The translations under genes were made by a program, and so were the position numbers. A DNA stretch of 64,000 nt, taken from Gluconacetobacter sacchari. GTDB taxonomy: Bacteria > Pseudomonadota > Alphaproteobacteria > Acetobacterales > Acetobacteraceae. Under the pieces are notes generated by a model. The model was not told where the DNA came from, made no database searches, and saw only the letters and a program-made list of their open reading frames with translations. Shown in pieces: positions 1 to 64,000 of this stretch. Position 1 is the stretch's first letter. Every line of letters starts with the position of its first letter. The stretch lies in NCBI RefSeq assembly GCF_014174255.1, contig NZ_JABEQJ010000001.1:248001-312000 (forward strand), read 5' to 3'.

Positions 1-697
1 CCTTCGCGGCGCGCACGCTGCCGGCCCCGGTCCGCAGCCGCCAGCGCCCGCCTTCCCGCCGGGCGGAAACAACCGGGCTTGCGGTGCAAATCCGCGCCCC
101 GGCCGCCAGCGCCGCGGCCGCCAGCCCGCGCGCATAGGCCAGCGGCTGGATCGTGCCCGCCCGCGCGTCCAGCAGGGCGCCGGCATACGCGCCGCTGCCG
201 ATCTTTTCAGCGGTCTCGGCCGGGTCCAGCAGCCGGACCGGCGCGCCCAGATGCCGCCACTGGCACTCGCGCTCCTTCAGGCTGGCCAGTCCCGCCTTGC
301 CGACGCCGCAATGCAGCGTGCCGGCCGGCTCGGCCTCGCACGCAATGCCATGGCGGGCGACCAGATCGAACACCACGGACGGCGCGTCGCCCAGCAGCCG
401 GAGGATGCGCGGACCATGCACCGGCCCCAGCCCGGCAATGACATCCTGCGGCATGACCCACAGACCGGCGTTGACCAGCCCGACATTGCGGCCGGACCCG
501 CCGAACCCGATCTCCACGGCTTCCAGCACCACGGCCGAAACCCCGGCCGAGGCCAGATGCAGCGCGGCCGACAGGCCGGTATAGCCCGCCCCGACGATCA
601 CGACGTCGGCATCGATGTCCCCGACCAGCGCCGGCGTGACGGGGGCCGGCGGGGCGGACAACTCCCATAATCCATGACTGCGCGGATCGTTCTTCAT
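1..697 (-). CDS. FAD-dependent D-amino-acid/amine oxidoreductase (DadA/PuuB-like), 3' end outside window
   Basis: The first 232 codons of a flavoprotein read leftward off the window edge. Near residue 32 is a dinucleotide-binding motif VIVGAGYTGLSAALHL, followed by the GGSGRNVGLVNAG segment typical of DadA/OrdL glycine and D-amino-acid oxidases. Such enzymes oxidise an amine or amino acid with FAD, often feeding the respiratory chain. The start ATG overlaps the stop of the upstream HglS-like gene by 4 bases (ATGA), so the two are translationally coupled. That pairing suggests an amino acid, possibly lysine or a derivative, as substrate; this is inference. The C-terminal half cannot be seen. 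Confidence 0.85.
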   Translation of the reverse strand, partial: MKNDPRSHGLWELSAPPAPVTPALVGDIDADVVIVGAGYTGLSAALHLASAGVSAVVLEAVEIGFGGSGRNVGLVNAGLWVMPQDVIAGLGPVHGPRILRLLGDAPSVVFDLVARHGIACEAEPAGTLHCGVGKAGLASLKERECQWRHLGAPVRLLDPAETAEKIGSGAYAGALLDARAGTIQPLAYARGLAAAALAAGARICTASPVVSARREGGRWRLRTGAGSVRAAK

Positions 698-2082
698 CGC
701 AGTACCCTGTGTCCTTCCCCCAGGCTTTGCCGGGTCGCGGCGATCGACCGGGCCTGAAGCGCCTCGTACAGCGCGCATTCGTCCAGAACCTCCGCCCCCA
801 GGGCCGCCTCGAACCCCGCGCGATCCGCATGGGCGGCATAATCCGCCCCGGCCCCGCCACCCAGATTGGACCGAAAAATCCCCGCCGCGCTGACCGGCAG
901 GAAATCCTCGTACGTGATCGGGGTCGCCATCACCACGCCACGGCGCACCAGGTCCCCGATCGGCGCATCCGCCGACAGGCCCGGCGGCAGCGATGCCGCA
1001 CCCGCCAGGTCGTAGCGGAAATAGGCCAGTTCACCCGCGCGCAAATCGTCCTCGGTGTCGGGAAACTGTGTGAAGGCGCGCTCCAGCCGCGCGCCATACG
1101 GCCCCTCATCCGGCCCGCCCTCGCGCGCCACGCCCAGCAGGCGGTCATAGAGCGCCCGCCCTTTCGGGGTCAGGGCCATGCCGCGCTGCTCGATCTCGCC
1201 GAAACGGGCGGTATGGCATCCCGCCGCGCCCTCGTCGTCGTCCCCTCGAAAGACGATCTGTTCCTCCAGCGCCGCGAAACTGGTCTGGCGCAGCAGGATC
1301 GGGCAGGCACGGCGGGGCGGCCCCTCGATCACATCCTTGGCCCGCATGCCGCAAGACGGCATCTCGGCCTGCGCGGCGTCGATATCCAGCGTGCGGGGCG
1401 TCAGATGATTGATATGCGGTCCCTTGAAGCACACCACATCCGCGATCAGCCGATGCGCGTCATGCAGGCTGCGATAGGTCGCGGCGTCGACCGTTGCCGC
1501 GCGATGCCAGCGGAACGTCTCCAGCGCCTCGCGCACGAACAGATCCGCCTGCGCCGCCGTCAGGCCGCCATCGGCCTCCCACCGCCCGATCAGGTCCAGC
1601 ACGCCGGGCGTAAAAATCCGCCGCGCCGCCAGAATGCGCTCGGCCTCGACACGCAGGGCGGTATCCGCGATCAGTTCCAGCCGCAGCAGCGAGGTAAAGA
1701 CCCGGAACGGATTACGATCCAGTGCCGCCTCGTCGATCGGCCGGAACGCCGTGGAATGCACCGGAATGCCCGCGACCGACAGATCGTAATACCCGACCGG
1801 CGCCATGCCCATCACGGCGAACAGCCGCCGCATGGTGGCCAGTTCCGCCGCCGTGCCCAGCCGGATCGCCCCATGCCGCTCGATATTCAGCCGCTCCAGC
1901 CCGCCCGCGGCCTCCAGTCGTGCCTTCAGAACCGGGTCGTCATGCAGCACCCGGGCGTTCACCCGCCCGACCAGGTCCGTCAACGCGCCATATTGCGGCA
2001 CCTCCTGACGATACATCTCCGACATCGCCCGTGCGAAACGGGTCCGGACTTCGTCCGCGCTGATCATTCCGGTCGTCCTCAC
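694..2082 (-). CDS. hglS: 2-oxoadipate dioxygenase/decarboxylase, HglS/YdcJ (DUF1338) family
   Basis: This 462-residue protein closely follows the YdcJ/HglS family over its whole length. HglS is an Fe(II) enzyme converting 2-oxoadipate to D-2-hydroxyglutarate in D-lysine catabolism. The metal ligands are visible: His70 in IERHGAIRLG, His226 in GPHINHLTPRTLDID and Glu296 in RFGEIEQRG; Arg74 is also present. Start may be Met1 or Met6 (MISADEVR). It is the first gene of a two-gene unit with the coupled FAD oxidoreductase and lies opposite a LysR gene. The 2-oxoadipate activity comes from family knowledge; the exact substrate here is inferred. Confidence 0.85.
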   Translation of the reverse strand: MRTTGMISADEVRTRFARAMSEMYRQEVPQYGALTDLVGRVNARVLHDDPVLKARLEAAGGLERLNIERHGAIRLGTAAELATMRRLFAVMGMAPVGYYDLSVAGIPVHSTAFRPIDEAALDRNPFRVFTSLLRLELIADTALRVEAERILAARRIFTPGVLDLIGRWEADGGLTAAQADLFVREALETFRWHRAATVDAATYRSLHDAHRLIADVVCFKGPHINHLTPRTLDIDAAQAEMPSCGMRAKDVIEGPPRRACPILLRQTSFAALEEQIVFRGDDDEGAAGCHTARFGEIEQRGMALTPKGRALYDRLLGVAREGGPDEGPYGARLERAFTQFPDTEDDLRAGELAYFRYDLAGAASLPPGLSADAPIGDLVRRGVVMATPITYEDFLPVSAAGIFRSNLGGGAGADYAAHADRAGFEAALGAEVLDECALYEALQARSIAATRQSLGEGHRVLR

Positions 2083-2158
2083 GCCACGCCGCCACCCCGC
2101 CGGGCCCCATCATTCTCAACACCATCACGCCTTTCAAACGATAAAGGAAACTGACATC

Positions 2159-3139
2159 ATGCGGATCCGGAATGACCCGTCGCCGCGCCATTCCTCCTTC
2201 GCATCCACGGCTGACATGGCGACCCCGCGACGTTTCCTGCCCCCCACCCTGCTGCTGCATTCGTTCGAGGCGGCAGCCCGCCTGCAAAGCTTCACCGCCG
2301 CGGCACGGGAACTGCACCTGACCCAGAGCGCGATCAGCCGGCACATCCGGGCGCTGGAACAGCAACTGGGCGCCGAGCTGTTCGTCCGCGACCGGCAGAC
2401 GGTACGGCTGACGCTGGCGGGCGCGGCCTATGCCCGCGAAATCCGCGACGCCCTGCGCCATATCGCTACCGCCACCCTGGGTTTTCGCGCCAATCCAACC
2501 GGCGGTACCGTCAATCTGGGCGTATTGCCGACCTTCGGTGCCCACTGGCTGGCCCCCCGCCTGCCGGATTTCATGGGCGAACACCCCGACATCACGATCA
2601 ACCTGATGTCCCGCCCGTTACCCTTCGATTTTTCGGGCGATACCCTTCACGCCGCGATCCATTTCGGCGCGGCCGAATGGACGGGCGCGGACATGGATTT
2701 CCTGATGTCCGAACAGATCGTCGCCACCTGTAGCCCGGCGCTGCTGGCCCGCCACGCATTCCGCACGCCGGCCGACCTGCTGGAGGCACCGCTCCTGCAC
2801 CTGGTCTCGCGCCCCGACGCGTGGGAGAGATGGTTCGCCGCCCAGGGGCTGGAGGCGCAGAAGGTCCACGGCATGCTGTGCGATCAGTTCACCTTCATCG
2901 CGCAGGCCGCGGCGGCCGGGGCCGGCGTCGCCCTGCTGCCGCGCTTCCTGGTATCCGACCTGCTGGAGAGCGGCCGCCTGGTCGAACTGCCGGGCCGGAC
3001 TCTCCACAGTGACGGCGCCTACTACCTCGCCTATCCTCAGAATCACGGGGGATACGGCCCCCTTCAGACCTTTCGCGCCTGGCTGCTGAAGACCGCCGGA
3101 CGAGTTCCAGCCATGCCCAAACTGTCTATTCCGTTCTGA
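2159..3139 (+). CDS. LysR-family transcriptional regulator (GcvA-like)
   Basis: A typical LysR regulator. The winged HTH begins near residue 30 (LLLHSFEAAARLQSFTAAA, then LTQSAISRHIRALEQQLG), followed by a periplasmic-binding-like effector domain. The ATG at 2159 has an AAGGA-type ribosome site about 8 bases upstream. Met20 at 2216 would give the more usual short N-terminus, so the first 19 residues are uncertain. The 76-base gap to the divergent hglS start is the likely shared control region, and regulation of the hglS/FAD-oxidoreductase pair is the natural inference. Confidence 0.88.
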   Translation: MRIRNDPSPRHSSFASTADMATPRRFLPPTLLLHSFEAAARLQSFTAAARELHLTQSAISRHIRALEQQLGAELFVRDRQTVRLTLAGAAYAREIRDALRHIATATLGFRANPTGGTVNLGVLPTFGAHWLAPRLPDFMGEHPDITINLMSRPLPFDFSGDTLHAAIHFGAAEWTGADMDFLMSEQIVATCSPALLARHAFRTPADLLEAPLLHLVSRPDAWERWFAAQGLEAQKVHGMLCDQFTFIAQAAAAGAGVALLPRFLVSDLLESGRLVELPGRTLHSDGAYYLAYPQNHGGYGPLQTFRAWLLKTAGRVPAMPKLSIPF

Positions 3140-3209
3140 TGGAGGGAATGCCAGAACGGTCTCAAGGACTCGGCGCCGGTTCGCATTGCCGTCTTCGCAA
3201 CAGGTCGAC

Positions 3210-4406
3210 ATGTTTTTCAAAACTCTCCCGACTGATGCCGTCATCGGTCTCTGGGCGCTCTTTGCCTGTACCTTCACGGCACTGACCAGCGAAGTCGCGC
3301 CCGTCGGTATCCTGATCGACATGGCCCGCACCTTCCATATCCCGGAAGGCCAGGCGGGACTGGCCGTCAGCGCCTTTGCCCTGATGGTTGCGATCGGGGC
3401 CGTACCGCTGACGATCATGACAGCACACATCGATCGCAAACGGCTGATGCTCGTCTCGCTCTCCGGCTACGTGCTGTCCAACCTGGTCATGGCGGCTGCC
3501 CCCACCTTCCTGCTGCTGTGCGTCGGCCGACTGGTCGGAGGGCTGGCCCATGCCCTGCTGATGTCGATCGTTTCGGCCTATGCGGCGCGCCTGGTGCCAC
3601 AGAGCATGACCGGACGGGCGATCTCGTTTGTCTATGGCGGCACCTCGCTGGGCGCGATCCTGGGCGTTCCGGGGACCGCGGCCGTGGGGCACCTTGCGGG
3701 CTGGCGGGTCGCAATGTTCATCGTCACCGCGCTCGCCCTGGCGCTCACGCTGTGCATCGCGTTTTTCCTGCCGCCGGTCTCATCCCCGCCGGATATCCGT
3801 ACCCACCTGCCCGGCGTGGCCTCCCGCAGGATCATGCGGATCTTCCTGGTCGTGGTGGCGGTCGATGCGGTGTTCTTCTTCGCGCACAACCTGTTGTACA
3901 CTTATGTCACCCCGCTGTTGCTCGACCACGGGCTGACCGCCGGAACACTGAGCATCGCCCTGCTGCTGACGGGCGCCTTCAGCATACTGGGCCTGTGGGG
4001 CGCGGGACAGTTTGTCGACCGCAACCCCGGCACCGGCCTGCTGGGCGGCGGCCTCGCCATGCTGATCGGCATGGGGCTGATGAACGGGCACATCCTGTCC
4101 GGCTGGGCGGCCGTAGGTGCCGTCGGATTATGGTGCATCGGCTATTCGGCCATCATCCCCTTCGTCATGTCCGGTGCGATCCGCGCACGCGCGACCCGCC
4201 CCGACGTGGCCGGGGCTGCGATCAATGCCGCCAGCAATGTCGGCATCCTGCTGGGTTCAGCCGCCGGCGGCCAGGTACTGACGCATATGGGCTTCGGCGT
4301 GCTCACCCCGCTCGCCGTCGCCATCGCACTCGGCGGCATTCTGCTTGGTTTCTTCAATCCTGCGGCTTTTCCGCACGCCCTGTCTCCTGCCGCGCGAGAC
4401 GACTGA
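3210..4406 (+). CDS. MFS transporter, DHA1/AraJ-like exporter
   Basis: A 398-residue major-facilitator protein with about 12 hydrophobic segments. The N-terminal EVAPVGILIDMARTFHI stretch and the motif-A region DRKRLMLVSL are typical of the DHA1 sugar/drug efflux branch (AraJ, YdhP type). The ATG at 3210 is chosen over an in-frame TTG at 3186 because AGGT lies 5 bases before it. The substrate cannot be read from sequence. It follows the LysR gene on the same strand after 70 bases and could be co-transcribed with it. Confidence 0.85.
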   Translation: MFFKTLPTDAVIGLWALFACTFTALTSEVAPVGILIDMARTFHIPEGQAGLAVSAFALMVAIGAVPLTIMTAHIDRKRLMLVSLSGYVLSNLVMAAAPTFLLLCVGRLVGGLAHALLMSIVSAYAARLVPQSMTGRAISFVYGGTSLGAILGVPGTAAVGHLAGWRVAMFIVTALALALTLCIAFFLPPVSSPPDIRTHLPGVASRRIMRIFLVVVAVDAVFFFAHNLLYTYVTPLLLDHGLTAGTLSIALLLTGAFSILGLWGAGQFVDRNPGTGLLGGGLAMLIGMGLMNGHILSGWAAVGAVGLWCIGYSAIIPFVMSGAIRARATRPDVAGAAINAASNVGILLGSAAGGQVLTHMGFGVLTPLAVAIALGGILLGFFNPAAFPHALSPAARDD

Positions 4407-4473
4407 AATCCTGGAGAACAAACCGGGAAGAACAGGACAAGGTCCCTCGGATTCAAGCCTCACCGGCAACCGC

Positions 4474-4521
4474 CCACAGAGTTATCCAGAGGGGTATCCC
4501 CGGAATCTGTGGATAATCATC
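4474..4521 (+). repeat. DnaA-box repeat, copy A
   Basis: A 48-bp sequence that recurs at 4748-4795 with five mismatches. It contains TTATCCAGA at 4482-4490 on the plus strand (one base off the DnaA consensus) and a perfect consensus box TTATCCACA on the minus strand at 4508-4516. The two boxes face each other, giving an imperfect palindrome. Confidence 0.7.
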
Positions 4522-4551
4522 ACCGGAACAGGAGCGGGATCGAATCGTGGG

Positions 4552-4571
4552 AATGGCTGTTTTCAGCCATT
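4552..4571 (+). terminator. Perfect 8-bp hairpin with TTTT loop
   Basis: AATGGCTG and CAGCCATT pair perfectly around a TTTT loop, followed by two more T. It could end transcription of the MFS gene upstream, but it is A/T-poor after the stem. A related imperfect stem follows the second DnaA-box repeat near 4827-4848, so it may belong to the repeat unit instead. Confidence 0.4.
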
Positions 4572-4747
4572 TTCAGCATGATTTCATCCCGCAGATGAAA
4601 AGGGTCTTGATTCCATGTCAGTTTTATGACTGTCCGAATCGGCAAATCATTCACAGCCAGTCGACCCGATGGATCGGGCACGCCATGGCGGAACAAACCA
4701 CGAAAAGCGTGTTTCGTCCCGATCGGACCTGTTCCCAGACAAGCAAT

Positions 4748-4795
4748 CCACAGAGTTATCCAGAAGGGTACCCACGGAATCTGTGCATAACCATC
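4748..4795 (+). repeat. DnaA-box repeat, copy B
   Basis: The second copy of the 48-bp repeat, 274 bp from the first. It has TTATCCAGA at 4756-4764 and, on the minus strand at 4782-4790, TTATGCACA, which fits the relaxed DnaA consensus TTATNCACA. The substitutions keep both box-like ends, suggesting that the boxes are the selected parts. Confidence 0.7.
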
Positions 4796-5080
4796 CGATT
4801 TGCACTACACGCCTCTGTCGAAAAAATGCCGGTTCTCGGCCATTTTTGTGCAGTCAAGCGCAACATGACCCGATATTCGTGATTTCGTCACAGGTTCGCA
4901 CGAGTCCATCAGACAAAACAATTCACAGCTTGATGACGATTCATGCTTGACTCAGTGCGCACGGCCGATCGCGGGCACGCGGCAGCGGCACCCATCAACC
5001 GGCGGCCGACAGGTGTTCATTTCTGCTTTCAGCCACTTCCGTATAGAATCCGGTCACGCATCCCAATGCGGAAAGGCACC

Positions 5081-5620
5081 ATGGCAACCGCGAATCCATT
5101 CGTCATCCTGTCTCTGGCCGCCCTGCTGGCTGGAATCACGGTCTCCGCCCCAGCACTGGCGGACACACCGCAGGCAAACTGTGCGCCGGACAAGCCGATC
5201 CTGCCCGATGACCTGCATGGATGGGCATCCCCGACCCACCTCGCAGCCGCCGACACCGTTTCCGCACTCGATCATGCCATCCTCCTGCCAGGCCAGGCCG
5301 TACTCGCGGCGCTGCGGCCGACGCCGGACGTCAGCTACGCGCTACGTCCTGACGATCGGGGCGGCACGGTCAGTTCGGGCGGCATGATGGTCTTCAACGC
5401 ACCCAGGGCAGGTACCTATCGGATAATGCTCGATGCCCGCGCGTGGCTGGACGTCGTGCGTGACGGCGCCTCCATAGGCTCCACCCACCACGGGCGCGGA
5501 CCCGCCTGTAGCGGCATCGGCAAGATGGTCGATTTTCCACTTCCCGCCGGGCGCGCCATCGTCCAGATCAGTGGCAGCCCCAAGCCCGAAATCGAGATTA
5601 TGGTAATACCGGTTCCGTAA
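5081..5620 (+). CDS. Small secreted protein of unknown function
   Basis: A 179-residue protein with a clear signal peptide: a hydrophobic run VILSLAALLAGITV and a likely cleavage after ALA near residue 26. The mature part is about 150 residues and contains two cysteines (after QAN and before SGIGKMVDF). It has a beta-rich look and the segment GPACSGIGKMVDFPLPAG. Similar small exported proteins occur in acetic-acid bacteria and sphingomonads; no function is established that I can vouch for. The ATG at 5081 has GGAAAGG just upstream; an in-frame ATG at 5066 is possible. It precedes the lrgAB pair. Confidence 0.7.
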   Translation: MATANPFVILSLAALLAGITVSAPALADTPQANCAPDKPILPDDLHGWASPTHLAAADTVSALDHAILLPGQAVLAALRPTPDVSYALRPDDRGGTVSSGGMMVFNAPRAGTYRIMLDARAWLDVVRDGASIGSTHHGRGPACSGIGKMVDFPLPAGRAIVQISGSPKPEIEIMVIPVP

Positions 5621-5716
5621 GATGCCGGAGCATGCATGCGGTGGCCTCCGCTGTCGCGTTTTCACGATCATGTTGTTATCCCATCCGGATCGGCTCCTCC
5701 GGAGGAACCTGTATCA

Positions 5717-6121
5717 GTGGAGACCATGATGCCGTCGGCGATGCTCATTCTTGTCGGATGCCAGCTTGTGGGCGAGTTGCTGCGCAACGCATTTCAGTTC
5801 CCCATCCCCGGCCCGGTCATCGGCATGTTCCTGCTGGCCGTGATCCTCGGCATCCGAGCCAACAGAACCGGCAATGACAGGGCGCCGCCGCTGCTAAAGC
5901 CGACGGCCGAAGGGCTGATCGCCAACATGGGCCTGCTGTTCGTGCCTGCGGGCGTCGGAATCGTCGCCGAGGCCGGGGTAATCCGCCGGGAATGGCTGCC
6001 GATCGTCGTGGCGGTAGCCGGATCCACGATCCTCAGCCTGCTCGTGACCGCCCTCGTGATGCACTGGACGCTGCGCACGCCCCACACGAGCAGCCCCGAC
6101 CACCAGGGAGACGCATCATGA
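5717..6121 (+). CDS. lrgA: CidA/LrgA-family holin-like inner-membrane protein
   Basis: A 134-residue protein with four predicted membrane segments and the family signature FPIPGPVIGMFLL near the second segment. LrgA/CidA proteins act with LrgB/CidB in control of murein hydrolase export, cell lysis or small-metabolite (pyruvate/acetate-type) transport. Start: a GTG at 5717 has GGAGGA 10 bases upstream; ATG at 5726 is the alternative. The stop overlaps the lrgB start by 4 bases (ATGA), so the two are coupled. Confidence 0.85.
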   Translation: METMMPSAMLILVGCQLVGELLRNAFQFPIPGPVIGMFLLAVILGIRANRTGNDRAPPLLKPTAEGLIANMGLLFVPAGVGIVAEAGVIRREWLPIVVAVAGSTILSLLVTALVMHWTLRTPHTSSPDHQGDAS

Positions 6122-6837
6122 GCGCCACGATCCGCCACCTGTGGACGCCACTCTCCACCACGCCGCTACTCTGGCTGGTCGTGACACTGGCCGCCTATGC
6201 CGGTGGCCGCTGGATGCAGAGAGCCTGCGGAGGATCCCCCTTTGCCAGCCCGGTCCTGATCGCAATCCTGATCGTGGGGACGATCATGGTGAGCACGGGC
6301 ACGTCCTATGACACCTATTTCGCGGGCGCGCAGTTCATCCATTTCCTGCTCGGCCCGGTCACGGTGGCCCTGGCCGTGCCTCTTGCCGAAAATTTCGCGC
6401 TGGTCCGCCGCCATATCTCCAGCATCGGTCTCGCCCTGCTGGCCGGTTCGCTGACATCTGTCATCAGCGGCGTCGGCATCGTCTGGCTGCTGGGCGGTTC
6501 GCGCAGCGTTGCGCTGTCCATGGCACCGAAGGCCGTCACCACCCCGATCGCCATGGCGGTTTCCCACCAGATCGGCGGCGTGCCCGCTCTGACCGCATCA
6601 CTGGCGATCCTCGGGGGCATCCTGGCGGCAATCATTGGCCGGCATATGCTCGCTCGCTTCCAGATCGACGATTGGCGCGCCCACGGCTTGGCCGCCGGCG
6701 TCGCCGGCAGCGGCATCGCGGCGGCCCAGGTCGCCGCGATCGACGAGATCGGGGCTGCCTTCGCGGCATTGGGCATCGGCCTGAACGGTCTGCTGACCGC
6801 CCTGCTGGTCCCGCTCCTCGCAGCCCTCTGGCGGTAG
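6118..6837 (+). CDS. lrgB: LrgB/CidB-family membrane protein
   Basis: A 239-residue hydrophobic protein with the LrgB hallmarks: FLLGPVTVALAVPL, then SVALSMAPKAVTTPIAMAVS, the conserved K-S/T-V-T-T-P-I-A segment of the family. It starts inside the lrgA stop codon. The pair is expected to form the inner-membrane LrgAB system. A reading frame that extends further upstream exists, but the coupled ATG fits the family length. Confidence 0.9.
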   Translation: MSATIRHLWTPLSTTPLLWLVVTLAAYAGGRWMQRACGGSPFASPVLIAILIVGTIMVSTGTSYDTYFAGAQFIHFLLGPVTVALAVPLAENFALVRRHISSIGLALLAGSLTSVISGVGIVWLLGGSRSVALSMAPKAVTTPIAMAVSHQIGGVPALTASLAILGGILAAIIGRHMLARFQIDDWRAHGLAAGVAGSGIAAAQVAAIDEIGAAFAALGIGLNGLLTALLVPLLAALWR

Positions 6838-6861
6838 GACGGCACGAAACCGGCCCATGGG

Positions 6862-8346
6862 TCACACCCCCGCCAGCATATGCTGGCGATCCCACCGCCG
6901 CGTCAGCGGCAGCAATATGGCGAACAGGACGGTGATCGTGCCGGCGGCAATACTCAGAACCAGGAACAGGCCGGCATAGGCCCCTGCCCCGAGCGCCTGC
7001 TGCGACGATTTGGCAGCGGCCAGATTGGCGACCATGCTGCCGATATACATCGCCACCCCCATCGACAGCAGGTACGAGCCCATCATGAATCCACCCATCG
7101 CGGCGGGTACATAGCGTGCGATCACCGCCATGCCCAATCCACCGACCAGCAACTCACCCACCGAGAGGGCGCCATAGGCGCCGATCATAATCCAGGGCGA
7201 TATCCGCCCCATGCCGCCCGCCAGCGCCCCCAGCCACCAGATCACGAAGGCGACGGTCACCAGGCTGAAGCCCACGACGAATTTCCGTGCGATCGGCAGG
7301 TCGCCTCCCCGCCGGGCAAGACGCCGATAGACAAGAGCCAGCACCGGACTTGCCAGCATGATCCAGATCGGGTTCAGCGCCTGAAACTGGCCGGCCGACA
7401 TGTGAAACAGCGTCGCCCCGTCCAGCGTGACGTCGCCGCACACCGCGCGCAGCGCGAACAGGGTCAGCGATGTCACGGTCTGCTGATAGAACACAAAATA
7501 CAGCATACCCTGGATCGACAGCATATAGGCCATCCGCAACCCCGGCCGCTGCGCCGGTGCAGCGCGACGATAGATCACCGCCCACAGGGCCAGGACCGAC
7601 AGCGCCGCCAGCCACACGCAAACCCGCGCCACCGCCGGGCGGTCCAGCACCAGATGCACGGTCCCGATCGCCCCCACGGTCCCCAGCAGCAGGAAGACCA
7701 GCGGTCCAGCCGCCAGCGGCGCGAAATCGGGTGCCGAGCCGATATGACGCAGCCTGCTGCGCCGGACGGTATAGGCGCAGAGGCCAAACAGCAGCCCTGC
7801 GGAACACGCGGCGAACGACACCGCCGGTCCGAAACGATCCTGTAGCCATGGCGTCAGCAGCGTCGACGCCGTCGACCCGACATTGATGGCCATGTAATAG
7901 AGCGTAAACGCGGCGTCGAGCGCCGCATCATCGCCGTCATAGATCCGACGAACGAGATTGGCGGCATTAGGTTTGAAAAACCCGTTTCCAATCGCGACCA
8001 ACGCCATCGCCAGCGTCATCAACTCGATATGGACCGTCGCCACCGCCAGCACGGCATAGCCGCACATCATGCATGTGGCCCCAAGCAGCATCGCCCGGCG
8101 CGACCCCAGCACCCTGTCACCCACCCAGCCGCCGACCACCGGCAGAGCATAGGCCAAGGCGGAAAAAGCCCCCATCAACAGGTTGGCCTGCGCATCCGCC
8201 ATCCCAAGTTGCCGCACCATGAACAGCAGCAGCACCGCCTGCATGCCGTAATACCCGAACCGCTCCCACAATTCGATCGCGACCACAACAACAAAGGACG
8301 AAGACCGCATCGATCTCGACGAAACAGCGGAAATGGCAGACAACAT
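6862..8346 (-). CDS. POT/PTR2-family proton-dependent di/tripeptide transporter
   Basis: A 494-residue protein with about 14 membrane segments. The proton-coupling signature ELWERFGYYG is at residues 25-34 and GNGFFKPN follows in helix 4; both are diagnostic of the POT family (DtpA, YjdL). It takes up short peptides with protons across the inner membrane. The ATG at 8346 has AGGA six bases before it, and I prefer it to an upstream TTG. It faces the lrgB gene tail to tail with 24 bases between. Confidence 0.9.
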   Translation of the reverse strand: MLSAISAVSSRSMRSSSFVVVVAIELWERFGYYGMQAVLLLFMVRQLGMADAQANLLMGAFSALAYALPVVGGWVGDRVLGSRRAMLLGATCMMCGYAVLAVATVHIELMTLAMALVAIGNGFFKPNAANLVRRIYDGDDAALDAAFTLYYMAINVGSTASTLLTPWLQDRFGPAVSFAACSAGLLFGLCAYTVRRSRLRHIGSAPDFAPLAAGPLVFLLLGTVGAIGTVHLVLDRPAVARVCVWLAALSVLALWAVIYRRAAPAQRPGLRMAYMLSIQGMLYFVFYQQTVTSLTLFALRAVCGDVTLDGATLFHMSAGQFQALNPIWIMLASPVLALVYRRLARRGGDLPIARKFVVGFSLVTVAFVIWWLGALAGGMGRISPWIMIGAYGALSVGELLVGGLGMAVIARYVPAAMGGFMMGSYLLSMGVAMYIGSMVANLAAAKSSQQALGAGAYAGLFLVLSIAAGTITVLFAILLPLTRRWDRQHMLAGV

Positions 8347-8628
8347 GTGTTTCCTGACAAACGACAAAAGAACGGACAGCCTCTCACCGACGTAGGCAAG
8401 AAAGTGGATATATTATTATTTTCAATAAACTATTTACCTAGATGGGCAAGCCTATCCACACGGCACGCACATCAGGCTAGCGTGCCATACGTTTCGAAGT
8501 CGAATGGAATGGATGACGCCATTCCGAATGGGCACGCACGCGATGCACCCGTCACTGGCGCTCCCCTATATCGACATGGTGGCACCGAGCGGACGAAACG
8601 ACCCCGACAAGGGCGGAAAGGGTCAGGA

Positions 8629-9156
8629 ATGGAACAGAACCACGTTCACCAACAGGAACCGGTGCCACATGTAGTCGGTTATCGTGGCCTGACGATCCAT
8701 GACGCAGTGCAGGACGCGAAGCTAGAATTGGCGGTTCTCTACCCCGCCACCGGCATGCCGCGCCCACGCCAATTCGGCGCCTATCACCTGGCCGTCGCTG
8801 AAGGAGTCGTGGCGGGGCACGACCGCCCGCTGGTTGTGCTGTCCCATGGCAATGGCGGCGATCAACTGCCCAATCCTGATGCGTATGGCAGCCGAGGATC
8901 ATATCACCCCGTCGGCGCTGGCCGACATTGTGTTGCAGGACGTGCGAGACCCGGCCCTGGTCGATTATCGATGCGTGCCCAACGCAGGGCATTTCTCATT
9001 CCTCAGCCCCGTCCCCTCCCCCCCGATATGATCCGCTCGGATTTTCCACCGTCGCAAGATCCTCCGGGATTTGACCGTGCCGGCTTCCAGCCCGTAATGG
9101 CGAACGAGATCGGCCTTTTCCTGCATCGGACGATGGTGGACCGACCACTCGACTGA
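8629..9156 (+). pseudogene. Remnant of an alpha/beta-hydrolase (dienelactone-hydrolase-like)
   Basis: The first 60 or so codons read as a hydrolase N-terminus ending in LVVLSHGNGG, the strand before the oxyanion region. The catalytic middle, including the nucleophile elbow, is then missing. A C-terminal piece continues in a different frame at about 8891-9005 (AAEDHITPSALADIVLQ, then VPNAGHFSFLSP with the catalytic-His context). The last part returns to the first frame (PPGFDRAGFQPVMANEIGLF). This pattern needs a large internal deletion plus frame changes, so no active enzyme is made. Confidence 0.75.
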
Positions 9157-9221
9157 CCGCCTGGTTCTGTCGTCTCGCTTTCGCGGCCGGCAGGGATATC
9201 CGCGATCTGTCGCCGGTCCGC

Positions 9222-10760
9222 TCACTCTGTCCGGATCAGGGCCAGCCTGGGCTTTTCCCGCTGGAACCTGGAACGGCGGACATCCCTTGTAGACAAGGTA
9301 AACCCGGTGACCATCTGTGTCAGTTCATCGGATGTCGCCACCAGGTTGCGCACCGCCGAGGCGCTTTCTTCCGCGACGGCGGCATTTTTCTGGGTCGCCT
9401 GCTCCAAGCCGCCCATGGCACTATTCAACTGGCTGATGCTGGCGGACTGTTGCTGTGTCGACGCCGAAATGGTCGACACGACATCATTGATTTGCTGCAC
9501 CTGCGACATGATGCGCCGCAACGCATCTCCGGCCTCATGCACCAGGGCCACGCCGGACTTCACCTGTCCGCCCGACAGGTTGATCAAAGCGGAGATTTCG
9601 CGCCCGGCGTCGGCCGAACGCTGCGCCAGGGCACGGACCTCGCTGGCTACCACGGCAAAACCGCGGCCGACAGTCCCCGCCCGAGCAGCCTCGACACCCG
9701 CATTCAGGGCCAGAATATTGGTCTGCAACGCGATGTCGTTGATAATTCCGATAATACCCGCGATTTCGCGAGAGGATGTCTCGATCGCCGAAATCGCCTC
9801 GATCGTGCCCTGGACGACACCGCCAGCATGCTCGGCGTCGCCGCGCGTCATATTAACCATCTCGTTGGCCTTCCGCGTTTCCTCCGCAGTCTTCGCAACC
9901 CGCTGCGTGATCTGGCTCAGAGCCGCCGACATTTCCTCCTGCGTCGCCGCCTGCTGTTCGCTACGGCGGGACAGGTTTTCAGCCCCTTGACGAATGCCGT
10001 CGGCGGTGGACACGATATCTTCCGCATTCAATGCGATCTTGCCCAAACTGAGTTCCAACGTCTCGGCGGTCTGATTGAAATGCTGTTTCAGAACATCCAG
10101 GCGCTCCGGGATCCGGTCGTCTTCGATGCGATATGTCAGGTCGCCATTGGCCAGCGCCGTCAAGGCACTGCCGATGATTTCGATCGCCTCGCGATCCTCT
10201 CGCGCGCGGTGATCCTGTTCCGCCTGCATCGCAAGGCGTGCCTCGTTGATGTCGTCCATATAGGACGACACGGTCAGGCCGATCTCCAACAGCACGGCCT
10301 TGCAGAGGCTGCCAATCACGTCCCCTAGATTGCGTGCAATCCGTGGCGAGATCCGAGACAGAAAACCGCCGCCAGACAGGATGTCGTCGATGACGGAATG
10401 AACGAGGTGGCTGAGAAGGATCCCATAGCCGTCGATATACAGGCTCGGATCCAGTCCGATGCGGGCATGGACCGAACCAATCTCGCGGACTTTCTCAACA
10501 TACTCGCCATCGAACCGGGCGCCGGAAATCCGTTGCCAATGCGCCTGCTGCGCCTGCTTCGCGTGCTCGATCTGCGTTTCGGAAGAAAAGAAGCCGCGTG
10601 CTTTCGGTGTCCGGCGAACCTGATCATAGAATTTATCAAGCGCGTTCGGAAGCTCTCGATCAATGAGAGCTTGAACGGAGCGAATAGAACGAAAATCATC
10701 CTCGCTCATTTCGATGAAATCTTGCCTCGATTTAAATTCAGAAATATTATTATTTTTCAT
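9222..10760 (-). CDS. Globin-coupled methyl-accepting chemotaxis protein (HemAT-like)
   Basis: A soluble 512-residue sensor. Residues 1-175 are a protoglobin sensor with the proximal haem histidine at His98 ([18 protein letters not shown]). A HAMP-like linker follows (about 200-250), then a methyl-accepting signalling domain with the hairpin tip [19 protein letters not shown] and [18 protein letters not shown]. There are no membrane segments, as in HemAT aerotaxis receptors. It should bind O2 through haem and signal to CheA/CheW, which are not in this window. About 280 bases of AT-rich sequence lie upstream. Confidence 0.93.
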
Positions 10761-11038
10761 GATTAATCATCTCTTATATATGTCTGAGAGCTACCGAAAG
10801 GTGGTATTCCATTACAATTATCTTGAATTTAATATTCAGATAACGGAAATCGTTTTCATTCTTACCTCCCTGCTTTTTCCTATTTCTGGAAAGCATCCTC
10901 CTCCCCCCATTATGCGGGGAACACCATGTTATGGGCCATAAGCTTCTCTCCAAAACCCGTTGGTCTCAAGACCCTGTCCTGCATCCTGAAAGGACGCAGG
11001 AAGACGGGCACTGCGGAAAGCCATCATCACGGAGCGCG

Positions 11039-11956
11039 TCAGTAGCGCGCCGGGACCATCATGGCTTCCGGCGTTTGCTGCCGTTCGTAGTCGGGATGAT
11101 AGACCCGTTCGGGGAGCACCACGTCCGGCTTCGGCACCGGTCCATAGGGCACAAGCGAGAGCAGGTGGGCAATGCAGTTCAGGCGCGCGCGCTTCTTGTC
11201 AACTGCTTGTACCACCCACCATGGTGCCTCGTCGATACTCGACCGTTCGAGCATCGTTTCCTTCGTACGGGTATACTCTTCCCAACGGCGGCGGCTTTCC
11301 AGGTCCATCGGGCTGAGCTTCCACTGCTTCAACGGGTCGTCGATCCGCGCGCGGAAGCGGGCTTCCTGCTCGTCATCGGTGATCGAGAACCAGAACTTGA
11401 CGATCTGGATGCCGCTGCGGACAAGCATCCGTTCGAACTCGGGCACCGAACGAAAGAATTCCTCGTATTCTTCCTCGGTGCAGAACCCCATGACACGTTC
11501 AACGCCGGCGCGGTTGTACCAACTGCGGTCGAACAGGACGATTTCGCCCGCTGCCGGCAAATGGGCTACGTAGCGCTGGAAATACCATTGGGTGCGCTCG
11601 CGGTCGTTGGGCGCCGGCAGGGCGGCGATGCGGCACAGCCGTGGATTCAGCCGCTGGGTAATCCGCTTGATCGCGCCGCCCTTGCCGGCGGCGTCCCGCC
11701 CCTCAAAAATCACGACCAGGCGGTGGCCGGTCGCCTTCACCCAATCCTGCAACTTGATCAATTCGCCTTGAAGGCGGATCAATTCGCGAAAATAGACACG
11801 GCGGAACGCACGGTCGGATGCGTCGAGCCGTCCCCCGATGGCCTCTTCTTCCAGGGAAAGCTCGAACTCCTCGTCTAGATCGTCGATGAGTTCGCGACGC
11901 ATCTGCGTGCGCTCCCGTTCTTCCGCCGACAGGCTCTTCAAATCCTCATCGTCCAT
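11039..11956 (-). CDS. ppk2: Polyphosphate kinase 2 (PPK2, class I)
   Basis: A 305-residue single-domain PPK2. It has Walker A GRDAAGKGG (about residues 86-94), Walker B LFDRSWYNRAGVERV (about 141-155) and the lid region that follows. PPK2 enzymes transfer phosphate between polyphosphate and nucleoside diphosphates, usually making GTP or ATP. The ATG at 11956 has GGGAGA 8 bases upstream; a GTG at 11977 is the alternative. A PiT phosphate transporter lies 1.6 kb away on the same strand, so phosphate storage may be a local theme. Confidence 0.93.
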   Translation of the reverse strand: MDDEDLKSLSAEERERTQMRRELIDDLDEEFELSLEEEAIGGRLDASDRAFRRVYFRELIRLQGELIKLQDWVKATGHRLVVIFEGRDAAGKGGAIKRITQRLNPRLCRIAALPAPNDRERTQWYFQRYVAHLPAAGEIVLFDRSWYNRAGVERVMGFCTEEEYEEFFRSVPEFERMLVRSGIQIVKFWFSITDDEQEARFRARIDDPLKQWKLSPMDLESRRRWEEYTRTKETMLERSSIDEAPWWVVQAVDKKRARLNCIAHLLSLVPYGPVPKPDVVLPERVYHPDYERQQTPEAMMVPARY

Positions 11957-12082
11957 CGTCGCTGTCTCCCATGCCACGCACCATGCGCCACATGGGCGGG
12001 AATAGGGGTTCTTACCGGCAAACGCCTTGAAATTTTCATGAAACCAGCCGGTGCCAGGAAACGCCTCACCAAGAGCGCTCCC

Positions 12083-13555
12083 TCAGAATGTGGTGGTCAT
12101 GTTCACGCCCAGCACGGTGCCATTGCCGATCGTCCGGCCGGTCTCCGGATCGGACGATGTGCCGCCGACATGCCAGAAATACTGAAAATCGGGCTGGATG
12201 ATCAGATACGGGGTCACGGCCGCCTGATAGGTCGCCTCGATATGCTGCTCGGGCTTCAGATCGCCGGCCAGACTCGTGCCCAGGCGCATCGCATCATGTG
12301 CGTTCCCGATCGCCCGGCTGCCGTAGAAGCCGGTTCCCCAGGCGATGCCGATCGTATCGTCGCCACGTCCATGGACCAACCCGTCGAAGGTTACACCGCC
12401 CTGTATTTCCGAGGCAAACCGATTGCGCGACCCGTCATTAACGGTGGCACGCACGAAGATGTTGATCGTCTTGTTCGATCCCTTCGCGGCCCGCCAGATC
12501 ATCTGGTCGGCCACCACGTACATCATCCAGTCGGCATGATGATAGAGCGGCTGACCCGTACTGTCGGCCGATGCCAGCAGGCCGCCGTGATTGTCATATC
12601 TCTGGTCAGGAAACCGACCGGTATCATAGAGACCGCCGACCTTCCACGTCCCCGGCAGGCTGCGCGCGTCCTTGCCGGCGATCCATCGCGCGACGTCGCC
12701 CGAGACCTGGGCCTCGCCGACGAACAAAGTCCCACCGCTGGTCGAAAACACGGTGCCCGTCGGATCGCGCTCCGTGGGCACGATATCGCTGTAGAACGGG
12801 CCGCGCGTCGGATTATCATCGGTGACGGCGCCCATCAGCACCAGAGAATCGACCGGCGTCCATTTCACCCGCGCCCCCAGGGCCGAAAAGGGCCAGGACG
12901 GCCCGCCGGAATACAGGTTGCTGGAGGTCGAAAGCGGCCAGCCGAAACTAGCATTGAGAAAGAAAGAAGCATTCTGGCTGACCAGGAACTCGGTATCGAG
13001 GTCGATCGAACCCACGCGGACATCCAGTCGGTTCGCGAAGAAGCCCTGACCGTACCAGAGTTCGAACAACCGGGTCGACCGCCCGGCGTCATAGCCACTG
13101 ACGGAATTCAGCGCGCCAAGCCGCTCGCCGGTGAGGGATCGGCCGCGGATTTGTAACGCGCTGATATTCAACAAACCGCCATGCCAGCCGACGCCACGCT
13201 CGGTGTCGAACATCAAAGTCACGGCGGTCATGCCGTCATAGGTGGGGCCGGGACGCAGGCCGCCCGAGGCCAGGCCCCATAATTCCTCAACATCCTGCAT
13301 GTTGATCCGGATGCCGTGGCGCGCCAGCCAGGACCGTGCCCCCCAGGCCTGGCCCAGAAGCTCGGTGTTGGGGTCATCGAAAGGCGTCACCTCCACTGGT
13401 GTGGGTGGAGGCAGCGGAACACCCGAAGGCAGGACATCGGTCACCTGCGGCGTGGTGGCGGCCCGAACGCCGCCACCGGCCGTCAGGGGACAGATGACTG
13501 ACGGCCAGAAGACCCACCACACGGCGCAGAGCCGGAGGGGGGATCCGGCCATCAT
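12083..13555 (-). CDS. oprB: Carbohydrate-selective porin, OprB family
   Basis: A 490-residue outer-membrane beta-barrel. It has an N-terminal signal sequence, a proline-rich linker (GVPLPPPTPVEVTP) and the OprB start region WGARSWLARHGI. The barrel strands alternate, and the protein ends in aromatic Phe (GVNMTTTF), the BamA-recognition signature. OprB porins admit glucose and other sugars to the periplasm, where the PQQ glucose dehydrogenase of this window would act. It lies 9 bases downstream of pit on the same strand and may be co-transcribed. Confidence 0.92.
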   Translation of the reverse strand: MMAGSPLRLCAVWWVFWPSVICPLTAGGGVRAATTPQVTDVLPSGVPLPPPTPVEVTPFDDPNTELLGQAWGARSWLARHGIRINMQDVEELWGLASGGLRPGPTYDGMTAVTLMFDTERGVGWHGGLLNISALQIRGRSLTGERLGALNSVSGYDAGRSTRLFELWYGQGFFANRLDVRVGSIDLDTEFLVSQNASFFLNASFGWPLSTSSNLYSGGPSWPFSALGARVKWTPVDSLVLMGAVTDDNPTRGPFYSDIVPTERDPTGTVFSTSGGTLFVGEAQVSGDVARWIAGKDARSLPGTWKVGGLYDTGRFPDQRYDNHGGLLASADSTGQPLYHHADWMMYVVADQMIWRAAKGSNKTINIFVRATVNDGSRNRFASEIQGGVTFDGLVHGRGDDTIGIAWGTGFYGSRAIGNAHDAMRLGTSLAGDLKPEQHIEATYQAAVTPYLIIQPDFQYFWHVGGTSSDPETGRTIGNGTVLGVNMTTTF

Positions 13556-13564
13556 GGCCTCGGA

Positions 13565-15175
13565 TCAGAAGACATGCCTCAGAATAAAGAACAGCACGCC
13601 GCTGATCAGCATCGCGGCCGGCAGGGTGATCACCCAGGCCATCGCCATGGTGCGCAGTGTCCGCCATTGCAGGCCCGACCCCGCCCCCGCCATGGTGCCC
13701 GCAACACCGCTGGACAGGATGTGGGTGGTCGAGACCGGCATCCCGTACCCTTCGGCCAGGCCGATCGTCCCCATGGCGACCAGTTCCGCCGAGGCGCCCT
13801 GGGCGTAGTTCAGATGGGTCTTGCCGATCTTCTCGCCGACGGTGACGACGATACGCTTCCAGCCGACCATCGTGCCCAGGCCCAGTGCCACCGCGACAGC
13901 CACCTTGACCCAACTGGGAATGAAACGCGTGCCTGCATTGAGCTGCCCCATGAAGCGCTTGAGGCCTGCGGCCTCGGTGCCCTCGAAGGCGGTGGTCTTG
14001 CCCAGGATTCGGATCGCGTCCGACACCAGATACATGTCGGTACGAACGTTCGGCACCTGGGCGGCGGGGATGGCGTTCAGGCTGCGATACCCCTTGACCG
14101 AGTTCGCAATATCGTCCGACAGCACGGCCAGCGCGCCATAGACCTGGCCATCGGCCACCGCACGGTCACGCAACGCCGCCATGACACGCGCACGGGCCGC
14201 CGTGACGTCATCGGCGCCGGTATCCGCCATGTGATGGCGGAAAATGGCCGTGGCCTCGCCTGCCGACTGTACAAAGGCCGGCATGGCGGATTCCGGCATG
14301 GCGCGGTTCAGCGCATAGGCGGTGGGTGCGGCACCGATGAGGATGAGCATGATCAGGCCCATGCCCTTCTGCCCGTCATTGCCGCCGTGGAAATAGGAAA
14401 CGCCGGTGCAGGTGCCGATCAGCAGGCCGCGAATCCAGAGTGGCGGCGGCTCATGGCCTTGCGGCGCTTCGAACAGCGCCCGGTTGCGCACCAGCACGCG
14501 GAACAGCCAGAACAGCGCCAACGACAGCACGAAGCCGCAGAGCGGACTGAACAGCAGCGCGCTGAAGACCTTCGACACCTGCGACCAGTCGACGCCATAA
14601 GTCGCCGCACCGGCGGGCGCCATCAGCTGATTGGCGATGCCGACACCCATGATCGAGCCGATCAGGGCGTGCGAGGAACTGTTGGGCACACCCATCGCCC
14701 ATGTCGCGAGGTTCCACACGATGGCGGCGATCAGCAGGGCGAAGATCATCGCGTATCCCGCGCCGCTGCCCACCTGAAGGATGAGTTCGACCGGCAGCAG
14801 CGTGACCATGCTGTAGGCGACGGCCCCAGACGAGACCAGCACGCCGAGAAGGTTCCACACGCCCGACCACACGACGGCCACCATGGGCGGAAGGCTGTTG
14901 GTGTAGATCACGGTCGCGACCGCGTTGGCGGTGTCGTGGAAGCCATTGACGAATTCGAAGCCCAGCGCGATCAGCAGCGCCAGCGCCAGCAGGACGAAGG
15001 CCCCGATGGCCAGCCCATTCTCGCCCGCCGCCTGCAAGTCGGCCAGGACGCTGTAGCCGACGAAGCCCAGCGCGCACGCCAGCACGGCTAGAAAGAAGAT
15101 CTTGAATGCGGGAGCTTCCCCGCCGCCCATTCTCGGGCGCAGAAAGTGACTGCGCGGTGCTGTTGTGTCCGACAC
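13565..15175 (-). CDS. pit: Low-affinity inorganic phosphate transporter, PiT family
   Basis: A 536-residue membrane protein with the two PiT signatures, NGFHDTANAVATVIYT in the first half and YFHGGNDGQKGMGLIML in the second, plus GMPVSTTHILSSG near the C-terminus. It imports phosphate as a neutral metal-phosphate complex with protons. The GTG start at 15175 is supported by GGAGGG five bases upstream; a longer open frame to 15409 has no ribosome site and a poor N-terminus. It follows treY by 101 bases, after a T-rich stretch that may limit read-through. Confidence 0.92.
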   Translation of the reverse strand: MSDTTAPRSHFLRPRMGGGEAPAFKIFFLAVLACALGFVGYSVLADLQAAGENGLAIGAFVLLALALLIALGFEFVNGFHDTANAVATVIYTNSLPPMVAVVWSGVWNLLGVLVSSGAVAYSMVTLLPVELILQVGSGAGYAMIFALLIAAIVWNLATWAMGVPNSSSHALIGSIMGVGIANQLMAPAGAATYGVDWSQVSKVFSALLFSPLCGFVLSLALFWLFRVLVRNRALFEAPQGHEPPPLWIRGLLIGTCTGVSYFHGGNDGQKGMGLIMLILIGAAPTAYALNRAMPESAMPAFVQSAGEATAIFRHHMADTGADDVTAARARVMAALRDRAVADGQVYGALAVLSDDIANSVKGYRSLNAIPAAQVPNVRTDMYLVSDAIRILGKTTAFEGTEAAGLKRFMGQLNAGTRFIPSWVKVAVAVALGLGTMVGWKRIVVTVGEKIGKTHLNYAQGASAELVAMGTIGLAEGYGMPVSTTHILSSGVAGTMAGAGSGLQWRTLRTMAMAWVITLPAAMLISGVLFFILRHVF

Positions 15176-15276
15176 TGCATCCCTCCATGGCCAAAAGGCC
15201 CCGTGACGTGGCGACACTCGGCAGAAAGCCGGCAAAAAAAACAGTGAAGTTATTTTGAAAGGGCAGGAACCACGGG

Positions 15277-17892
15277 CTACGAGGTCGACACCAGAACGTC
15301 CAGCGGCGCGCCGCCGGCCAGCATTGCCAGGTCCAGCACCGCCACGCGGTCGAGCACGCGGCCGGGGTAAAGCAGCGAACGCCACGCCAGGGCCGGGGCT
15401 TCGTCCCAATCCAGCGCCGTGCCGCGCCAGAGCAGGGACGGGCAGGACAGGTCGGCCGGGTCCGGCATCAGGGCGGCGGAGAGGCGCGGCGCGACCACCA
15501 GCATCGTCGTCCCCGCCATGATGCGGGCAAAGGCCACCAGATGCTGCCGCCGTGTGCCCGTCACGCGGATGGGCTGATAGGTTCCTTCGGCGAACAGGTC
15601 GGGCTGAGCCGCGCGGAAGCGCAATACCGCCGCGATCAGCGCCTGTTTCACCCGTCCGTCGCGCCAGTGCGGCAGCAGCGACCCGACGTCCGCCCCCGCA
15701 TCGTGCGCCGCGACGCGGGAGGCGTAATCGACCGGCCGGCGATTGTCGGGATCGACCAGGCTGAAATCCCAGAATTCGCAGCCCTGATACAGGTCGGGCA
15801 CGCCGGGGCTGGTCACGCGCAGCAGCGTCTGCGCCAGCCCGTTCAGCGCGCCCGCCGGGGCGACCTGACTGACGAACGCGTCCAGCATCCGCGGAAATCG
15901 GTTTTCGGCGTGCAGGGACAGCAGACCGTCGAGAAAGGCGGCACAGGCCTCCTCATAGGCTGGTTCCGGGTCGATCCAGCTTGTCTGCCGCTTGGCCTCG
16001 CGTAGCGCCTTGACCTGCCACGCCGCCACGCGGTCGCGGAAGTCCGGCGTGATCCTGTGCTCAAGTGGGCCCTCCCCCGCCGGCCACGCGCCCAGCAGGG
16101 TCTGGTAGAGAATCAGTTCGTCGGCGCGGTCGGGAGCGAGGCATGGGCCCGACCGCGTGGCGATGCGCCGACGCAGCGGCGCGTTGGCCTCGCTCCAGCG
16201 CGCGACGGAGCGCGCCCATTTCTGAGCCAGTTCCGACAATACGGCCAGGCGGGCGCGCGCATCCTCGCCGCGTTTGTGATCGTGGGTGGCGGTGGCGAGC
16301 ATGGCGCGGGGCCAGTCGCGCCGCCGCACGCTGTTGGCGGCGTGAAAGGCGGCCACCGTGCCGCCGAACTGGCCGGGATGCGTGCCGACATCGTTGCGCG
16401 ACAGCAGCCGGCCGTAGCGATAGAAGCCCGTATCCTCCACCGCCTTGGCGGCCAGGGGCGCCGTCAGATGCGCGAAACAGGCGATCGCGCCGGCGGCCCC
16501 GGGCGGGGCATCGGACCCCAGTTGCCGCTCCAGCCAGTCCAGCACCGGCTGCTGCGCCGGTGTCAGCCCGCCCCGCACGGCCTGGCAGACCGTCCGCAGC
16601 ACCGTATCGTCCTCATAGATCCGGTAGACGGGAAACTGGATCAGGATGCGGCGCAGGACACGCTCCAGCGCGGCGGGCGTGAAATCGCGCGCGGATGGGT
16701 CGCGCCGCGCCAGGTGGGCCAGGGCGTGGACCAGCCGGGCCAGGTCGGCGGCCAGCGTGCCGTCCAGCACGTCCTGGCGCGCCGCCTGTTCCTGCTCGCG
16801 AAAGCTGGTGGCGCCCCCTGCCCCCCACACCCAGAGATCGTCCAGAACGTCCGCGCCGCGCTGGTCGTGCAGCACCAGATTCGCCTGTTCCAGAAAATCG
16901 TAGCCGGTGGTGCCGTCGACCGGCCAGTCGGCGGGCAGGGTTTCCTCCGCCGCCAGAATCTTCTCGACATAGAGGTGGGCACCCGGTGGGACGTCGGGTG
17001 GCCGCCGGGCGGCGGCGTGACACAATGCGCGGTGCAGCCGGGTGGTATAGGCGCGGGGCGCGGTCAGCCCGTCGATATGGTCGATGCGCACGCCGTCGAT
17101 CAGGCCATCGGCATAGAGATCGATGACCGTGCGATGCACGGCGTCGAACACGTGGGGATCCTCGATCCGCAGTCCCGCCAGGCCGGTGATGTCGAAGAAG
17201 CGCCGCCAGTTGACCAGGTCGGATGCCGTGCGCCACCAGGCCAGCCGATAATGCTGGCGCTCCAGCAAGGCATGCAGGCTGGCCCGCCCCTCGGGATGGT
17301 CCGGTGCCATCCGCGCCAGCGCGCGCGCGACGGACTCGCCCGCCAGCAGGTCGGCATAATGGTCGGGACAGATCGGGAAGCGATGCTCGTAATGCCAGCA
17401 GGCGAACGATCCGTCCGTCGCGTCGTATCGCAGTTCCAGCTCCCCCTTTTCCAGGCAGTCGCCGTAGGGGTTGGCCAGGAAGGGCAGCAGCACGCGGCCG
17501 CGCAGGCTGTCGTCGGCGGGGGCCCAGTCGATGTCGAACATCGCGGCATACCGGCTGGCACGCCCCCAGGCCAGAACGTCTTCCCACCACGCATTGCCGC
17601 TGCCGCCCACCGCCATGTGGTTGGGCACGATGTCGACGATCAGCCCCATGCCGTGCGCGCGCAGCCGCGCCACCAGCCGGACCAGGGCCTCGCGGCCGCC
17701 CAGTTCGGGGTTGACGTGGTTGTAATCCAGCGTGTCGTAGCCGTGGGTCGAGCCCGGCCGGGCGGTCAGCAGCGGCGAGGCGTAGAGATGGCTGATCCCC
17801 AGCCCGGCGAAATATTCGACCAGGGGAATGGCATCGTCCAGCGTGAAACCGGCATGGAATTGCAGCCGGACGGTCGCGCGTACCGCGGTCAT
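15277..17892 (-). CDS. treY: Maltooligosyl trehalose synthase (TreY, GH13)
   Basis: An 871-residue GH13 enzyme that turns the reducing end of a maltodextrin into a trehalose unit. It starts ATVRLQFHAGFTLDDAIPL and YASPLLTARPGSTHGYD, as TreY does. The catalytic Asp is in DGVRIDHIDGL (about 265), the Glu in YVEKILAAEETLP (about 314) and the third Asp in TATHDHKRGEDARARL (about 535). The ATG overlaps the malQ stop (ATGA). It is the last gene of the glg-tre operon and works directly with TreZ to release trehalose from glycogen-derived dextrins. Confidence 0.95.
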   Translation of the reverse strand: MTAVRATVRLQFHAGFTLDDAIPLVEYFAGLGISHLYASPLLTARPGSTHGYDTLDYNHVNPELGGREALVRLVARLRAHGMGLIVDIVPNHMAVGGSGNAWWEDVLAWGRASRYAAMFDIDWAPADDSLRGRVLLPFLANPYGDCLEKGELELRYDATDGSFACWHYEHRFPICPDHYADLLAGESVARALARMAPDHPEGRASLHALLERQHYRLAWWRTASDLVNWRRFFDITGLAGLRIEDPHVFDAVHRTVIDLYADGLIDGVRIDHIDGLTAPRAYTTRLHRALCHAAARRPPDVPPGAHLYVEKILAAEETLPADWPVDGTTGYDFLEQANLVLHDQRGADVLDDLWVWGAGGATSFREQEQAARQDVLDGTLAADLARLVHALAHLARRDPSARDFTPAALERVLRRILIQFPVYRIYEDDTVLRTVCQAVRGGLTPAQQPVLDWLERQLGSDAPPGAAGAIACFAHLTAPLAAKAVEDTGFYRYGRLLSRNDVGTHPGQFGGTVAAFHAANSVRRRDWPRAMLATATHDHKRGEDARARLAVLSELAQKWARSVARWSEANAPLRRRIATRSGPCLAPDRADELILYQTLLGAWPAGEGPLEHRITPDFRDRVAAWQVKALREAKRQTSWIDPEPAYEEACAAFLDGLLSLHAENRFPRMLDAFVSQVAPAGALNGLAQTLLRVTSPGVPDLYQGCEFWDFSLVDPDNRRPVDYASRVAAHDAGADVGSLLPHWRDGRVKQALIAAVLRFRAAQPDLFAEGTYQPIRVTGTRRQHLVAFARIMAGTTMLVVAPRLSAALMPDPADLSCPSLLWRGTALDWDEAPALAWRSLLYPGRVLDRVAVLDLAMLAGGAPLDVLVSTS

Positions 17893-19925
17893 GCCGGCTT
17901 CCGGGCGGTGCGCAGGAGGTCCAGCCGGCGGGCGGCGTCGGGCCGGGCCAGCAGGGGCGGGCCGGCCGGGTAGCGTTGCTGCCAGTTGGGGTGGCCGGAG
18001 GTGGTGCCGGGCAGGTTGGGCTGCTCGGGCAGGCCCAGCGCATCCTCCAGCGGCAGGATCGCCAGCGGCGACGCGGCGGCGCCGACGAAGCTGGCCGCCG
18101 CATCGACCACCCGCGCCGCGCCGGCGGGCGTGACCGGCGGCGGCTCGGGCGCCTCCTCCGGGCGCAGCGCGGCCCACAGGGACGCGCGATCGAGCGCGCG
18201 GGCGGCGAGGGCGTCCTCGACGCGGGTGCCGCGCGGCAACTGGCGCAGGGCCTTGCGCCAGCCGATATCGGTGGCCTGCCACCAGCCGGCCACTGTAGGA
18301 AGATCATGCGTGGTGGTCATGCCGACGTCGCCCGTGCCCCATTTGTCGGGTGACAGGAAAGCACCCTTTGCATCGCGCTGAAACCACAGCACGTTCATGC
18401 CCATGATCGACCGCCGGGCCGCGCGGGCGCGAAAGCCCGCCGGCACGGTGCCCAGATCCTCGCCGATCACCACCGCCTGATGGCGGTGCGATTCCAGCGC
18501 CACCAGCCGCATCAGGTCCCGCCCCGGAAAGGACAGGTAGGCGCCGTCGGCCGCCGACGCGCCCTCGGGGATCACCCACAGCCGTTCCAGCCCCATCACA
18601 TGGTCGATGCGGACGCCGCCCTGCCGCGTCAGCGCCGCGCGCAGCGTGTCGATGAAGGCGCGGTAGCCATGGGCGCGCAGCGCGCCGGGAGAGAAGGTCG
18701 TCAGCCCCCAGTTCTGCCCCAGCGGCCCCAGCGGGTCGGGCGGCGCGCCGACCGACCCGCCGATCAGGAAATCGTCCTGGTTCGCCCAGCACTGGCTGCC
18801 TGACGGATCGGTCCCCACCGCCAGGTCCGCGATCAGGCCGATCCGCATGCCCGCGTCCCGCGCCGCCTGGGCCGCGCCGTCGAGGCCGCGCGCCGCCAGC
18901 CATTGCAGGAACAGGTGGAAGCCGACCTCGTGATGGCGTTCCTCGGCGAAGCGCGCGACCTCGGGGCTGGCGGGATTGCGCAGGGCGGCGGGCCAGGCCC
19001 GCCAGTTGCCGCCACGCGGGCCGCGGCCGAGCTGGTGCGCCTGCAACGCCTCGAACACCCCGTGATGATGCAGCGCGCGGCCATGCGCGGCCAGGAACGC
19101 CGTCATCTCCGCCGGCGGCGTGAGGCGGATATGGTCGTCATACAGGCCGCGCAGCAGGCGCAGGCGCAGCGCGGCCGCCTGCGGCCAGTCGATCAGCGCC
19201 GCGTCCTCCAGCGCGCGCGTGGCCTGCGGCGGGATGCGCAGCCGGCGGATCACCGCCCCGATATCATGGGTGGAGAACCAACTGCGCATGTCGGCCAGCA
19301 GCACGTTCAGGAACAGCCGGCTGGAGGGCGAATAGGGGCTGAACTGCGTGGGCCGGGCGCTGAACATGGCATGGACCGGACTGATCGCCAGCGCGTCGGC
19401 ACCGGCTGCCGCCGCCTGGCGCGCGAGCTCGGCCAGCGCCCCGAAATGCCCGATCCCGCCATCATGCCGGGCGCGCAGGCCGTGGATCTGCACCGCGAGC
19501 CCCCAGCCGCGCGCGCCGTCCGTCGCCTCGGCCACCGTGCGGCAGCGGGCCGGCGCGTTGGCCAGCACCGTCGACCGGTCCGCGATCTCCAGCCGGTGAT
19601 AGCCCACCCGCGCGATCGCGGGCAGCCGCACGCGGCCGTCGCGCGACCGGCCGGCATGGCCGGAGAGCATGCTGCCATCCTCGCATTCCAGCCGGAACGC
19701 CACCCGGTCGGACCGGGCCGGCAGCGGCAGCACGGTGGCGACGCCCGCCTGGCCCACCACCATCGGCGGCAGCGCGTCCTCCGCCAGGGACGGCCCATTT
19801 TCCAGCACCCGCAGCAGGCCGCGCAGCGTATCGACCCCGACACGGTGCGACACCCCGCGCGCATCGCGCCACGCGGTGGCCAGGCCCGCCTGGCTTGCCC
19901 GCGCGCGCAAGGTGCGGTCATCCAT
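17889..19925 (-). CDS. malQ: 4-alpha-glucanotransferase (amylomaltase, GH77)
   Basis: A 678-residue GH77 protein that disproportionates maltodextrins. Motifs: YSPSSRLFLNVL; nucleophile region GGVRIDHVMGLERLW (about residue 441); acid/base VIGEDLGTVP (about 487); TTTHDLPTVAGWW (about 540). It overlaps the upstream treZ stop by 8 bases and is overlapped by treY. In this operon it would lengthen short dextrins left by debranching so that GlgX and TreY can use them. The N-terminal 150 residues are a less conserved MalQ-type beta domain. Confidence 0.94.
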   Translation of the reverse strand: MDDRTLRARASQAGLATAWRDARGVSHRVGVDTLRGLLRVLENGPSLAEDALPPMVVGQAGVATVLPLPARSDRVAFRLECEDGSMLSGHAGRSRDGRVRLPAIARVGYHRLEIADRSTVLANAPARCRTVAEATDGARGWGLAVQIHGLRARHDGGIGHFGALAELARQAAAAGADALAISPVHAMFSARPTQFSPYSPSSRLFLNVLLADMRSWFSTHDIGAVIRRLRIPPQATRALEDAALIDWPQAAALRLRLLRGLYDDHIRLTPPAEMTAFLAAHGRALHHHGVFEALQAHQLGRGPRGGNWRAWPAALRNPASPEVARFAEERHHEVGFHLFLQWLAARGLDGAAQAARDAGMRIGLIADLAVGTDPSGSQCWANQDDFLIGGSVGAPPDPLGPLGQNWGLTTFSPGALRAHGYRAFIDTLRAALTRQGGVRIDHVMGLERLWVIPEGASAADGAYLSFPGRDLMRLVALESHRHQAVVIGEDLGTVPAGFRARAARRSIMGMNVLWFQRDAKGAFLSPDKWGTGDVGMTTTHDLPTVAGWWQATDIGWRKALRQLPRGTRVEDALAARALDRASLWAALRPEEAPEPPPVTPAGAARVVDAAASFVGAAASPLAILPLEDALGLPEQPNLPGTTSGHPNWQQRYPAGPPLLARPDAARRLDLLRTARKPA

Positions 19926-21705
19926 GGGCGGCTCCGTCGCCGGCCTCGGCCAGGTGGACGGTCACGGCGTGGGGAGGCAGGCGGCGCGCCATGTCGGCCG
20001 AGGGCGGGTCCTGGAACAGGACCGGGCCGGCCACCCAGTCCGGCAGGTCGACCGGGCCGGACCCCAGATTGAGGCCGATCGACAGGATTGCCCCGTCGCC
20101 CATCCGCCAGCGCGCGGCCACCGCGCCCCGCCCCACCACCCGCGCGCCCAGCCCGCGCGCGCCGCGCAGGCGCGGCGTGATGCGGGCATGGCGCAGCCGC
20201 AGCAGGGTGGCGAAAAAGCCATGCCACGCGCGCCCTTCCGCCTGCTCCGCCTCGTGCGCCGGGGGAATCGAGGCGGTGAAGGTCTCGGGCTGGTTGGGGT
20301 CGGGGATCGTCTGGCGCCGGACCGGGTCGCGGAAATGCGCGAAGGCGGCGAATTCGCGCCGGCGGCCGTCGCGCACGATCTGCCCCAGCGCGGGCGGGTG
20401 GCTGGTGAAATACAGGAACGGCTGGCGCGAGCCCCATTCCTCGCCCATGAACAGCATCGGGATCTGCGGCGACAGCAGCAGCAGCCCGTAGGCCGCGCGC
20501 AGGGCCTGCGGCGGCGCCAGCACCGTCAGCCGCTCGCCCAGCGCCCGATTGCCGATCTGGTCGTGATTTTGCAGGAACAGGATGAAGGCGCTGGCCCGCA
20601 GGCCGGCCGTTTCCATGCCCCGCGGGCGGCCCAGGGTGGGAAACATCTCGCCCTGGAAGGCGAAGCCCTCGGCCAGGACGCGCGCCAGGCGGCCGGCGGG
20701 ATCGGCGGCGAAATTGGCGTAATAGCCTTCGCTCTCGCCCGTCAGCAGCACATGCAGGGCATTATGCCCGTCATCGTTCCATTGCGCGTCGAACCCCGCG
20801 CGCAGCAGGCCGGAATCGTTGTTCTCGTTCTCCAGGATCAGATGCACGTGGCGGCCGGATTCGACCCGCGCGCGGACATGCGCCGCCAGGTCGACCAGCC
20901 AGTCGCGCTCGCCGATCGCCTGCACCGCGTCGAGCCGCAGCCCGTCGAAACGATACTCCATGAGCCAGTACAAGGCATTTTCCATGAAATAGGCCTGCAC
21001 GGCGGGCTGGCGGAAATCGATGGCGTCGCCCCACGGGGTCGGCCGGCCGGCATGGAAGAACGGGGCGGCGTAGGCGCCGAGGAAATTGCCCTCCGGCCCG
21101 AAATGATTATAGACGACATCGAGAAAGATCATCATGCCCAGCGCGTGGGCGTGATCGACCAGCGCCTTCAGCTCCTCCGGCGTGCCGTAGGACGATTCCG
21201 GCGCGTAGGGCAGCACGCCGTCATAGCCCCAGTTGCGCCCGCCGGGGAATTCCGACAGCGGCATCAGCTCGACCGCCGTGATCCCCAATGCCGCCAGGCC
21301 CGCCAGCCGCTCGCGCACGCCGCGAAACCCGCCGGCCGCGCCGACATGGATTTCGTAGATCACCGCCTGTTCCCACGGCAGGCCCCGCCAGTCCGCGACC
21401 TGCCAGTCATAGGCGCGGGGATCGATCACCTGGCTTGGCCCCGACACGTCGCGCGGCTGGGCGCGCGAGGCCGGGTCGGGCACCGCGAGGTCCGGGGCGA
21501 CGCGGTAGCGATAGAGCGCCCCGGCGCCGCAGGGGGCCACCGCCTGGAACCAGCCGTCGGGCTGGCGGTCCATCGGCACGGGGGCCAGCCCCTCGATCTC
21601 GACCGAGGCCGCGCGGCTGGACGGGGCCCAGAGGCGAAAGCGGGTTTCCTGCGGCGCGAGCAGGGTCGCGCCGAAACTGCCGGTGAAAGCATGGGTCTTA
21701 CGCAT
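19918..21705 (-). CDS. treZ: Malto-oligosyltrehalose trehalohydrolase (TreZ, GH13)
   Basis: A 595-residue protein with an N-terminal beta domain (FTGSFGATLLA, FRLWAPSSRAASVEI) and a GH13 barrel. Catalytic segments: FDGLRLDAVQAIGERDWL (about 255), LILENENND (about 291) and FLQNHDQIGNRALGERL (about 383). It cleaves free trehalose from maltooligosyl-trehalose made by TreY. The ATG at 21705 (MRKTHAF) gives an 8-base overlap with glgX; an upstream ATG at 21723 is in frame but would overlap by 26. Confidence 0.94.
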   Translation of the reverse strand: MRKTHAFTGSFGATLLAPQETRFRLWAPSSRAASVEIEGLAPVPMDRQPDGWFQAVAPCGAGALYRYRVAPDLAVPDPASRAQPRDVSGPSQVIDPRAYDWQVADWRGLPWEQAVIYEIHVGAAGGFRGVRERLAGLAALGITAVELMPLSEFPGGRNWGYDGVLPYAPESSYGTPEELKALVDHAHALGMMIFLDVVYNHFGPEGNFLGAYAAPFFHAGRPTPWGDAIDFRQPAVQAYFMENALYWLMEYRFDGLRLDAVQAIGERDWLVDLAAHVRARVESGRHVHLILENENNDSGLLRAGFDAQWNDDGHNALHVLLTGESEGYYANFAADPAGRLARVLAEGFAFQGEMFPTLGRPRGMETAGLRASAFILFLQNHDQIGNRALGERLTVLAPPQALRAAYGLLLLSPQIPMLFMGEEWGSRQPFLYFTSHPPALGQIVRDGRRREFAAFAHFRDPVRRQTIPDPNQPETFTASIPPAHEAEQAEGRAWHGFFATLLRLRHARITPRLRGARGLGARVVGRGAVAARWRMGDGAILSIGLNLGSGPVDLPDWVAGPVLFQDPPSADMARRLPPHAVTVHLAEAGDGAAHG

Positions 21706-23827
21706 CGACCGTTTCCTTCGCATGTCGCGCGTCCGGAGTGAAACCGAGCAGCACGACGCCGTGCGCGCCGACCGTCCAGTGTGCCAGCCTGTCAGACAGG
21801 GTGGCGGTCCGGCCCGGATCGGTGCTGTCGAGCAGCAACGTCCATTTGCCCGGAACCGGCGGCAGGATACAGTCCGCGTCGGCGTCGCCCGCGTTCATGA
21901 GCAGATAGGTGGTATCGGCGCCGCCGCCGTCATCGGCGCAGGAGCGCAGAAGCCCCAATATTCTGCCGTGGTCGTCGTTCCAGGCGTCGGGCGTCATGGG
22001 ATGGCCCTCGGGACCGTACCACGCGATGTCGAGAAGGCCCGGCCGGGTTTCGCGCTTGCCGTACAGATAGTTGCGACCGCGCACCGACGGGTGGGCGGCG
22101 CGCAGGGCCGCCAGCCGGGCGACATAGGCGGTCAGCGCGTGCCCGGCATGTGTCGCGGCCAGCGGCCAGTCCAGCCATGTGGTGGGGTTGTCCTGGCAAT
22201 AGGCGTTGTTGTTGCCGCCCTGGGTCTGGCCGAATTCGTCGCCCGCCAGCAGCATCGGCGTGCCCTGCGACAGGAACAGGGTCGCCAGCATGGCGCGCCG
22301 CACCCGGTCGCGCACCGCGCGGATCGCCGGATCGTCGGTCGGGCCCTCGGCGCCCCAGCCGGTGCTGAAATTCTCGGAATGGCCGTCCTGCCCGTCCTCG
22401 CCGTTCGCGTCGTTATGCTTGCGGTCGTAGCTGACCACGTCCGTCAGCGTGAAACCGTCATGCGAGGTGATGAAATTGATCGACGCCCAAGGATGCCGCC
22501 CGCGCCGGTCGAACACGTCGGCCGAACCGCTGAGCCGGGCCGCCAGGTCGCCGCGCATCAGCGCGTCGCCGCGCCAGAAGCGCCGCACCGTGTCGCGGTA
22601 GCGGTCGTTCCATTCGGCGAAGCCCGGCGGGTGGTTGCCGAGTTGGTAGCCGCCGGGCCCCGGGTCCCATGGTTCGGCGATCAGCTTGCGCGTGGACAGT
22701 ACCGGGTCCTGGCGCAGCACGTCGAAGAAGCCGCAGAACGGGTCGAAACCGTAGCTTTCGCGCCCCAGGGTGGAACAGAGATCGAAGCGGAATCCGTCGA
22801 TATGGTAATCGAGCGCCCAGTGGCGCAGGGAATCCATGACCATCTGCAACACGCGCGGGTGGGACAGGTTGAGCGTGTTGCCGCAGCCGGTGTCGTTGAT
22901 CAGGTGGCGCTCGTCCTCCGGCACCAGCCGGTAGTAGACGGCGTTGTCCAGCCCGCGATAGCACAGGGTGGGGCCGAGTTCGCTGCCCTCGCACGTGTGG
23001 TTGTAGACCACGTCCAGGATCACCTCGATCCCGGCCGCGTGCAGGCGGCGCACGGCGGTGCGGATTTCGTGCGGCGAGCCTTCGGCCAGATAGCCGGCGT
23101 GCGGCGCGAAGAAGGCCAGCGTGTTGTAGCCCCAGTAATTCGTCAGCCCCCGTTCCAGCAGGAACCGGTCCCGCACGAAGGCGTGGACCGGCATCAGTTC
23201 CAGCGTCGTGATGCCCAGGCGCAGCAGGTGGTCGATCAGGCGTGGGTCGGACAGGGCCTGGAAGGTGCCGCGCTCGACCGAAAGCAGGTCGCCGCGCCGC
23301 ATCGACAGGCCGCGCAGATGGGCCTCCATGATCACCGTGCGTTCCCACGGCACGCGGGGCAGCCGGTCGTCGCCCCAGTTGAACGCGTCGTTGGCGACCA
23401 CGCTTTTCGGCATCGCCGGCGCGCTGTCGCGGCGGTCGATCGACAGGTCGGCGCGCGGCGAGTTGACGCGGTAGCCGAACAGCGAGTCCGACCAGCTGAG
23501 CGTGCCGTGCAGCGCGCGGGCGTAGGGATCGATCAGCAGCTTGTGCGGGTTGAAGCGGTGGCCGCGCAACGGCTCGTAGGGGCCGTAGGCGCGATAGCCG
23601 TACAGCAGCCCCGGCCGGGCGTCGGGCAGGTAGCCGTGCCAGACCTCGTCCGTGCGTTCGGGCAGTTCGAACCGCGCGACCTCGCGCCGGCCCGACGGGT
23701 CGAACACGCAGAGATCGATCCGCTGCGCGTTGGCCGAAAACACGGCGAAATTGACGCCCTGCCCGTCCCAGGTCGCCCCCAGGGGCGCCGAGGCGCCGCG
23801 CATCAGGCGGGTGGGAAAACGCATCAC
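21698..23827 (-). CDS. glgX: Glycogen debranching enzyme GlgX/TreX
   Basis: A 709-residue isoamylase-type GH13 enzyme. It has a CBM48-like N-terminus (GATWDGQGVNFAVFSANA), then HIDGFRFDLCSTLGRE (about 346), LIAEPWDPGPGGYQLG (about 386) and FITSHDGFTLTDVVSY (about 456). It hydrolyses alpha-1,6 branches of glycogen or limit dextrin, giving linear maltodextrins for TreY. The GTG at 23827 (next ATG 23824) lies 3 bases after the glgB stop. Confidence 0.95.
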   Translation of the reverse strand: MMRFPTRLMRGASAPLGATWDGQGVNFAVFSANAQRIDLCVFDPSGRREVARFELPERTDEVWHGYLPDARPGLLYGYRAYGPYEPLRGHRFNPHKLLIDPYARALHGTLSWSDSLFGYRVNSPRADLSIDRRDSAPAMPKSVVANDAFNWGDDRLPRVPWERTVIMEAHLRGLSMRRGDLLSVERGTFQALSDPRLIDHLLRLGITTLELMPVHAFVRDRFLLERGLTNYWGYNTLAFFAPHAGYLAEGSPHEIRTAVRRLHAAGIEVILDVVYNHTCEGSELGPTLCYRGLDNAVYYRLVPEDERHLINDTGCGNTLNLSHPRVLQMVMDSLRHWALDYHIDGFRFDLCSTLGRESYGFDPFCGFFDVLRQDPVLSTRKLIAEPWDPGPGGYQLGNHPPGFAEWNDRYRDTVRRFWRGDALMRGDLAARLSGSADVFDRRGRHPWASINFITSHDGFTLTDVVSYDRKHNDANGEDGQDGHSENFSTGWGAEGPTDDPAIRAVRDRVRRAMLATLFLSQGTPMLLAGDEFGQTQGGNNNAYCQDNPTTWLDWPLAATHAGHALTAYVARLAALRAAHPSVRGRNYLYGKRETRPGLLDIAWYGPEGHPMTPDAWNDDHGRILGLLRSCADDGGGADTTYLLMNAGDADADCILPPVPGKWTLLLDSTDPGRTATLSDRLAHWTVGAHGVVLLGFTPDARHAKETVDA

Positions 23828-23830
23828 GCG

Positions 23831-26053
<2,223 letters not shown>

Positions 26054-26115
26054 GAGGTGTTATTCCGGCAGGCAAGGAGCAGGCAGGGGCGACCGAACGG
26101 ATTGGCGGGCCGCCG

Positions 26116-27759
26116 TCAGCCCGACCGGCCGGACATGTAGTCATTGGCGCGGACCCGCCCGCGCCGGGCGGTGTGGCAGGCGGCCCGCGCCCCGCGCGTG
26201 GCGTGCGCGGAGCCGCCCGAAGCGGCGGCCGGCGGACGACGCCGCGCCGACGGCAGGTCGGCCACCGGTGCGCCGGCATCGGCGTGGCCGAGGACGCGGC
26301 GGAAAAGCCGGGCATAGTCCTGCGCCTTGTGCCCCCAGGAGACATCGTAGCGCGCGCCGTTGCGTTGCAGCCCCGCCCAGCGCGCCGGCTGGCGGAACAG
26401 GGCGGCCGCGCGGCGGATCGCGCCGGCCAGCGTTTCACCGTCGACCGGCGAGAACAGGAAGCCGGTCGCGACGTCGCTGGCCATCGCCGCCGCGTTGGCG
26501 TCGATGATGGTGTCGGCCAGGCCGCCGACCCGCGATGCGATGGGCACGCAGCCATAGCGCACCGCGCAGAGCTGGGTCAGGCCGCAGGGTTCGAACCGCG
26601 ACGGCAGCAGCAGGCTGTCCGCCGAGGCCTGGACGCGATGGCCCAGTTGCTCGCTATAGCCGATATGGCAGGCCAGACGGTCGGGATAGCGGCGCGCCAG
26701 GCGGGCGAGTTCCCGCTCCATCGCCACCTCGCCGCTGCCGATGACGACGAGCTGCGTCCGGTCGTCGAGGATCCGGGGCACGATATCGGCCAGGATATCC
26801 ACCCCCTTCTGCCCGGTCAGGCGGCTGACCAGCCCCAGCAGAAAGACGTTCGGGTCCTGGCGCAGGCCGAATTCGGCCTGGAAGGCGCGCTTGTTGGGCC
26901 GGCGCGCCACGATGTCGCCGACCCGGTAGGGAAACAGCACCGCCGGGTCGGTCGCGGGATTCCAGTCGTCGGTGTCGATGCCGTTGAGGATTCCCGCCAG
27001 CCGGTCCGAGCGGGTGCGCAGCAGCCCGTCCAGCCCCATGCCCCATTCCGGGGACTGGATTTCCCGCGCGTAGGTCGGCGAGACGGTGATGATCCGCGCG
27101 GAAAAGAGCAGACCGGCCTTCAGGAACCCGATCTCGCCATAGCATTCGACGCCCTCGATCGTGAAAGCGTGCGGCGGCAGGCCGAACCGATGGAGATCGG
27201 CCGCCGGGAAGCGGCCCTGGAAGGCCAGGTTGTGGATGGTCTGCACGACCGGCGCCGCCGGGCGGCCGTCATAATGCAGATAGGCCGCCGTCAGCCCGGC
27301 CTGCCAGTCATGCGCCATCACCAGGTCCGGCCGGTGGCCCGGCACCTGACCCTGCGCGATGCTGGCCGCGACGCGCGACAGGCAGGCGAAGCGCACCCCG
27401 TTATCCGGCCAGTCGGCACCGTCGGGCGCCAGATAGGGATTGCCCTTGCGGCGGAACAGGGACGGGCAATCGACGACCAGCAGGTGATGACCGGCCGCAT
27501 GTCCCTCCAGCAGCGAAACCTCGACCCCCGGCAGGGGCGACATCGCGGCCACGCGCACCGGACCTTCCAGCGCGTCCAGCACCGATGGATAACCCGGCAG
27601 CAGCGTCGTCACCAGCACGCCCTCGTGGCGCAGCGCCGCCGGCAGCGACCCGACCACGTCGCCCAGTCCGCCCGTCTTGACGAAGGGAAACATTTCCGAC
27701 GCGACGGACAGCACATGGATCGGACCCGACGGCTCCTGTTCCAGTTGGTGACGGTTCAT
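26116..27759 (-). CDS. glgA: Glycogen synthase (ADP-glucose type, GT5)
   Basis: A 547-residue GT5 glycogen synthase, the first gene of the operon. It has the nucleotide-sugar motif KTGGLGDVVGSLPAAL near residues 28-43, SRLTGQKGVDIL in the linker and the C-terminal catalytic loop PSRFEPCGLTQL (about 390). It extends glucan chains from ADP-glucose. The usual GlgA length is about 480; here a tail of some 60 residues rich in Arg, Ala and Pro follows the conserved domain. GAAGGG lies 9 bases before the ATG. The ADP-glucose supplier glgC is not in the window. Confidence 0.94.
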   Translation of the reverse strand: MNRHQLEQEPSGPIHVLSVASEMFPFVKTGGLGDVVGSLPAALRHEGVLVTTLLPGYPSVLDALEGPVRVAAMSPLPGVEVSLLEGHAAGHHLLVVDCPSLFRRKGNPYLAPDGADWPDNGVRFACLSRVAASIAQGQVPGHRPDLVMAHDWQAGLTAAYLHYDGRPAAPVVQTIHNLAFQGRFPAADLHRFGLPPHAFTIEGVECYGEIGFLKAGLLFSARIITVSPTYAREIQSPEWGMGLDGLLRTRSDRLAGILNGIDTDDWNPATDPAVLFPYRVGDIVARRPNKRAFQAEFGLRQDPNVFLLGLVSRLTGQKGVDILADIVPRILDDRTQLVVIGSGEVAMERELARLARRYPDRLACHIGYSEQLGHRVQASADSLLLPSRFEPCGLTQLCAVRYGCVPIASRVGGLADTIIDANAAAMASDVATGFLFSPVDGETLAGAIRRAAALFRQPARWAGLQRNGARYDVSWGHKAQDYARLFRRVLGHADAGAPVADLPSARRRPPAAASGGSAHATRGARAACHTARRGRVRANDYMSGRSG

Positions 27760-28039
27760 GCCACGTACCCTTCATGGTCAGGAGGAAAGAAAAGATGCCG
27801 GGCCTTGCGCCCGCTAAAAATCTAACGACGCTGATCGGCCGGAAAACAACTATCACAGGAAAGTGATCGATTCGGAAGAATCCTGCCGTGGCACGCAGAG
27901 ATTCGAACTTGTGATTCGAACTTTTCCGGACCGGCGCGCGCCGCCGGCGGGGCCGTTTCCCGTCGCGTCGCCGCCCCCCATGGCATCGGCGCCACTTGCC
28001 GCTAGAACGGAGGACAGCAACCAGGGAACCGTTCCGACC

Positions 28040-29299
28040 ATGACCCCCACGCCCCCGCCCGGCACCGCCCCGCCGTCGCGCAGCCTGAGCGACGCCCGGC
28101 ATATCATCGCCGCGTGCTTCCTGGGCTGGACGCTCGATGCCTGCGACTTCTTCATCGTGCTGTTCACGCTCGACAATGTGGCCCGCAGTTTCTCGACCTC
28201 GCTGGAGGCGATCCTGCTGGCGCCGACCCTGACGCTGATCAGCCGGCCGATCGGGGCCTATCTGTTCGGCCGCGCCGCCGACCGGCATGGGCGCCGGCCG
28301 GTTCTGATGGCCACGATCGTGACCTATTCGCTCATCGAACTGCTGTCGGCGTTCGCGCCGAACCTGACGGTCTTCCTGGCGCTGCGGCTGCTGTTCGGCG
28401 TGGCGCTGGGCGGGGAATGGGGGGTCGGCACCTCGCTGACCATGGAGACCGTGCCGCCGCACTGGCGCGGCATGGCGTCGGGGCTGTTGCAGGCGGGCTA
28501 CCCGGCGGGCTACCTGCTGGCGTCGCTGATGTTCCTGCTGCTGCCGGCGCTGGGCTGGCAGGGATTGTTCATCCTGGGTGCCTCGACCGGGCTGTCGGTC
28601 GTCTATGTCGCGCTCTACGTCAAGGAAAGTCCCGTCTGGCTGGCCCGCCGGCAGGGAGCGGGGGCCGTGCCCGACGCCGCGCGGCGGCCCATGCTGGCGA
28701 CCCTGCGGCGCTATCGCGGACCGGCGGTGTATGCCGTGTGCCTGATGGCGGCCTTCAATTTCTTCAGCCACGGGTCGCAGGACCTGTTTCCGAAGATCTT
28801 CCTGGCGCTGCAACGGCACCTGCCGCACCCGGCCATCACCGCGATCGTGGTGGCGTACACCATCGCCGCCATCGCGGGCGGGCTGTGCTTCGGGGCGCTG
28901 TCCGAGCGGATCGGCCGCGCGCGCACCATCGCGCTGGCCGCGACGCTGGCCCTACCACTGCTGCCGCTCTGGGCGCTGTCCACCACGCCGCTATGGATCG
29001 GCGTCGGGGCGGTGCTGATCCAGTTCTGCATCCAGGGCGCCTGGGGGGTGGTGCCCGCCTATCTGAACGAATTGTCGCCGCCGGATATCCGCGCCACCTT
29101 TCCCGGCGTGGCCTATCAGTGCGGCAACCTGATCGCCGCCAGTACCGGGCTGATCCAGAACCGGATCGCCCTTGGCATGGGCGGCGACCTGGCCCCGGCG
29201 CTGATGATCGTGGTGGGATGCGCGGGCGGCGCGATCGCGCTGCTGGCCACGCTGGCGGGGCCGCGCTTTCACGCGCATCTGGCGGGGGCGCCGGACTAG
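28040..29299 (+). CDS. MFS metabolite:proton symporter (SHS/MhpT-like)
   Basis: A 419-residue, roughly 12-segment protein. The opening FLGWTLDACDFFIVLFTL, with Asp in the first helix, is typical of the sialate/lactate/aromatic-acid H+ symporters. Motif A is GRAADRHGRRPVLM and the next loop is GEWGVGTSLTMETVP. Substrate: probably a small carboxylate, but not readable from sequence. Upstream codons to 27863 are open but look non-coding; ATG 28040 (MTPTPPP) fits the family. A perfect hairpin (GCGGCC/GGCCGC) sits right after the stop at 29299-29314. Confidence 0.85.
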   Translation: MTPTPPPGTAPPSRSLSDARHIIAACFLGWTLDACDFFIVLFTLDNVARSFSTSLEAILLAPTLTLISRPIGAYLFGRAADRHGRRPVLMATIVTYSLIELLSAFAPNLTVFLALRLLFGVALGGEWGVGTSLTMETVPPHWRGMASGLLQAGYPAGYLLASLMFLLLPALGWQGLFILGASTGLSVVYVALYVKESPVWLARRQGAGAVPDAARRPMLATLRRYRGPAVYAVCLMAAFNFFSHGSQDLFPKIFLALQRHLPHPAITAIVVAYTIAAIAGGLCFGALSERIGRARTIALAATLALPLLPLWALSTTPLWIGVGAVLIQFCIQGAWGVVPAYLNELSPPDIRATFPGVAYQCGNLIAASTGLIQNRIALGMGGDLAPALMIVVGCAGGAIALLATLAGPRFHAHLAGAPD

Positions 29300-29335
29300 C
29301 GGCCTTCCGGCCGCGGGCGGAGACGGTTCGTCGGA

Positions 29336-29772
29336 TCAGGAAAGCGCCATAATCCTGGCGAGGGAATGAAAAACCCTTTCGTCCGCGCAGTGCGTGACGT
29401 TGAAGCGCATGAAGGAGGCGGCCGACCGGCTGGCACTGAAGACGTTGCCTGGCGCGTGAATGATCCTGTCCGCCATGCTCTTCAGCGCGATGTCCGTTGA
29501 ATCCTGCCCGTCGGGCAACCTGCACCACAGGTAGAATCCTCCCTTCGGCACGATCCACGGATGGATCCCCAAGGCGTCCAGTCTGCCCAGGACCATCTTC
29601 CGCGATCGTTCCAGGCGCCGCCGGACCTCCTGCATGTGCCTGCGATAGCCGCCCCCCTCCAGGATCATCGCGATCATTTCCGTGGCGACCGGGCTCGGGC
29701 CGCCGAAACTGGTCGCGACCTGCATGTCGACGAGCCCGTCGATCAGCTCCTTCCGGCCCGCGACATAGCCGC
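29336..29772 (-). pseudogene. 3' half of an interrupted MocR-type (GntR/aminotransferase) regulator gene
   Basis: About 145 codons of the C-terminal half of a class I aminotransferase-like domain. They begin GYVAGRKELIDGL, then QVATSFGGPSPVATEMI and end in RFNVTHCADERVF. There is no start codon of its own. The matching N-terminal half is at 36716-37689 on the same strand. Joining the two at the Cys-Gly codons restores the SLRC-GYVA sequence normal for MocR proteins just after the PLP lysine. The gap is filled by foreign DNA. Confidence 0.85.
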
Positions 29773-30431
29773 CATTCGCAGCGCCGCGTCACCTCCGCAA
29801 CCACGGGATCGCGATAGAGGCCGAGAAAGGACATGGCGGTGGACAGCACACCCGATCGTTCGTTGGGGGACTTGTTCAGAAGTTCGCGCGCAGCCGAGGC
29901 CACGACGGGATGCGCACCGGCATCGCCAAGATGCTTCGTCCGCATCATCGCCGACAGCGTTGTGGCGATGGGGCGCTTCGGATCCGACAGGAAATTGGCG
30001 ACACTGGCCAGGGTCTTGTCCGGCTCGGCATAGAGGACATGCAGGATGGCGCCGACCAGCAGGGAGTGCGAGGTTTTCTCCCAATGATTGCGCTTCTCCA
30101 GACTGCCTTCCGGATCCACGAGGATGTCGGCGACGTTCTGGGCATCGCGGACTTCCCACTCCCCACGCCGGATTTCCAGCAGCGGGTTATAGGCGGACGA
30201 GGTCGCATTGGTTGGATCGAACAGCACGACGCGCCCGAAGCGAGAGCGAAATCCCGCCGTCAGCTCCCAGTTCTCGCCCTTGATGTCATGGACGATCGCT
30301 GAGCCGGGCCAGGTCAGGAGTGTGGGGATGACCATGCCCACGCCCTTGCCACTGCGCGTTGGCGCGAAGGTCAGGACATGCTCTGGCCCGTCATGCCTGA
30401 GGTAGGCTTTGCCATACCGGCCCGCCATCAA
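29773..30431 (-). pseudogene. traG: VirD4/TraG coupling-protein fragment
   Basis: An internal piece (about 215 codons) of a type IV secretion coupling ATPase. It begins GRYGKAYLRHDGPEHV, has Walker A FAPTRSGKGVGMVIPTLL, then HDIKGENWELTAGFRSRFG, and stops matching at DPVVAEVTRRCEWR, where it meets MocR sequence. The N-terminal membrane part (about 130 residues) and the C-terminal third with Walker B are absent. It is a relic of conjugative DNA and cannot function. Confidence 0.85.
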
Positions 30432-30541
30432 AGCCTAGCGTAGTATACGTGCCGATGGTGACTGAATCGTAGAATTGCCGTTCTCCATGCCGCGTGCTGG
30501 CAGGCGAGCCAGTGCAGTATTGCCCATCTCAGGCAGAATCA

Positions 30542-32128
30542 TCAGGCAGATTCATTTGCCTTGTTCAGCTCACCGAACCATCGCGACGCAGCATGAGTGG
30601 CCTCCCCGAGGTCGGGAACGCCCTCGCTGGCCCAGGCCACGAAGCCGTCGGGGCGTATGAGCAAGGCATTCAAACCCAACCGATCCTTAGCGTCACTAGC
30701 GACATACGCGATCCGGTCGGGCCAACGTTTCGCCAGCGCCTCAAGTTCGGGAAGGGTGTCAAAGTCCAGAAGCAGGCCTTTCCCCGCACTGAAGAGCGTT
30801 CCGGTCGCTCGCCCGTCGGCCAGCTCGAAGTCAGGAACGCTGCGGCCGACAAGGGGGTGAACACCTTGCGGGTGGCCATCGCCGAGATCGTAGCCCAGGG
30901 AAACGCCCCAAACACGCTCGGCGAAGTAAGTCGCACCGTCGCGTGTGGCGATCAGATCGCGAATGATCGCTCCGAGCGCGCGCGAACTCGAGCTTGGCCG
31001 CATAATTGCGACCTGGGCGCGGGACCAGTCGAGAATGGCCGCTCCGACGGGATGGCGTTCGGTGAAATAGCTGTCGAGCGAACCGGCCGGCGCCTCGCCA
31101 CGGATGGCGGCGGCCAGCTTCCAGCCGAGGTTCATCGCATCGCCGAGCCCGAGATTGAGGCCTTGGCCGCCCAAGGGCGAGTGGATATGCGCGGCGTCGC
31201 CGGCGAGCAGCACCCGCCCTTTGCGATAGGCCGTCGCCTGATAGGCTCTGTCCGTCCAGGTGGTGACGAGCTTGAGCGCCGTCACGGTAGCATCGGTGGC
31301 GGAGACGCGGCGCAGGACCGCCTGCACATGCTCCAACGTGATCGGCTGGGTCCGATGGAAAGCACCGCCGTCAAAATCGGCCATGGCAATCGTCCCCGGC
31401 GCGGCATAGGTATACATGCCCGCTTGCGTGTAGTGGGCGCCCGGCTGAAGCTTGTCCGGATCGGCCAGCTCGACCTCGACGGAATAGCCGGTGAATTCGG
31501 GATTGGTGCCGACGAATTCGAAGCCGCCAACTTTGCGCACCACGCTGCGGCCGCCGTCACAGCCGACGAGCCAGCGTCCGCGAAAGGTTTCGCCACCGGC
31601 GCGAACGGTCACGTCTTCGTTCGATTGATCGAAGCCGTCGACGCCGAGACCGCGCCTGATCTCGACTCCCATCGCGACCGCCCGGTCGGCCAGGAGGGAT
31701 TCAAGGGACTCCATATACACCGCCATGCGGGCTCCGGCGGGGCTTGGCAGGCGCCAGGTCCATTTCAAGGCGTCGATATCGTCCTGGAAGAACTGGATGC
31801 CGGCGAAATGGCCAGCGGGCTTGCGTGAGTGTTGCGTTTGCGCCCAATGCGGCGCGGCGATGCCGCTTTGCCGGCCACGCCGATAGAAGGCTTCGATGAG
31901 GGGGCTGGTGGCCGATATCGCGTGAATCTCGTCCAGCAGGCCGCGACGATAAAATGCCTCAAGGCTGGGTAATGAAAGACCGCGCAGACCAAAGGGAGGC
32001 CCCTTCAATGGGGAGCTCCGGTCTTCAGCCTGTTCCAGCACAAGGACGGAAACGCCGGCAAGGCGCAGTTCACAGGCGAGAAACAGACCGACAGGGCCGG
32101 CTCCGGCGATCACGACATCATAGGTCAT
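30542..32128 (-). CDS. FAD-dependent aromatic monooxygenase (PheA/TfdB/Rox-like)
   Basis: A 528-residue class A flavoprotein hydroxylase. It has VVIAGAGPVGLFLACELRL at the N-terminus, the DG motif LVGCDGGRSVVRK (about 190-200) and the GD motif LLAGDAAHIHSPLGGQGLNL. A C-terminal thioredoxin-like domain (from about residue 420) is typical of phenol hydroxylases and rifampicin monooxygenases. It inserts oxygen into an aromatic substrate using NAD(P)H. ATG 32128 has GAGGAGA just upstream. It lies 62 bases after the TetX-like gene and probably shares its TetR-controlled promoter. Substrate unknown; detoxification of a phenolic or antibiotic is plausible. Confidence 0.88.
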   Translation of the reverse strand: MTYDVVIAGAGPVGLFLACELRLAGVSVLVLEQAEDRSSPLKGPPFGLRGLSLPSLEAFYRRGLLDEIHAISATSPLIEAFYRRGRQSGIAAPHWAQTQHSRKPAGHFAGIQFFQDDIDALKWTWRLPSPAGARMAVYMESLESLLADRAVAMGVEIRRGLGVDGFDQSNEDVTVRAGGETFRGRWLVGCDGGRSVVRKVGGFEFVGTNPEFTGYSVEVELADPDKLQPGAHYTQAGMYTYAAPGTIAMADFDGGAFHRTQPITLEHVQAVLRRVSATDATVTALKLVTTWTDRAYQATAYRKGRVLLAGDAAHIHSPLGGQGLNLGLGDAMNLGWKLAAAIRGEAPAGSLDSYFTERHPVGAAILDWSRAQVAIMRPSSSSRALGAIIRDLIATRDGATYFAERVWGVSLGYDLGDGHPQGVHPLVGRSVPDFELADGRATGTLFSAGKGLLLDFDTLPELEALAKRWPDRIAYVASDAKDRLGLNALLIRPDGFVAWASEGVPDLGEATHAASRWFGELNKANESA

Positions 32129-32190
32129 TGGCAATCTCCTCAAGCGGCTTCGATGCCGACCGTGTGATGGCAGGGTAGCGGTGTTGGGTG

Positions 32191-33342
32191 TCAGGGTCGG
32201 GCGGCGCTGTCGAAGTTTCCCCGATGAGCGCTGGTGAAGAAGTCGACAAAACTGAAAGGTGCGCGCGCGCCAAGCATCAGGGTCAGAATCTGGTGCGCGT
32301 CCGCTGCGGCAGCTTCGCTGCGCGGGAACATCGCCGCCTCGTAGCTCGCGAGCGCTGCCTCGGGATCGTCCGGGTGTGCGGCGATCGCCGCTCCAAGTTC
32401 GGCGCCATCGAGCATCGCGAGGTTCGCGCCCTCACCGGCCGGCGGCGCCAGATGCGCGGCGTCGCCAAGGAGCGTCATCCCAGGCATACGGTCCCATCGA
32501 TGTCCAGTTGGGAGAGCATGGAGCATGCGCAGGACCGGCGCGACTTCGCTCTCAGTGATGAGCGCGGTAAGCGCGGGTGCCCATCCTTCGAACTCGGCCG
32601 CGATTGTCGCCGTTGCGGCGTCGGCGTCGCTGAAATCGATGGCGGCAAACCAAGCTGCGGGGCGGTTCAGCGCGACATATGTGTGAAGAACGTTCCCTGG
32701 CTCGCGGTGCGCTATGATTCCCTTTCCCGGAGCGAGCGCGGACATCGCGCCACGGCCGACCGCTTCGGCCGCCGCGGGATGCCGCTGGTCGACATCATAG
32801 AGATAGGTCTCGACGAAGGATGTGCCGACATATTCAGGTTCTGCCCTGGCAAGCAGCGGTCGGACCTTCGACCAGGCACCATCGGCGCCGACGAGGAGCC
32901 GGCTGATGGAGGTCGACCCATCGGCGAAGGTCAGTTCGTGTCGGCCGTCGCCGAGCGCCGCGACACTGCTGAGCCTCTTTCCCCAGCGGATCGTCCCTGG
33001 CGGCAAGGAACCGAGGAGGATGCGGCGCAAATCGCCCCGAAGGACCTCGGGTCGCTCGCCCGTGCCGTCGTCAGGTTCCTCAGGCAGGACCTTGCCATGC
33101 CGGTCGAGGACGCGCGAAGCCTGGGCGCCTCCGTGGATGATGGCGCGGAATTCGTCGATGAGACCAGCCGCCGCGAGTGCCGCCTGTCCATCGTGCTCGT
33201 GGATGTCGAGCTGGCCGCCTTGCGTCCGGGCATCCGCCGAGGGCTCCGCCTCATAGATCGTCACGGGGACACCGCGAACATGGAGGATGCGGGCGAGGAC
33301 GAGGCCACCGAGGCCTGCGCCGATAATGGTCGCAGGGGTCAT
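32191..33342 (-). CDS. TetX-like FAD-dependent monooxygenase
   Basis: A 383-residue flavoprotein, close to the 388 residues of TetX. It starts TIIGAGLGGLVLARIL, with GGQLDIHEHDGQAAL, GADGAWSKVRPLL and MTLLGDAAHLAPPAGEGANL, all in the positions seen in TetX-type enzymes. It should use NADPH and FAD to hydroxylate a small molecule; tetracycline is only one possible substrate. It is divergent from a TetR gene across an 83-base gap that carries two palindromic operators, so its expression is likely substrate-induced. Confidence 0.87.
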   Translation of the reverse strand: MTPATIIGAGLGGLVLARILHVRGVPVTIYEAEPSADARTQGGQLDIHEHDGQAALAAAGLIDEFRAIIHGGAQASRVLDRHGKVLPEEPDDGTGERPEVLRGDLRRILLGSLPPGTIRWGKRLSSVAALGDGRHELTFADGSTSISRLLVGADGAWSKVRPLLARAEPEYVGTSFVETYLYDVDQRHPAAAEAVGRGAMSALAPGKGIIAHREPGNVLHTYVALNRPAAWFAAIDFSDADAATATIAAEFEGWAPALTALITESEVAPVLRMLHALPTGHRWDRMPGMTLLGDAAHLAPPAGEGANLAMLDGAELGAAIAAHPDDPEAALASYEAAMFPRSEAAAADAHQILTLMLGARAPFSFVDFFTSAHRGNFDSAARP

Positions 33343-33363
33343 TACTGAGCTTCCGCCATATGA

Positions 33364-33406
33364 ATGGAATGCCGTTCCATCATTGGATGGTTGGAACATT
33401 GTTCCA
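33364..33406. promoter_or_regulatory. Twin palindromic operators between tetX-like and tetR genes
   Basis: Two copies of the same inverted repeat TGGAA-N5-TTCCA. The first is extended to ATGGAA/TTCCAT at 33364-33380 and the second is at 33392-33406, with centres 27 bp apart. They lie 22 bp upstream of the TetX-like start and 20 bp upstream of the TetR start. This is the expected place for TetR dimers that repress both genes. Confidence 0.75.
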
Positions 33407-33425
33407 TCCATGTCAAGATAGACCC

Positions 33426-34121
33426 ATGACAGCCAAGATCCGGGCCGAACGGCGAACAGATGCACTCTCGAAGGCGCGGATTGTGGAGGCGGCGATCGAG
33501 ATCCTCGACAAGAATGGCGAGGACGCCCTGACGTTCCGCGCGCTTGCGGCACACCTGGAGACCGGAAGCGGGGCCATCTATTGGCACGTCGCCGACAAGG
33601 ACTATCTGCTTGCGGCGGCCACTGACCACATCGTTGCCCGCGTCATGGCGGATGCGGCGAGAGGGTCAAGTCCACGGGACGTGATCCGAGCGATGGCCAA
33701 CGGCCTGTTCGATGCCATCGATGGCCATCCCTGGGTTGGGGGGCAGCTTTCCCGCAATCCATGGCAATATGCGGTTTTAAGATTGATGGAAGGCATCGGT
33801 AGTCAGGTGCAGGCGCTCGGCGTTCCGGAGCGTGCGCAATTCAACGTCGTCACTGCGCTCCTGAGTTTCATGCTCGGTCTGGCCGGCCAGTACGCCGCGG
33901 GGGCCCGCCTCTTTCCACGAGACGCGGACCGGGCGGAGGTCCGCAAAGCCCATCTCGGGGCGGTCGCCGCGAAATGGATGGAACTCGATCCGGCGGAGCA
34001 TCCCTTCGTGCGACAGGTGGCAAAGGTACTGCCCGAGCACGATGACCGCGAACAATTCCTCGCCGGCATCGATCTTATCCTCGCCGGCATGGAAAGTATC
34101 CAAAAGCTCGGCGCACCATAG
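33426..34121 (+). CDS. TetR-family transcriptional regulator
   Basis: A 231-residue regulator. The HTH lies at about residues 12-55 (ALSKARIVEAAIEIL, then ALTFRALAAHLETGSGAIYWHV), followed by a TetR_C-like ligand domain. ATG 33426 follows the operators directly; a longer frame from 33360 would run through them and is rejected. It probably represses itself and the divergent flavin monooxygenase pair and is released by their substrate. Confidence 0.9.
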   Translation: MTAKIRAERRTDALSKARIVEAAIEILDKNGEDALTFRALAAHLETGSGAIYWHVADKDYLLAAATDHIVARVMADAARGSSPRDVIRAMANGLFDAIDGHPWVGGQLSRNPWQYAVLRLMEGIGSQVQALGVPERAQFNVVTALLSFMLGLAGQYAAGARLFPRDADRAEVRKAHLGAVAAKWMELDPAEHPFVRQVAKVLPEHDDREQFLAGIDLILAGMESIQKLGAP

Positions 34122-34127
34122 GTGCAG

Positions 34128-34961
34128 CTATGGAGCGGAGTTGAGCAGTGCCTTGATCTTGTCCGCGTCTTCGGGCGTTGCCGGATTGTAAATCACCATA
34201 TTGAGATCGGATCGCCCATCTACGGCGAAAGACGAAAATTCCATCGAGAGTGGTCCGGCAGTCCGATGATGCAGGACTTTCACGCCCTCGCCATGCGCCT
34301 GTACATCGTTGTCCCGCCACATCGCCGCGAATTCCGGACTGGTTGCGCAGAGTTCATCGACAAGCGATTGCACGTTCCGCGCCGCCCCGGCGCGCGCCAC
34401 GTCGGCGCGGAATGATGCCACAACGTACCGTGCAACGCTTTCCCACTTGGGCTGTGCCGCGCGGATGCGGGGATCATGGAACATCATGCGAAGTACATTG
34501 CGCTGGCCCTCCGGCAGTGTGCTGTAATCGGTCAGAACCGCCGCGGCGGCTTTATTCCATGCGATCACATCCCATGTCGCCGTTCGAATGAAAGCAGGAC
34601 TGTATTCCAGCGTGTCGAGCACACGTTGCAAACGCGGCGTGATGCCTTCGGGCGCGCGATAGCGGACTTCGGGCGGGCGGCCCAAGCCGAGCAGAAACAG
34701 GTGCTCACGTTCGGCATCCGTCAGCATCATCGCCTGCGAGATGCGATCGAGCACATCGGCGGATGGCGCGCCGCCTCGTCCCTGCTCCAGCCATGTGTAC
34801 CAGGTGGCGCTGACATTGGCGCGTTGCGCTACCTCCTCGCGGCGGAGGCCAGACGTACGGCGCCGCGCCGATGGAAAACCGAACGCTGTCGGATCGAGCT
34901 TCGCGCGGCGATCCTTCAAATAGGTTCCAAGCAGATTTTCATTCGCGGGAGGCATGGCCAT
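34128..34961 (-). CDS. Helix-turn-helix regulator with MmyB-like ligand-binding domain
   Basis: A 277-residue protein. An XRE-type HTH lies at about residues 8-90 (LGTYLKDRRAKLDP, SGLRREEVAQRANVSATWYT, LEQGR). The MmyB-like/PAS-fold domain follows (TPRLQRVLDTLEYSPAFIRT, WDVIAWNKAAAAVL). Proteins of this type usually control an adjacent divergent oxidoreductase gene. Here that is the SDR gene, 92 bases away across an AT-rich gap, which is now frameshifted. It ends 6 bases from the convergent tetR gene. Confidence 0.88.
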   Translation of the reverse strand: MAMPPANENLLGTYLKDRRAKLDPTAFGFPSARRRTSGLRREEVAQRANVSATWYTWLEQGRGGAPSADVLDRISQAMMLTDAEREHLFLLGLGRPPEVRYRAPEGITPRLQRVLDTLEYSPAFIRTATWDVIAWNKAAAAVLTDYSTLPEGQRNVLRMMFHDPRIRAAQPKWESVARYVVASFRADVARAGAARNVQSLVDELCATSPEFAAMWRDNDVQAHGEGVKVLHHRTAGPLSMEFSSFAVDGRSDLNMVIYNPATPEDADKIKALLNSAP

Positions 34962-35052
34962 CCTGTTAGCAATTATACCAGTATATTCTCACTACTTTAC
35001 CATCATAGCACATTGGCCAAAATATGCGTCGAGTTTTGAAGAGCGCTCTACG

Positions 35053-35771
35053 ATGACATTACAAGACAAACGTGTGCTGGTGATCGGTGGTGGCTCCGGC
35101 ATCGGATTTGGCGTGGCGCGGAGCGCCGCGGAAGAAGACGCGAAGGTCGTGATCGCCTCGCGCGATGCGAAGAAGATCGCCGAGGCCGCGCAAACCATCG
35201 GCGCATCATCGGCATTCATCGATGTGCGCGATGAAAACACCGTCGCCCGGTTTTTCCAGGATAATGGCGCGTTCGATCACATCGCCTTCACCGCAGGCGA
35301 TTGGGATGGCTTCGCGCCCGGCGCGCTTGCCAACCTCGATCTGGTCAAAGCGGCAGCAAGGATGACCACGCGGTTCTGGGGCGCGGTCGCTGTGGCCAAG
35401 CACGGCGCGGCCAAGCTGCCGCCCGACGGCTCCTACACCATCACCAACGGCATGCTGGCGCATGACCGATGAAGGGCATGCCCACCATAACGGCCAGCGC
35501 CTGCGCCGTGGAGGGCTTGATGCTTGGCCTCGCAGTCGATCTGGCACCGGTGCGTGTGAACTGTGTGTGTCCCGGGCTGATCGAAACCGAGATCTGGAGC
35601 GCGTTCCCGCAAGGTTATCGCGAAAGACTGGCAGTGATGGCGCAGAAACAACTCGTGCCACGGCCAGGGCAGCCCGCAGAGGCCGCAGAGGCTTATCTGA
35701 CCTGCATGCGCAACAGCTTCCTGACGGGGCAGACCATCAAGATCGAAGGCGGAATAGCGCTCGCCGGCTGA
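35053..35771 (+). pseudogene. Frameshifted short-chain dehydrogenase/reductase
   Basis: The N-terminal part reads VLVIGGGSGIGFGVARSAA to GSYTITNGMLAH, then hits a stop at 35470-35472. From about 35463 the protein goes on in a frame shifted by one base loss: MKGMPTITASACAVEGLML, VNCVCPGLIETEIWSAF, ending TIKIEGGIALAG. Together they make a normal SDR of about 240 residues. At the usual YxxxK site the sequence is TITASACAVEGL, so the catalytic Tyr and Lys are not at their normal places even in the restored protein. A sequencing error at 35460 would also explain the break. Confidence 0.75.
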
Positions 35772-35804
35772 GCGTTTCGTTCGACAACAACAAGGAGAGT
35801 TCAC

Positions 35805-36698
35805 ATGCGTGTTTTCATGACCGGCGCCGCCGGATTCATCGGCGTCGCCACAACCCGGGAATTGATCGCGAACGGCCACCAGGTGGTGGGCCTCGCCCGC
35901 TCCGACGCCAATGTCGCAGCGCTGGAAGCAGCCGGCGCGGCGGTGCATCGCGGTTCGCTCGAAGATTTTGACAGCTTGCGCGCCGGGGCGGCGGACGCCG
36001 ATGGCGTGATCCATCTCGCCTTCATCCACGATTTTTCCAAATTCGCGGAGAACGGGCAGATCGACAAGCGCGCGATCGAGGCGATGGGCGACGTGCTGGA
36101 GGGCACCGACAAGCCCTTCATCGTCACCTCGGGAACGGCTCTCATCGCACCACCGGGCGCGGTGGTGACCGAAGAGATGCGGCGCGATGCCGGCACGCAT
36201 GTTCCGCGTGTGTCGGAGAAAACCGGTCTGGCTTATGCGTCGCGCGGCGTGCGCGCGATGGCGATACGCCTGCCGCAGGTGCATGGCGCCGATGGTAAGG
36301 CTGGCTTGATCACCTATCTGCTTGAAGGCGCACGGCGGAAAGGCGCCGCCGCTTATGTGGGTGACGGCAGCGCCCGCTGGGCAGCGGGGCACAGGCTGGA
36401 CGTTGCCCACCTTTATCGGCTTGCATTGGAGAAAGGCGCGGCGGACAGCATCTATCATGCCGTCGGCGAAGAGGGCGTGCCCATGCGCCAGATCATCGAG
36501 GTGCTCGGCCGCGCCCTGAACGTGCCTGTGGTCTCGATCAAGCAGGAAGAAGCTGGCGATTATTACGGGCCACTCGCGATGTTCGCGGACCTCGACATGC
36601 CAGCATCCAGCGCTTTAACGCAGAAGTGGCTAGGCTGGAAACCGACGCAGATCGAGCTCATCGCGAATATCGGTCAGCCGGGCTATTTCACGAGCTAA
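35805..36698 (+). CDS. NAD(P)-dependent epimerase/dehydratase-like SDR
   Basis: A 297-residue atypical extended SDR. It has the nucleotide motif MRVFMTGAAGFIGVATTRELI at the start, IHLAFIHDFSKFAEN in the middle and a YASRGVRAMAIRLPQVHG segment. It resembles short epimerase-family proteins whose substrates are mostly unknown. AAGGAG is 7-8 bases before the ATG. It directly follows the broken SDR gene and probably formed an operon with it under the MmyB-like regulator. It is the last gene of the island. Confidence 0.85.
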   Translation: MRVFMTGAAGFIGVATTRELIANGHQVVGLARSDANVAALEAAGAAVHRGSLEDFDSLRAGAADADGVIHLAFIHDFSKFAENGQIDKRAIEAMGDVLEGTDKPFIVTSGTALIAPPGAVVTEEMRRDAGTHVPRVSEKTGLAYASRGVRAMAIRLPQVHGADGKAGLITYLLEGARRKGAAAYVGDGSARWAAGHRLDVAHLYRLALEKGAADSIYHAVGEEGVPMRQIIEVLGRALNVPVVSIKQEEAGDYYGPLAMFADLDMPASSALTQKWLGWKPTQIELIANIGQPGYFTS

Positions 36699-36715
36699 AA
36701 GCCGGCTTGCTTAGG

Positions 36716-37689
36716 CGCAGCGCAGGGACGCGGAGAGCGTCTTCGAGAAACTGCCGACCCGGATCACGCGCGCCAGCCCGTCCATGACCGTCAGGCGCGG
36801 CGATGGCGCCGTTTCGAAGTCCGCGAAGATGTCGTCTTCGACGATGAGAAGATCGGACGCGGTGGCGATGCTCAGGAGACGGAAGGCGGCCTGGGGCGAG
36901 AGCGTTGCCCCCGTCGGGTTGTGCAATGCCGAGTTCGTGAGATAGAGGCGCGGCTTTTCCCGCGAGACCAGCCGTGCGAACGCTTCGATGTCCGGGCCGG
37001 CCGCCGTGTACGGCACGCCGACGATCCTGATCTCATGCGCCCGGAGCAGGGCCTGGAAATTGAAATAACAGGGGTCGTCGACGAGAACCGTATCGCCCCG
37101 GCGCGCCAGCAGGCGGCAGACCAGATCGACCGCCTGCGAGCCCGATCCGGTCAGCAGGACCTGATCGGGGCCGATATCGAGCCCGTCCTCGGAAAACCGG
37201 GATGCGAGGAGGCGTCGCAGGCGGAGCGCGCCCTGGCTGCTGCCATAGTCCGACAGGATGGCGCCCTGGCCCCGGGCGACGGCACGGAACGCCTTGCGCA
37301 GGGCGTCGTTCGGCATCCATTCGGCGGGCAGCCAGCCGCATCCCGGCTTCAGGACCGCCGGACCGGACTCCGGGGGATCGGATTCCAGGGATTGGCGCGA
37401 TACCCAGAACGGGTCGACGGCCCGCGCGGCCGGCGTCGCGGCGTCGGCCCGCGACAGGGCGGGACGCGCGCGGTCGGTCACGTAGAAACCCGCGCCCCCG
37501 GCGCGGGGCGATCACGCCCTCGGCGGCCAGGCGGTCATAAGCCTGCACAACGGTCGAGGGCGAGGCCCGCATGGTCTCGGCGCACTGCCGGATCGACCGC
37601 AGGCGGTCGCCCGCCACCAGGGCACGGGTGGCAATGCGCTGCCTGATGGCCTCCGCGATGGCGGATAGGCGTGTGGGCTGATGTGCCAC
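36716..37689 (-). pseudogene. 5' half of an interrupted MocR-type regulator gene
   Basis: The GTG at 37689 has GAGG upstream. A GntR-type HTH follows (AIAEAIRQRIATRALVAGD, SPSTVVQAYDRLAAEGVI), then a linker and an aminotransferase domain up to VGSFSKTLSASLRC, including the PLP lysine. There it runs into island DNA and a stop. A second lesion is a one-base insertion in a C run (plus strand 37495-37499) at APRRGAGFYVTDRAR, which puts HTH and aminotransferase parts in different frames. Together with 29336-29772 it would code for about 470 residues, normal for MocR. Confidence 0.85.
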
Positions 37690-37844
37690 GGCTGACCTCG
37701 ACGATTGTATGGGCCATGATGCCAATACAGTTCGATGAAACTGTATTGGATTGTGGCTGGCCGTGACAATGCTGAACCCGTACATCCAGACCTGCCTGCC
37801 AGGTCCGCCGGCATGCCGATCGGCGACGCCATATCCGGGAAGAC

Positions 37845-38210
37845 ACGACCATACATATCGCCATCCTGACATTCGACGGCTACAACGAACTCGATTCCCT
37901 GATCGCCCTGGGCGCGCAATGTTCGGGCACGCTGGTGCTTGCGAAACTGGGCCTGCTTGAAGACATTCCGGCCTGCACGGACCTGACGACGGCGCCGTGG
38001 GTGCGGGACGCCGGGGTGACGGTGCTCGAACAGCCCTTCTTTGCCCGCAGCACCATCGCCACCGCCGGCGGCTGCCTGGCCGCCCATTATCTCGCGGCCT
38101 GGGTCATTGCCCGCCTGGACGGCCTCTTCACAAAATCCGGACCGCGATTGCATCGGTGCCGGCGCGTGCCCAGACTCGGATGGTCTTCAGCAGAAGGCTG
38201 CAAGCCATGA
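37845..38210 (+). pseudogene. DJ-1/PfpI-family protein remnant
   Basis: The sequence begins HIAILTFDGYNELDSLIALG, the family N-terminus, then jumps straight to AQCSGTLVLAKLGLL, the nucleophile-elbow region with its Cys, and PACTDLTTAPWV. By family length about 80 codons between them are missing. The expected start ATG reads ACG (37845). After VIARLDG the C-terminus no longer matches. It lies divergent from the broken MocR gene; such regulator/DJ-1 pairs are common, and both members have decayed here. Confidence 0.75.
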
Positions 38211-38917
38211 AAGTCCAGGATATCATGACATCACCGGTGTTCTGCGTCGAACCGACGCAGAACATCGCCGACGCGATCCGGCTGATGCTGGACCGCAAGA
38301 TCAGCGGGGTGCCCGTCACCTCCGCCCAGGGGGAACTGGTCGGGATCATCACCGAAGGCGACCTGCTGCGACGGCACGAGCTGGGAACGACCGGCACGCG
38401 CTCGTGGCTGAAGGACCTGTTCCTGTCGCCCGGTCGCAGGGCGGAGGATTATGTCCACACCCACGGCCGCAAGGTCGCCGACGTGATGACCGACCAGCCC
38501 GTCACCATCGAGCCGGAGGCGATGCTGGCCGACGCCATCGACAGCATGACCATCCATCATGTCCGGCGCCTGCCCGTGGTGCAGAACGGCAGGGTGATCG
38601 GCATCCTGGCCCGCGCCGACGTGCTGCGCGCCCTGCTGCCGCTGGCCGACGAGGCGCCCGTCGCGACCGGGGACGAGGCGATCCGCCAGGCGGTGGAAGC
38701 CGCGCTGGAAAGCGGGCTGGGTTCGGGCGTGCGCGAACTGGTGAAGGTCGAGGCCTATCGCGGGGCCGTCATCCTGAGCGGGGCCGTGACCGACGAGCGG
38801 CTGGTGACCGCCGCGCGGGTGGCGGCGGAGAACACGCCCGGCGTCACCTCCGTCACCAACCAGTTGATCGTCGTCGCCCCCTTCGCGGGCACCAGCATTC
38901 CGGCCCCGCCATTCTAG
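38207..38917 (+). CDS. CBS-pair and BON domain protein
   Basis: A 236-residue soluble protein. Two CBS domains lie at about 1-60 (VQDIMTSPVFCVEPTQNIAD, GVPVTSAQGELVGIITEGDL) and 90-150 (VADVMTDQPVTIEPEAMLAD, RLPVVQNGRVIGILARADVL). A BON domain follows at about 165-225 (VKVEAYRGAVILSGAVTDER). CBS pairs bind adenine nucleotides, and BON may bind lipid or membranes. The partner is unknown. The ATG overlaps the end of the DJ-1 remnant frame by 4 bases. Confidence 0.92.
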   Translation: MKVQDIMTSPVFCVEPTQNIADAIRLMLDRKISGVPVTSAQGELVGIITEGDLLRRHELGTTGTRSWLKDLFLSPGRRAEDYVHTHGRKVADVMTDQPVTIEPEAMLADAIDSMTIHHVRRLPVVQNGRVIGILARADVLRALLPLADEAPVATGDEAIRQAVEAALESGLGSGVRELVKVEAYRGAVILSGAVTDERLVTAARVAAENTPGVTSVTNQLIVVAPFAGTSIPAPPF

Positions 38918-39022
38918 AGCCATATCCGTTCACACTGGTTCACGGATATGGATATAGATCATTGTTTTATTGAGCATCTTTATCCGACCGAATGAGTCCA
39001 TGCGGTTGGATGATGCTCTAGA
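38913..39022. repeat. 110-bp palindromic intergenic element with TCTAGAGC ends
   Basis: Perfect inverted ends TCTAGAGC (38913-38920) and GCTCTAGA (39015-39022) enclose two further hairpins. One is a perfect 10-bp stem CCATATCCGT/ACGGATATGG at 38920-38951. The other is an imperfect stem AGCATC..ATCCGACC against GGTTGGAT..GATGCT at about 38969-39018. The shape is that of a RIME/BIME-type palindromic repeat. The left end overlaps the last codons of the CBS gene. The rest of 38918-39294 holds only this element, a terminator and the leader of the next gene. Confidence 0.6.
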
Positions 39023-39040
39023 CGCGGATCTGCTTCATGA

Positions 39041-39095
39041 GCCGGGGGGAAGGGCGGAAGTCATTTCGGCTTCCTGCCTTTCCCCCCGGCTTTTT
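39041..39095 (+). terminator. Strong intrinsic terminator
   Basis: A long GC-rich stem pairs GCCGGGGGGAA (39041-39051) and CGGAAG (to 39060) with CTTCCTGCCTTTCCCCCCGGC (39070-39090), leaving an ATTTC-type loop. TTTTT follows at 39091-39095. It ends plus-strand transcription after the CBS-BON gene, before the aldo/keto reductase gene. Confidence 0.75.
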
Positions 39096-39294
39096 GTTCC
39101 CCCCTGAAGGAACGGCCCGCGCGGGGAGGCGCCGGATTCGGCGGCGGGACGGCACCCTGTCGAAACCGAAGGTCCCGATGAGCGCTTGTCTATCCGGCCG
39201 TTCCGACGTGAAAATCTGATATCCCATGGTCCTCGGACGGGCGCGCCTCCGCCGGTCGCGGACATTTCTGAGACAGTCGAGTGAGAGAGTGAAA

Positions 39295-40131
39295 ATGAAC
39301 GATACGCCCGGACCCGAAAAGCCCGCGCAGCCGCATGTCCACCTCAATGACGGCACGACGATGCCGCAGCTTGGCCTGGGCGTGTGGCGGACGCCGGCCG
39401 CGGAGACGGCCGACATCGTGCGGCACGCCGTCGCCGCGGGGTATCTGGCCGTCGACACCGCCGCGATCTATCGGAACGAGGACGGGGTGGGAGAGGGCCT
39501 GGCGACGCATCCCGACATCTATGTCACCACCAAGCTGTGGAACGACGACCAGGGGTACGACGCGACGTTGCGCGCGTGCGACGCCAGCCTGCACAAGCTG
39601 CGGCGGAAGACGCTCGATCTCTATCTCATTCACTGGCCCAGGCCCGAGGGGGGCAAGTGCGTCGAAAGCTGGAAGGCGCTGGTCGCGCTTCAGAAAGACG
39701 GGCGGGTGACGTCGATCGGCGTCTCGAATTTCCGGGCCGAGGACCTGGACCGCATCATCGATGCGACCGGGGTGGTGCCGGCCGTCAACCAGATCGAGCT
39801 GCATCCGGGTTTCCAGCAGCATGCGCTGCGCGCCTGTAACGCGAAACTCGGCATCGCGACCGAGTCCTGGAGCCCGCTCGGCCAGGGGCAGGCGCTTGCG
39901 GACCCGGTGATCGTGGAGATCGCCCGGAAGCACGGCAGGACGCCGGCGCAGGTGATCATTCGCTGGCATCTCGACAGCGGATTGATCGTCATTCCCAAAT
40001 CGGCGACGGCGAAGCGGATCGACGAGAATATCGCGGTGTTCGATTTCGCCCTGGATGCGGACGATATGGCGCGGATCGCGGGCCTGGATCGCGCGGACGG
40101 GCGGATCGGACCCGACCCCGCCACGTTCTAG
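39295..40131 (+). CDS. Aldo/keto reductase, 2,5-diketo-D-gluconate reductase-like (AKR5)
   Basis: A 278-residue (beta/alpha)8 reductase with the full AKR tetrad: Asp and Tyr in VDTAAIYRNEDGVGEG, Lys in VTTKLWNDDQG and His in YLIHWPRP. It also has NQIELHPGFQQ and the NADPH-binding IPKSATAKRI. The closest well-known relatives are DkgA/DkgB. In an acetic-acid bacterium, reduction of keto-gluconates made from glucose would fit, but substrate is inferred. ATG 39295 follows GAGAGAG. Its stop overlaps that of the convergent PepSY gene. Confidence 0.9.
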   Translation: MNDTPGPEKPAQPHVHLNDGTTMPQLGLGVWRTPAAETADIVRHAVAAGYLAVDTAAIYRNEDGVGEGLATHPDIYVTTKLWNDDQGYDATLRACDASLHKLRRKTLDLYLIHWPRPEGGKCVESWKALVALQKDGRVTSIGVSNFRAEDLDRIIDATGVVPAVNQIELHPGFQQHALRACNAKLGIATESWSPLGQGQALADPVIVEIARKHGRTPAQVIIRWHLDSGLIVIPKSATAKRIDENIAVFDFALDADDMARIAGLDRADGRIGPDPATF

Positions 40132-41273
40132 GAAACCGCAGCGCTGTCCGGACCCGGACGCGGGGCCGCGCGGGTCCGGCGCATGGCGGCGCCGCGTCGG
40201 CGCAGCACCCACATCACCCCGCCGGATATCGAGAAGAAGAACAGCGCCAGGCCGGCGATGCCGACCGCCGTGCGCCAGAGGCCGGCGAACGCGACCGGCC
40301 CGGCCAGCTTGGCCTCGTGCAGCGTATGCAGCCACATGAAGGCCCATTCGCCCGTTCGCTGCCGCCCCGGATCGCGCGTGACGCGCACGGCGCCGGCCTC
40401 GGCGTCATAGCGCAGGGTGGCCGGGTGGTTGGGGCCGTGGCCGGGCAGGATGACGGTGAAGGATTGGTCGGCGGGCAGCGCGCCCAGCCGGACCGCGGTC
40501 AGGACCGCGTCGGGCCGCTGGCTCCGCAATGCGGCCATCGCCGCGTCCAGCCCCTGCTCGCCGGGGAGGGGGGCCGCGTGGTCCGGGCGGTGCGAACGGG
40601 CGTGGGCCGGGCGGTCGCCGCCCTGGACACCGAACAGCGGACGGGAGAAGGGAAAGGCCAGCACCGCCCCGCTGGCGCCGAGAAACAGCATCATCGCCAG
40701 TGTCCAGAACCCCAGGCTGACATGGGTCTCGCGCCACAGGCGATAGCCCCTGGCCCGGGGCGAGACCGCGATCGTGCGGCGCCATTTGCCCGATGCCCAC
40801 AGCCCCGGATGCGGCCACCACAGGATCAGCCCGGTGATGGCCATCACGCTCAGCAGCACGCCCATGATACCGGTCGCGTTCTGGCCGTAGGGCAGCAGCA
40901 GCAGGTCGGCGTGCAGATTGTGCAGCACCCGCAGCATGTGCGGCACGATGTGGGTGCGCAGGATTGCGGCGTGGGTTGGGTCGACCATCACCTCGAATTC
41001 AGGGTGGCGCTCGCCGGCCGGGCCGAAGGCGACGACCGCGCTGTCGCCCGGCCAGCGTGGCGGATCGAAGCGCAGGGGCAGCGTGCCGGCGGGCGCCACG
41101 GCGCGGGCGGCGCCGATCATGGCCTCGGCCCCCATGGCGGGCCCCATGGCCGGCACGGCGGGGCGCCCGGCCAGCAGCAATGGCAGGACCACCAGCAGCA
41201 CCCCGGTCAGGCCTTGCAGGGCGAATGGCAGGATCAGGGCCAGGCCGATCCAGCGATGAATTTTCCGGAGCAC
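40128..41273 (-). CDS. PepSY-associated transmembrane protein (iron-linked)
   Basis: A 381-residue protein with four membrane segments. It has the PepSY_TM pattern: LRKIHRWIGLALILPFALQG at the start, a periplasmic PepSY part, LHNLHADLLLLPYGQ, and ETHVSLGFWTLAMMLFLGAS with conserved histidines. The C-terminus is WLHTLHEAKLAGPVAFAG plus a last helix. Such proteins are often iron-regulated and sit with siderophore receptors; they may reduce ferric siderophores. The start is GTG at 41273. A Fur-box-like sequence lies 11 bases upstream. Confidence 0.88.
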   Translation of the reverse strand: MLRKIHRWIGLALILPFALQGLTGVLLVVLPLLLAGRPAVPAMGPAMGAEAMIGAARAVAPAGTLPLRFDPPRWPGDSAVVAFGPAGERHPEFEVMVDPTHAAILRTHIVPHMLRVLHNLHADLLLLPYGQNATGIMGVLLSVMAITGLILWWPHPGLWASGKWRRTIAVSPRARGYRLWRETHVSLGFWTLAMMLFLGASGAVLAFPFSRPLFGVQGGDRPAHARSHRPDHAAPLPGEQGLDAAMAALRSQRPDAVLTAVRLGALPADQSFTVILPGHGPNHPATLRYDAEAGAVRVTRDPGRQRTGEWAFMWLHTLHEAKLAGPVAFAGLWRTAVGIAGLALFFFSISGGVMWVLRRRGAAMRRTRAAPRPGPDSAAVS

Positions 41274-41283
41274 GCGTCACCAC

Positions 41284-41302
41284 GATAATGATAATCAATC
41301 GC
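41284..41302. promoter_or_regulatory. Fur box
   Basis: GATAATGATAATCA followed by ATCGC matches 16 of the 19 bases of the classical Fur consensus. It sits just before the GTG of the PepSY gene, where a bound Fur repressor would block transcription. Iron repression of that gene is the inference. Confidence 0.65.
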
Positions 41303-41348
41303 AGATTATCAAACGGGCGTCGGCCGCGCAAGCTGGGAGCGAAACGGA

Positions 41349-42314
41349 TCAGGCCACGCCCAGCAGCCGCATCTTGCGATAGAGCGTGGCCCGGCTGATC
41401 CCCAGGCCGCGCGCCGCGCGGGTGACGTTGCCCTGGGTGGTGGCCAGGGCGGTGCGGATGACGCTTTCCTCCGCCTTGCGGAAACTGGGGGAATCGTCGC
41501 CTTCCAGCGCCGACAGCAGGTTGGGCTGCTCGCGGATCATGTCGTCCGTCCAGTGCATCAGGGTACGGGCCGCGCGCGTGGCGCCGACGACCTGGCCGTC
41601 TTCGTCGATCGCGACCAGCGGCGCGGAACATCCGCCGGCGGCATCCAGCAGCAGCATCCTGCGCCCGGCATAGCGGCTGCGGAACAACTGGTCCTCGATC
41701 CGGCGGCCCGCCTGGGTCAGGGTGTCCAGCAGCAGCGGCGCCGCGCGACGGGATGCATTGCCGTGGAAGGCGGCGAGGTTGAGCGCGCCCGCCATCCGCC
41801 CCTGGGCGTCGAAGACCGGGGTCGCGAAACTGGCCAGCGGCGACAGGCAGAAACGCCAATGCTCGCCCTGGCCGAGGAAGATCGGATCGCCATCGCGGAC
41901 GCAGGTGCCCACGCCGTTGGTGCCGGCGACGGCCTCGTCCCAGATCGCGCCCTGCAACAGGCCCATCCTGCGGCAGTGCGCCGACTGGGTTTCGTCCGCG
42001 CAGCGGGCCAGCAGCATGGCGTCGGGATCGGCCAGCAGCACCAGCAGCCCCAGCGGATAGGCCAGGTCGAACAGGCGCCGCATCTCGGGCAGGGCCGCCC
42101 GCATCAGCGGGACGGAGCGCCCGCTGACATGGCGGAATTCCGCGCCGCTGAGAATGTCGGCCGCCCAGCCCTGCGCGGGGTCGAGATGATGGGCGGAGGC
42201 GCATCGCTGCCACGACCGTTCCACCATGGTGCCACCGGCGCCGTTCCGCGCGGTGGCGATGCTGCGTTTTGCCGGATCTGCCGATTCCATTGTCCGCTGC
42301 CGCGCCCGTATCAT
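41349..42314 (-). CDS. AcoR-like regulator with GAF and Fis-type HTH but no AAA+ domain
   Basis: A 321-residue protein. The GAF-type sensor (about 60-190) has LLADPDAMLLARCAD, WDEAVAGTNGVGTC and FATPVFDAQGRMAGALNL, as in acetoin-catabolism activators. A PAS-like linker follows (APLVAIDEDGQVVGATRA). The C-terminal Fis HTH is ALATTQGNVTRAARGLGISR and ATLYRKMRLLGV. The central sigma-54-activating ATPase (GAFTGA domain) of AcoR is absent, so it must act otherwise. ATG 42314 is the likely start. Target unknown. Confidence 0.85.
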   Translation of the reverse strand: MIRARQRTMESADPAKRSIATARNGAGGTMVERSWQRCASAHHLDPAQGWAADILSGAEFRHVSGRSVPLMRAALPEMRRLFDLAYPLGLLVLLADPDAMLLARCADETQSAHCRRMGLLQGAIWDEAVAGTNGVGTCVRDGDPIFLGQGEHWRFCLSPLASFATPVFDAQGRMAGALNLAAFHGNASRRAAPLLLDTLTQAGRRIEDQLFRSRYAGRRMLLLDAAGGCSAPLVAIDEDGQVVGATRAARTLMHWTDDMIREQPNLLSALEGDDSPSFRKAEESVIRTALATTQGNVTRAARGLGISRATLYRKMRLLGVA

Positions 42315-42468
42315 TTCACAACATGCCCCGGTGCGCCGGATCCTTCCGCCGGATCGGGAGGGGCGCACCGGGAAGAAGGCTTCACGCCAATGCGCGCCCG
42401 GGTCAATACTCTATATATTTCGATATATATGTGACGACACACCGGGATGACGCGACGGCCTGGGCCGA

Positions 42469-43422
42469 TTACCAGAGATAGACGAACTTGATGTAATAGG
42501 CGTTGCTCTCCGGCGTGTTCCTGCCCTCGACCGAATGTGTATAGCGTGTGGTGAAGGACAGGTTTTTCGCGATATTGAACATCATGCCGACGCCCAGCGC
42601 GACCTCGCGGCTGCTGGAATCGCTGACATAGGCATGGTGCGTATTGTTGTAGGTGCCCGTCACGTTCTGCCAGTCGAGCGCGAAGAACGGTTCGAGCAGC
42701 CTTGTAGCCTTCCAGCTCCAGCGCAGGTTGGAATAGAAGACGATTCCGGGGAAATAGCTGTTCTGGCCCCTGACATGCTTCGTCGAGCCCACGACGGTGC
42801 CGACGTCGCCGTCGAAGCTGAAATGCTTCCATTCATAATCGAAGATGAAGCTGGAGATGTTGGACCAGTAATTGGGCGAGGTGGCATCGCGCGTGCCCAC
42901 CGGCGTCTGCATGAAGGTCTGGAAGCCGAAAGTGCTGTGGGCGTTCGGCTTGAACCACGCGGCGGGGCCGACGATGGTGGGGCCCAGGCCGCCGTAATTC
43001 CGGCCGTTGGCCAGCGTGAAGCTTTCGCCCTGGATGATTTCGAAGGCGAAACCGACATGGGGGATGGCATCGAAGCTGCGAAAATGGACGTATTTGGTCA
43101 GGCCCGACCAGGTGTGGCTGCCCTGCCCCGCCACCCGCTGGCCGGACCCGTTGTAATAGGAGCCGGCCGCGTTGCCGTCGCCATACTGCACCAGCACGTT
43201 GAAGGGCTGGAAATCGACGGGAAGATCGTATTCGTGCGGGCCGATGATGCCCAGCGTGACGTCCGAGGCATGGGCCGCCGAAGCGGCGCCGAGCAGGACG
43301 ATGCCGAGCAGGATGATGCCGGGGATGGACAGGCGGGCCAGAGCCCTGAGCGCCAGAGCCCTGAACGCCGATGTCCTGAGCGCCGGAGGCCGGAGCCGTG
43401 CCGGCCGTTCTGTCAGACGCAT
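42469..43422 (-). CDS. Outer-membrane channel, MetA/phenol-degradation (SphY-like) family
   Basis: A 317-residue exported protein. It has an N-terminal signal (ALARLSIPGIILLGIVLLGA, cleavage near AHA), then beta-barrel strands with many aromatic residues. Examples are GLGPTIVGPAAWFKP, FGFQTFMQTPVGTRD and FVYLW at the end with a C-terminal aromatic residue. This pattern fits the family of transporters linked to aromatic or other hydrophobic substrate uptake. It begins 74 bases after the glucose dehydrogenase stop on the same strand and is probably co-transcribed with it. Confidence 0.75.
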   Translation of the reverse strand: MRLTERPARLRPPALRTSAFRALALRALARLSIPGIILLGIVLLGAASAAHASDVTLGIIGPHEYDLPVDFQPFNVLVQYGDGNAAGSYYNGSGQRVAGQGSHTWSGLTKYVHFRSFDAIPHVGFAFEIIQGESFTLANGRNYGGLGPTIVGPAAWFKPNAHSTFGFQTFMQTPVGTRDATSPNYWSNISSFIFDYEWKHFSFDGDVGTVVGSTKHVRGQNSYFPGIVFYSNLRWSWKATRLLEPFFALDWQNVTGTYNNTHHAYVSDSSSREVALGVGMMFNIAKNLSFTTRYTHSVEGRNTPESNAYYIKFVYLW

Positions 43423-43495
43423 TGGTTTGATTCCGTTGGGGCGATGCCGGGCGCGCCGGCAGGCGCGCCCGGTACCCATTGTTGCTTGTTATTGC

Positions 43496-45949
43496 TTATT
43501 GGGCGGTCGCGCCGGTTCCCTGCGCGCCGTCGAGTGTATAGGCGATGATGTAGTCGCCGCTGCGGGTGCCCAGGCCGCCATGGCCGCCGGCCGCGATCAG
43601 GACATACTGCCTGCCGCCGACCTCGTAGGACATCGGGGTGGCCTGGCCGCCCGCCGGCAGGCGGTCGCGCCAGAGCACCTTGCCCGTCGCCAGGTCGAAG
43701 GCCCGCAGGTAGTCGTCGGCGGTGGCCCCCATGAACACCAGGCCGCCCTTGGTCACGATGTTGCCGCCGATATTATACATGCCGGTGGGCAGCGGCAGGT
43801 TGGTGTGCGTGCGGAACGGACCGGTGTCGCGGGTGGTGCCGACCGGGTGCTGCCAGACGATCTTCTTCGTCACCAGGTCGATCGCCGTCAGCGTGCCCCA
43901 GACCGGGCCCTTGCAGGGGATCTGCAACGGGTTCAGCCAGGGATCGGTGTAGGCGATGTACGGCGTGCCGTAGTCGGGCGAGACCGACAGCGCGTCGCCC
44001 TTGGCCGCGGGTTCCTCGCCCTGGCCGTTCCATTTCGGCAGGGTGCCCGGCCCTTCCAGCGTCTGGCGGTGATCAAGCTTGATGCGGAACGGCAGGTAGC
44101 TCGCGTTCGCCAGCATGATCTTGCGCTGCGGGTCGATGGTGATGCCCTGCCAGTCGACGATGCCGTAGAAGGCCGGGTAGACGATCGTGGTCCGGCCGAC
44201 ATGGGGCGGGGTGAACTGCCCGTCATAGGCCGACTGGCGGTACTGGATGCGGCAGATCATCTGGTCCAGCAGCGTGGCGCCCCACATGTCGGCCTCCTTC
44301 AGGTCCGGCGGGGAGACCGAGGGCATCGCCGTCGGGTAGGGTTGGGTGGGCGACGCGCGGTCGTCGGGGGCGACGCCGGCGGTCGGCACCTTGCGTTCCT
44401 CGACCGGGTAGCCGGGGACCGGCTGGCCGGTGCGGCGGTCCAGCACGAAGAATTCGCCGCGCTTGGTGCTCTGCACCAGGGCGGGGATCGTCTCGCCGTT
44501 CGGGCCGGGCAGATCGACCATCGAGGGGCCGGACGGGATGTCCATGTCCCACAGGTCATGATGCACGGTCTGGTAGGTCCAGCGGCGTTCGCCCGTCACG
44601 ATGTCCAGCGCGATCGTCGCCGACGACGTGGCGTCGTCGAACGGACGGCGCGAGCCACCCCAATTGTCCGGCGGGGAATTGCCGGTGGGGATATAGACCA
44701 GGCCCAGATCGGGATCGGCCGTGTAGACGCCCCAGGCGTTGGGCGTGTCGCGCGTCAGCACGTCGTCGGGGCCGGGCTTCCAGGTTTCCGGCGTGTGGCC
44801 GGCATCCCAGGCCCAGGCGATTTCGCCCGTCGTGGCGTCGAAGCCGCGCACCGCGCCCGAGGGTTCGAAATTGGCCTGGTTGTCGAAGATCCAGCCGCCG
44901 GTGATCAGGCGGTTCTTCGCCACCAGCGGCGGCGAGGTGACGAAATGGAACCCGTGCGGCACGTGGCCCAGATACTGGCGCAGCGAAATGAAGCCGTGAT
45001 CGCCGAAATCGTCGCACGGCTTGCCGGTTTCGGCATCGAGCGCCACGATGCGGACGTCGGCCACCGGCGAGTAGATACGCGTGCGGCAACTGGTCTGGAT
45101 TTCGTCCGGGATCTTGTAATAGGTCACGCCGCGGCAGGAGAGATAGACGTTCTTCTCCTGGTCCGCCTTGGCCGGATGGGGGTCGAACGTCCACTTGACC
45201 TTGCCGGTCGCGGCGTCCAGCGCCATCACCCAGCTATGGGGCGTACACATGTACAACGTGTCGCCGACCTTGATCGGCGTGACCTCCAGGTTGAATTCAT
45301 GCCCCTGGTCGGGGCCGGCGACGGTGCCTTCGCCATCCTGCCGGACATCGCCCGTGCGCGTGAGCCACGCGCGCTTCAGGTGGCCGATATTGGCCGTCGT
45401 GATCTGGCCAAGGGGCGAATAGCGGTCACCGCCCATGGTGCGGCCATAGGCCTGCCAGTCTGCGGCGGGCACCCCGTCGACAGCCGAATCGGCCTGGTCC
45501 TGCGCGCCCATCCGCTCGGCCGGCACCGTGCCGTCGATCGAATAGGAGGTGAAGCAACTGACCACCAGCACCAGGACGCCGATGCCGACGGCGCCCAGCA
45601 TCTCGCGCTTGTCGGACAGCCAGCTTCCGCCCTGGCGCCAGACCCACGGGAGCAGCATCCAGGCGCCGATGCCCACCAGCGTCAGCAGGCGCACTTCCAG
45701 GTTCCAGATGTTGAATCCGGACTCGAAGAGCGACCATGCCGTCGCGAACAGCAGCAGCCCGGCATAGAGCCGGAGCGCGAGCCTGGGCGACCGGAACCCC
45801 GCCAGCGCGGCACCGATCATGACGGCGCCCGCCAGGGCATAGAACCAGGAACCGCCGAGAACGAGCAGGTATCCACCGCCCAGGAAAAGAAAAAGCCCGA
45901 CGAGGGCCAGCAAGATCGAGGTGACGATCGAGAACACACCCGTAATCAT
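43496..45949 (-). CDS. gcd: Membrane-bound PQQ-dependent glucose dehydrogenase
   Basis: An 817-residue quinoprotein of the mGDH family (E. coli Gcd is 796). The first 150 residues form five membrane helices that bind ubiquinone. The rest is the periplasmic eight-bladed propeller: DWQAYGRTMGGDRYSPLGQI, KTGKP-like DAETGKPCDDFGDHG, WTYQTVHHDLWDMDIP and LPAGGQATPMSYEVGGRQY. It oxidises glucose to gluconolactone in the periplasm and feeds electrons to the respiratory chain, the hallmark oxidative fermentation of this family of bacteria. AAGGA precedes ATG 45949 by 11 bases. Confidence 0.96.
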   Translation of the reverse strand: MITGVFSIVTSILLALVGLFLFLGGGYLLVLGGSWFYALAGAVMIGAALAGFRSPRLALRLYAGLLLFATAWSLFESGFNIWNLEVRLLTLVGIGAWMLLPWVWRQGGSWLSDKREMLGAVGIGVLVLVVSCFTSYSIDGTVPAERMGAQDQADSAVDGVPAADWQAYGRTMGGDRYSPLGQITTANIGHLKRAWLTRTGDVRQDGEGTVAGPDQGHEFNLEVTPIKVGDTLYMCTPHSWVMALDAATGKVKWTFDPHPAKADQEKNVYLSCRGVTYYKIPDEIQTSCRTRIYSPVADVRIVALDAETGKPCDDFGDHGFISLRQYLGHVPHGFHFVTSPPLVAKNRLITGGWIFDNQANFEPSGAVRGFDATTGEIAWAWDAGHTPETWKPGPDDVLTRDTPNAWGVYTADPDLGLVYIPTGNSPPDNWGGSRRPFDDATSSATIALDIVTGERRWTYQTVHHDLWDMDIPSGPSMVDLPGPNGETIPALVQSTKRGEFFVLDRRTGQPVPGYPVEERKVPTAGVAPDDRASPTQPYPTAMPSVSPPDLKEADMWGATLLDQMICRIQYRQSAYDGQFTPPHVGRTTIVYPAFYGIVDWQGITIDPQRKIMLANASYLPFRIKLDHRQTLEGPGTLPKWNGQGEEPAAKGDALSVSPDYGTPYIAYTDPWLNPLQIPCKGPVWGTLTAIDLVTKKIVWQHPVGTTRDTGPFRTHTNLPLPTGMYNIGGNIVTKGGLVFMGATADDYLRAFDLATGKVLWRDRLPAGGQATPMSYEVGGRQYVLIAAGGHGGLGTRSGDYIIAYTLDGAQGTGATAQ

Positions 45950-46104
45950 CTTGCGTATGTTCCTTATTCTTATTGAAGTTTCCGTGATGCGGAACAACGC
46001 GTGAGGCGGTGGCCCCATGGCTATTGCCGACCAGCCTGCTTATCGGCAGGAAGGTTTTCGGACCGCTACAAGCCTGCAAGCGCTCTCACACGAACGTGTC
46101 TCTG

Positions 46105-46144
46105 CCCGTTGCGACTGTCGCAAAGCTGAGACAGTCGCAACGGG
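46105..46144. promoter_or_regulatory. Perfect 15-bp inverted repeat in the gcd/antiporter gap
   Basis: CCCGTTGCGACTGTC (46105-46119) and its exact complement (46130-46144) flank a 10-base loop. There is no T run after it on either strand, which argues against a terminator. It sits in the divergent gap between gcd and the sodium/proton antiporter gene. It could be an operator or a structured leader. Confidence 0.6.
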
Positions 46145-46264
46145 GCGGCGGCGCGCGCCGTATCGTCGTCTCGATCATCGTCCATCCCCTTGGCGATCCT
46201 GTTGCTCTATGGTGGATTGGAACGGCGCGTCCTGATCGATGCGTCCCGCTGCGGATCGCCCTGC

Positions 46265-47845
46265 ATGTCCGACGTCGCCCGCTATGAATATTTTCTGTTC
46301 CTGCTGCTGGTGATCCTGGCGCTGGAACGGCTGGCGCGCTGGCTGAAGCTGCCGCCGGCGGCCGCCTTCATCCTGGGCGGAACGGGGCTGGCGCTGCTGC
46401 CGGGCATGCCGGACGTGACGCTGGACCCCGACCTGGTGATGATCGTGTTCCTGCCGCCCCTGCTGATGAGCAGCGCGTGGTTCACCGCCTGGCACGAATT
46501 CCGCCGCAACCTGCGCGGCATCCTGGCGCTGGCGGTCGGCACCACGCTGTTCACCACGCTCGCCGTCGGCATCGCGGCCCGGCTGGCGGTGCCGTCGCTG
46601 CCCTGGGCGGTGTGCTTCACGCTGGGGGCCATCGTCTCGCCGCCCGACGCGGTGGCGGCCGAGGCGGCGATGGAACGGCTGAGCCTGCCCGGACGCATGA
46701 CCTCGCTCCTGCTGGGGGAGAGCCTGCTGAACGACGCCACCGGCCTGGTGCTGTTCCGCTTCGCGCTGGCGGCGGCGCTGACCGGGCTGTTCGACCCGAT
46801 GGCGGCGGTGGGGGCGTTCTGCCTGGTCTCGGTCGGCGGGGTCGCGATCGGGGCCGTGCTGGGCTGGGGCGGCCTGATCCTGATCCGCCGCCTGCGCGAC
46901 GGCGACCTGATCATTACCGCGACCATGCTGCTGGCGGCGGCGTCCTATATCGGGGCCGACCGGCTGCATGTTTCCGGCGTGCTGGCCACCGTCACCACCG
47001 GCCTGATGCTGGGCTGGAACCAGCATGCCGACTTCAGCGCCAGCACGCGCGTCCGTGGGCTGGCGTTCTGGAAGGTGATGGTCTTCCTGCTGCAATCGGT
47101 GCTGTTCATCCTGATCGGCCTGTCGCTGCGCGGGGTGCTGCATCGGCTGGAGGGCACGCACGACCTGATGTCCGCGCTGGTGATCCCGATCGCCATCATT
47201 CTCGCGACCATGATCGCGTCGCGCTTCGTCTGGCTGTTCGGTGCCGACGCCGCGCGGGCGGTCCTGCGCCGGTGGTGGCCGCGCCATTTCGCGGCCCCGT
47301 CGCTGCCCGAGACCCTCGTCATGGGCTGGTCGGGCATGCGCGGCGTCGTCACCCTGGCGGCCGCGCTGTCGCTGCCCGAGCGCCTGCCTGGCCGCGACCT
47401 GGCGCTGTGCTGTGCCTTTGCCGCGATCCTGGTCACGGTGCTGTTGCAGGGCATTACGCTGGAACCGCTGGTGCGCGCCCTGAAGCTGACCGACGACGAC
47501 GCGGCGGGGATCCAGGCCGACGAGAACACCGCCTGGCTCCGCGTGGCCGAGGCCCAGCTTCGGGCGATCGAACGGGCATCGCACCTGCCCGACGGCACGG
47601 AACGCCACCCGCGCCTGCTGGAACAATATCGCTACCGCCTGCGCGTGACCCGCGACTATGCCCATGACATGCCGGCCCACCGGCCGGAGGAAATCGCGCA
47701 CTATCAGGCCGTGCTGGCGGCGATCCAGGCCGGCCGCGCCGAGATCCTGGCGCTGCACCATAGCGGCCGGATCCACGACCATGTGCTGCGGGAGATCGAG
47801 CGGGACCTGGACATGCAGGAGATCGCGGCGGAATCGCGGCTGTAG
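46265..47845 (+). CDS. CPA1-family Na+(or K+)/H+ antiporter
   Basis: A 526-residue membrane protein with 12 or so helices. Family motifs: FILGGTGLALLPGMPDV, VFLPPLLMSSAW, FTLGAIVSPPDAVAAEAAM (the conserved P-P-D-A-V-A) and LLLGESLLNDATGLVLF (acidic N-D pair in the ion-binding helix). A cytoplasmic tail of about 110 residues follows. It exchanges Na+ or K+ for protons, useful where glucose oxidation acidifies the medium. ATG 46265 (MSDVARYEY) is favoured over 46190. Confidence 0.92.
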   Translation: MSDVARYEYFLFLLLVILALERLARWLKLPPAAAFILGGTGLALLPGMPDVTLDPDLVMIVFLPPLLMSSAWFTAWHEFRRNLRGILALAVGTTLFTTLAVGIAARLAVPSLPWAVCFTLGAIVSPPDAVAAEAAMERLSLPGRMTSLLLGESLLNDATGLVLFRFALAAALTGLFDPMAAVGAFCLVSVGGVAIGAVLGWGGLILIRRLRDGDLIITATMLLAAASYIGADRLHVSGVLATVTTGLMLGWNQHADFSASTRVRGLAFWKVMVFLLQSVLFILIGLSLRGVLHRLEGTHDLMSALVIPIAIILATMIASRFVWLFGADAARAVLRRWWPRHFAAPSLPETLVMGWSGMRGVVTLAAALSLPERLPGRDLALCCAFAAILVTVLLQGITLEPLVRALKLTDDDAAGIQADENTAWLRVAEAQLRAIERASHLPDGTERHPRLLEQYRYRLRVTRDYAHDMPAHRPEEIAHYQAVLAAIQAGRAEILALHHSGRIHDHVLREIERDLDMQEIAAESRL

Positions 47846-47910
47846 GCGGGACGACCCCGCTGGCGATGCCGTTGCGCGCCGCGCGAACTGCCGTACCGGA
47901 TCGGAGGCAG

Positions 47911-47926
47911 CCGGCCGGGAGGCCGG
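47911..47926. terminator. Short GC hairpin between convergent genes
   Basis: CCGGCC and GGCCGG pair perfectly around GGGA in the 95-base gap between the antiporter gene and the convergent SDR gene. There is no T run, so it is at best a weak bidirectional terminator. Confidence 0.35.
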
Positions 47927-47940
47927 ACGCGGCCCCGTGA

Positions 47941-48726
47941 TCAGTCCATGGGAAAGGGCGGCTGACCGTTGGAGGCCGTCACGCCGCCATCGACCGGCAT
48001 GATGAGGCCGGTGACGAAGGCGGCGTCCGCACTGGCCAGGAACGTGATCGCCGCCGCCATGTCCTCGGGCTCTCCCAGGCGGCCGAGCGGGATGCGGTCT
48101 TCCACGCTCCTGACGAAAGCCTTGTCCTTTACGGCGTCCTTCGTCATGCCCGTGCGCGTCACGGCCGGGCAGATGGCGTTGACGCGCACGCCCGCGCGCC
48201 CGTGATCCATGGCCATCACGCGGGTCAGGTTGACGACGCCGCCCTTGGCCACGTCGTAATAGGCGGTATTCCAGTCCCCCCTCATGCCGGAGACGGAGGC
48301 GACGTTGACGATGTTGCCGCCTCGGTCGATCAGCATCGGCAGGAAGGTGCGGCTGACGTCGATCGTGCCGTTCAGAATCGTGGCGCAGACCGTGTTCCAG
48401 GCCGCCAGGTCACACTCCAGCACCGTGCCCATCGTGGTGACGCCGGCATTGTTCACCAGGACATCCAGCGCGCCGAACTGGCGGCGGGCCAGCGCCAGCA
48501 GGGACTCGACCTGCGCGGGAATGGAAATATCGGTCAGGGACGGGATGGCCCGCTGCGGGTCCAGGCCGTGCATGACGGCGTGCAGGGCCGCTTCGTCGCG
48601 GTCCACGAGAATGACGCTGGCGCCTTCCTCGAGAAAACGCAGCGCCGTGGCGAGGCCGATCCCCGACGCCGCCCCGGTCACGATTACCGTCCGGTCCTTG
48701 AAGCGCGACAATCCATGCAGGGGCAT
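47941..48726 (-). CDS. Short-chain dehydrogenase/reductase (classical SDR)
   Basis: A 261-residue classical SDR. It has TVIVTGAASGIGLATALRFL at the N-terminus, VLVNNAGVTTMG, NIVNVASVSG with the catalytic Ser, AYYDVAKGGVVNL with the YxxxK pair, and VRVNAICPAVTRTGM. It uses NAD(P)H to reduce or oxidise an alcohol/ketone; relatives include butanediol and 3-oxoacyl reductases. The substrate is not readable. It is divergent from the DoxX gene. ATG 48756 is an alternative start. Confidence 0.9.
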   Translation of the reverse strand: MPLHGLSRFKDRTVIVTGAASGIGLATALRFLEEGASVILVDRDEAALHAVMHGLDPQRAIPSLTDISIPAQVESLLALARRQFGALDVLVNNAGVTTMGTVLECDLAAWNTVCATILNGTIDVSRTFLPMLIDRGGNIVNVASVSGMRGDWNTAYYDVAKGGVVNLTRVMAMDHGRAGVRVNAICPAVTRTGMTKDAVKDKAFVRSVEDRIPLGRLGEPEDMAAAITFLASADAAFVTGLIMPVDGGVTASNGQPPFPMD

Positions 48727-48831
48727 GCGTGTATCCGTCCGTGTCCGTCGATCCAACCCGTTCGCCCGATCGAAACGCGCGCCCTGTCCGTGGGTTCCGT
48801 GCCGGCCGGGGGCGGTGAGGTGAAAGGAAAT

Positions 48832-48855
48832 AAATGGAATTAATGAATTTCCATT
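48832..48855. promoter_or_regulatory. Imperfect palindrome in the SDR/doxX gap
   Basis: AATGGAAT and ATTTCCATT face each other around TAATGA, in an AT-rich part of an otherwise GC-rich 236-base divergent gap. It is placed as an operator would be for one or both genes. No regulator gene lies next to it. Confidence 0.4.
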
Positions 48856-48962
48856 GTTTCTATTTTATTCGAAACGGGCCGGGCATAGCGTGGGGGCATC
48901 GGCGAGAGACCGGCATCACGGATTTCTCCGCCTTGTCCGCAGCTTCGAGAGGATTGTCCGCC

Positions 48963-49373
48963 ATGAACTTGCCCGCCACCCGCGATGCCGCGCTGCTTGC
49001 CGCCCGCATCGCCCTTTCCGGCCTCTTTCTCGTCATGGGGTGGGGCAAGCTGTCGGACCATGCCGGTGCCGTCGCCTATATGACGCAGGCCGGCGCGCCC
49101 CTGCCCGCGCTGTCGGCGCTGGTGGCGACGGGTGTGGAACTCGGCATCGGGGTGGCGCTGGTGCTGGGCGTGTTCGTCGCGCCGCTGGCGCTGCTGCTGG
49201 CCGCCTATACGGTCGCGACCGGCTTGATCGGCCATCATTTCTGGACCATGGACGGCATGCCGCGGTACGACATGATGATTCATTTCTACAAGAATATCGG
49301 CGTCGCCGGCGGGCTGGTCGCGCTCGCGGTCGCCGGGCCGGGGCGGTTCGCGCTGCCGTCGCGGGCCGGCTAG
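48963..49373 (+). CDS. DoxX-family membrane protein
   Basis: A 136-residue protein with four membrane segments. It shows the DoxX pattern: AARIALSGLFLVMGWGKLSD at the start, MTQAGAPLPALSALVATGVE, then LIGHHFWTMDGMPRYDMMIHFYKNIGVAGG. Members are quinone-linked or redox-accessory membrane proteins with poorly defined roles. ATG 48963 has GAGAGG 8 bases before it. Its end overlaps the convergent diguanylate cyclase gene by 4 bases. Confidence 0.9.
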   Translation: MNLPATRDAALLAARIALSGLFLVMGWGKLSDHAGAVAYMTQAGAPLPALSALVATGVELGIGVALVLGVFVAPLALLLAAYTVATGLIGHHFWTMDGMPRYDMMIHFYKNIGVAGGLVALAVAGPGRFALPSRAG

Positions 49374-51130
49374 GCGGGCAGAGGGCCGGAGCGCGGCGGG
49401 CTAGGCCAGGCGAAGACATCCTGCTCGGCCAGGTGGACGCGATTGCGCCCCGCCCGCTTGGCGGCATAGAGCGCGACATCCGCCTTGGCGACGCATTGGC
49501 GCCATATGAGACCGTCGCCCGCGGCGACCCCGAAGCTGGCGGTGACGGAGACGCGTGCGCCGTCGGTGGACAGAATGGCGAGACCCGCCACGCTCTGCCG
49601 CAGGCGATGCGCCAGGGACAGCGCGATTCCCTGGCTGGGCGCCTGGATCAGGATGGCGAATTCCTCGCCGCCGATACGCGCGACCAGGTCGCAGGGCCGC
49701 ACATGCGCGCGCAGGGCGTTGGCCACGGCGACCAGGACCCGGTCGCCGCTGGTATGGCCGTGCCGGTCGTTGATGGCCTTGAAATGGTCGATATCCAGCA
49801 GGATGAAAAAGACGCGTTCGCCCGGTCCCGCGCCGGCCAGCCGCGGCTCGCCCAGCATCAGGAACGCCCGCCGGTTGAGCAGGCCGGTCAGTTCGTCGGT
49901 CTCGGCCTGGTATTTCAACTGGCGGGCCTGGGCGGCGCGTTCCCGGAGCTTGATGTCCAGCAGGGCCACCGCGTCGATCAGCGGCCGGAGTTCGGGGCCG
50001 CCGGGATGAGACAGCGGCAGGCGGACGGGCTGGTCATGGACCAGGGCGACGACGGCCTCGCTGGCTTCCAGCAGCGGGCGCAGCACGCGCAGATGCACCA
50101 GCAGCACCCCGCCGGCGATCAGCCAGACCACGACCAGCATCATGCCGCCCACGATCCACGCCACGTCCAGCGCCTGATGCTCCTTCTGCCGGTATCGGGC
50201 CAGCAATGCGTCCAGGCAGGCGGTGCGCCAGATTTCCAGCGGCGTCAGCGTTTCGACATAGTGACCGGAAAACGCGGCGGCGTCGCTGGTGTAGGCGCCC
50301 CCGTGCCGCCCCTCGGCGATCAGGCCGGCCACCAGAGGCTGCCCGTCGCCGAAATACGCCGTCTCGGCTTCGGCCCTGAGCGCGGCCAGACGGGAGCCGC
50401 CGTCCGTCAGGTCGGGATCGAGTGCCAGGAGCTGCCATTGCATGGCGATGCGCCCGGAGAGGCGGTCGCCGGCGGCGATGTTGGACGACGAGATCGGCGC
50501 ATGGGCGACCAGGGGCGCGATGATGGTCGAGCCCAGGCGCCCGGCATCGTCGCGCAGAAAGCAGAGGATCAGCGCATGCTGGACCGGGCCGGCCAGTTCC
50601 GGATCGAAGCGGATGAGGGGCGCCGCCCGCCACAGGACCACCGCCCGGTAGGCGTCATAGGCCGCGAAAAGCGCATCGACCGCATTCTGGACCGCGCCAT
50701 ACCCGGCCGGGGGCTGGCTGGCGGCCTGGTCGACCAGCGCGCGGGCCCGCGCCAGGTGGCGCACGGCATCCTGAAGCAGCGCCGCCGGCACGATGGCGGC
50801 GCCGCGCGCCAGGGCCTGATCGGTCTGCGCCCTTGCCGCGCGCAGCCTGTCGCGGGCGGACGGCAGGCCGGGGCCGCCGGACATCAGCACATTGGACGGC
50901 GCGCGCTCGGCACTGATGCGGTTGGCCGTGTCCAGCACCAGGCGAAGCTGTTCCAGGGTGGCCACGTCGTGCCGGGCGTGCAGGAAAAGCCGGCTGACAT
51001 GGGCCAGAATGATGCCGGCCATCGTCGCGGACAGCAGGACGGCGACCACGGCGCCAATCCACAACCGCCCGCCGATCCACAGGCTGCGCAGCGCCTGGCG
51101 TTTTCCCGTTTGAACCGACGTCGCCAACAT
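49370..51130 (-). CDS. Membrane-bound diguanylate cyclase (GGDEF)
   Basis: A 586-residue inner-membrane sensor enzyme. It has an N-terminal helix (LWIGAVVAVLLSATMAGIIL), a periplasmic domain of about 280 residues rich in helices, a second helix (WIVGGMMLVVVWLIAGGVLL), then a HAMP-like linker and a GGDEF domain. The active site is GGEEF at 487-491. An RxxD product-inhibition site (RPCD, 478-481) lies five residues before it. It makes c-di-GMP from GTP. No EAL domain. AAGG precedes ATG 51130. Confidence 0.93.
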   Translation of the reverse strand: MLATSVQTGKRQALRSLWIGGRLWIGAVVAVLLSATMAGIILAHVSRLFLHARHDVATLEQLRLVLDTANRISAERAPSNVLMSGGPGLPSARDRLRAARAQTDQALARGAAIVPAALLQDAVRHLARARALVDQAASQPPAGYGAVQNAVDALFAAYDAYRAVVLWRAAPLIRFDPELAGPVQHALILCFLRDDAGRLGSTIIAPLVAHAPISSSNIAAGDRLSGRIAMQWQLLALDPDLTDGGSRLAALRAEAETAYFGDGQPLVAGLIAEGRHGGAYTSDAAAFSGHYVETLTPLEIWRTACLDALLARYRQKEHQALDVAWIVGGMMLVVVWLIAGGVLLVHLRVLRPLLEASEAVVALVHDQPVRLPLSHPGGPELRPLIDAVALLDIKLRERAAQARQLKYQAETDELTGLLNRRAFLMLGEPRLAGAGPGERVFFILLDIDHFKAINDRHGHTSGDRVLVAVANALRAHVRPCDLVARIGGEEFAILIQAPSQGIALSLAHRLRQSVAGLAILSTDGARVSVTASFGVAAGDGLIWRQCVAKADVALYAAKRAGRNRVHLAEQDVFAWPSPPRSGPLPA

Positions 51131-51251
51131 TCTGCCTTCAGTTGCAGCATCATGAGAATTTTTATGGATGTTATTAAACTGATGGAATTCAAAAATGAAT
51201 ACCGGCGATTTCGCGGCGATGACAGGCGGGGCGGCCAAGATATGGCCGGCA

Positions 51252-51398
51252 TTATCCGGCAGGGTCGGCGCGGTCCTCGTCGTCTTTTTCCAGCCCATCG
51301 AGAAGACCGAGGAGTTTCTCGGGAACGGGTTCCTCGACCACGCGATCGAACTGGTCGTGAAGGCTTTGTCCGATCCATGTCTCTACTATCGAGTTCAT
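51252..51398 (-). CDS. nepR: NepR-like anti-sigma factor (general stress response)
   Basis: A 48-residue protein whose core IGQSLHDQFDRVVEEPVPEK and LLGLLDGLE matches the NepR consensus (I-G-x-x-L-x-x-x-Y/F-D-x-V-V-x-E-P-V-P-x-x-x-x-x-L-L). NepR holds the EcfG sigma factor inactive until PhyR is phosphorylated; it is limited to Alphaproteobacteria. GAGG lies 5 bases before the ATG. It is short and easily missed. Neither ecfG nor phyR is beside it, so it may be a secondary copy. It is 29 bases downstream of another small same-strand gene. Confidence 0.7.
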   Translation of the reverse strand: MNSIVETWIGQSLHDQFDRVVEEPVPEKLLGLLDGLEKDDEDRADPAG

Positions 51399-51427
51399 GC
51401 GAACCTCACGCGTCTTCAAAATTCTCT

Positions 51428-51652
51428 TCAGTGAAACCGATCGGTCTCTTCCGGATCGATTTCCATCCGGCGATCTAGGAGAGCGCGGACGGCCAGCCAG
51501 AATGCCGCCTCGTCCGTCCGCCGCGCCTCGACGCAGCGGAGGACGTGCAGATGCGCCTTTTGTCGCGCAAGCCTCCTTCCGCAGGTGCGCACCAGGGCAT
51601 CCACCATCTCGGACGCGGAGATTTCGTGGGATATGTCGTCATCGTCCCGCAT
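51428..51652 (-). CDS. Small hypothetical protein upstream of nepR
   Basis: A 74-residue charged protein, starting MRDDDDISHEISASEMVDAL and rich in Arg and Ala helices (RLARQKAHLHVLRCVEAR, AFWLAVRALLDRRMEID). I recognise no family. It has a soluble helical look. Support for coding: same strand and 29-base spacing to nepR, and helix-like periodicity. An in-frame ATG at 51712 would extend it by 20 residues. Confidence 0.45.
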   Translation of the reverse strand: MRDDDDISHEISASEMVDALVRTCGRRLARQKAHLHVLRCVEARRTDEAAFWLAVRALLDRRMEIDPEETDRFH

Positions 51653-51972
51653 CGCCAACCCGCCTTCCCATCCGCGCACGATATAACGGCGCTGGAAGGA
51701 CGAGGGACACAAGTTTCCCGCGACCCGCCTGGCGTCGGGCGGGTCGAAAGGTGTTTTGCACTGGGCGTACGCACCTCCTGCCTATTCCCCGTGGCGAACG
51801 GCCGAGGCCGTTCACCTCAGGACCATAGGTCCGGGTGTTCTATTTGGCAGGCCACCCGACAGAGGAGGCCGCCCAGTTGCAAAAGCGCTTCGACACGCCG
51901 ATGTGAACGATAGCATATGAGCCGGCCCCATGCCAGCGCCGGGACGGAGGCGGGCATGGGCGGGGCCGGTCG
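51653..51972. other. Intergenic region with two hairpins
   Basis: No gene is seen in these 320 bases. Two clean inverted repeats lie here: CGACCCGCC/GGCGGGTCG at 51721-51746 and GAACGGCC/GGCCGTTC at 51796-51813. One may end the MocR-like transcript coming from the right, and the other may form part of the promoter region of the small gene/nepR pair. I looked for an EcfG-type promoter (GGAAC-N16/17-CGTT) toward nepR and found no good match. Confidence 0.4.
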
Positions 51973-53439
51973 TCACAGACCGGCCAGCAGGGCGAAGACC
52001 CTGTCGATTTCCCCGTCATCGACCTCGCCATAGCCGTGCGAGATGATGCGCCCGCTTATCAGCGACTTTCTTCCCGACTCCGGAACGAGGGGGTAGCGTC
52101 CCGGAACGTAGATGCCGGCCTGGGCGCCGCGCGCGACGAAGGTGGCGGTATCGGGCCAGCGGGACGGGAGGAGCCAGCTCATTCTCGGCGCCTTACCGAT
52201 ACCGACATGCGTCACCTCCCCCAGGTGACGGCGCTGCGCGTCGAGCACCGCCTGCCGGCGGCGCATCATCACCGTGCGCGTGCGGCGCAGGATCTGATCC
52301 AGTTCGCCCGTGTCGATGAGGCGGGCGAGGGCTTCCTGCTCCAGCCATGGGAGGCCGTTATCCATGAGGAGCTTCGTTTCGAGCACCGCCTGCAATTCCG
52401 CCCACGGCACGACGAGATAGCCGAGCATGACGCCGCCGCCGAGCGTCGGCGCGAAGAGTCCGGCATGGATGACGCCCTGGCCGCCGGCGAGCGCGAGCAG
52501 GGACGGCAAATCGTCATCGAGACTGAGCAGGTCGTACATCGATTCCTCGACCAGGAGCGCCCCCGCCGCCCGCGCGGCCGCCAGAAGCTGGCGCCTGCGC
52601 GCCAGAGGCAGCGTCACGCCCAGCGGGACGTGACAGCCCGGATTGACCACCGCGAGCCCCACGCCCTCGAACGCCGCGTCGTGCAGGCTGATCCCGTGCT
52701 CGTCGACGGGTACCGGGCGGATGCCCGCGCCGCATGCCTCGTACAGCCGGCGCTTGCCGACATAGCACGGATCTTCCAGCATGACGGCCCGGTCGTGCCG
52801 CGACAGGGCGCGCGCAATGATCGAATGCGCCTGCTGGAGGCCGGCGACGACGATCACCTGCCGGGCATCGACCGGCAGGCCATGCCGGGCGGTCAGCCAG
52901 CGGGCCAGCATGTCCCGCAGGAAGGGAAGGCCGGCATTGGGCTGGAACTGCCCACCCCCCTTCCAGCCGTCATGGACCAGAAGGCGCTGGACGACCCGGC
53001 GCCATTCGCGCGCGCGATAGAGCGGCACGTTGGACCCGAAGCCGAGGCTGAGCGCCACCGACTGCGACGAGCCGTGCCGCCTGTCATCGACGAAGGCCTG
53101 GTCGAACAATGAATCGGCCGGGCGCGGGCGCAGGCTTTCCCCGGCTTCGAGCCCCGCGGAGGGGGTCGCGATCGCCCGCCGGGCGCCGGGCGGCATGCGA
53201 TGGACGAACGTGCCGCTGGAAGACCGGGGCTCGATATAGCCTTCCGCCCCCAGGCGCTCGTAGGCCAGCACCACGGTGTTGCGCGACACGCGCCAGCGAG
53301 CGGCGCTTTCCCGCACGCTGAGGAGCCTCTGCCCCGGACGCAGGGCGCCCGCCACGATGGCCGCGATGAACTGGCGGACGATCTGTTCCTGCAAATTGTC
53401 GTCCGCCCCCCGGTCCAGGGACGGAAGGAAGGGTGTCAT
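51973..53439 (-). CDS. MocR-like (GntR-HTH/aminotransferase) regulator lacking the PLP lysine
   Basis: A 488-residue protein. The GntR HTH lies at about 10-80 (LRPGQRLLSVRESAARWRVS, NTVVLAYERLGAEGYIEPRS) and a class I aminotransferase fold spans 130-488. The family has SFSKTL at the PLP lysine; here residues 327-343 read GLFAPTLGGGVMLGYLV, with Pro331 in place of Lys. The usual DDYDSE loop is also altered (LVEESMYDLLS, 296-306). It is probably an effector-binding regulator without covalent PLP. It is divergent from the TonB operon across a 138-base AT-rich gap and is the likely regulator of it. Confidence 0.85.
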   Translation of the reverse strand: MTPFLPSLDRGADDNLQEQIVRQFIAAIVAGALRPGQRLLSVRESAARWRVSRNTVVLAYERLGAEGYIEPRSSSGTFVHRMPPGARRAIATPSAGLEAGESLRPRPADSLFDQAFVDDRRHGSSQSVALSLGFGSNVPLYRAREWRRVVQRLLVHDGWKGGGQFQPNAGLPFLRDMLARWLTARHGLPVDARQVIVVAGLQQAHSIIARALSRHDRAVMLEDPCYVGKRRLYEACGAGIRPVPVDEHGISLHDAAFEGVGLAVVNPGCHVPLGVTLPLARRRQLLAAARAAGALLVEESMYDLLSLDDDLPSLLALAGGQGVIHAGLFAPTLGGGVMLGYLVVPWAELQAVLETKLLMDNGLPWLEQEALARLIDTGELDQILRRTRTVMMRRRQAVLDAQRRHLGEVTHVGIGKAPRMSWLLPSRWPDTATFVARGAQAGIYVPGRYPLVPESGRKSLISGRIISHGYGEVDDGEIDRVFALLAGL

Positions 53440-53577
53440 GGCGCCGCCTCGTGCTTATTCACTATTTTATTAAGTTATATCTGTACCCATGTCAAATTTA
53501 ATCACCGTCACTATGATGTCTTTGGGGCACCGACTACACTTAGTTTTGTTGTGGTTTATGTTAAAAGGCATATACAG

Positions 53578-55971
53578 GTGTCCAATACCGTACGGCACAT
53601 CGATCCCGCGTTGCAGAACCGGACGCGCCGCCTTGTTTCCGCCGGCCGTTCCGGCCTGGGTCGGCATGGCGTGATGATGCCCTGCGCGCGTGTGCTGGCA
53701 TGTGGTACGGTGCTGGTCGGCCTGTCCCGCCCTGTTGCCCAGGCGGAGACGCCCGCCCGGAAGGCCGCGCCGGCGGGGCAGGATTCACACCCAGGCGGTG
53801 TGGAAACCGTCATGGTGACGGCGAACCGGCGGTCGCAGGATATCCAGAAGGTCGCGGGCACCGTCACCGCCGTCAGCGCACGGACCATCGCTCGCCTGCA
53901 CCTGGACAGCGCCGCCGATGTCGCCGCGCTGGCGCCCAACGCGCTGGGCTATAATTTCGACGGGCGGTTGCGCCCGCGCTATTATATTCGCGGGGTCGGC
54001 AATGGAAATCAGGCGAACAACGCGGTGGGCGCGGTCGCGGTCTATGCGGACGACGTCTATCTGAACAGCCTCGCCTTCCAGGGTTTTCCGCTTTTCGACC
54101 AGGCGCAGGTGGCGGTGCTGAACGGCCCGCAGGGGACGCTGTGGGGCAAGAACGCGACGGCCGGGGCGATCCAGTTCACGTCGCGACGCCCGGACTTCGC
54201 CCGGAGCGGGTATGCCCAGGTCGATTTCGGCAATTACGGGCAGAAGCGCGGCGAACTGGTCTTCAACACGCCCGTGGTGAAGGACAGGCTGGCCGTTCGT
54301 CTTTCGGTCCGCGACGAGAACCAGGATGGCTGGGCGCATAATCTGTACAGCGGCAAGCGCGTGGGGACGTTCGGCGATTTCGCCACCCGCTTCCAGGCGC
54401 TGTGGAAACCCACCGACGCGCTGGAATTTCTGCTGAACCTGCATGTGCGCGACATGCAGGGCACGAACGTGCCCTATTACAGCGCCGGCGGCACGTCGGT
54501 CTATTCACCGCTGGCCATCGGCAGCCGGGACCATACGAACACCAACGTCAACGGGCGGCAGGCGTTGGTATCCGAGGGGGTGTCGCTTCATACCGTCTGG
54601 CATCCGGGCCATGGGCTGACCTTCACTGCGATCACGTCGTTCGACACTGCCCAGCGGCGGGTTTCGGGCGACGGGGACTATACGCCGGCCGAATACAGCC
54701 GGTCGTACGACAAGTTGCACCCGACTCAGGTGAGCCAGGAGTTCCGCCTGGCGTCCGACGCGCGGCGGCGCGTTTCCTGGATCGCGGGGGCCTATTATTT
54801 CCATGAAAACCTGAACGACCGCTACGCCACGGCGACATTGCCGCCCGGTGCCGCCACCACGCCCGCGATCATCGGCCAGCCGGCATGGGCGGGCACGCAT
54901 TATACCCAGACGACCGACAGTTTCGCGCTGTTCGGCAATACCACCATCCATGTGGTGAAGTGGTTCCAGATCGCGGGCGGGGTGCGGTGGACGCATGACC
55001 ACCTGCATCTGGACCTCGACAGCCGGCAGGCGCTGTATCCGGTCTCGTTCGCCGCCAATCCGGCGGACTGGTGGAATGCCGCCCGCGTCGGCAGCGGGAT
55101 TGCGACGATCGACGCCTATCATGGGGGGCGGAACTGGTCGAATGTCAGTTTCGACGTCGAGCCGCAATTCCTGATCGGCGACCACCAGATGCTCTATGCG
55201 CGGATCGCGGACGGGTATCGGTCGGGCATCTTCAATACCCAGGTCACGCCCAATCCGGTCAAGCGCGGCGGGGCGCCGTTACAGAAGGCCGCGCCAGTCA
55301 GTCCGGAAACCCTTATTTCCTACGAGGGTGGATACAAAGGGAGCTGGTTCGGCCGTCGCCTGACGCTGAGTGCCGACGGATTCTATTCGCAATACGACAA
55401 TATCCAGACCTCGTGGACCGCGACCGACGCGGCGACGAAGGCGACCGTGCTGGCGCTGACGAACGCGGCGTCCGGCAGGTCCTATGGCGGGGAGTTCTCG
55501 TTCCAGGCGCGGCCGGTCGCGGATCTGACCCTGTCAGGCAATGTCGGCGTGCTGCGAACGGCATTCACGCGCTTTGCGGCGCCCGCCGGCACCACGGGGG
55601 CGGCCAACCTGACGGGGAACGCGTTTGCCCGGGCGCCGCGCCAGACAGCCAATATCGCGGCGGACTGGGATTTCCGCACCCCCATCGGCACTGGCTCGGT
55701 CGGCACGCGGTGGAACTATACCGGCCATTATTACTACCTGGTGTCCAACGAAACGGCCTCGGCGCTCCAGCAGCGGGCGGTGTGGCTGGGGGATGTCCAT
55801 GCCTCGTTCCGTCCCGGCAACAGCCGGTGGGAAATCAGCGGCATCATCAACAACGTCGCAGGCGCGCGCTACCTGGTGCAGGTGCTGCCGTACTCGGCCA
55901 CGTCGCAGACCTTCACCTACCAGTACGGCGCGGCGCGGATGTTCCTGCTCTCCGCCCGTGCCGATTTCTGA
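53578..55971 (+). CDS. TonB-dependent outer-membrane receptor
   Basis: A 797-residue receptor. It has an N-terminal signal (ARVLACGTVLVGLSRPVAQA), then a TonB-box/plug domain (VETVMVTANRRSQDIQKVAG, YYIRGVGNGNQANNAVGAVA, LNGPQGTLWGKNATAGAIQF). A 22-strand-type barrel ends YGAARMFLLSARADF. The type is the iron-complex-like OM receptor group that in many bacteria imports aromatic or plant compounds. GTG 53578 has AAAAGG 9 bases upstream; ATG 53674 or 53677 would shorten the signal. It is first of a five-gene plus-strand run. Confidence 0.9.
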   Translation: MSNTVRHIDPALQNRTRRLVSAGRSGLGRHGVMMPCARVLACGTVLVGLSRPVAQAETPARKAAPAGQDSHPGGVETVMVTANRRSQDIQKVAGTVTAVSARTIARLHLDSAADVAALAPNALGYNFDGRLRPRYYIRGVGNGNQANNAVGAVAVYADDVYLNSLAFQGFPLFDQAQVAVLNGPQGTLWGKNATAGAIQFTSRRPDFARSGYAQVDFGNYGQKRGELVFNTPVVKDRLAVRLSVRDENQDGWAHNLYSGKRVGTFGDFATRFQALWKPTDALEFLLNLHVRDMQGTNVPYYSAGGTSVYSPLAIGSRDHTNTNVNGRQALVSEGVSLHTVWHPGHGLTFTAITSFDTAQRRVSGDGDYTPAEYSRSYDKLHPTQVSQEFRLASDARRRVSWIAGAYYFHENLNDRYATATLPPGAATTPAIIGQPAWAGTHYTQTTDSFALFGNTTIHVVKWFQIAGGVRWTHDHLHLDLDSRQALYPVSFAANPADWWNAARVGSGIATIDAYHGGRNWSNVSFDVEPQFLIGDHQMLYARIADGYRSGIFNTQVTPNPVKRGGAPLQKAAPVSPETLISYEGGYKGSWFGRRLTLSADGFYSQYDNIQTSWTATDAATKATVLALTNAASGRSYGGEFSFQARPVADLTLSGNVGVLRTAFTRFAAPAGTTGAANLTGNAFARAPRQTANIAADWDFRTPIGTGSVGTRWNYTGHYYYLVSNETASALQQRAVWLGDVHASFRPGNSRWEISGIINNVAGARYLVQVLPYSATSQTFTYQYGAARMFLLSARADF

Positions 55972-55980
55972 GAGGTTTCC

Positions 55981-57057
55981 ATGAGCAGCACACACCCTGT
56001 CATCGACCTGCATGCCCACTGGTTTCCGCCCTCGACCCTGGAAATCCTGGGCCGACGGACCGAGGCGCCACGCATCGGCGCGCGGGACGGCGGGCTGGCC
56101 ATCTGGCGCGCCGGGGCCGGGGCGGGGACCGGCGGGGCCTTTCCACTGGGGCCGCAATGGCATGATATCGACCGGCGCCTGGCGCATCTGGACCAGGCCG
56201 GGATCGTGCATCAGCTCCTGTCCTGGCCGACGACGCTGGGGGTGGATGCCGCCCTGCCCGCCGACGCCACGCGCGACCTGTGGTCGGCATGGAACGACGA
56301 TACGGCGGCGCTGATCCGGCGCCACCCGGACCGTTTCAGCGCGGTGGCGGCCCTGAGCACCAGCGATATCGGCTGGTCGGTGCGCGAACTGGAGCGCGCG
56401 CATGGCACGCTGGGGCTGATCGGCGGGGTGCTGCCGGTCAACGGCTTCTTTTCCCGTGCCTCGGCCGAACAGTTCCGCCCGCTGCTGGAAGCGGCGCAGG
56501 CGCATCGCAGCCATCTTTATCTGCACACGGGTTTTGCCAACCCGGCTATTACCGGGCAGCCGCCCGATATCCTCCATGGCGACAATGACGGCATCCGCTG
56601 GGTGATCGATAACGGGTTTCATTTCGCCTCGGCGGTGGCAACCCTGGCCTTTACCGATTTTCTCGATCCCTTCCCCGATGTCGCGATCCAGATCGCGATG
56701 CTGGGCGGATCGGCGCTGGGGGCGCTGGCGGCCGAGCAGGCGGAGGTGTCGCCGCGCATCGCGATCGGCCCGCTGCGCCGGCATTTCCGACAGATCTGGC
56801 TGGATACCGGGGCGGCGGGAAGCGGCACCGCCGCCGTGGCCGCCGCGATCCGCGTGCTGGGCGCGGAGCGGATCGTCTTCGGCTCGGACTATGCGCCGCT
56901 GGCCGATGCCGTGCCGACGCTGGAGCGGGTGTGCGCGGCCACCGCGACCGACCCGGACAGCCAGGACGCCGTGCTGTTCGGCAATGCCCGCGCGCTGCTG
57001 GCGCGACATGGGCACCTGCCCGCATCCCTTTCCTGGCTCAAGGAGCACATATCATGA
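55981..57057 (+). CDS. Amidohydrolase-2 (ACMSD-like) family hydrolase/decarboxylase
   Basis: A 358-residue TIM-barrel protein. It has the metal-binding HxH in VIDLHAHWFPP at the start, a His in SHLYLHTGFANP and the C-terminal FGSDYAPL with the catalytic Asp. ACMSD-like enzymes decarboxylate or hydrate aromatic-pathway acids; LigJ and resorcylate decarboxylase are examples. It begins 9 bases after the TonB receptor gene and overlaps the next start by 4 bases (ATGA). Exact reaction unknown. Confidence 0.88.
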   Translation: MSSTHPVIDLHAHWFPPSTLEILGRRTEAPRIGARDGGLAIWRAGAGAGTGGAFPLGPQWHDIDRRLAHLDQAGIVHQLLSWPTTLGVDAALPADATRDLWSAWNDDTAALIRRHPDRFSAVAALSTSDIGWSVRELERAHGTLGLIGGVLPVNGFFSRASAEQFRPLLEAAQAHRSHLYLHTGFANPAITGQPPDILHGDNDGIRWVIDNGFHFASAVATLAFTDFLDPFPDVAIQIAMLGGSALGALAAEQAEVSPRIAIGPLRRHFRQIWLDTGAAGSGTAAVAAAIRVLGAERIVFGSDYAPLADAVPTLERVCAATATDPDSQDAVLFGNARALLARHGHLPASLSWLKEHIS

Positions 57058-58088
57058 CCGTGCCTGTCATTTCCTATACCCGTTGCCCGTCCGTGCCGAC
57101 CGTCAGCGCAATCGCCCATGCGCGCGGGCTGCTGGAAGAGGAGTTCCGCGACGAACGCGACGTGCGGTTCGTCTTCAAATCGGTCGGGTTTTCGCCGCAG
57201 ATCGTCTACGGCCATGACGAGCGCTTCTGGATCCGCAATGCGGGCCATGCGCCGGCGGTGTGGAAGCGCAGCCAGGGCGTGGACTGCAAGGTCGTCGGGC
57301 TGGCGTTTCTCGACGGGCGTTATCCGGTCCTGTCGCTGAACCGCTCGGGGATCGACCGGGTGGAAGGGCTGCGGGGGCGCAGGCTGGCGGTGTTCCATAA
57401 TCCCGACAGCCCGTTCGACCTGATGGTGGCCCAGCAGCTCAAGATCTATCGCGTCGCGCTGCAACAGGCGGGGCTGACGCTGGAGGATGTGGAACTGGTC
57501 TATGTCCCGCGCCGGTTCAGCCCGGGCGCGGCCAAGGGGGGCTTTCTGCGCTTTGCGTTCCAGACGGCGCTGGAGGCGCTGGAAAGCGGCGCGGTGGATG
57601 CGGTGACGGCCTCGATCCCGCCCGATGGCGGGCTCTATCCGCTTCTGAACGTGCTGTACGATACCCGCCTGGCGCCCGACCTGACCGCGCGGGTGCATCC
57701 GTCGGTGCTGCGCGGGCTGGTGGTGAGCACACCGCTGCTGGAAGAGCGGCGGGACCTGGTGGTGCGCGTGGTCGCGCGGCTGATCGAGGCCTCGGACTGG
57801 GCGGCGTCGGCGCCGATTGCGGCCGTACGGGCGCTGTCCGCCGATTTGCACCAGGAGCCGGAGAGCCTGACGGCGGTGTACGAGAACATTCCGCAGGGCA
57901 TTCGCCTGTCGCTGGACGATGCCTATGTCGAGACGCTGGCGGTGCAGAAGGCGTTTCTGCGCGAACAGGGGCTCATCGAGCGGGATTTCGACCTTGAAGG
58001 CTGGCTCGACCGGGGCCTCCTGGCCGAAGCGGCGGCGCTGCATCGCGCGCGCCATGCCGTGACCCAGCCCGTCGGCGCGGGGGCGTAG
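57054..58088 (+). CDS. DszB-like desulfinase / substrate-binding-fold protein
   Basis: A 344-residue protein of the NitT/TauT substrate-binding fold. It has no signal peptide and no ABC permease or ATPase nearby, which argues against a transport role. The N-terminus ISYTRCPSVPTVSAIAHARG resembles LTYSNCPVPNALL of DszB (2'-hydroxybiphenyl-2-sulfinate desulfinase), keeping its nucleophile Cys (Cys11 here, Cys27 in DszB). FWIRNAGHAPAVW (from 58) aligns with YTRFGGEIPPLL and keeps the active-site Arg (Arg61). The DszB His60 is not kept at its place; His54 is close. Enzyme activity is inferred. Confidence 0.65.
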   Translation: MTVPVISYTRCPSVPTVSAIAHARGLLEEEFRDERDVRFVFKSVGFSPQIVYGHDERFWIRNAGHAPAVWKRSQGVDCKVVGLAFLDGRYPVLSLNRSGIDRVEGLRGRRLAVFHNPDSPFDLMVAQQLKIYRVALQQAGLTLEDVELVYVPRRFSPGAAKGGFLRFAFQTALEALESGAVDAVTASIPPDGGLYPLLNVLYDTRLAPDLTARVHPSVLRGLVVSTPLLEERRDLVVRVVARLIEASDWAASAPIAAVRALSADLHQEPESLTAVYENIPQGIRLSLDDAYVETLAVQKAFLREQGLIERDFDLEGWLDRGLLAEAAALHRARHAVTQPVGAGA

Positions 58089-58092
58089 GCCG

Positions 58093-59376
58093 ATGTCCGC
58101 CACGCATGCGCTGTCCCCGCCCGTCGGGGATGGGTCTTTTGCGACACCGGCCGATGCCGCCCGGGCCTCGCGCACGCGCGCTGTCGTCGTGATGCTGGCG
58201 ACCGGGACGGCCTGTGCGATGGAGGGCATGATCCTGTCCGGCCTGCTGACCCCGATGAAGGCGGATCTGCGGCTCTCCGACACGGCGTTTGGCAGCGTCA
58301 TGGCGGTCTCGACCCTGGCGGGCATTGTCGGCGCACCGCTTTTCGCCCTGCTGACGGGGCGTTTCGGGCGCAAGGCCGTGCTGGTCGGCACCGTGATCCT
58401 GTGGAGCGTCGCCTCGGCCGGCAGCGCGCTGGCGGCGGGGCTGGCGACGCTCGTCTTCTGGCGGGCGCTGACCAGTTTCGGCATCGCCGCCTATCAGGGC
58501 ATCGCGCCCGGCTGGCTTGCCGACCTCTATGACCGCAAGGCCCGCAACCTGGTGTTCGCGCTTTTCATGGCGCGCAACAAGCTGGGTTCGGCCCTGGCCT
58601 TCGGTTTCGGGGGATGGATCGCCGCGCGGTATGGATGGCACCAGGCCTTTCTGCTGACCGGGCTGCCGGGATTGCTGCTGGCGCTGTTCCTGTTCCATCT
58701 GCCCGAGCCACGCCCGGGCCAGGCGGACGGGCGGCCGATCGACGCGCCGCGCGACGCGTCGTGGAAACGGCAGGTCGCGGTGCTGCGCATCGGGCCGTAT
58801 GTCACGCATCTTCTGGCTCTCAGCCTGTTTTTTTCCGGCATGATGACGGCGCAGATGTGGCTGCCGCCCTTTCTGCACCGCGTGCATGGGCTGGACAATC
58901 TGCATGCGACCCGTTTCCTTTCCGCCACCCTGCTGCTTACCATGCCGGCGGGGCCGCTGGGCGGATGGCTGACGGGGCGATACCTGGCGCGCCGCGCCTG
59001 GGGCCTGCCGGCCAGCCTGGCCGCGACGACGCTGATCGCGGCGGTGCTGTTCACCGTGTCCTTCACCACCGGCAGCCTGCGCGTCAGCGAAATCGCGGCG
59101 CTGGGCGCCATCGTCGCCTTCGGCTCCACGGCCGGCAGCCTGACCACGCTGCTGATCGAGACGGTGCCCGCGACGCTGCGGACGATCTCGGGCTCGTTCG
59201 GCGCCATGGCGTCCACCGCCGTTTCCGGCTTTTTCGCGCCCTGGCTGCTGGGTGCCCTGTCGGACCAGTACGGCCTGGCGCGCGCCATCCTGATCGGGCC
59301 GCTGTTCTATGCCTGCGCCGGCCTGCTGTGGATCGGCCTCGCCCTCCGCCCCGCCGGTCGCAAGACCTCCGCCTGA
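58093..59376 (+). CDS. MFS transporter of the catabolic cluster
   Basis: A 427-residue protein with 12 predicted membrane helices. It has motif A (LLTGRFGRKAVLVGTVILWS), YQGIAPGWLADLYDRKARNL in the helix 4-5 loop, and a central loop with PEPRPGQADGRP. It resembles anion or Spinster-type symporters of the MFS. It starts 5 bases after the DszB-like gene, so it should carry the cluster substrate across the inner membrane after TonB-dependent entry. Confidence 0.88.
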   Translation: MSATHALSPPVGDGSFATPADAARASRTRAVVVMLATGTACAMEGMILSGLLTPMKADLRLSDTAFGSVMAVSTLAGIVGAPLFALLTGRFGRKAVLVGTVILWSVASAGSALAAGLATLVFWRALTSFGIAAYQGIAPGWLADLYDRKARNLVFALFMARNKLGSALAFGFGGWIAARYGWHQAFLLTGLPGLLLALFLFHLPEPRPGQADGRPIDAPRDASWKRQVAVLRIGPYVTHLLALSLFFSGMMTAQMWLPPFLHRVHGLDNLHATRFLSATLLLTMPAGPLGGWLTGRYLARRAWGLPASLAATTLIAAVLFTVSFTTGSLRVSEIAALGAIVAFGSTAGSLTTLLIETVPATLRTISGSFGAMASTAVSGFFAPWLLGALSDQYGLARAILIGPLFYACAGLLWIGLALRPAGRKTSA

Positions 59377-59403
59377 CCGTATTTTCCCTGGGATATGCCA
59401 ACC

Positions 59404-60663
59404 ATGAATCAGATTGCCTCGCCCCGTCCTGCCGCGTCGCATGCCCTGTGGGAACAGACACGCCCGCGCGCGCATGCCCCCTACCCCGCCGACTGGATCG
59501 GGAAAGCACGGGAACTGGCGGCCCTTTTCGCGGAAGGCACGGTCGATCGCGACCATGACGGCACGCGGCCGCTGGACCAGATCCGCCAGTTGCGGGAAAG
59601 CGGGCTGGTCAACCTGCTCTATCCCGCGTCGCTGGGCGGCGGGGGCGGCACGCTGCGCGATGCGGCGCACGCCGTGCTGGAAATCGCGAAAACCGATGGC
59701 TCCACCGCGGCATTGCTGGGGTTCCACTTCTATAATTCCCTCGTGCCGCTGCTGACGGATTACGCGGATCGCAACGCGGCGGTGGTGCGGCGCTCGACCG
59801 GGGAGCGATGGCTGTGGGGCAATGTGACCCAGTATGTGAACCGCGCGTTCGTGGCGCGGCATCATCCGGACGGGGGCTTCGTGCTCAGCGGCACCAAGCG
59901 CTGGAATACCGGGGCGCCGCTGGCCGAAATCACCACCGTGCTGGCGATTCACCCGGACCAGGACCGCTATCTCTACGCCGCCATACCGACCAGCCGCGCC
60001 GGGCTGCGCTTTCACGACGACTGGGCGCCGATCGGCCTGCGCGGCACGGATTCGAGCACGATCACCTTCGAGGATGTCAGGATCTTTCCCGACGAGGTGC
60101 TGCACTGGTCGCACGGGCCGGCGCAGACCGGGCCGCTGCCGCTCTGGGCCAGTTTCGGCGCCATCTTCTATTCCGCCGTCTATGTGGGGCGCACGCTGGG
60201 GGCGCTGGAACTGGCCCGCGACTGGACCTTGCAGGGCAAGCGCCAGGGGACGTTTCCCGGCTCCGACCTGTCGGCGGACGATCCGTTCATCCAGGCGGAA
60301 TTCGCCGAATACTGGATCGCGGCGCAGGCCGCGCTTGCCTATCTGGACGGCACGATCGCCCGGGTGCAGCAGGCATGGGATGACCGCGCCCGGTTGACCG
60401 AGGCGGATCGCGGGCGCATCGCGCTGGACACGCTGGCGCTGCGCACGTTCACCTCGCGCACCGCCCTGCATGTCACGCCCCGGATCTTCGAATTCGCCGG
60501 CGGGCGGGGTACGGGCTTCGCGGCCGATTTCGACCGGTTCTGGCGCGATGTCCGCACCCTGTCGTCGCACGACCCGGAAGTGCTGGCGCGGCGGACGATC
60601 GGGCGGCATGTGCTGCATGACAGCCCGCTCTTCTTTCCGCCGCATTTCAAGCCGGAAGGCTGA
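59404..60663 (+). CDS. DszC/SfnB-like acyl-CoA-dehydrogenase-fold flavin monooxygenase
   Basis: A 419-residue protein with the acyl-CoA dehydrogenase fold. The flavin region includes LWGNVTQYVNRAF and FVLSGTKRWNTGAPLAEI. The C-terminus has IFEFAGGRGTGFAADFDRFW and RDVRTLSSHDP, the pattern of the DszC/SfnB monooxygenases that oxidise organosulfur compounds with FMNH2 from a separate reductase. The catalytic Glu of true acyl-CoA dehydrogenases is not seen in its usual context. No flavin reductase gene is in the cluster. ATG 59395 is an alternative start. It is the last gene of the run. Confidence 0.82.
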   Translation: MNQIASPRPAASHALWEQTRPRAHAPYPADWIGKARELAALFAEGTVDRDHDGTRPLDQIRQLRESGLVNLLYPASLGGGGGTLRDAAHAVLEIAKTDGSTAALLGFHFYNSLVPLLTDYADRNAAVVRRSTGERWLWGNVTQYVNRAFVARHHPDGGFVLSGTKRWNTGAPLAEITTVLAIHPDQDRYLYAAIPTSRAGLRFHDDWAPIGLRGTDSSTITFEDVRIFPDEVLHWSHGPAQTGPLPLWASFGAIFYSAVYVGRTLGALELARDWTLQGKRQGTFPGSDLSADDPFIQAEFAEYWIAAQAALAYLDGTIARVQQAWDDRARLTEADRGRIALDTLALRTFTSRTALHVTPRIFEFAGGRGTGFAADFDRFWRDVRTLSSHDPEVLARRTIGRHVLHDSPLFFPPHFKPEG

Positions 60664-61876
60664 GAGCGCGGATCGGGCCGGGGGCGGCCCGATCCGCCGG
60701 GCATGCGGCTTGCGGTGACAGGCGGCCGGTCCGCGACAGCAGGACCAGCGCCACGCCCAGCAGGCAGATCCCCAGTCCGGCGGCGGAGACCATCGGGTAG
60801 CCGAAGCCGAGCGACAGGACCGCCCCGCCCAGGGCCGCGCCCAGGGCGTTGCCCAGGTTGAACGCGCCGATATTGACCGACGAGGCCAGGCCCGGCGCGT
60901 CGTGCGCGGCCTGCATCGTCCGCATCTGCAAGGCCGGCATCAGGGAGAAACTGGCGGCCCCCCACAGCAGGACGCCCACCAGCGCGCCGGCCGGCGTCCG
61001 CGCCGCGAAGGGAAAGGCCAGCATGATCAGGCCGAGGATCGGGAAGAAGACCAGCAGCGTGCCGACCAGCGAGCGGTCCGCCGCGCGGCCGCCGATGGCG
61101 TTGCCGATGGAGAAGCCGACGCCGATCAGCATCAGCGCCGCCGTCGTCAGCGCCGGGCCCGCCTGGGTGATATGCTCCAGCATCGGCACGATATAGGTAT
61201 AAAGCTCGAACATCGCCCCGGCGCCGATCACCGTGACGCCCAGCGCCATCAGCACGTTGGGCCGCAGGATGGCTTTCAGTTCGGCCGCCGCGTCGGGCCT
61301 GGGGCCGGCTTCGGCCAGGGGCAGGGCGACGGCGAGGGCGGCCGCCGCGATCACCCCCAGTGCCGAAATGGTGGCGAAGGCGCTGCGCCAGCCCAGCGTG
61401 TCGCCCAGCCAGGTGGCCGCCGGCACGCCGAAGATGTTGGCGACGGTCAGCCCCATGAACATGCCGGCCACCGCGCTGGCCCGCCGGTTGGGGGCCACCA
61501 GGCTGGCCGCCTCCACCGCGCCCAGCCCGAAGAACGCGCCGTGGGCCATGCTGGTGAGGACCCGCGACAGCAGCAACTGCATGTAGTCGCTACTGGCCGC
61601 CGAGGTCAGGTTGCCGACCGCATAGAGGATCATCAGCCCGATCAGCGCGTATTTGCGCGGGTAGCGTGCCAGCAGCAGGGTGACGAAGGGCGCCCCGCCC
61701 ATCACGCCGAACGCATAGGCGCTGATGAGGCTGCCGGCCTTGGGCACGCTGACATGGACCCCGTCGGCCAGGACGGGCAGCAGCCCCATGGGGGTAAATT
61801 CGGTCACCCCGATCGCGAACGCCCCGCAGGCCAGCGACAGCAGCGCGAGAGGGGACGAAGATTCGGCTTTCGACAA
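60647..61876 (-). CDS. MFS transporter, DHA1/AraJ-like exporter
   Basis: A 409-residue protein with 12 helices. It opens LACGAFAIGVTEFTPMGLLP, the DHA1 efflux signature (helix 1 with VTEF), then SLISAYAFGVMGGAPFVTLL. AraJ/YdhP-type exporters remove sugars, arabinose derivatives or drugs. The TTG at 61876 has AAGAGG 5 bases before it and fits the family N-terminus; ATG 61936 is the alternative. The 3' end overlaps that of the convergent monooxygenase gene by 17 bases. Confidence 0.88.
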   Translation of the reverse strand: MSKAESSSPLALLSLACGAFAIGVTEFTPMGLLPVLADGVHVSVPKAGSLISAYAFGVMGGAPFVTLLLARYPRKYALIGLMILYAVGNLTSAASSDYMQLLLSRVLTSMAHGAFFGLGAVEAASLVAPNRRASAVAGMFMGLTVANIFGVPAATWLGDTLGWRSAFATISALGVIAAAALAVALPLAEAGPRPDAAAELKAILRPNVLMALGVTVIGAGAMFELYTYIVPMLEHITQAGPALTTAALMLIGVGFSIGNAIGGRAADRSLVGTLLVFFPILGLIMLAFPFAARTPAGALVGVLLWGAASFSLMPALQMRTMQAAHDAPGLASSVNIGAFNLGNALGAALGGAVLSLGFGYPMVSAAGLGICLLGVALVLLSRTGRLSPQAACPADRAAPGPIRALSLPA

Positions 61877-62060
61877 AACGACCTCTTTTCCTTTTTCCGG
61901 ACCGCCCGTGCGGTTGCCGGCCCGATGCGCGCCCATGTTAAGTCAGGGCAGTCGATAACGATACCGGCAAGGCGATCGGGATTTGATCGCAAGGTCCGGA
62001 GTGCGGGACACCGTTGACGTGCATAGGGTCGCGAACATCGCAACGAACCGGGGCAGGACA

Positions 62061-63110
62061 ATGACATCGATCGAACACGACCCCCGCTGGACCGCGATCG
62101 TCAAGCGGGACAGGAAGGCGGACGGCCGATTCTGGTACTCCGTCATCACCACCCGAATCTATTGCCGTCCGTCCTGCCCGTCCCGGCTGGCGCGGCCGGA
62201 CAACATGCGGCTGCACGACACGATCGAAGCGGCGAGGGCGAGCGGTGCCCGGCCCTGCCGACGCTGCGACCCGGATGCGGCGTCGCCCGAGGCGCGCGGG
62301 AATGCGCGGATCGTCCGGGCCTGCCGTCTGATCGAAGCCGGTGACGCGCCGCCGACCCTGGCCGCGCTGGCGCGGCAAATCGGCCTGAGCCCCGGCCATT
62401 TCCAACGTGTCTTCAAAAGCGTCACCGGGCTTTCGCCCCGCCAATATGCCGAAGCCTGCCGGAGCGGGCGCCTGCGCGACGGCCTGCGCGAAGCCAGGAC
62501 GGTTACGGATGCGATCTACGCCGCCGGATATGGGTCCAGCAGTCGTTTCTATGAGAAGGCCGCCAACCTGCTGGGAATGACGCCGACCGCGCTGCGCAGG
62601 GGCGCGCCGGCCGAGCGGCTGCGCTTTGCCATCGGGGCCTGTTCGCTGGGCGCGATCCTGGTGGCGTCCAGCGACAAGGGGATCGTGGCCATTCTGCTGG
62701 GAGACGATCCCGATCAGTTGGCGCGGGATCTTCAGGACCGCTTTCCCCGGGCGGACCTGATCGGGGAGGACCGGGAATATGCGCAACTGGTGGCGACGGT
62801 CGTCGGCTTCATGGAAGCGCCGGGTGTCGGCCTTGGCCTGCCCCTCGATATTCGCGGCACGGCGTTCCAGCAACGCGTGTGGAATGCCCTGCGCGAGATT
62901 CCTGCCGGCAGCACAACGACCTATACCGAGATCGCGCATCGGATCGGGGTGCCGGCATCGGTGCGGGCCGTGGCGAATGCCTGTGGTGCCAATGCCCTTG
63001 CCGTGGCCATTCCCTGCCATCGCGTGATCCGCCGAGACGGCGCACTCTCAGGTTATCGCTGGGGTGTCGAACGCAAGGAAAGGCTAATTGAACGAGAAAA
63101 GACCTTATAA
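62061..63110 (+). CDS. ada: Bifunctional Ada methyltransferase/transcriptional activator
   Basis: A 349-residue protein (E. coli Ada is 354) with the complete set of domains. The zinc/phosphotriester-repair domain has four Cys (35, 39, 66, 69). An AraC-type HTH spans about 85-180 (LAALARQIGLSPGHFQRVFK), and the C-terminal O6-methylguanine methyltransferase has AIPCHRV with the acceptor Cys319. It repairs alkylated DNA and, when methylated on the N-terminal Cys35, activates the adaptive response. ATG 62061 is the start by family length. Confidence 0.95.
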   Translation: MTSIEHDPRWTAIVKRDRKADGRFWYSVITTRIYCRPSCPSRLARPDNMRLHDTIEAARASGARPCRRCDPDAASPEARGNARIVRACRLIEAGDAPPTLAALARQIGLSPGHFQRVFKSVTGLSPRQYAEACRSGRLRDGLREARTVTDAIYAAGYGSSSRFYEKAANLLGMTPTALRRGAPAERLRFAIGACSLGAILVASSDKGIVAILLGDDPDQLARDLQDRFPRADLIGEDREYAQLVATVVGFMEAPGVGLGLPLDIRGTAFQQRVWNALREIPAGSTTTYTEIAHRIGVPASVRAVANACGANALAVAIPCHRVIRRDGALSGYRWGVERKERLIEREKTL

Positions 63111-63178
63111 TTTCCTATATGTTTTCCAGATTGGATTCGCCTGGATTCCGGAGAGTCCATTTGCGGCGACGATCGCCA

Positions 63179-64000
63179 TCAGTCCACACTCCAGTGACGT
63201 TTCAGATACGCATCAAACATTGGGACCGTAAACGCTATGTCCCCATCCGCGGGGCTGTAGATCATCCCCTTTGCGATGATCTGCGCGCACCTGGGCCCCG
63301 GCGTCGTGAGTTTTTCTCCCAGAACTTCGGCGACATCCAAGGAACGGTACGGACCCGGTCCCAGGCGCGCCATGGCAATCACATAGTCCTTTTCTTTGGG
63401 GGCCAGACGGTCGATTCGAACTTTAAAGAAGCCATCATCAAGTCTTCGGAGAGCTTCGCTCTCGGCGATTTCAATGCAACTGATGGCGATGGGCGAATCA
63501 TGGGATGCGCTCCATACCTGATATCCCTATTCTTGTAGAAAATATGGGCATTCTTTTGTCAAGGTGACTATTTTAGCGCGTAAGTCTTCATCTATCAGAA
63601 GCGCCCATCCGCGGCCGGCTGCTCTCGCGGCCTCACCGACTTCCAGAAAAAGCTCGGTGAGGTCGTGTTCAAGGTTGCCGCTGTCGGCCACCCCCGGTTC
63701 GGAGTCCACCGACACTTCGAAATCGCCGACGCGGACCTTGAACGCACCTGCGAAACTGCGGAGCGCGCGCAAGGCAGCATGAGTGGCCGTTCTTGCAGTT
63801 TCCAGAAGCGATAGCTTGCGGAGGACCTGATGAATCTTCGGATAGAGAAGATCGGCGAGCTTTCGATCTTCTGGAGCTTCAATGAAAGATGTCAGATAAC
63901 CGCGATCTTCGGCGATTTGTTCGATTCTATTCAGGAGAACGGTTTTTCCGACGCGCGCAGGCCAAGCCGCATTTGCGATTGCGCCGGCCGTCCGAGCAGA
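63179..64000 (-). pseudogene. AAA-type ATPase gene with several lesions, 5' end outside window
   Basis: Reading from the right edge: GRPAQSQMRLGLR, then a frameshift near 63945, then RVGKTVLLNRIEQIAEDRGY with the rest of Walker A. GDFEVSVDSEPGVADSGNLE follows, up to WALLIDE (Walker B). The sequence then jumps to DLRAKIVTLTKECPYFLQE, missing about 100 residues of sensor region. A TAG at 63527-63529 replaces the Trp of the usual QEWGYQ. The C-terminal winged-helix-like part (YVIAMARLGPGPYRSLDVAE, GMIYSPADGDIAFTVPMFD) continues after it. It is a typical archaeal-type ATP-binding protein in decay. Confidence 0.8.

Follow-up and report, generated by a model that had tools for sequence, protein, structure and literature searches.

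A mobile six-gene module of acetic acid bacteria that may import and desulfurize an organosulfur compound

In the window, a 64,000-nucleotide stretch of the Gluconacetobacter sacchari genome (contig NZ_JABEQJ010000001.1, positions 248,001 to 312,000), we found a six-gene block that is a mobile module, moving horizontally among acetic acid bacteria. We judge, with a probability of roughly 0.6, that this module imports an organosulfur compound and frees its sulfur. The desulfurization probably serves sulfur supply, scavenging of sulfur being more likely than carbon catabolism, and candidate substrates may include an aryl sulfone. The module appears to put familiar types of parts together in a new way, as a variation on dsz- and bds-like loci.

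Layout, conservation and mobility of the module

The proposal of the earlier note that five plus-strand genes spaced by 27 bases or fewer form one unit is borne out at 53674-60663. The junctions are, in order, a 9-base gap, a 4-base overlap, a 4-base gap and a 27-base gap, or an 18-base gap from the alternative start of the DszC-like gene at 59395. The start given for the unit, 53440, is not a gene start and has to be corrected; it is the base after the start codon of a divergent MocR-type gene. The receptor gene begins at the ATG at 53674, which yields a signal-peptide-like N-terminus, with an alternative start at 53578. The features are as follows.

51973-53439, minus strand: MocR-type regulator, divergent from the operon (Pfam GntR and Aminotran_1_2)
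53440-53673, no strand: putative promoter region common to the MocR gene and the operon (three-way DNA alignment)
53674-55971, plus strand: TonB-dependent outer-membrane receptor (plug and barrel domains)
55981-57057, plus strand: Amidohydro_2 metal-dependent enzyme of the ACMSD/LigW superfamily (PF04909)
57054-58088, plus strand: DszB-family protein, probably cytosolic (profiles, tree, alignment)
58093-59376, plus strand: MFS transporter, probably an inner-membrane importer of the same compound (PF07690)
59404-60663, plus strand: DszC-type FMNH2-dependent monooxygenase with the acyl-CoA dehydrogenase fold (match to solved DszC, clade)

The six-gene order, MocR included, recurs with different flanks in Gluconacetobacter aggeris (85-94% protein identity) and Brytella acorum (57-78%), and dN/dS is 0.10-0.25 for all six genes, indicating purifying selection. 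When the window was compared against a 21-kb stretch of G. aggeris, 89% DNA identity was confined to 51972-60652, and 10.0 kb of the window at this site correspond to approximately 560 bases in G. aggeris. Because the DNA similarity ends at the edges of the block and the G. aggeris site is empty, the block is a mobile module. It is carried by two of 14 genomes of the genus, counting that of the window, and was seen at two loci in the contig collection searched. The divergent MocR gene is part of the mobile unit, since it travels with the block in both G. aggeris and B. acorum. A second MFS gene downstream (60647-61936) was left out of the module because the G. aggeris stretch holds no homologous DNA for it and close relatives occur elsewhere in the genus.

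The recurrence of the same order in two other genomes, together with the dN/dS values, indicates that the grouping is beyond chance. That the six genes are chance neighbors serving no single pathway is thus scarcely credible, given an order kept over two genera with different flanks and genes that nearly touch or overlap.

The MocR protein scores 240 bits against the NCBIfam PdxR model, below its cut-off of 320. The region 53440-53673 contains an 8-bp block, GTACCCAT, that is identical in all three genomes in a three-way DNA alignment, making it a candidate MocR operator.

The DszB-family protein

Whether the 57054-58088 protein groups with DszB or with true binding proteins had been named as one of two points on which the organosulfur idea would turn, and it groups with DszB by profile, tree and hhalign. 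A family profile built without any DszB matched solved DszB at E = 1e-42 and SsuA at 2.6e-7, the tree separates DszB-like from SsuA proteins with support of 97/97, and hhalign gave 95% for DszB versus 20% for an SsuA-type protein. Together, these results lead us to reject an SsuA-type identity, and the SsuA-type model TIGR01728 scored 60.1 bits, short of its cut-off of 163.5. Profiles were needed to reveal the kinship to DszB because a phmmer search of the PDB with the single DszB-like protein returned chance-level matches only.

The predicted Cys11 and Arg61 are both present and align with DszB Cys27 and Arg70, and Gly64 aligns with DszB Gly73. In an alignment of 32 rows that includes the module, the Cys is kept in 29 rows and the Arg and Gly73 in all 32. 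This alignment keeps near-duplicates (e.g., L036/L038/L030, L024/L025 and L031/L032) and excludes L033, which is a fragment, the duplicate of the gene common to L027 and L028, and L023, which belongs to the genome of L046. Cys11 is kept in all three module proteins. In DszB, His60 and Arg70 hold the sulfinate, according to the available portion of one report (PMC12168087). The equivalent of His60 is lost from the module, its place being taken by V51 in the window and by A in one ortholog and K in the other, and the equivalent of Gly72 is Ala (RNAG) in all three. The organosulfur idea therefore stands as regards the DszB grouping. By alignment, Cys11, Arg61 and Gly64 coincide with active-site residues of DszB, but the absence of His60 and the change at Gly72 count against the idea. 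Loss of His60 is not a trait of the module alone, since it is shared by two of the remaining 29 rows: L063_20953, in which the Cys is kept, and L040_9216, in which it is lost. In the tree, the DszB-like proteins of the module sit on a stem of 2.14, longer than any other on the DszB side, and for this reason the function of the protein may have changed. A predicted structure made from the window, G. aggeris and B. acorum sequences is poor (pLDDT 36.1).

One alternative is that the protein is not an enzyme but a ligand-binding or carrier protein. Its relatives in the DszB family are annotated in public records as 'ABC transporter substrate-binding protein', a label that fits this alternative, as do the weak SsuA family match (60.1 vs 163.5 bits) and the three of 32 rows without the cysteine. 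However, the protein lacks a signal-peptide-like N-terminus, as the earlier note had said (judged from hydropathy, without a dedicated program), and the block contains no ABC gene, again as claimed. With the kinship to DszB and the retention of Cys11 in all three module proteins, these features make a carrier role quite improbable.

The DszC-type monooxygenase

The RDVRT..HDP pattern reported for the product of the last gene is present. This protein matches solved DszC at E = 7e-57, and DszC and methanesulfinate monooxygenase are matched far more strongly than 3-HSA hydroxylase or nitrososynthase. In a tree from which one row, L036b, was excluded as too short, it falls in the DszC clade with support of 100/99 (9 of 20 rows), a clade that also includes a row labelled MsuC from its msuE-ssuD neighbors. 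The protein misses the NCBIfam equivalog cut-offs for both DszC (226.8 vs 850 bits) and SfnB (156.4 vs 430.9 bits). The histidine of the HDP motif, which we take to be number 391 of DszC, is kept. A role of His391 in DszC is described in the accessible part of a published account (PMC11134501).

These matches bear on the possibility that the module degrades a sulfur-free carbon compound, in which case Cys11 of the DszB-like protein would perform some other cleavage (e.g., deacylation or decarboxylation), while carbon or nitrogen would be hydroxylated by the DszC-like enzyme. Such chemistry would suit a DszB-like protein that lacks His60 and Gly72 and sits on a long stem, and the matches include oxygenases of the acyl-CoA-dehydrogenase fold, 3-HSA hydroxylase and nitrososynthase, whose names refer to reactions at carbon or nitrogen. 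Likewise, the amidohydrolase superfamily includes aromatic-acid decarboxylases, and one DszB-family profile weakly matches 4,5-dihydroxyphthalate decarboxylase (E = 0.0084), a match not listed for the DszB-free profile. Against this, the DszC-like protein matches DszC and methanesulfinate monooxygenase far better and groups with DszC, organosulfur loci hold relatives of the receptor and the DszB-like protein, and G. aggeris has an organosulfur island. We consider a sulfur-free substrate rather unlikely and favor desulfurization.

Receptor, amidohydrolase and MFS transporter

The receptor has plug (39.4 bits) and barrel (91.8 bits) domains, both above their cut-offs. Its best match adjoins DszB-like genes in four of five other genomes, and the three strongest of 20 listed plasmid receptors sit in DszB-like clusters. 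Speaking against this link, two receptors located inside the G. aggeris island or at its border (o_L072 and o_L075) do not belong to the receptor group of the module, in a grouping from which two rows of fewer than 500 residues were excluded.

The amidohydrolase scores 59.7 bits against PF04909 (cut-off 26.4). Aligned with LigW and relatives, it keeps the HxH motif (H11 and H13), H182 and D303, which we take to be metal ligands. The HxG-block histidine, presumably of functional importance in ACMSD/LigW-type decarboxylases, is missing from the amidohydrolase; it is replaced by M240 in the window and is absent in seven of seven aligned rows. The predicted model, built from the same three species, is poor (pLDDT 50.4). 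The closest plasmid relative of this enzyme (40%, Acinetobacter) lies beside an ABC transporter, exbBD-tonB and a siderophore-annotated receptor, and the 25 kb read around it contain neither a DszB-like nor a DszC-like match.

TonB receptors serve mostly in metal uptake. That usual role and the neighborhood of the Acinetobacter relative could point to acquisition of a metal or chelator, in which the receptor would import a metallophore-like compound and the enzymes would degrade it inside the cell. Yet the strongest receptor matches outside the module are receptors of organosulfur loci, and none of the six genes was recognized as encoding a ferric reductase or a siderophore-interacting protein, so we regard metal acquisition as improbable and retain an organosulfur compound as the favored ligand.

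The MFS protein scores 136 bits against PF07690, with sub-cut-off matches to models that include those of anion and aromatic-acid symporters. Nothing indicates that it is the MFS transporter found beside other DszB-like genes, as it has no match at 1e-5 in L031, L032 or L040.

Genomic context of the parts

Genes related to those of the module for the receptor, the amidohydrolase and the DszB- and DszC-like proteins also turn up in other organosulfur loci. Among eight other genomes, the best DszC-like match lies near DszB-like genes in three (G027, G670 and G802) and away from them in four (G927, G627, G631 and G372), and G522 has none. All of the best ten plasmid rows for the DszC-like protein have a DszB-like match 18-20 kb away, although these rows are not independent because all are rhizobial.

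In G. aggeris, 13.9 kb separates the module from an organosulfur island (C3:376-414 kb) that holds seven of the 13 luciferase-like genes of that genome together with a flavin reductase and genes resembling TauD, SsuB and SfnB. The window genome has seven luciferase-like matches above the cut-off, all outside the module; the module-carrying contigs of the window genome (C1) and B. acorum (C8) have none. Within the module (51973-60663), we found no gene for a DszA-type luciferase-like monooxygenase, flavin reductase or ABC transporter. Flavin reductases and nitrite/sulfite-reductase-family proteins are encoded in all three carriers.

Proposed pathway and significance

From these families and genomic links we infer the following pathway. 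A compound whose size or scarcity puts it beyond the reach of porins would cross the outer membrane through the TonB receptor, and the MFS protein would move it across the inner membrane. Using FMNH2 from a flavin reductase encoded elsewhere in the genome, the DszC-like enzyme would oxidize the sulfur, or a sulfinate in the manner of methanesulfinate monooxygenase. The DszB-like protein would then cut the C-S bond of a sulfinate, with Cys11 as the nucleophile and Arg61 and Gly64 holding the oxygens, and the sulfite freed would enter assimilation. The amidohydrolase may open or trim the carbon part of the compound, and the MocR protein would switch the operon. The DszA-type step might fall to a chromosomal luciferase-like enzyme or to the amidohydrolase, or the substrate may already be a sulfinate.

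A more specific and doubtful version dispenses with DszA: the DszC-like enzyme would make an oxidized cyclic or ester-like intermediate, the amidohydrolase would hydrolyze it and a rebuilt DszB would free sulfite, the dedicated TonB receptor serving a bulky natural organosulfur compound. In this version the rebuilding would consist of the loss of His60 and a new invariant His65 adjoining the putatively catalytic Gly64.

In Gram-negative bacteria, DszB-family genes labelled 'ABC transporter substrate-binding protein' adjoin flavin monooxygenases and, in some cases, TonB receptors. If their products are true desulfinases, a mistaken label conceals some of the use of organosulfur compounds in the environment, and sulfur compounds become a ligand class of TonB receptors. 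If sulfur is not involved, the module is a case of a desulfinase fold turned to another job. The module is tractable for finding the substrate because it is small and movable, with one regulator and few known carriers.

Relation to known desulfurization systems

Among the titles and abstract openings listed from the open-licence PMC literature, none names the module, and no paper emerged that joins dszB, dszC or desulfinase with TonB. Gordonia terrae C-6 is Gram-positive, and its desulfurization genes are therefore not accompanied by a TonB receptor. As described in the available part of the report, its bdsABC is a benzothiophene desulfurization operon of low homology to dsz that is induced on an organosulfur source, as are ABC transporter genes (PMC3868597). 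Like the module, bdsABC pairs an FMNH2-dependent monooxygenase, the counterpart of DszC, with a desulfinase that corresponds in function to DszB; unlike the module, it has an alkanesulfonate-monooxygenase-type gene (DszA analogue), and that part of the report names no amidohydrolase. This likeness is one of description.

The dszABC cluster of the 4S pathway (plasmid pMyong1, L041) likewise encodes DszB- and DszC-family proteins together, and the equivalents of Cys27, Arg70, Gly73 and His391 are common to both systems. The module differs in lacking DszA, His60 and Gly72 and in adding the receptor, MFS transporter, amidohydrolase and MocR. Identity is 34% for the DszC-like protein and 22% for the DszB-like protein (P0006, alignment A4, which excludes Cys-to-Ser paralogs, near-duplicates and a fragment).

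The earlier note had called the pathway unfamiliar; the combination indeed looks new, but partial pairings recur in other loci. DszB-like, DszC-like and amidohydrolase genes occur together on rhizobial plasmids and in G027. The Sinorhizobium and Rhizobium plasmid loci L036-L038 and L042 share DszB-like and DszC-like genes with the module, and the amidohydrolase of L036 and L038 also lacks the HxG histidine. In contrast to the module, ABC transporters replace the receptor and MFS protein in these loci, luciferase-like monooxygenases (LLM) are present and the DszB-like proteins keep His60. The other pairing, of DszB-like genes with this kind of receptor and SsuD-type enzymes, occurs on Burkholderia and Sphingobium plasmids and in several further genomes. 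In Burkholderia L040, Sphingobium L063, L026, L027, L031 and L032, the receptor adjoins DszB-like genes, of which each locus has two or three copies. An SsuA-type match and SsuD-type enzymes are present in all six loci, which lack any DszC-like or amidohydrolase match. The module joins both partial pairings, the DszC-like/amidohydrolase type and the TonB receptor type.

Organization and mobility of the module

The five plus-strand genes that the earlier note described as one packed unit are real and closely packed. The start it gave, 53440, is the base after the start codon of a divergent regulator gene, which we include in the module:

51973-53439, divergent from the five genes below: MocR-type regulator (GntR and aminotransferase-like domains)
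53674-55971, plus strand: TonB receptor
55981-57057, plus strand: amidohydrolase, above the PF04909 cut-off
57054-58088, plus strand: DszB-like protein
58093-59376, plus strand: MFS transporter
59404-60663, plus strand: DszC-like protein

A scan of genome_contigs, based on alignment of two orthologs, revealed two loci, one in Gluconacetobacter aggeris LMG 27801 and the other in Brytella acorum LMG 32668; the scan used two peptide patterns only, and further loci may exist. All six genes occur in the same order in the window, G. aggeris and B. acorum. The DszB-like gene is present in 2 of 14 genomes of the window's genus, and DszB-like matches at 1e-20 occur in 3 of 200 genomes drawn from its family (own genome included in both counts): the window genome, B. 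acorum (73%) and genome G027, whose form is a distant one. The G. aggeris DNA aligns at 89% over 8.7 kb (window 51972-60652) and the alignment ends there, with dissimilar flanks (4.9 and 7.4 kb compared). The window's site in G. aggeris consists of approximately 560 bases between flanks that stand 10.0 kb apart in the window; this 10.0-kb stretch also contains a second MFS gene (60647-61936), a close copy of which lies elsewhere in G. aggeris. The G. aggeris copy has a serine recombinase as a neighbour, together with an integrase-domain piece. At 0.679, the GC fraction of the module differs little from the 0.667 of the preceding window DNA. For all six genes, dN/dS is 0.10-0.25, indicating purifying selection, with synonymous changes near saturation relative to B. 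acorum. The six genes are one unit, and that unit is mobile.

Within 53440-53673, GTACCCAT is identical across the three MocR-operon promoter regions (window, G. aggeris and B. acorum) and is a candidate operator. Just beyond the MocR 3' end lies a structured element of approximately 190 bases (51715-51904; folding z -3.96, computed as single-stranded DNA). Similar copies are numerous both in the window genome and in its genus. The element contains a sub-threshold match to the sRNA-Xcc1 family (minus strand, 51726-51860; 32.5 versus 53 bits, E = 0.0036).

The DszB-like protein

Pfam gives no match to the DszB-like protein at 0.001, and NCBIfam gives only a weak SsuA-family match, below the cut-off. 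A profile of 23 family members, built without any DszB, matched solved DszB (2de2) over its length with E = 1e-42, as compared with 2.6e-7 for SsuA, and hhalign gave 95% for DszB versus 20% for an SsuA-type protein. When the profile was limited to the three module proteins, DszB again came first, though weakly (E = 0.0033). In a 38-row tree, DszB and the DszB-like proteins split from SsuA at 97/97. The earlier note had asked whether this protein groups with DszB or with binding proteins, and these results place it on the DszB side. The three module proteins form one clade whose stem, 2.14, is the longest branch on that side, and the tree does not resolve their nearest neighbour.

A published account of DszB lists Cys27, His60, Arg70 and Gly73 as active-site residues, with the sulfinate held by His60 and Arg70 and reacting with Cys27 (PMC12168087). 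Among 32 aligned rows, Arg70 and Gly73 are kept in all, Cys27 and Gly72 in 29 each and His60 in 27. The module proteins retain the equivalents of Cys27, Arg70 and Gly73, among them the Cys and Arg singled out in the earlier note. They have V, A or K at the His60 position, and they alone have Ala at the Gly72 position. His65 of the window protein, adjoining Gly64, is invariant in the three, with Asn, Ser or Glu there in relatives; as a guess, it could replace His60. The protein is thus a member of the DszB family, with DszB function itself putative.

The catalytic Cys is Ser in DszB-like paralogs near Cys-bearing copies on two stretches read around relatives (L031:5316-6368 and L032:7855-8910) and on a Burkholderia stretch (L040:9216-10292); these are possibly inactive partners or binding proteins. 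A DszB-like protein on a Sphingobium plasmid (L063:20953-22005), annotated just as 'monooxygenase', keeps the Cys and has Asp at the His60 position.

The DszC-like protein and the amidohydrolase

With an annotated DszC the DszC-like protein shares 34% identity, and it matches solved DszC (7e-57) and methanesulfinate monooxygenase (7e-49). In a 20-row tree it groups with DszC in a clade of nine rows (support 100/99). A plasmid protein of Pseudomonas aeruginosa, labelled MsuC by us because msuE and ssuD lie next to it, is in this clade too. The histidine that we read as His391 of DszC, the assignment being our own, is conserved. Three residues ahead of it DszC has a second His, where the window protein has Leu and the MsuC-labelled row Gln. 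Since the protein falls below the NCBIfam equivalog cut-offs for both DszC and SfnB, these matches place it by family rather than by substrate.

The amidohydrolase retains HxH, H182 and D303. The HxG-block histidine of LigW is Met240 and is also absent from the six other aligned rows (two orthologs, an Acinetobacter protein, L025, and the rhizobial plasmid loci L036 and L038), so that a plain ACMSD-type decarboxylase role is doubtful. Its closest plasmid relative (40%; L062:11983-13047) lies on an Acinetobacter plasmid beside a TonB receptor, an ABC transporter, exbBD-tonB and a DOPA 4,5-dioxygenase-like gene.

Related loci

DszB-like relatives (approximately 30% identity) are rare in the genomes sampled: at 1e-15, 4 of 385 from the class and 7 of 398 from the phylum have a match (own included in both). 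The loci read around them are mainly of two kinds. The first, on Sinorhizobium and Rhizobium plasmids and in G027, carries luciferase-like enzymes, DszC-like genes, ABC transporters and, in some, an amidohydrolase. The second (L026, L027, L031, L032, L040 and L063) carries a TonB receptor, SsuD-type enzymes, an SsuA-type match and, in four of the six stretches, a sigma-54 activator match. L029, L039, L064 and L065 fit neither cleanly.

We searched for the window receptor in 11 genomes. Among the five outside the family with both receptor matches and DszB-like genes, the best match adjoins the DszB-like genes in four (416 versus 161 bits in G927, 401 versus 155 in G627, 400 versus 161 in G631, of the same genus as G627, and 261 versus 216 in G372); in the fifth, G522, the adjoining receptor ranks second and is split into two pieces. 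G027, G670 and G802 have no receptor match, though all three carry DszB-like genes. Among the best 20 of 283 plasmid records, the strongest three (329, 322 and 310 bits; next 213) all adjoin DszB-like genes. A 16-row tree groups the module's receptors with the six cluster receptors and two more from organosulfur surroundings at 100/100. Five others fall outside, among them o_L072 and o_L075, which are located within an organosulfur island of G. aggeris or on its border; island membership and receptor kind are therefore not fully matched.

In G027, G670 and G802 the best match to the DszC-like protein has DszB-like genes close by; in G927, G627, G631 and G372 it lies elsewhere, and G522 has no match. 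Each of the top ten plasmid rows is 18-20 kb from a DszB-like match, although these rows are all rhizobial. Given these receptor and DszC-like links, the module looks like a hybrid of both kinds.

Proposed working and genomic context

Most likely, the TonB receptor and MFS transporter would import a compound whose sulfur the DszC-like enzyme would oxidize, after which the DszB-like protein would cleave the C-S bond and the amidohydrolase would trim the carbon part, under MocR control. What the analysis establishes is the parts, their kinship, their unity and their mobility; the steps of this route are proposed. The observation behind the earlier note is confirmed, and its organosulfur uptake-and-catabolism reading is supported in part. 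An experimental precedent, likened by description rather than sequence, is the bdsABC operon of Gordonia terrae C-6. It encodes a desulfinase of low homology alongside DszC-type and DszA-type enzymes, and is reported to convert benzothiophene to o-hydroxystyrene in E. coli cell extracts (PMC3868597).

Flavin reductases and NIR_SIR proteins are present in all three carriers. As PF01077 includes both nitrite and sulfite reductases, sulfite reduction is likely rather than certain. In G. aggeris, C3:376-414 kb holds 7 of the genome's 13 luciferase-like genes, a flavin reductase, and TauD-, SsuB- and SfnB-like genes that are all below NCBIfam cut-offs. The module (C3:427.8-436.5 kb) lies 13.9 kb from this island, a proximity seen in one case. 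The island (L072-L075) is dense in organosulfur genes and also contains NMT1-type binding proteins and TonB receptors. The module-bearing contigs of the window genome and B. acorum have no luciferase-like match. The window genome has a separate group at C43:17.9-22.2 kb, comprising a DszC-like gene, two luciferase-like genes and a flavin reductase.
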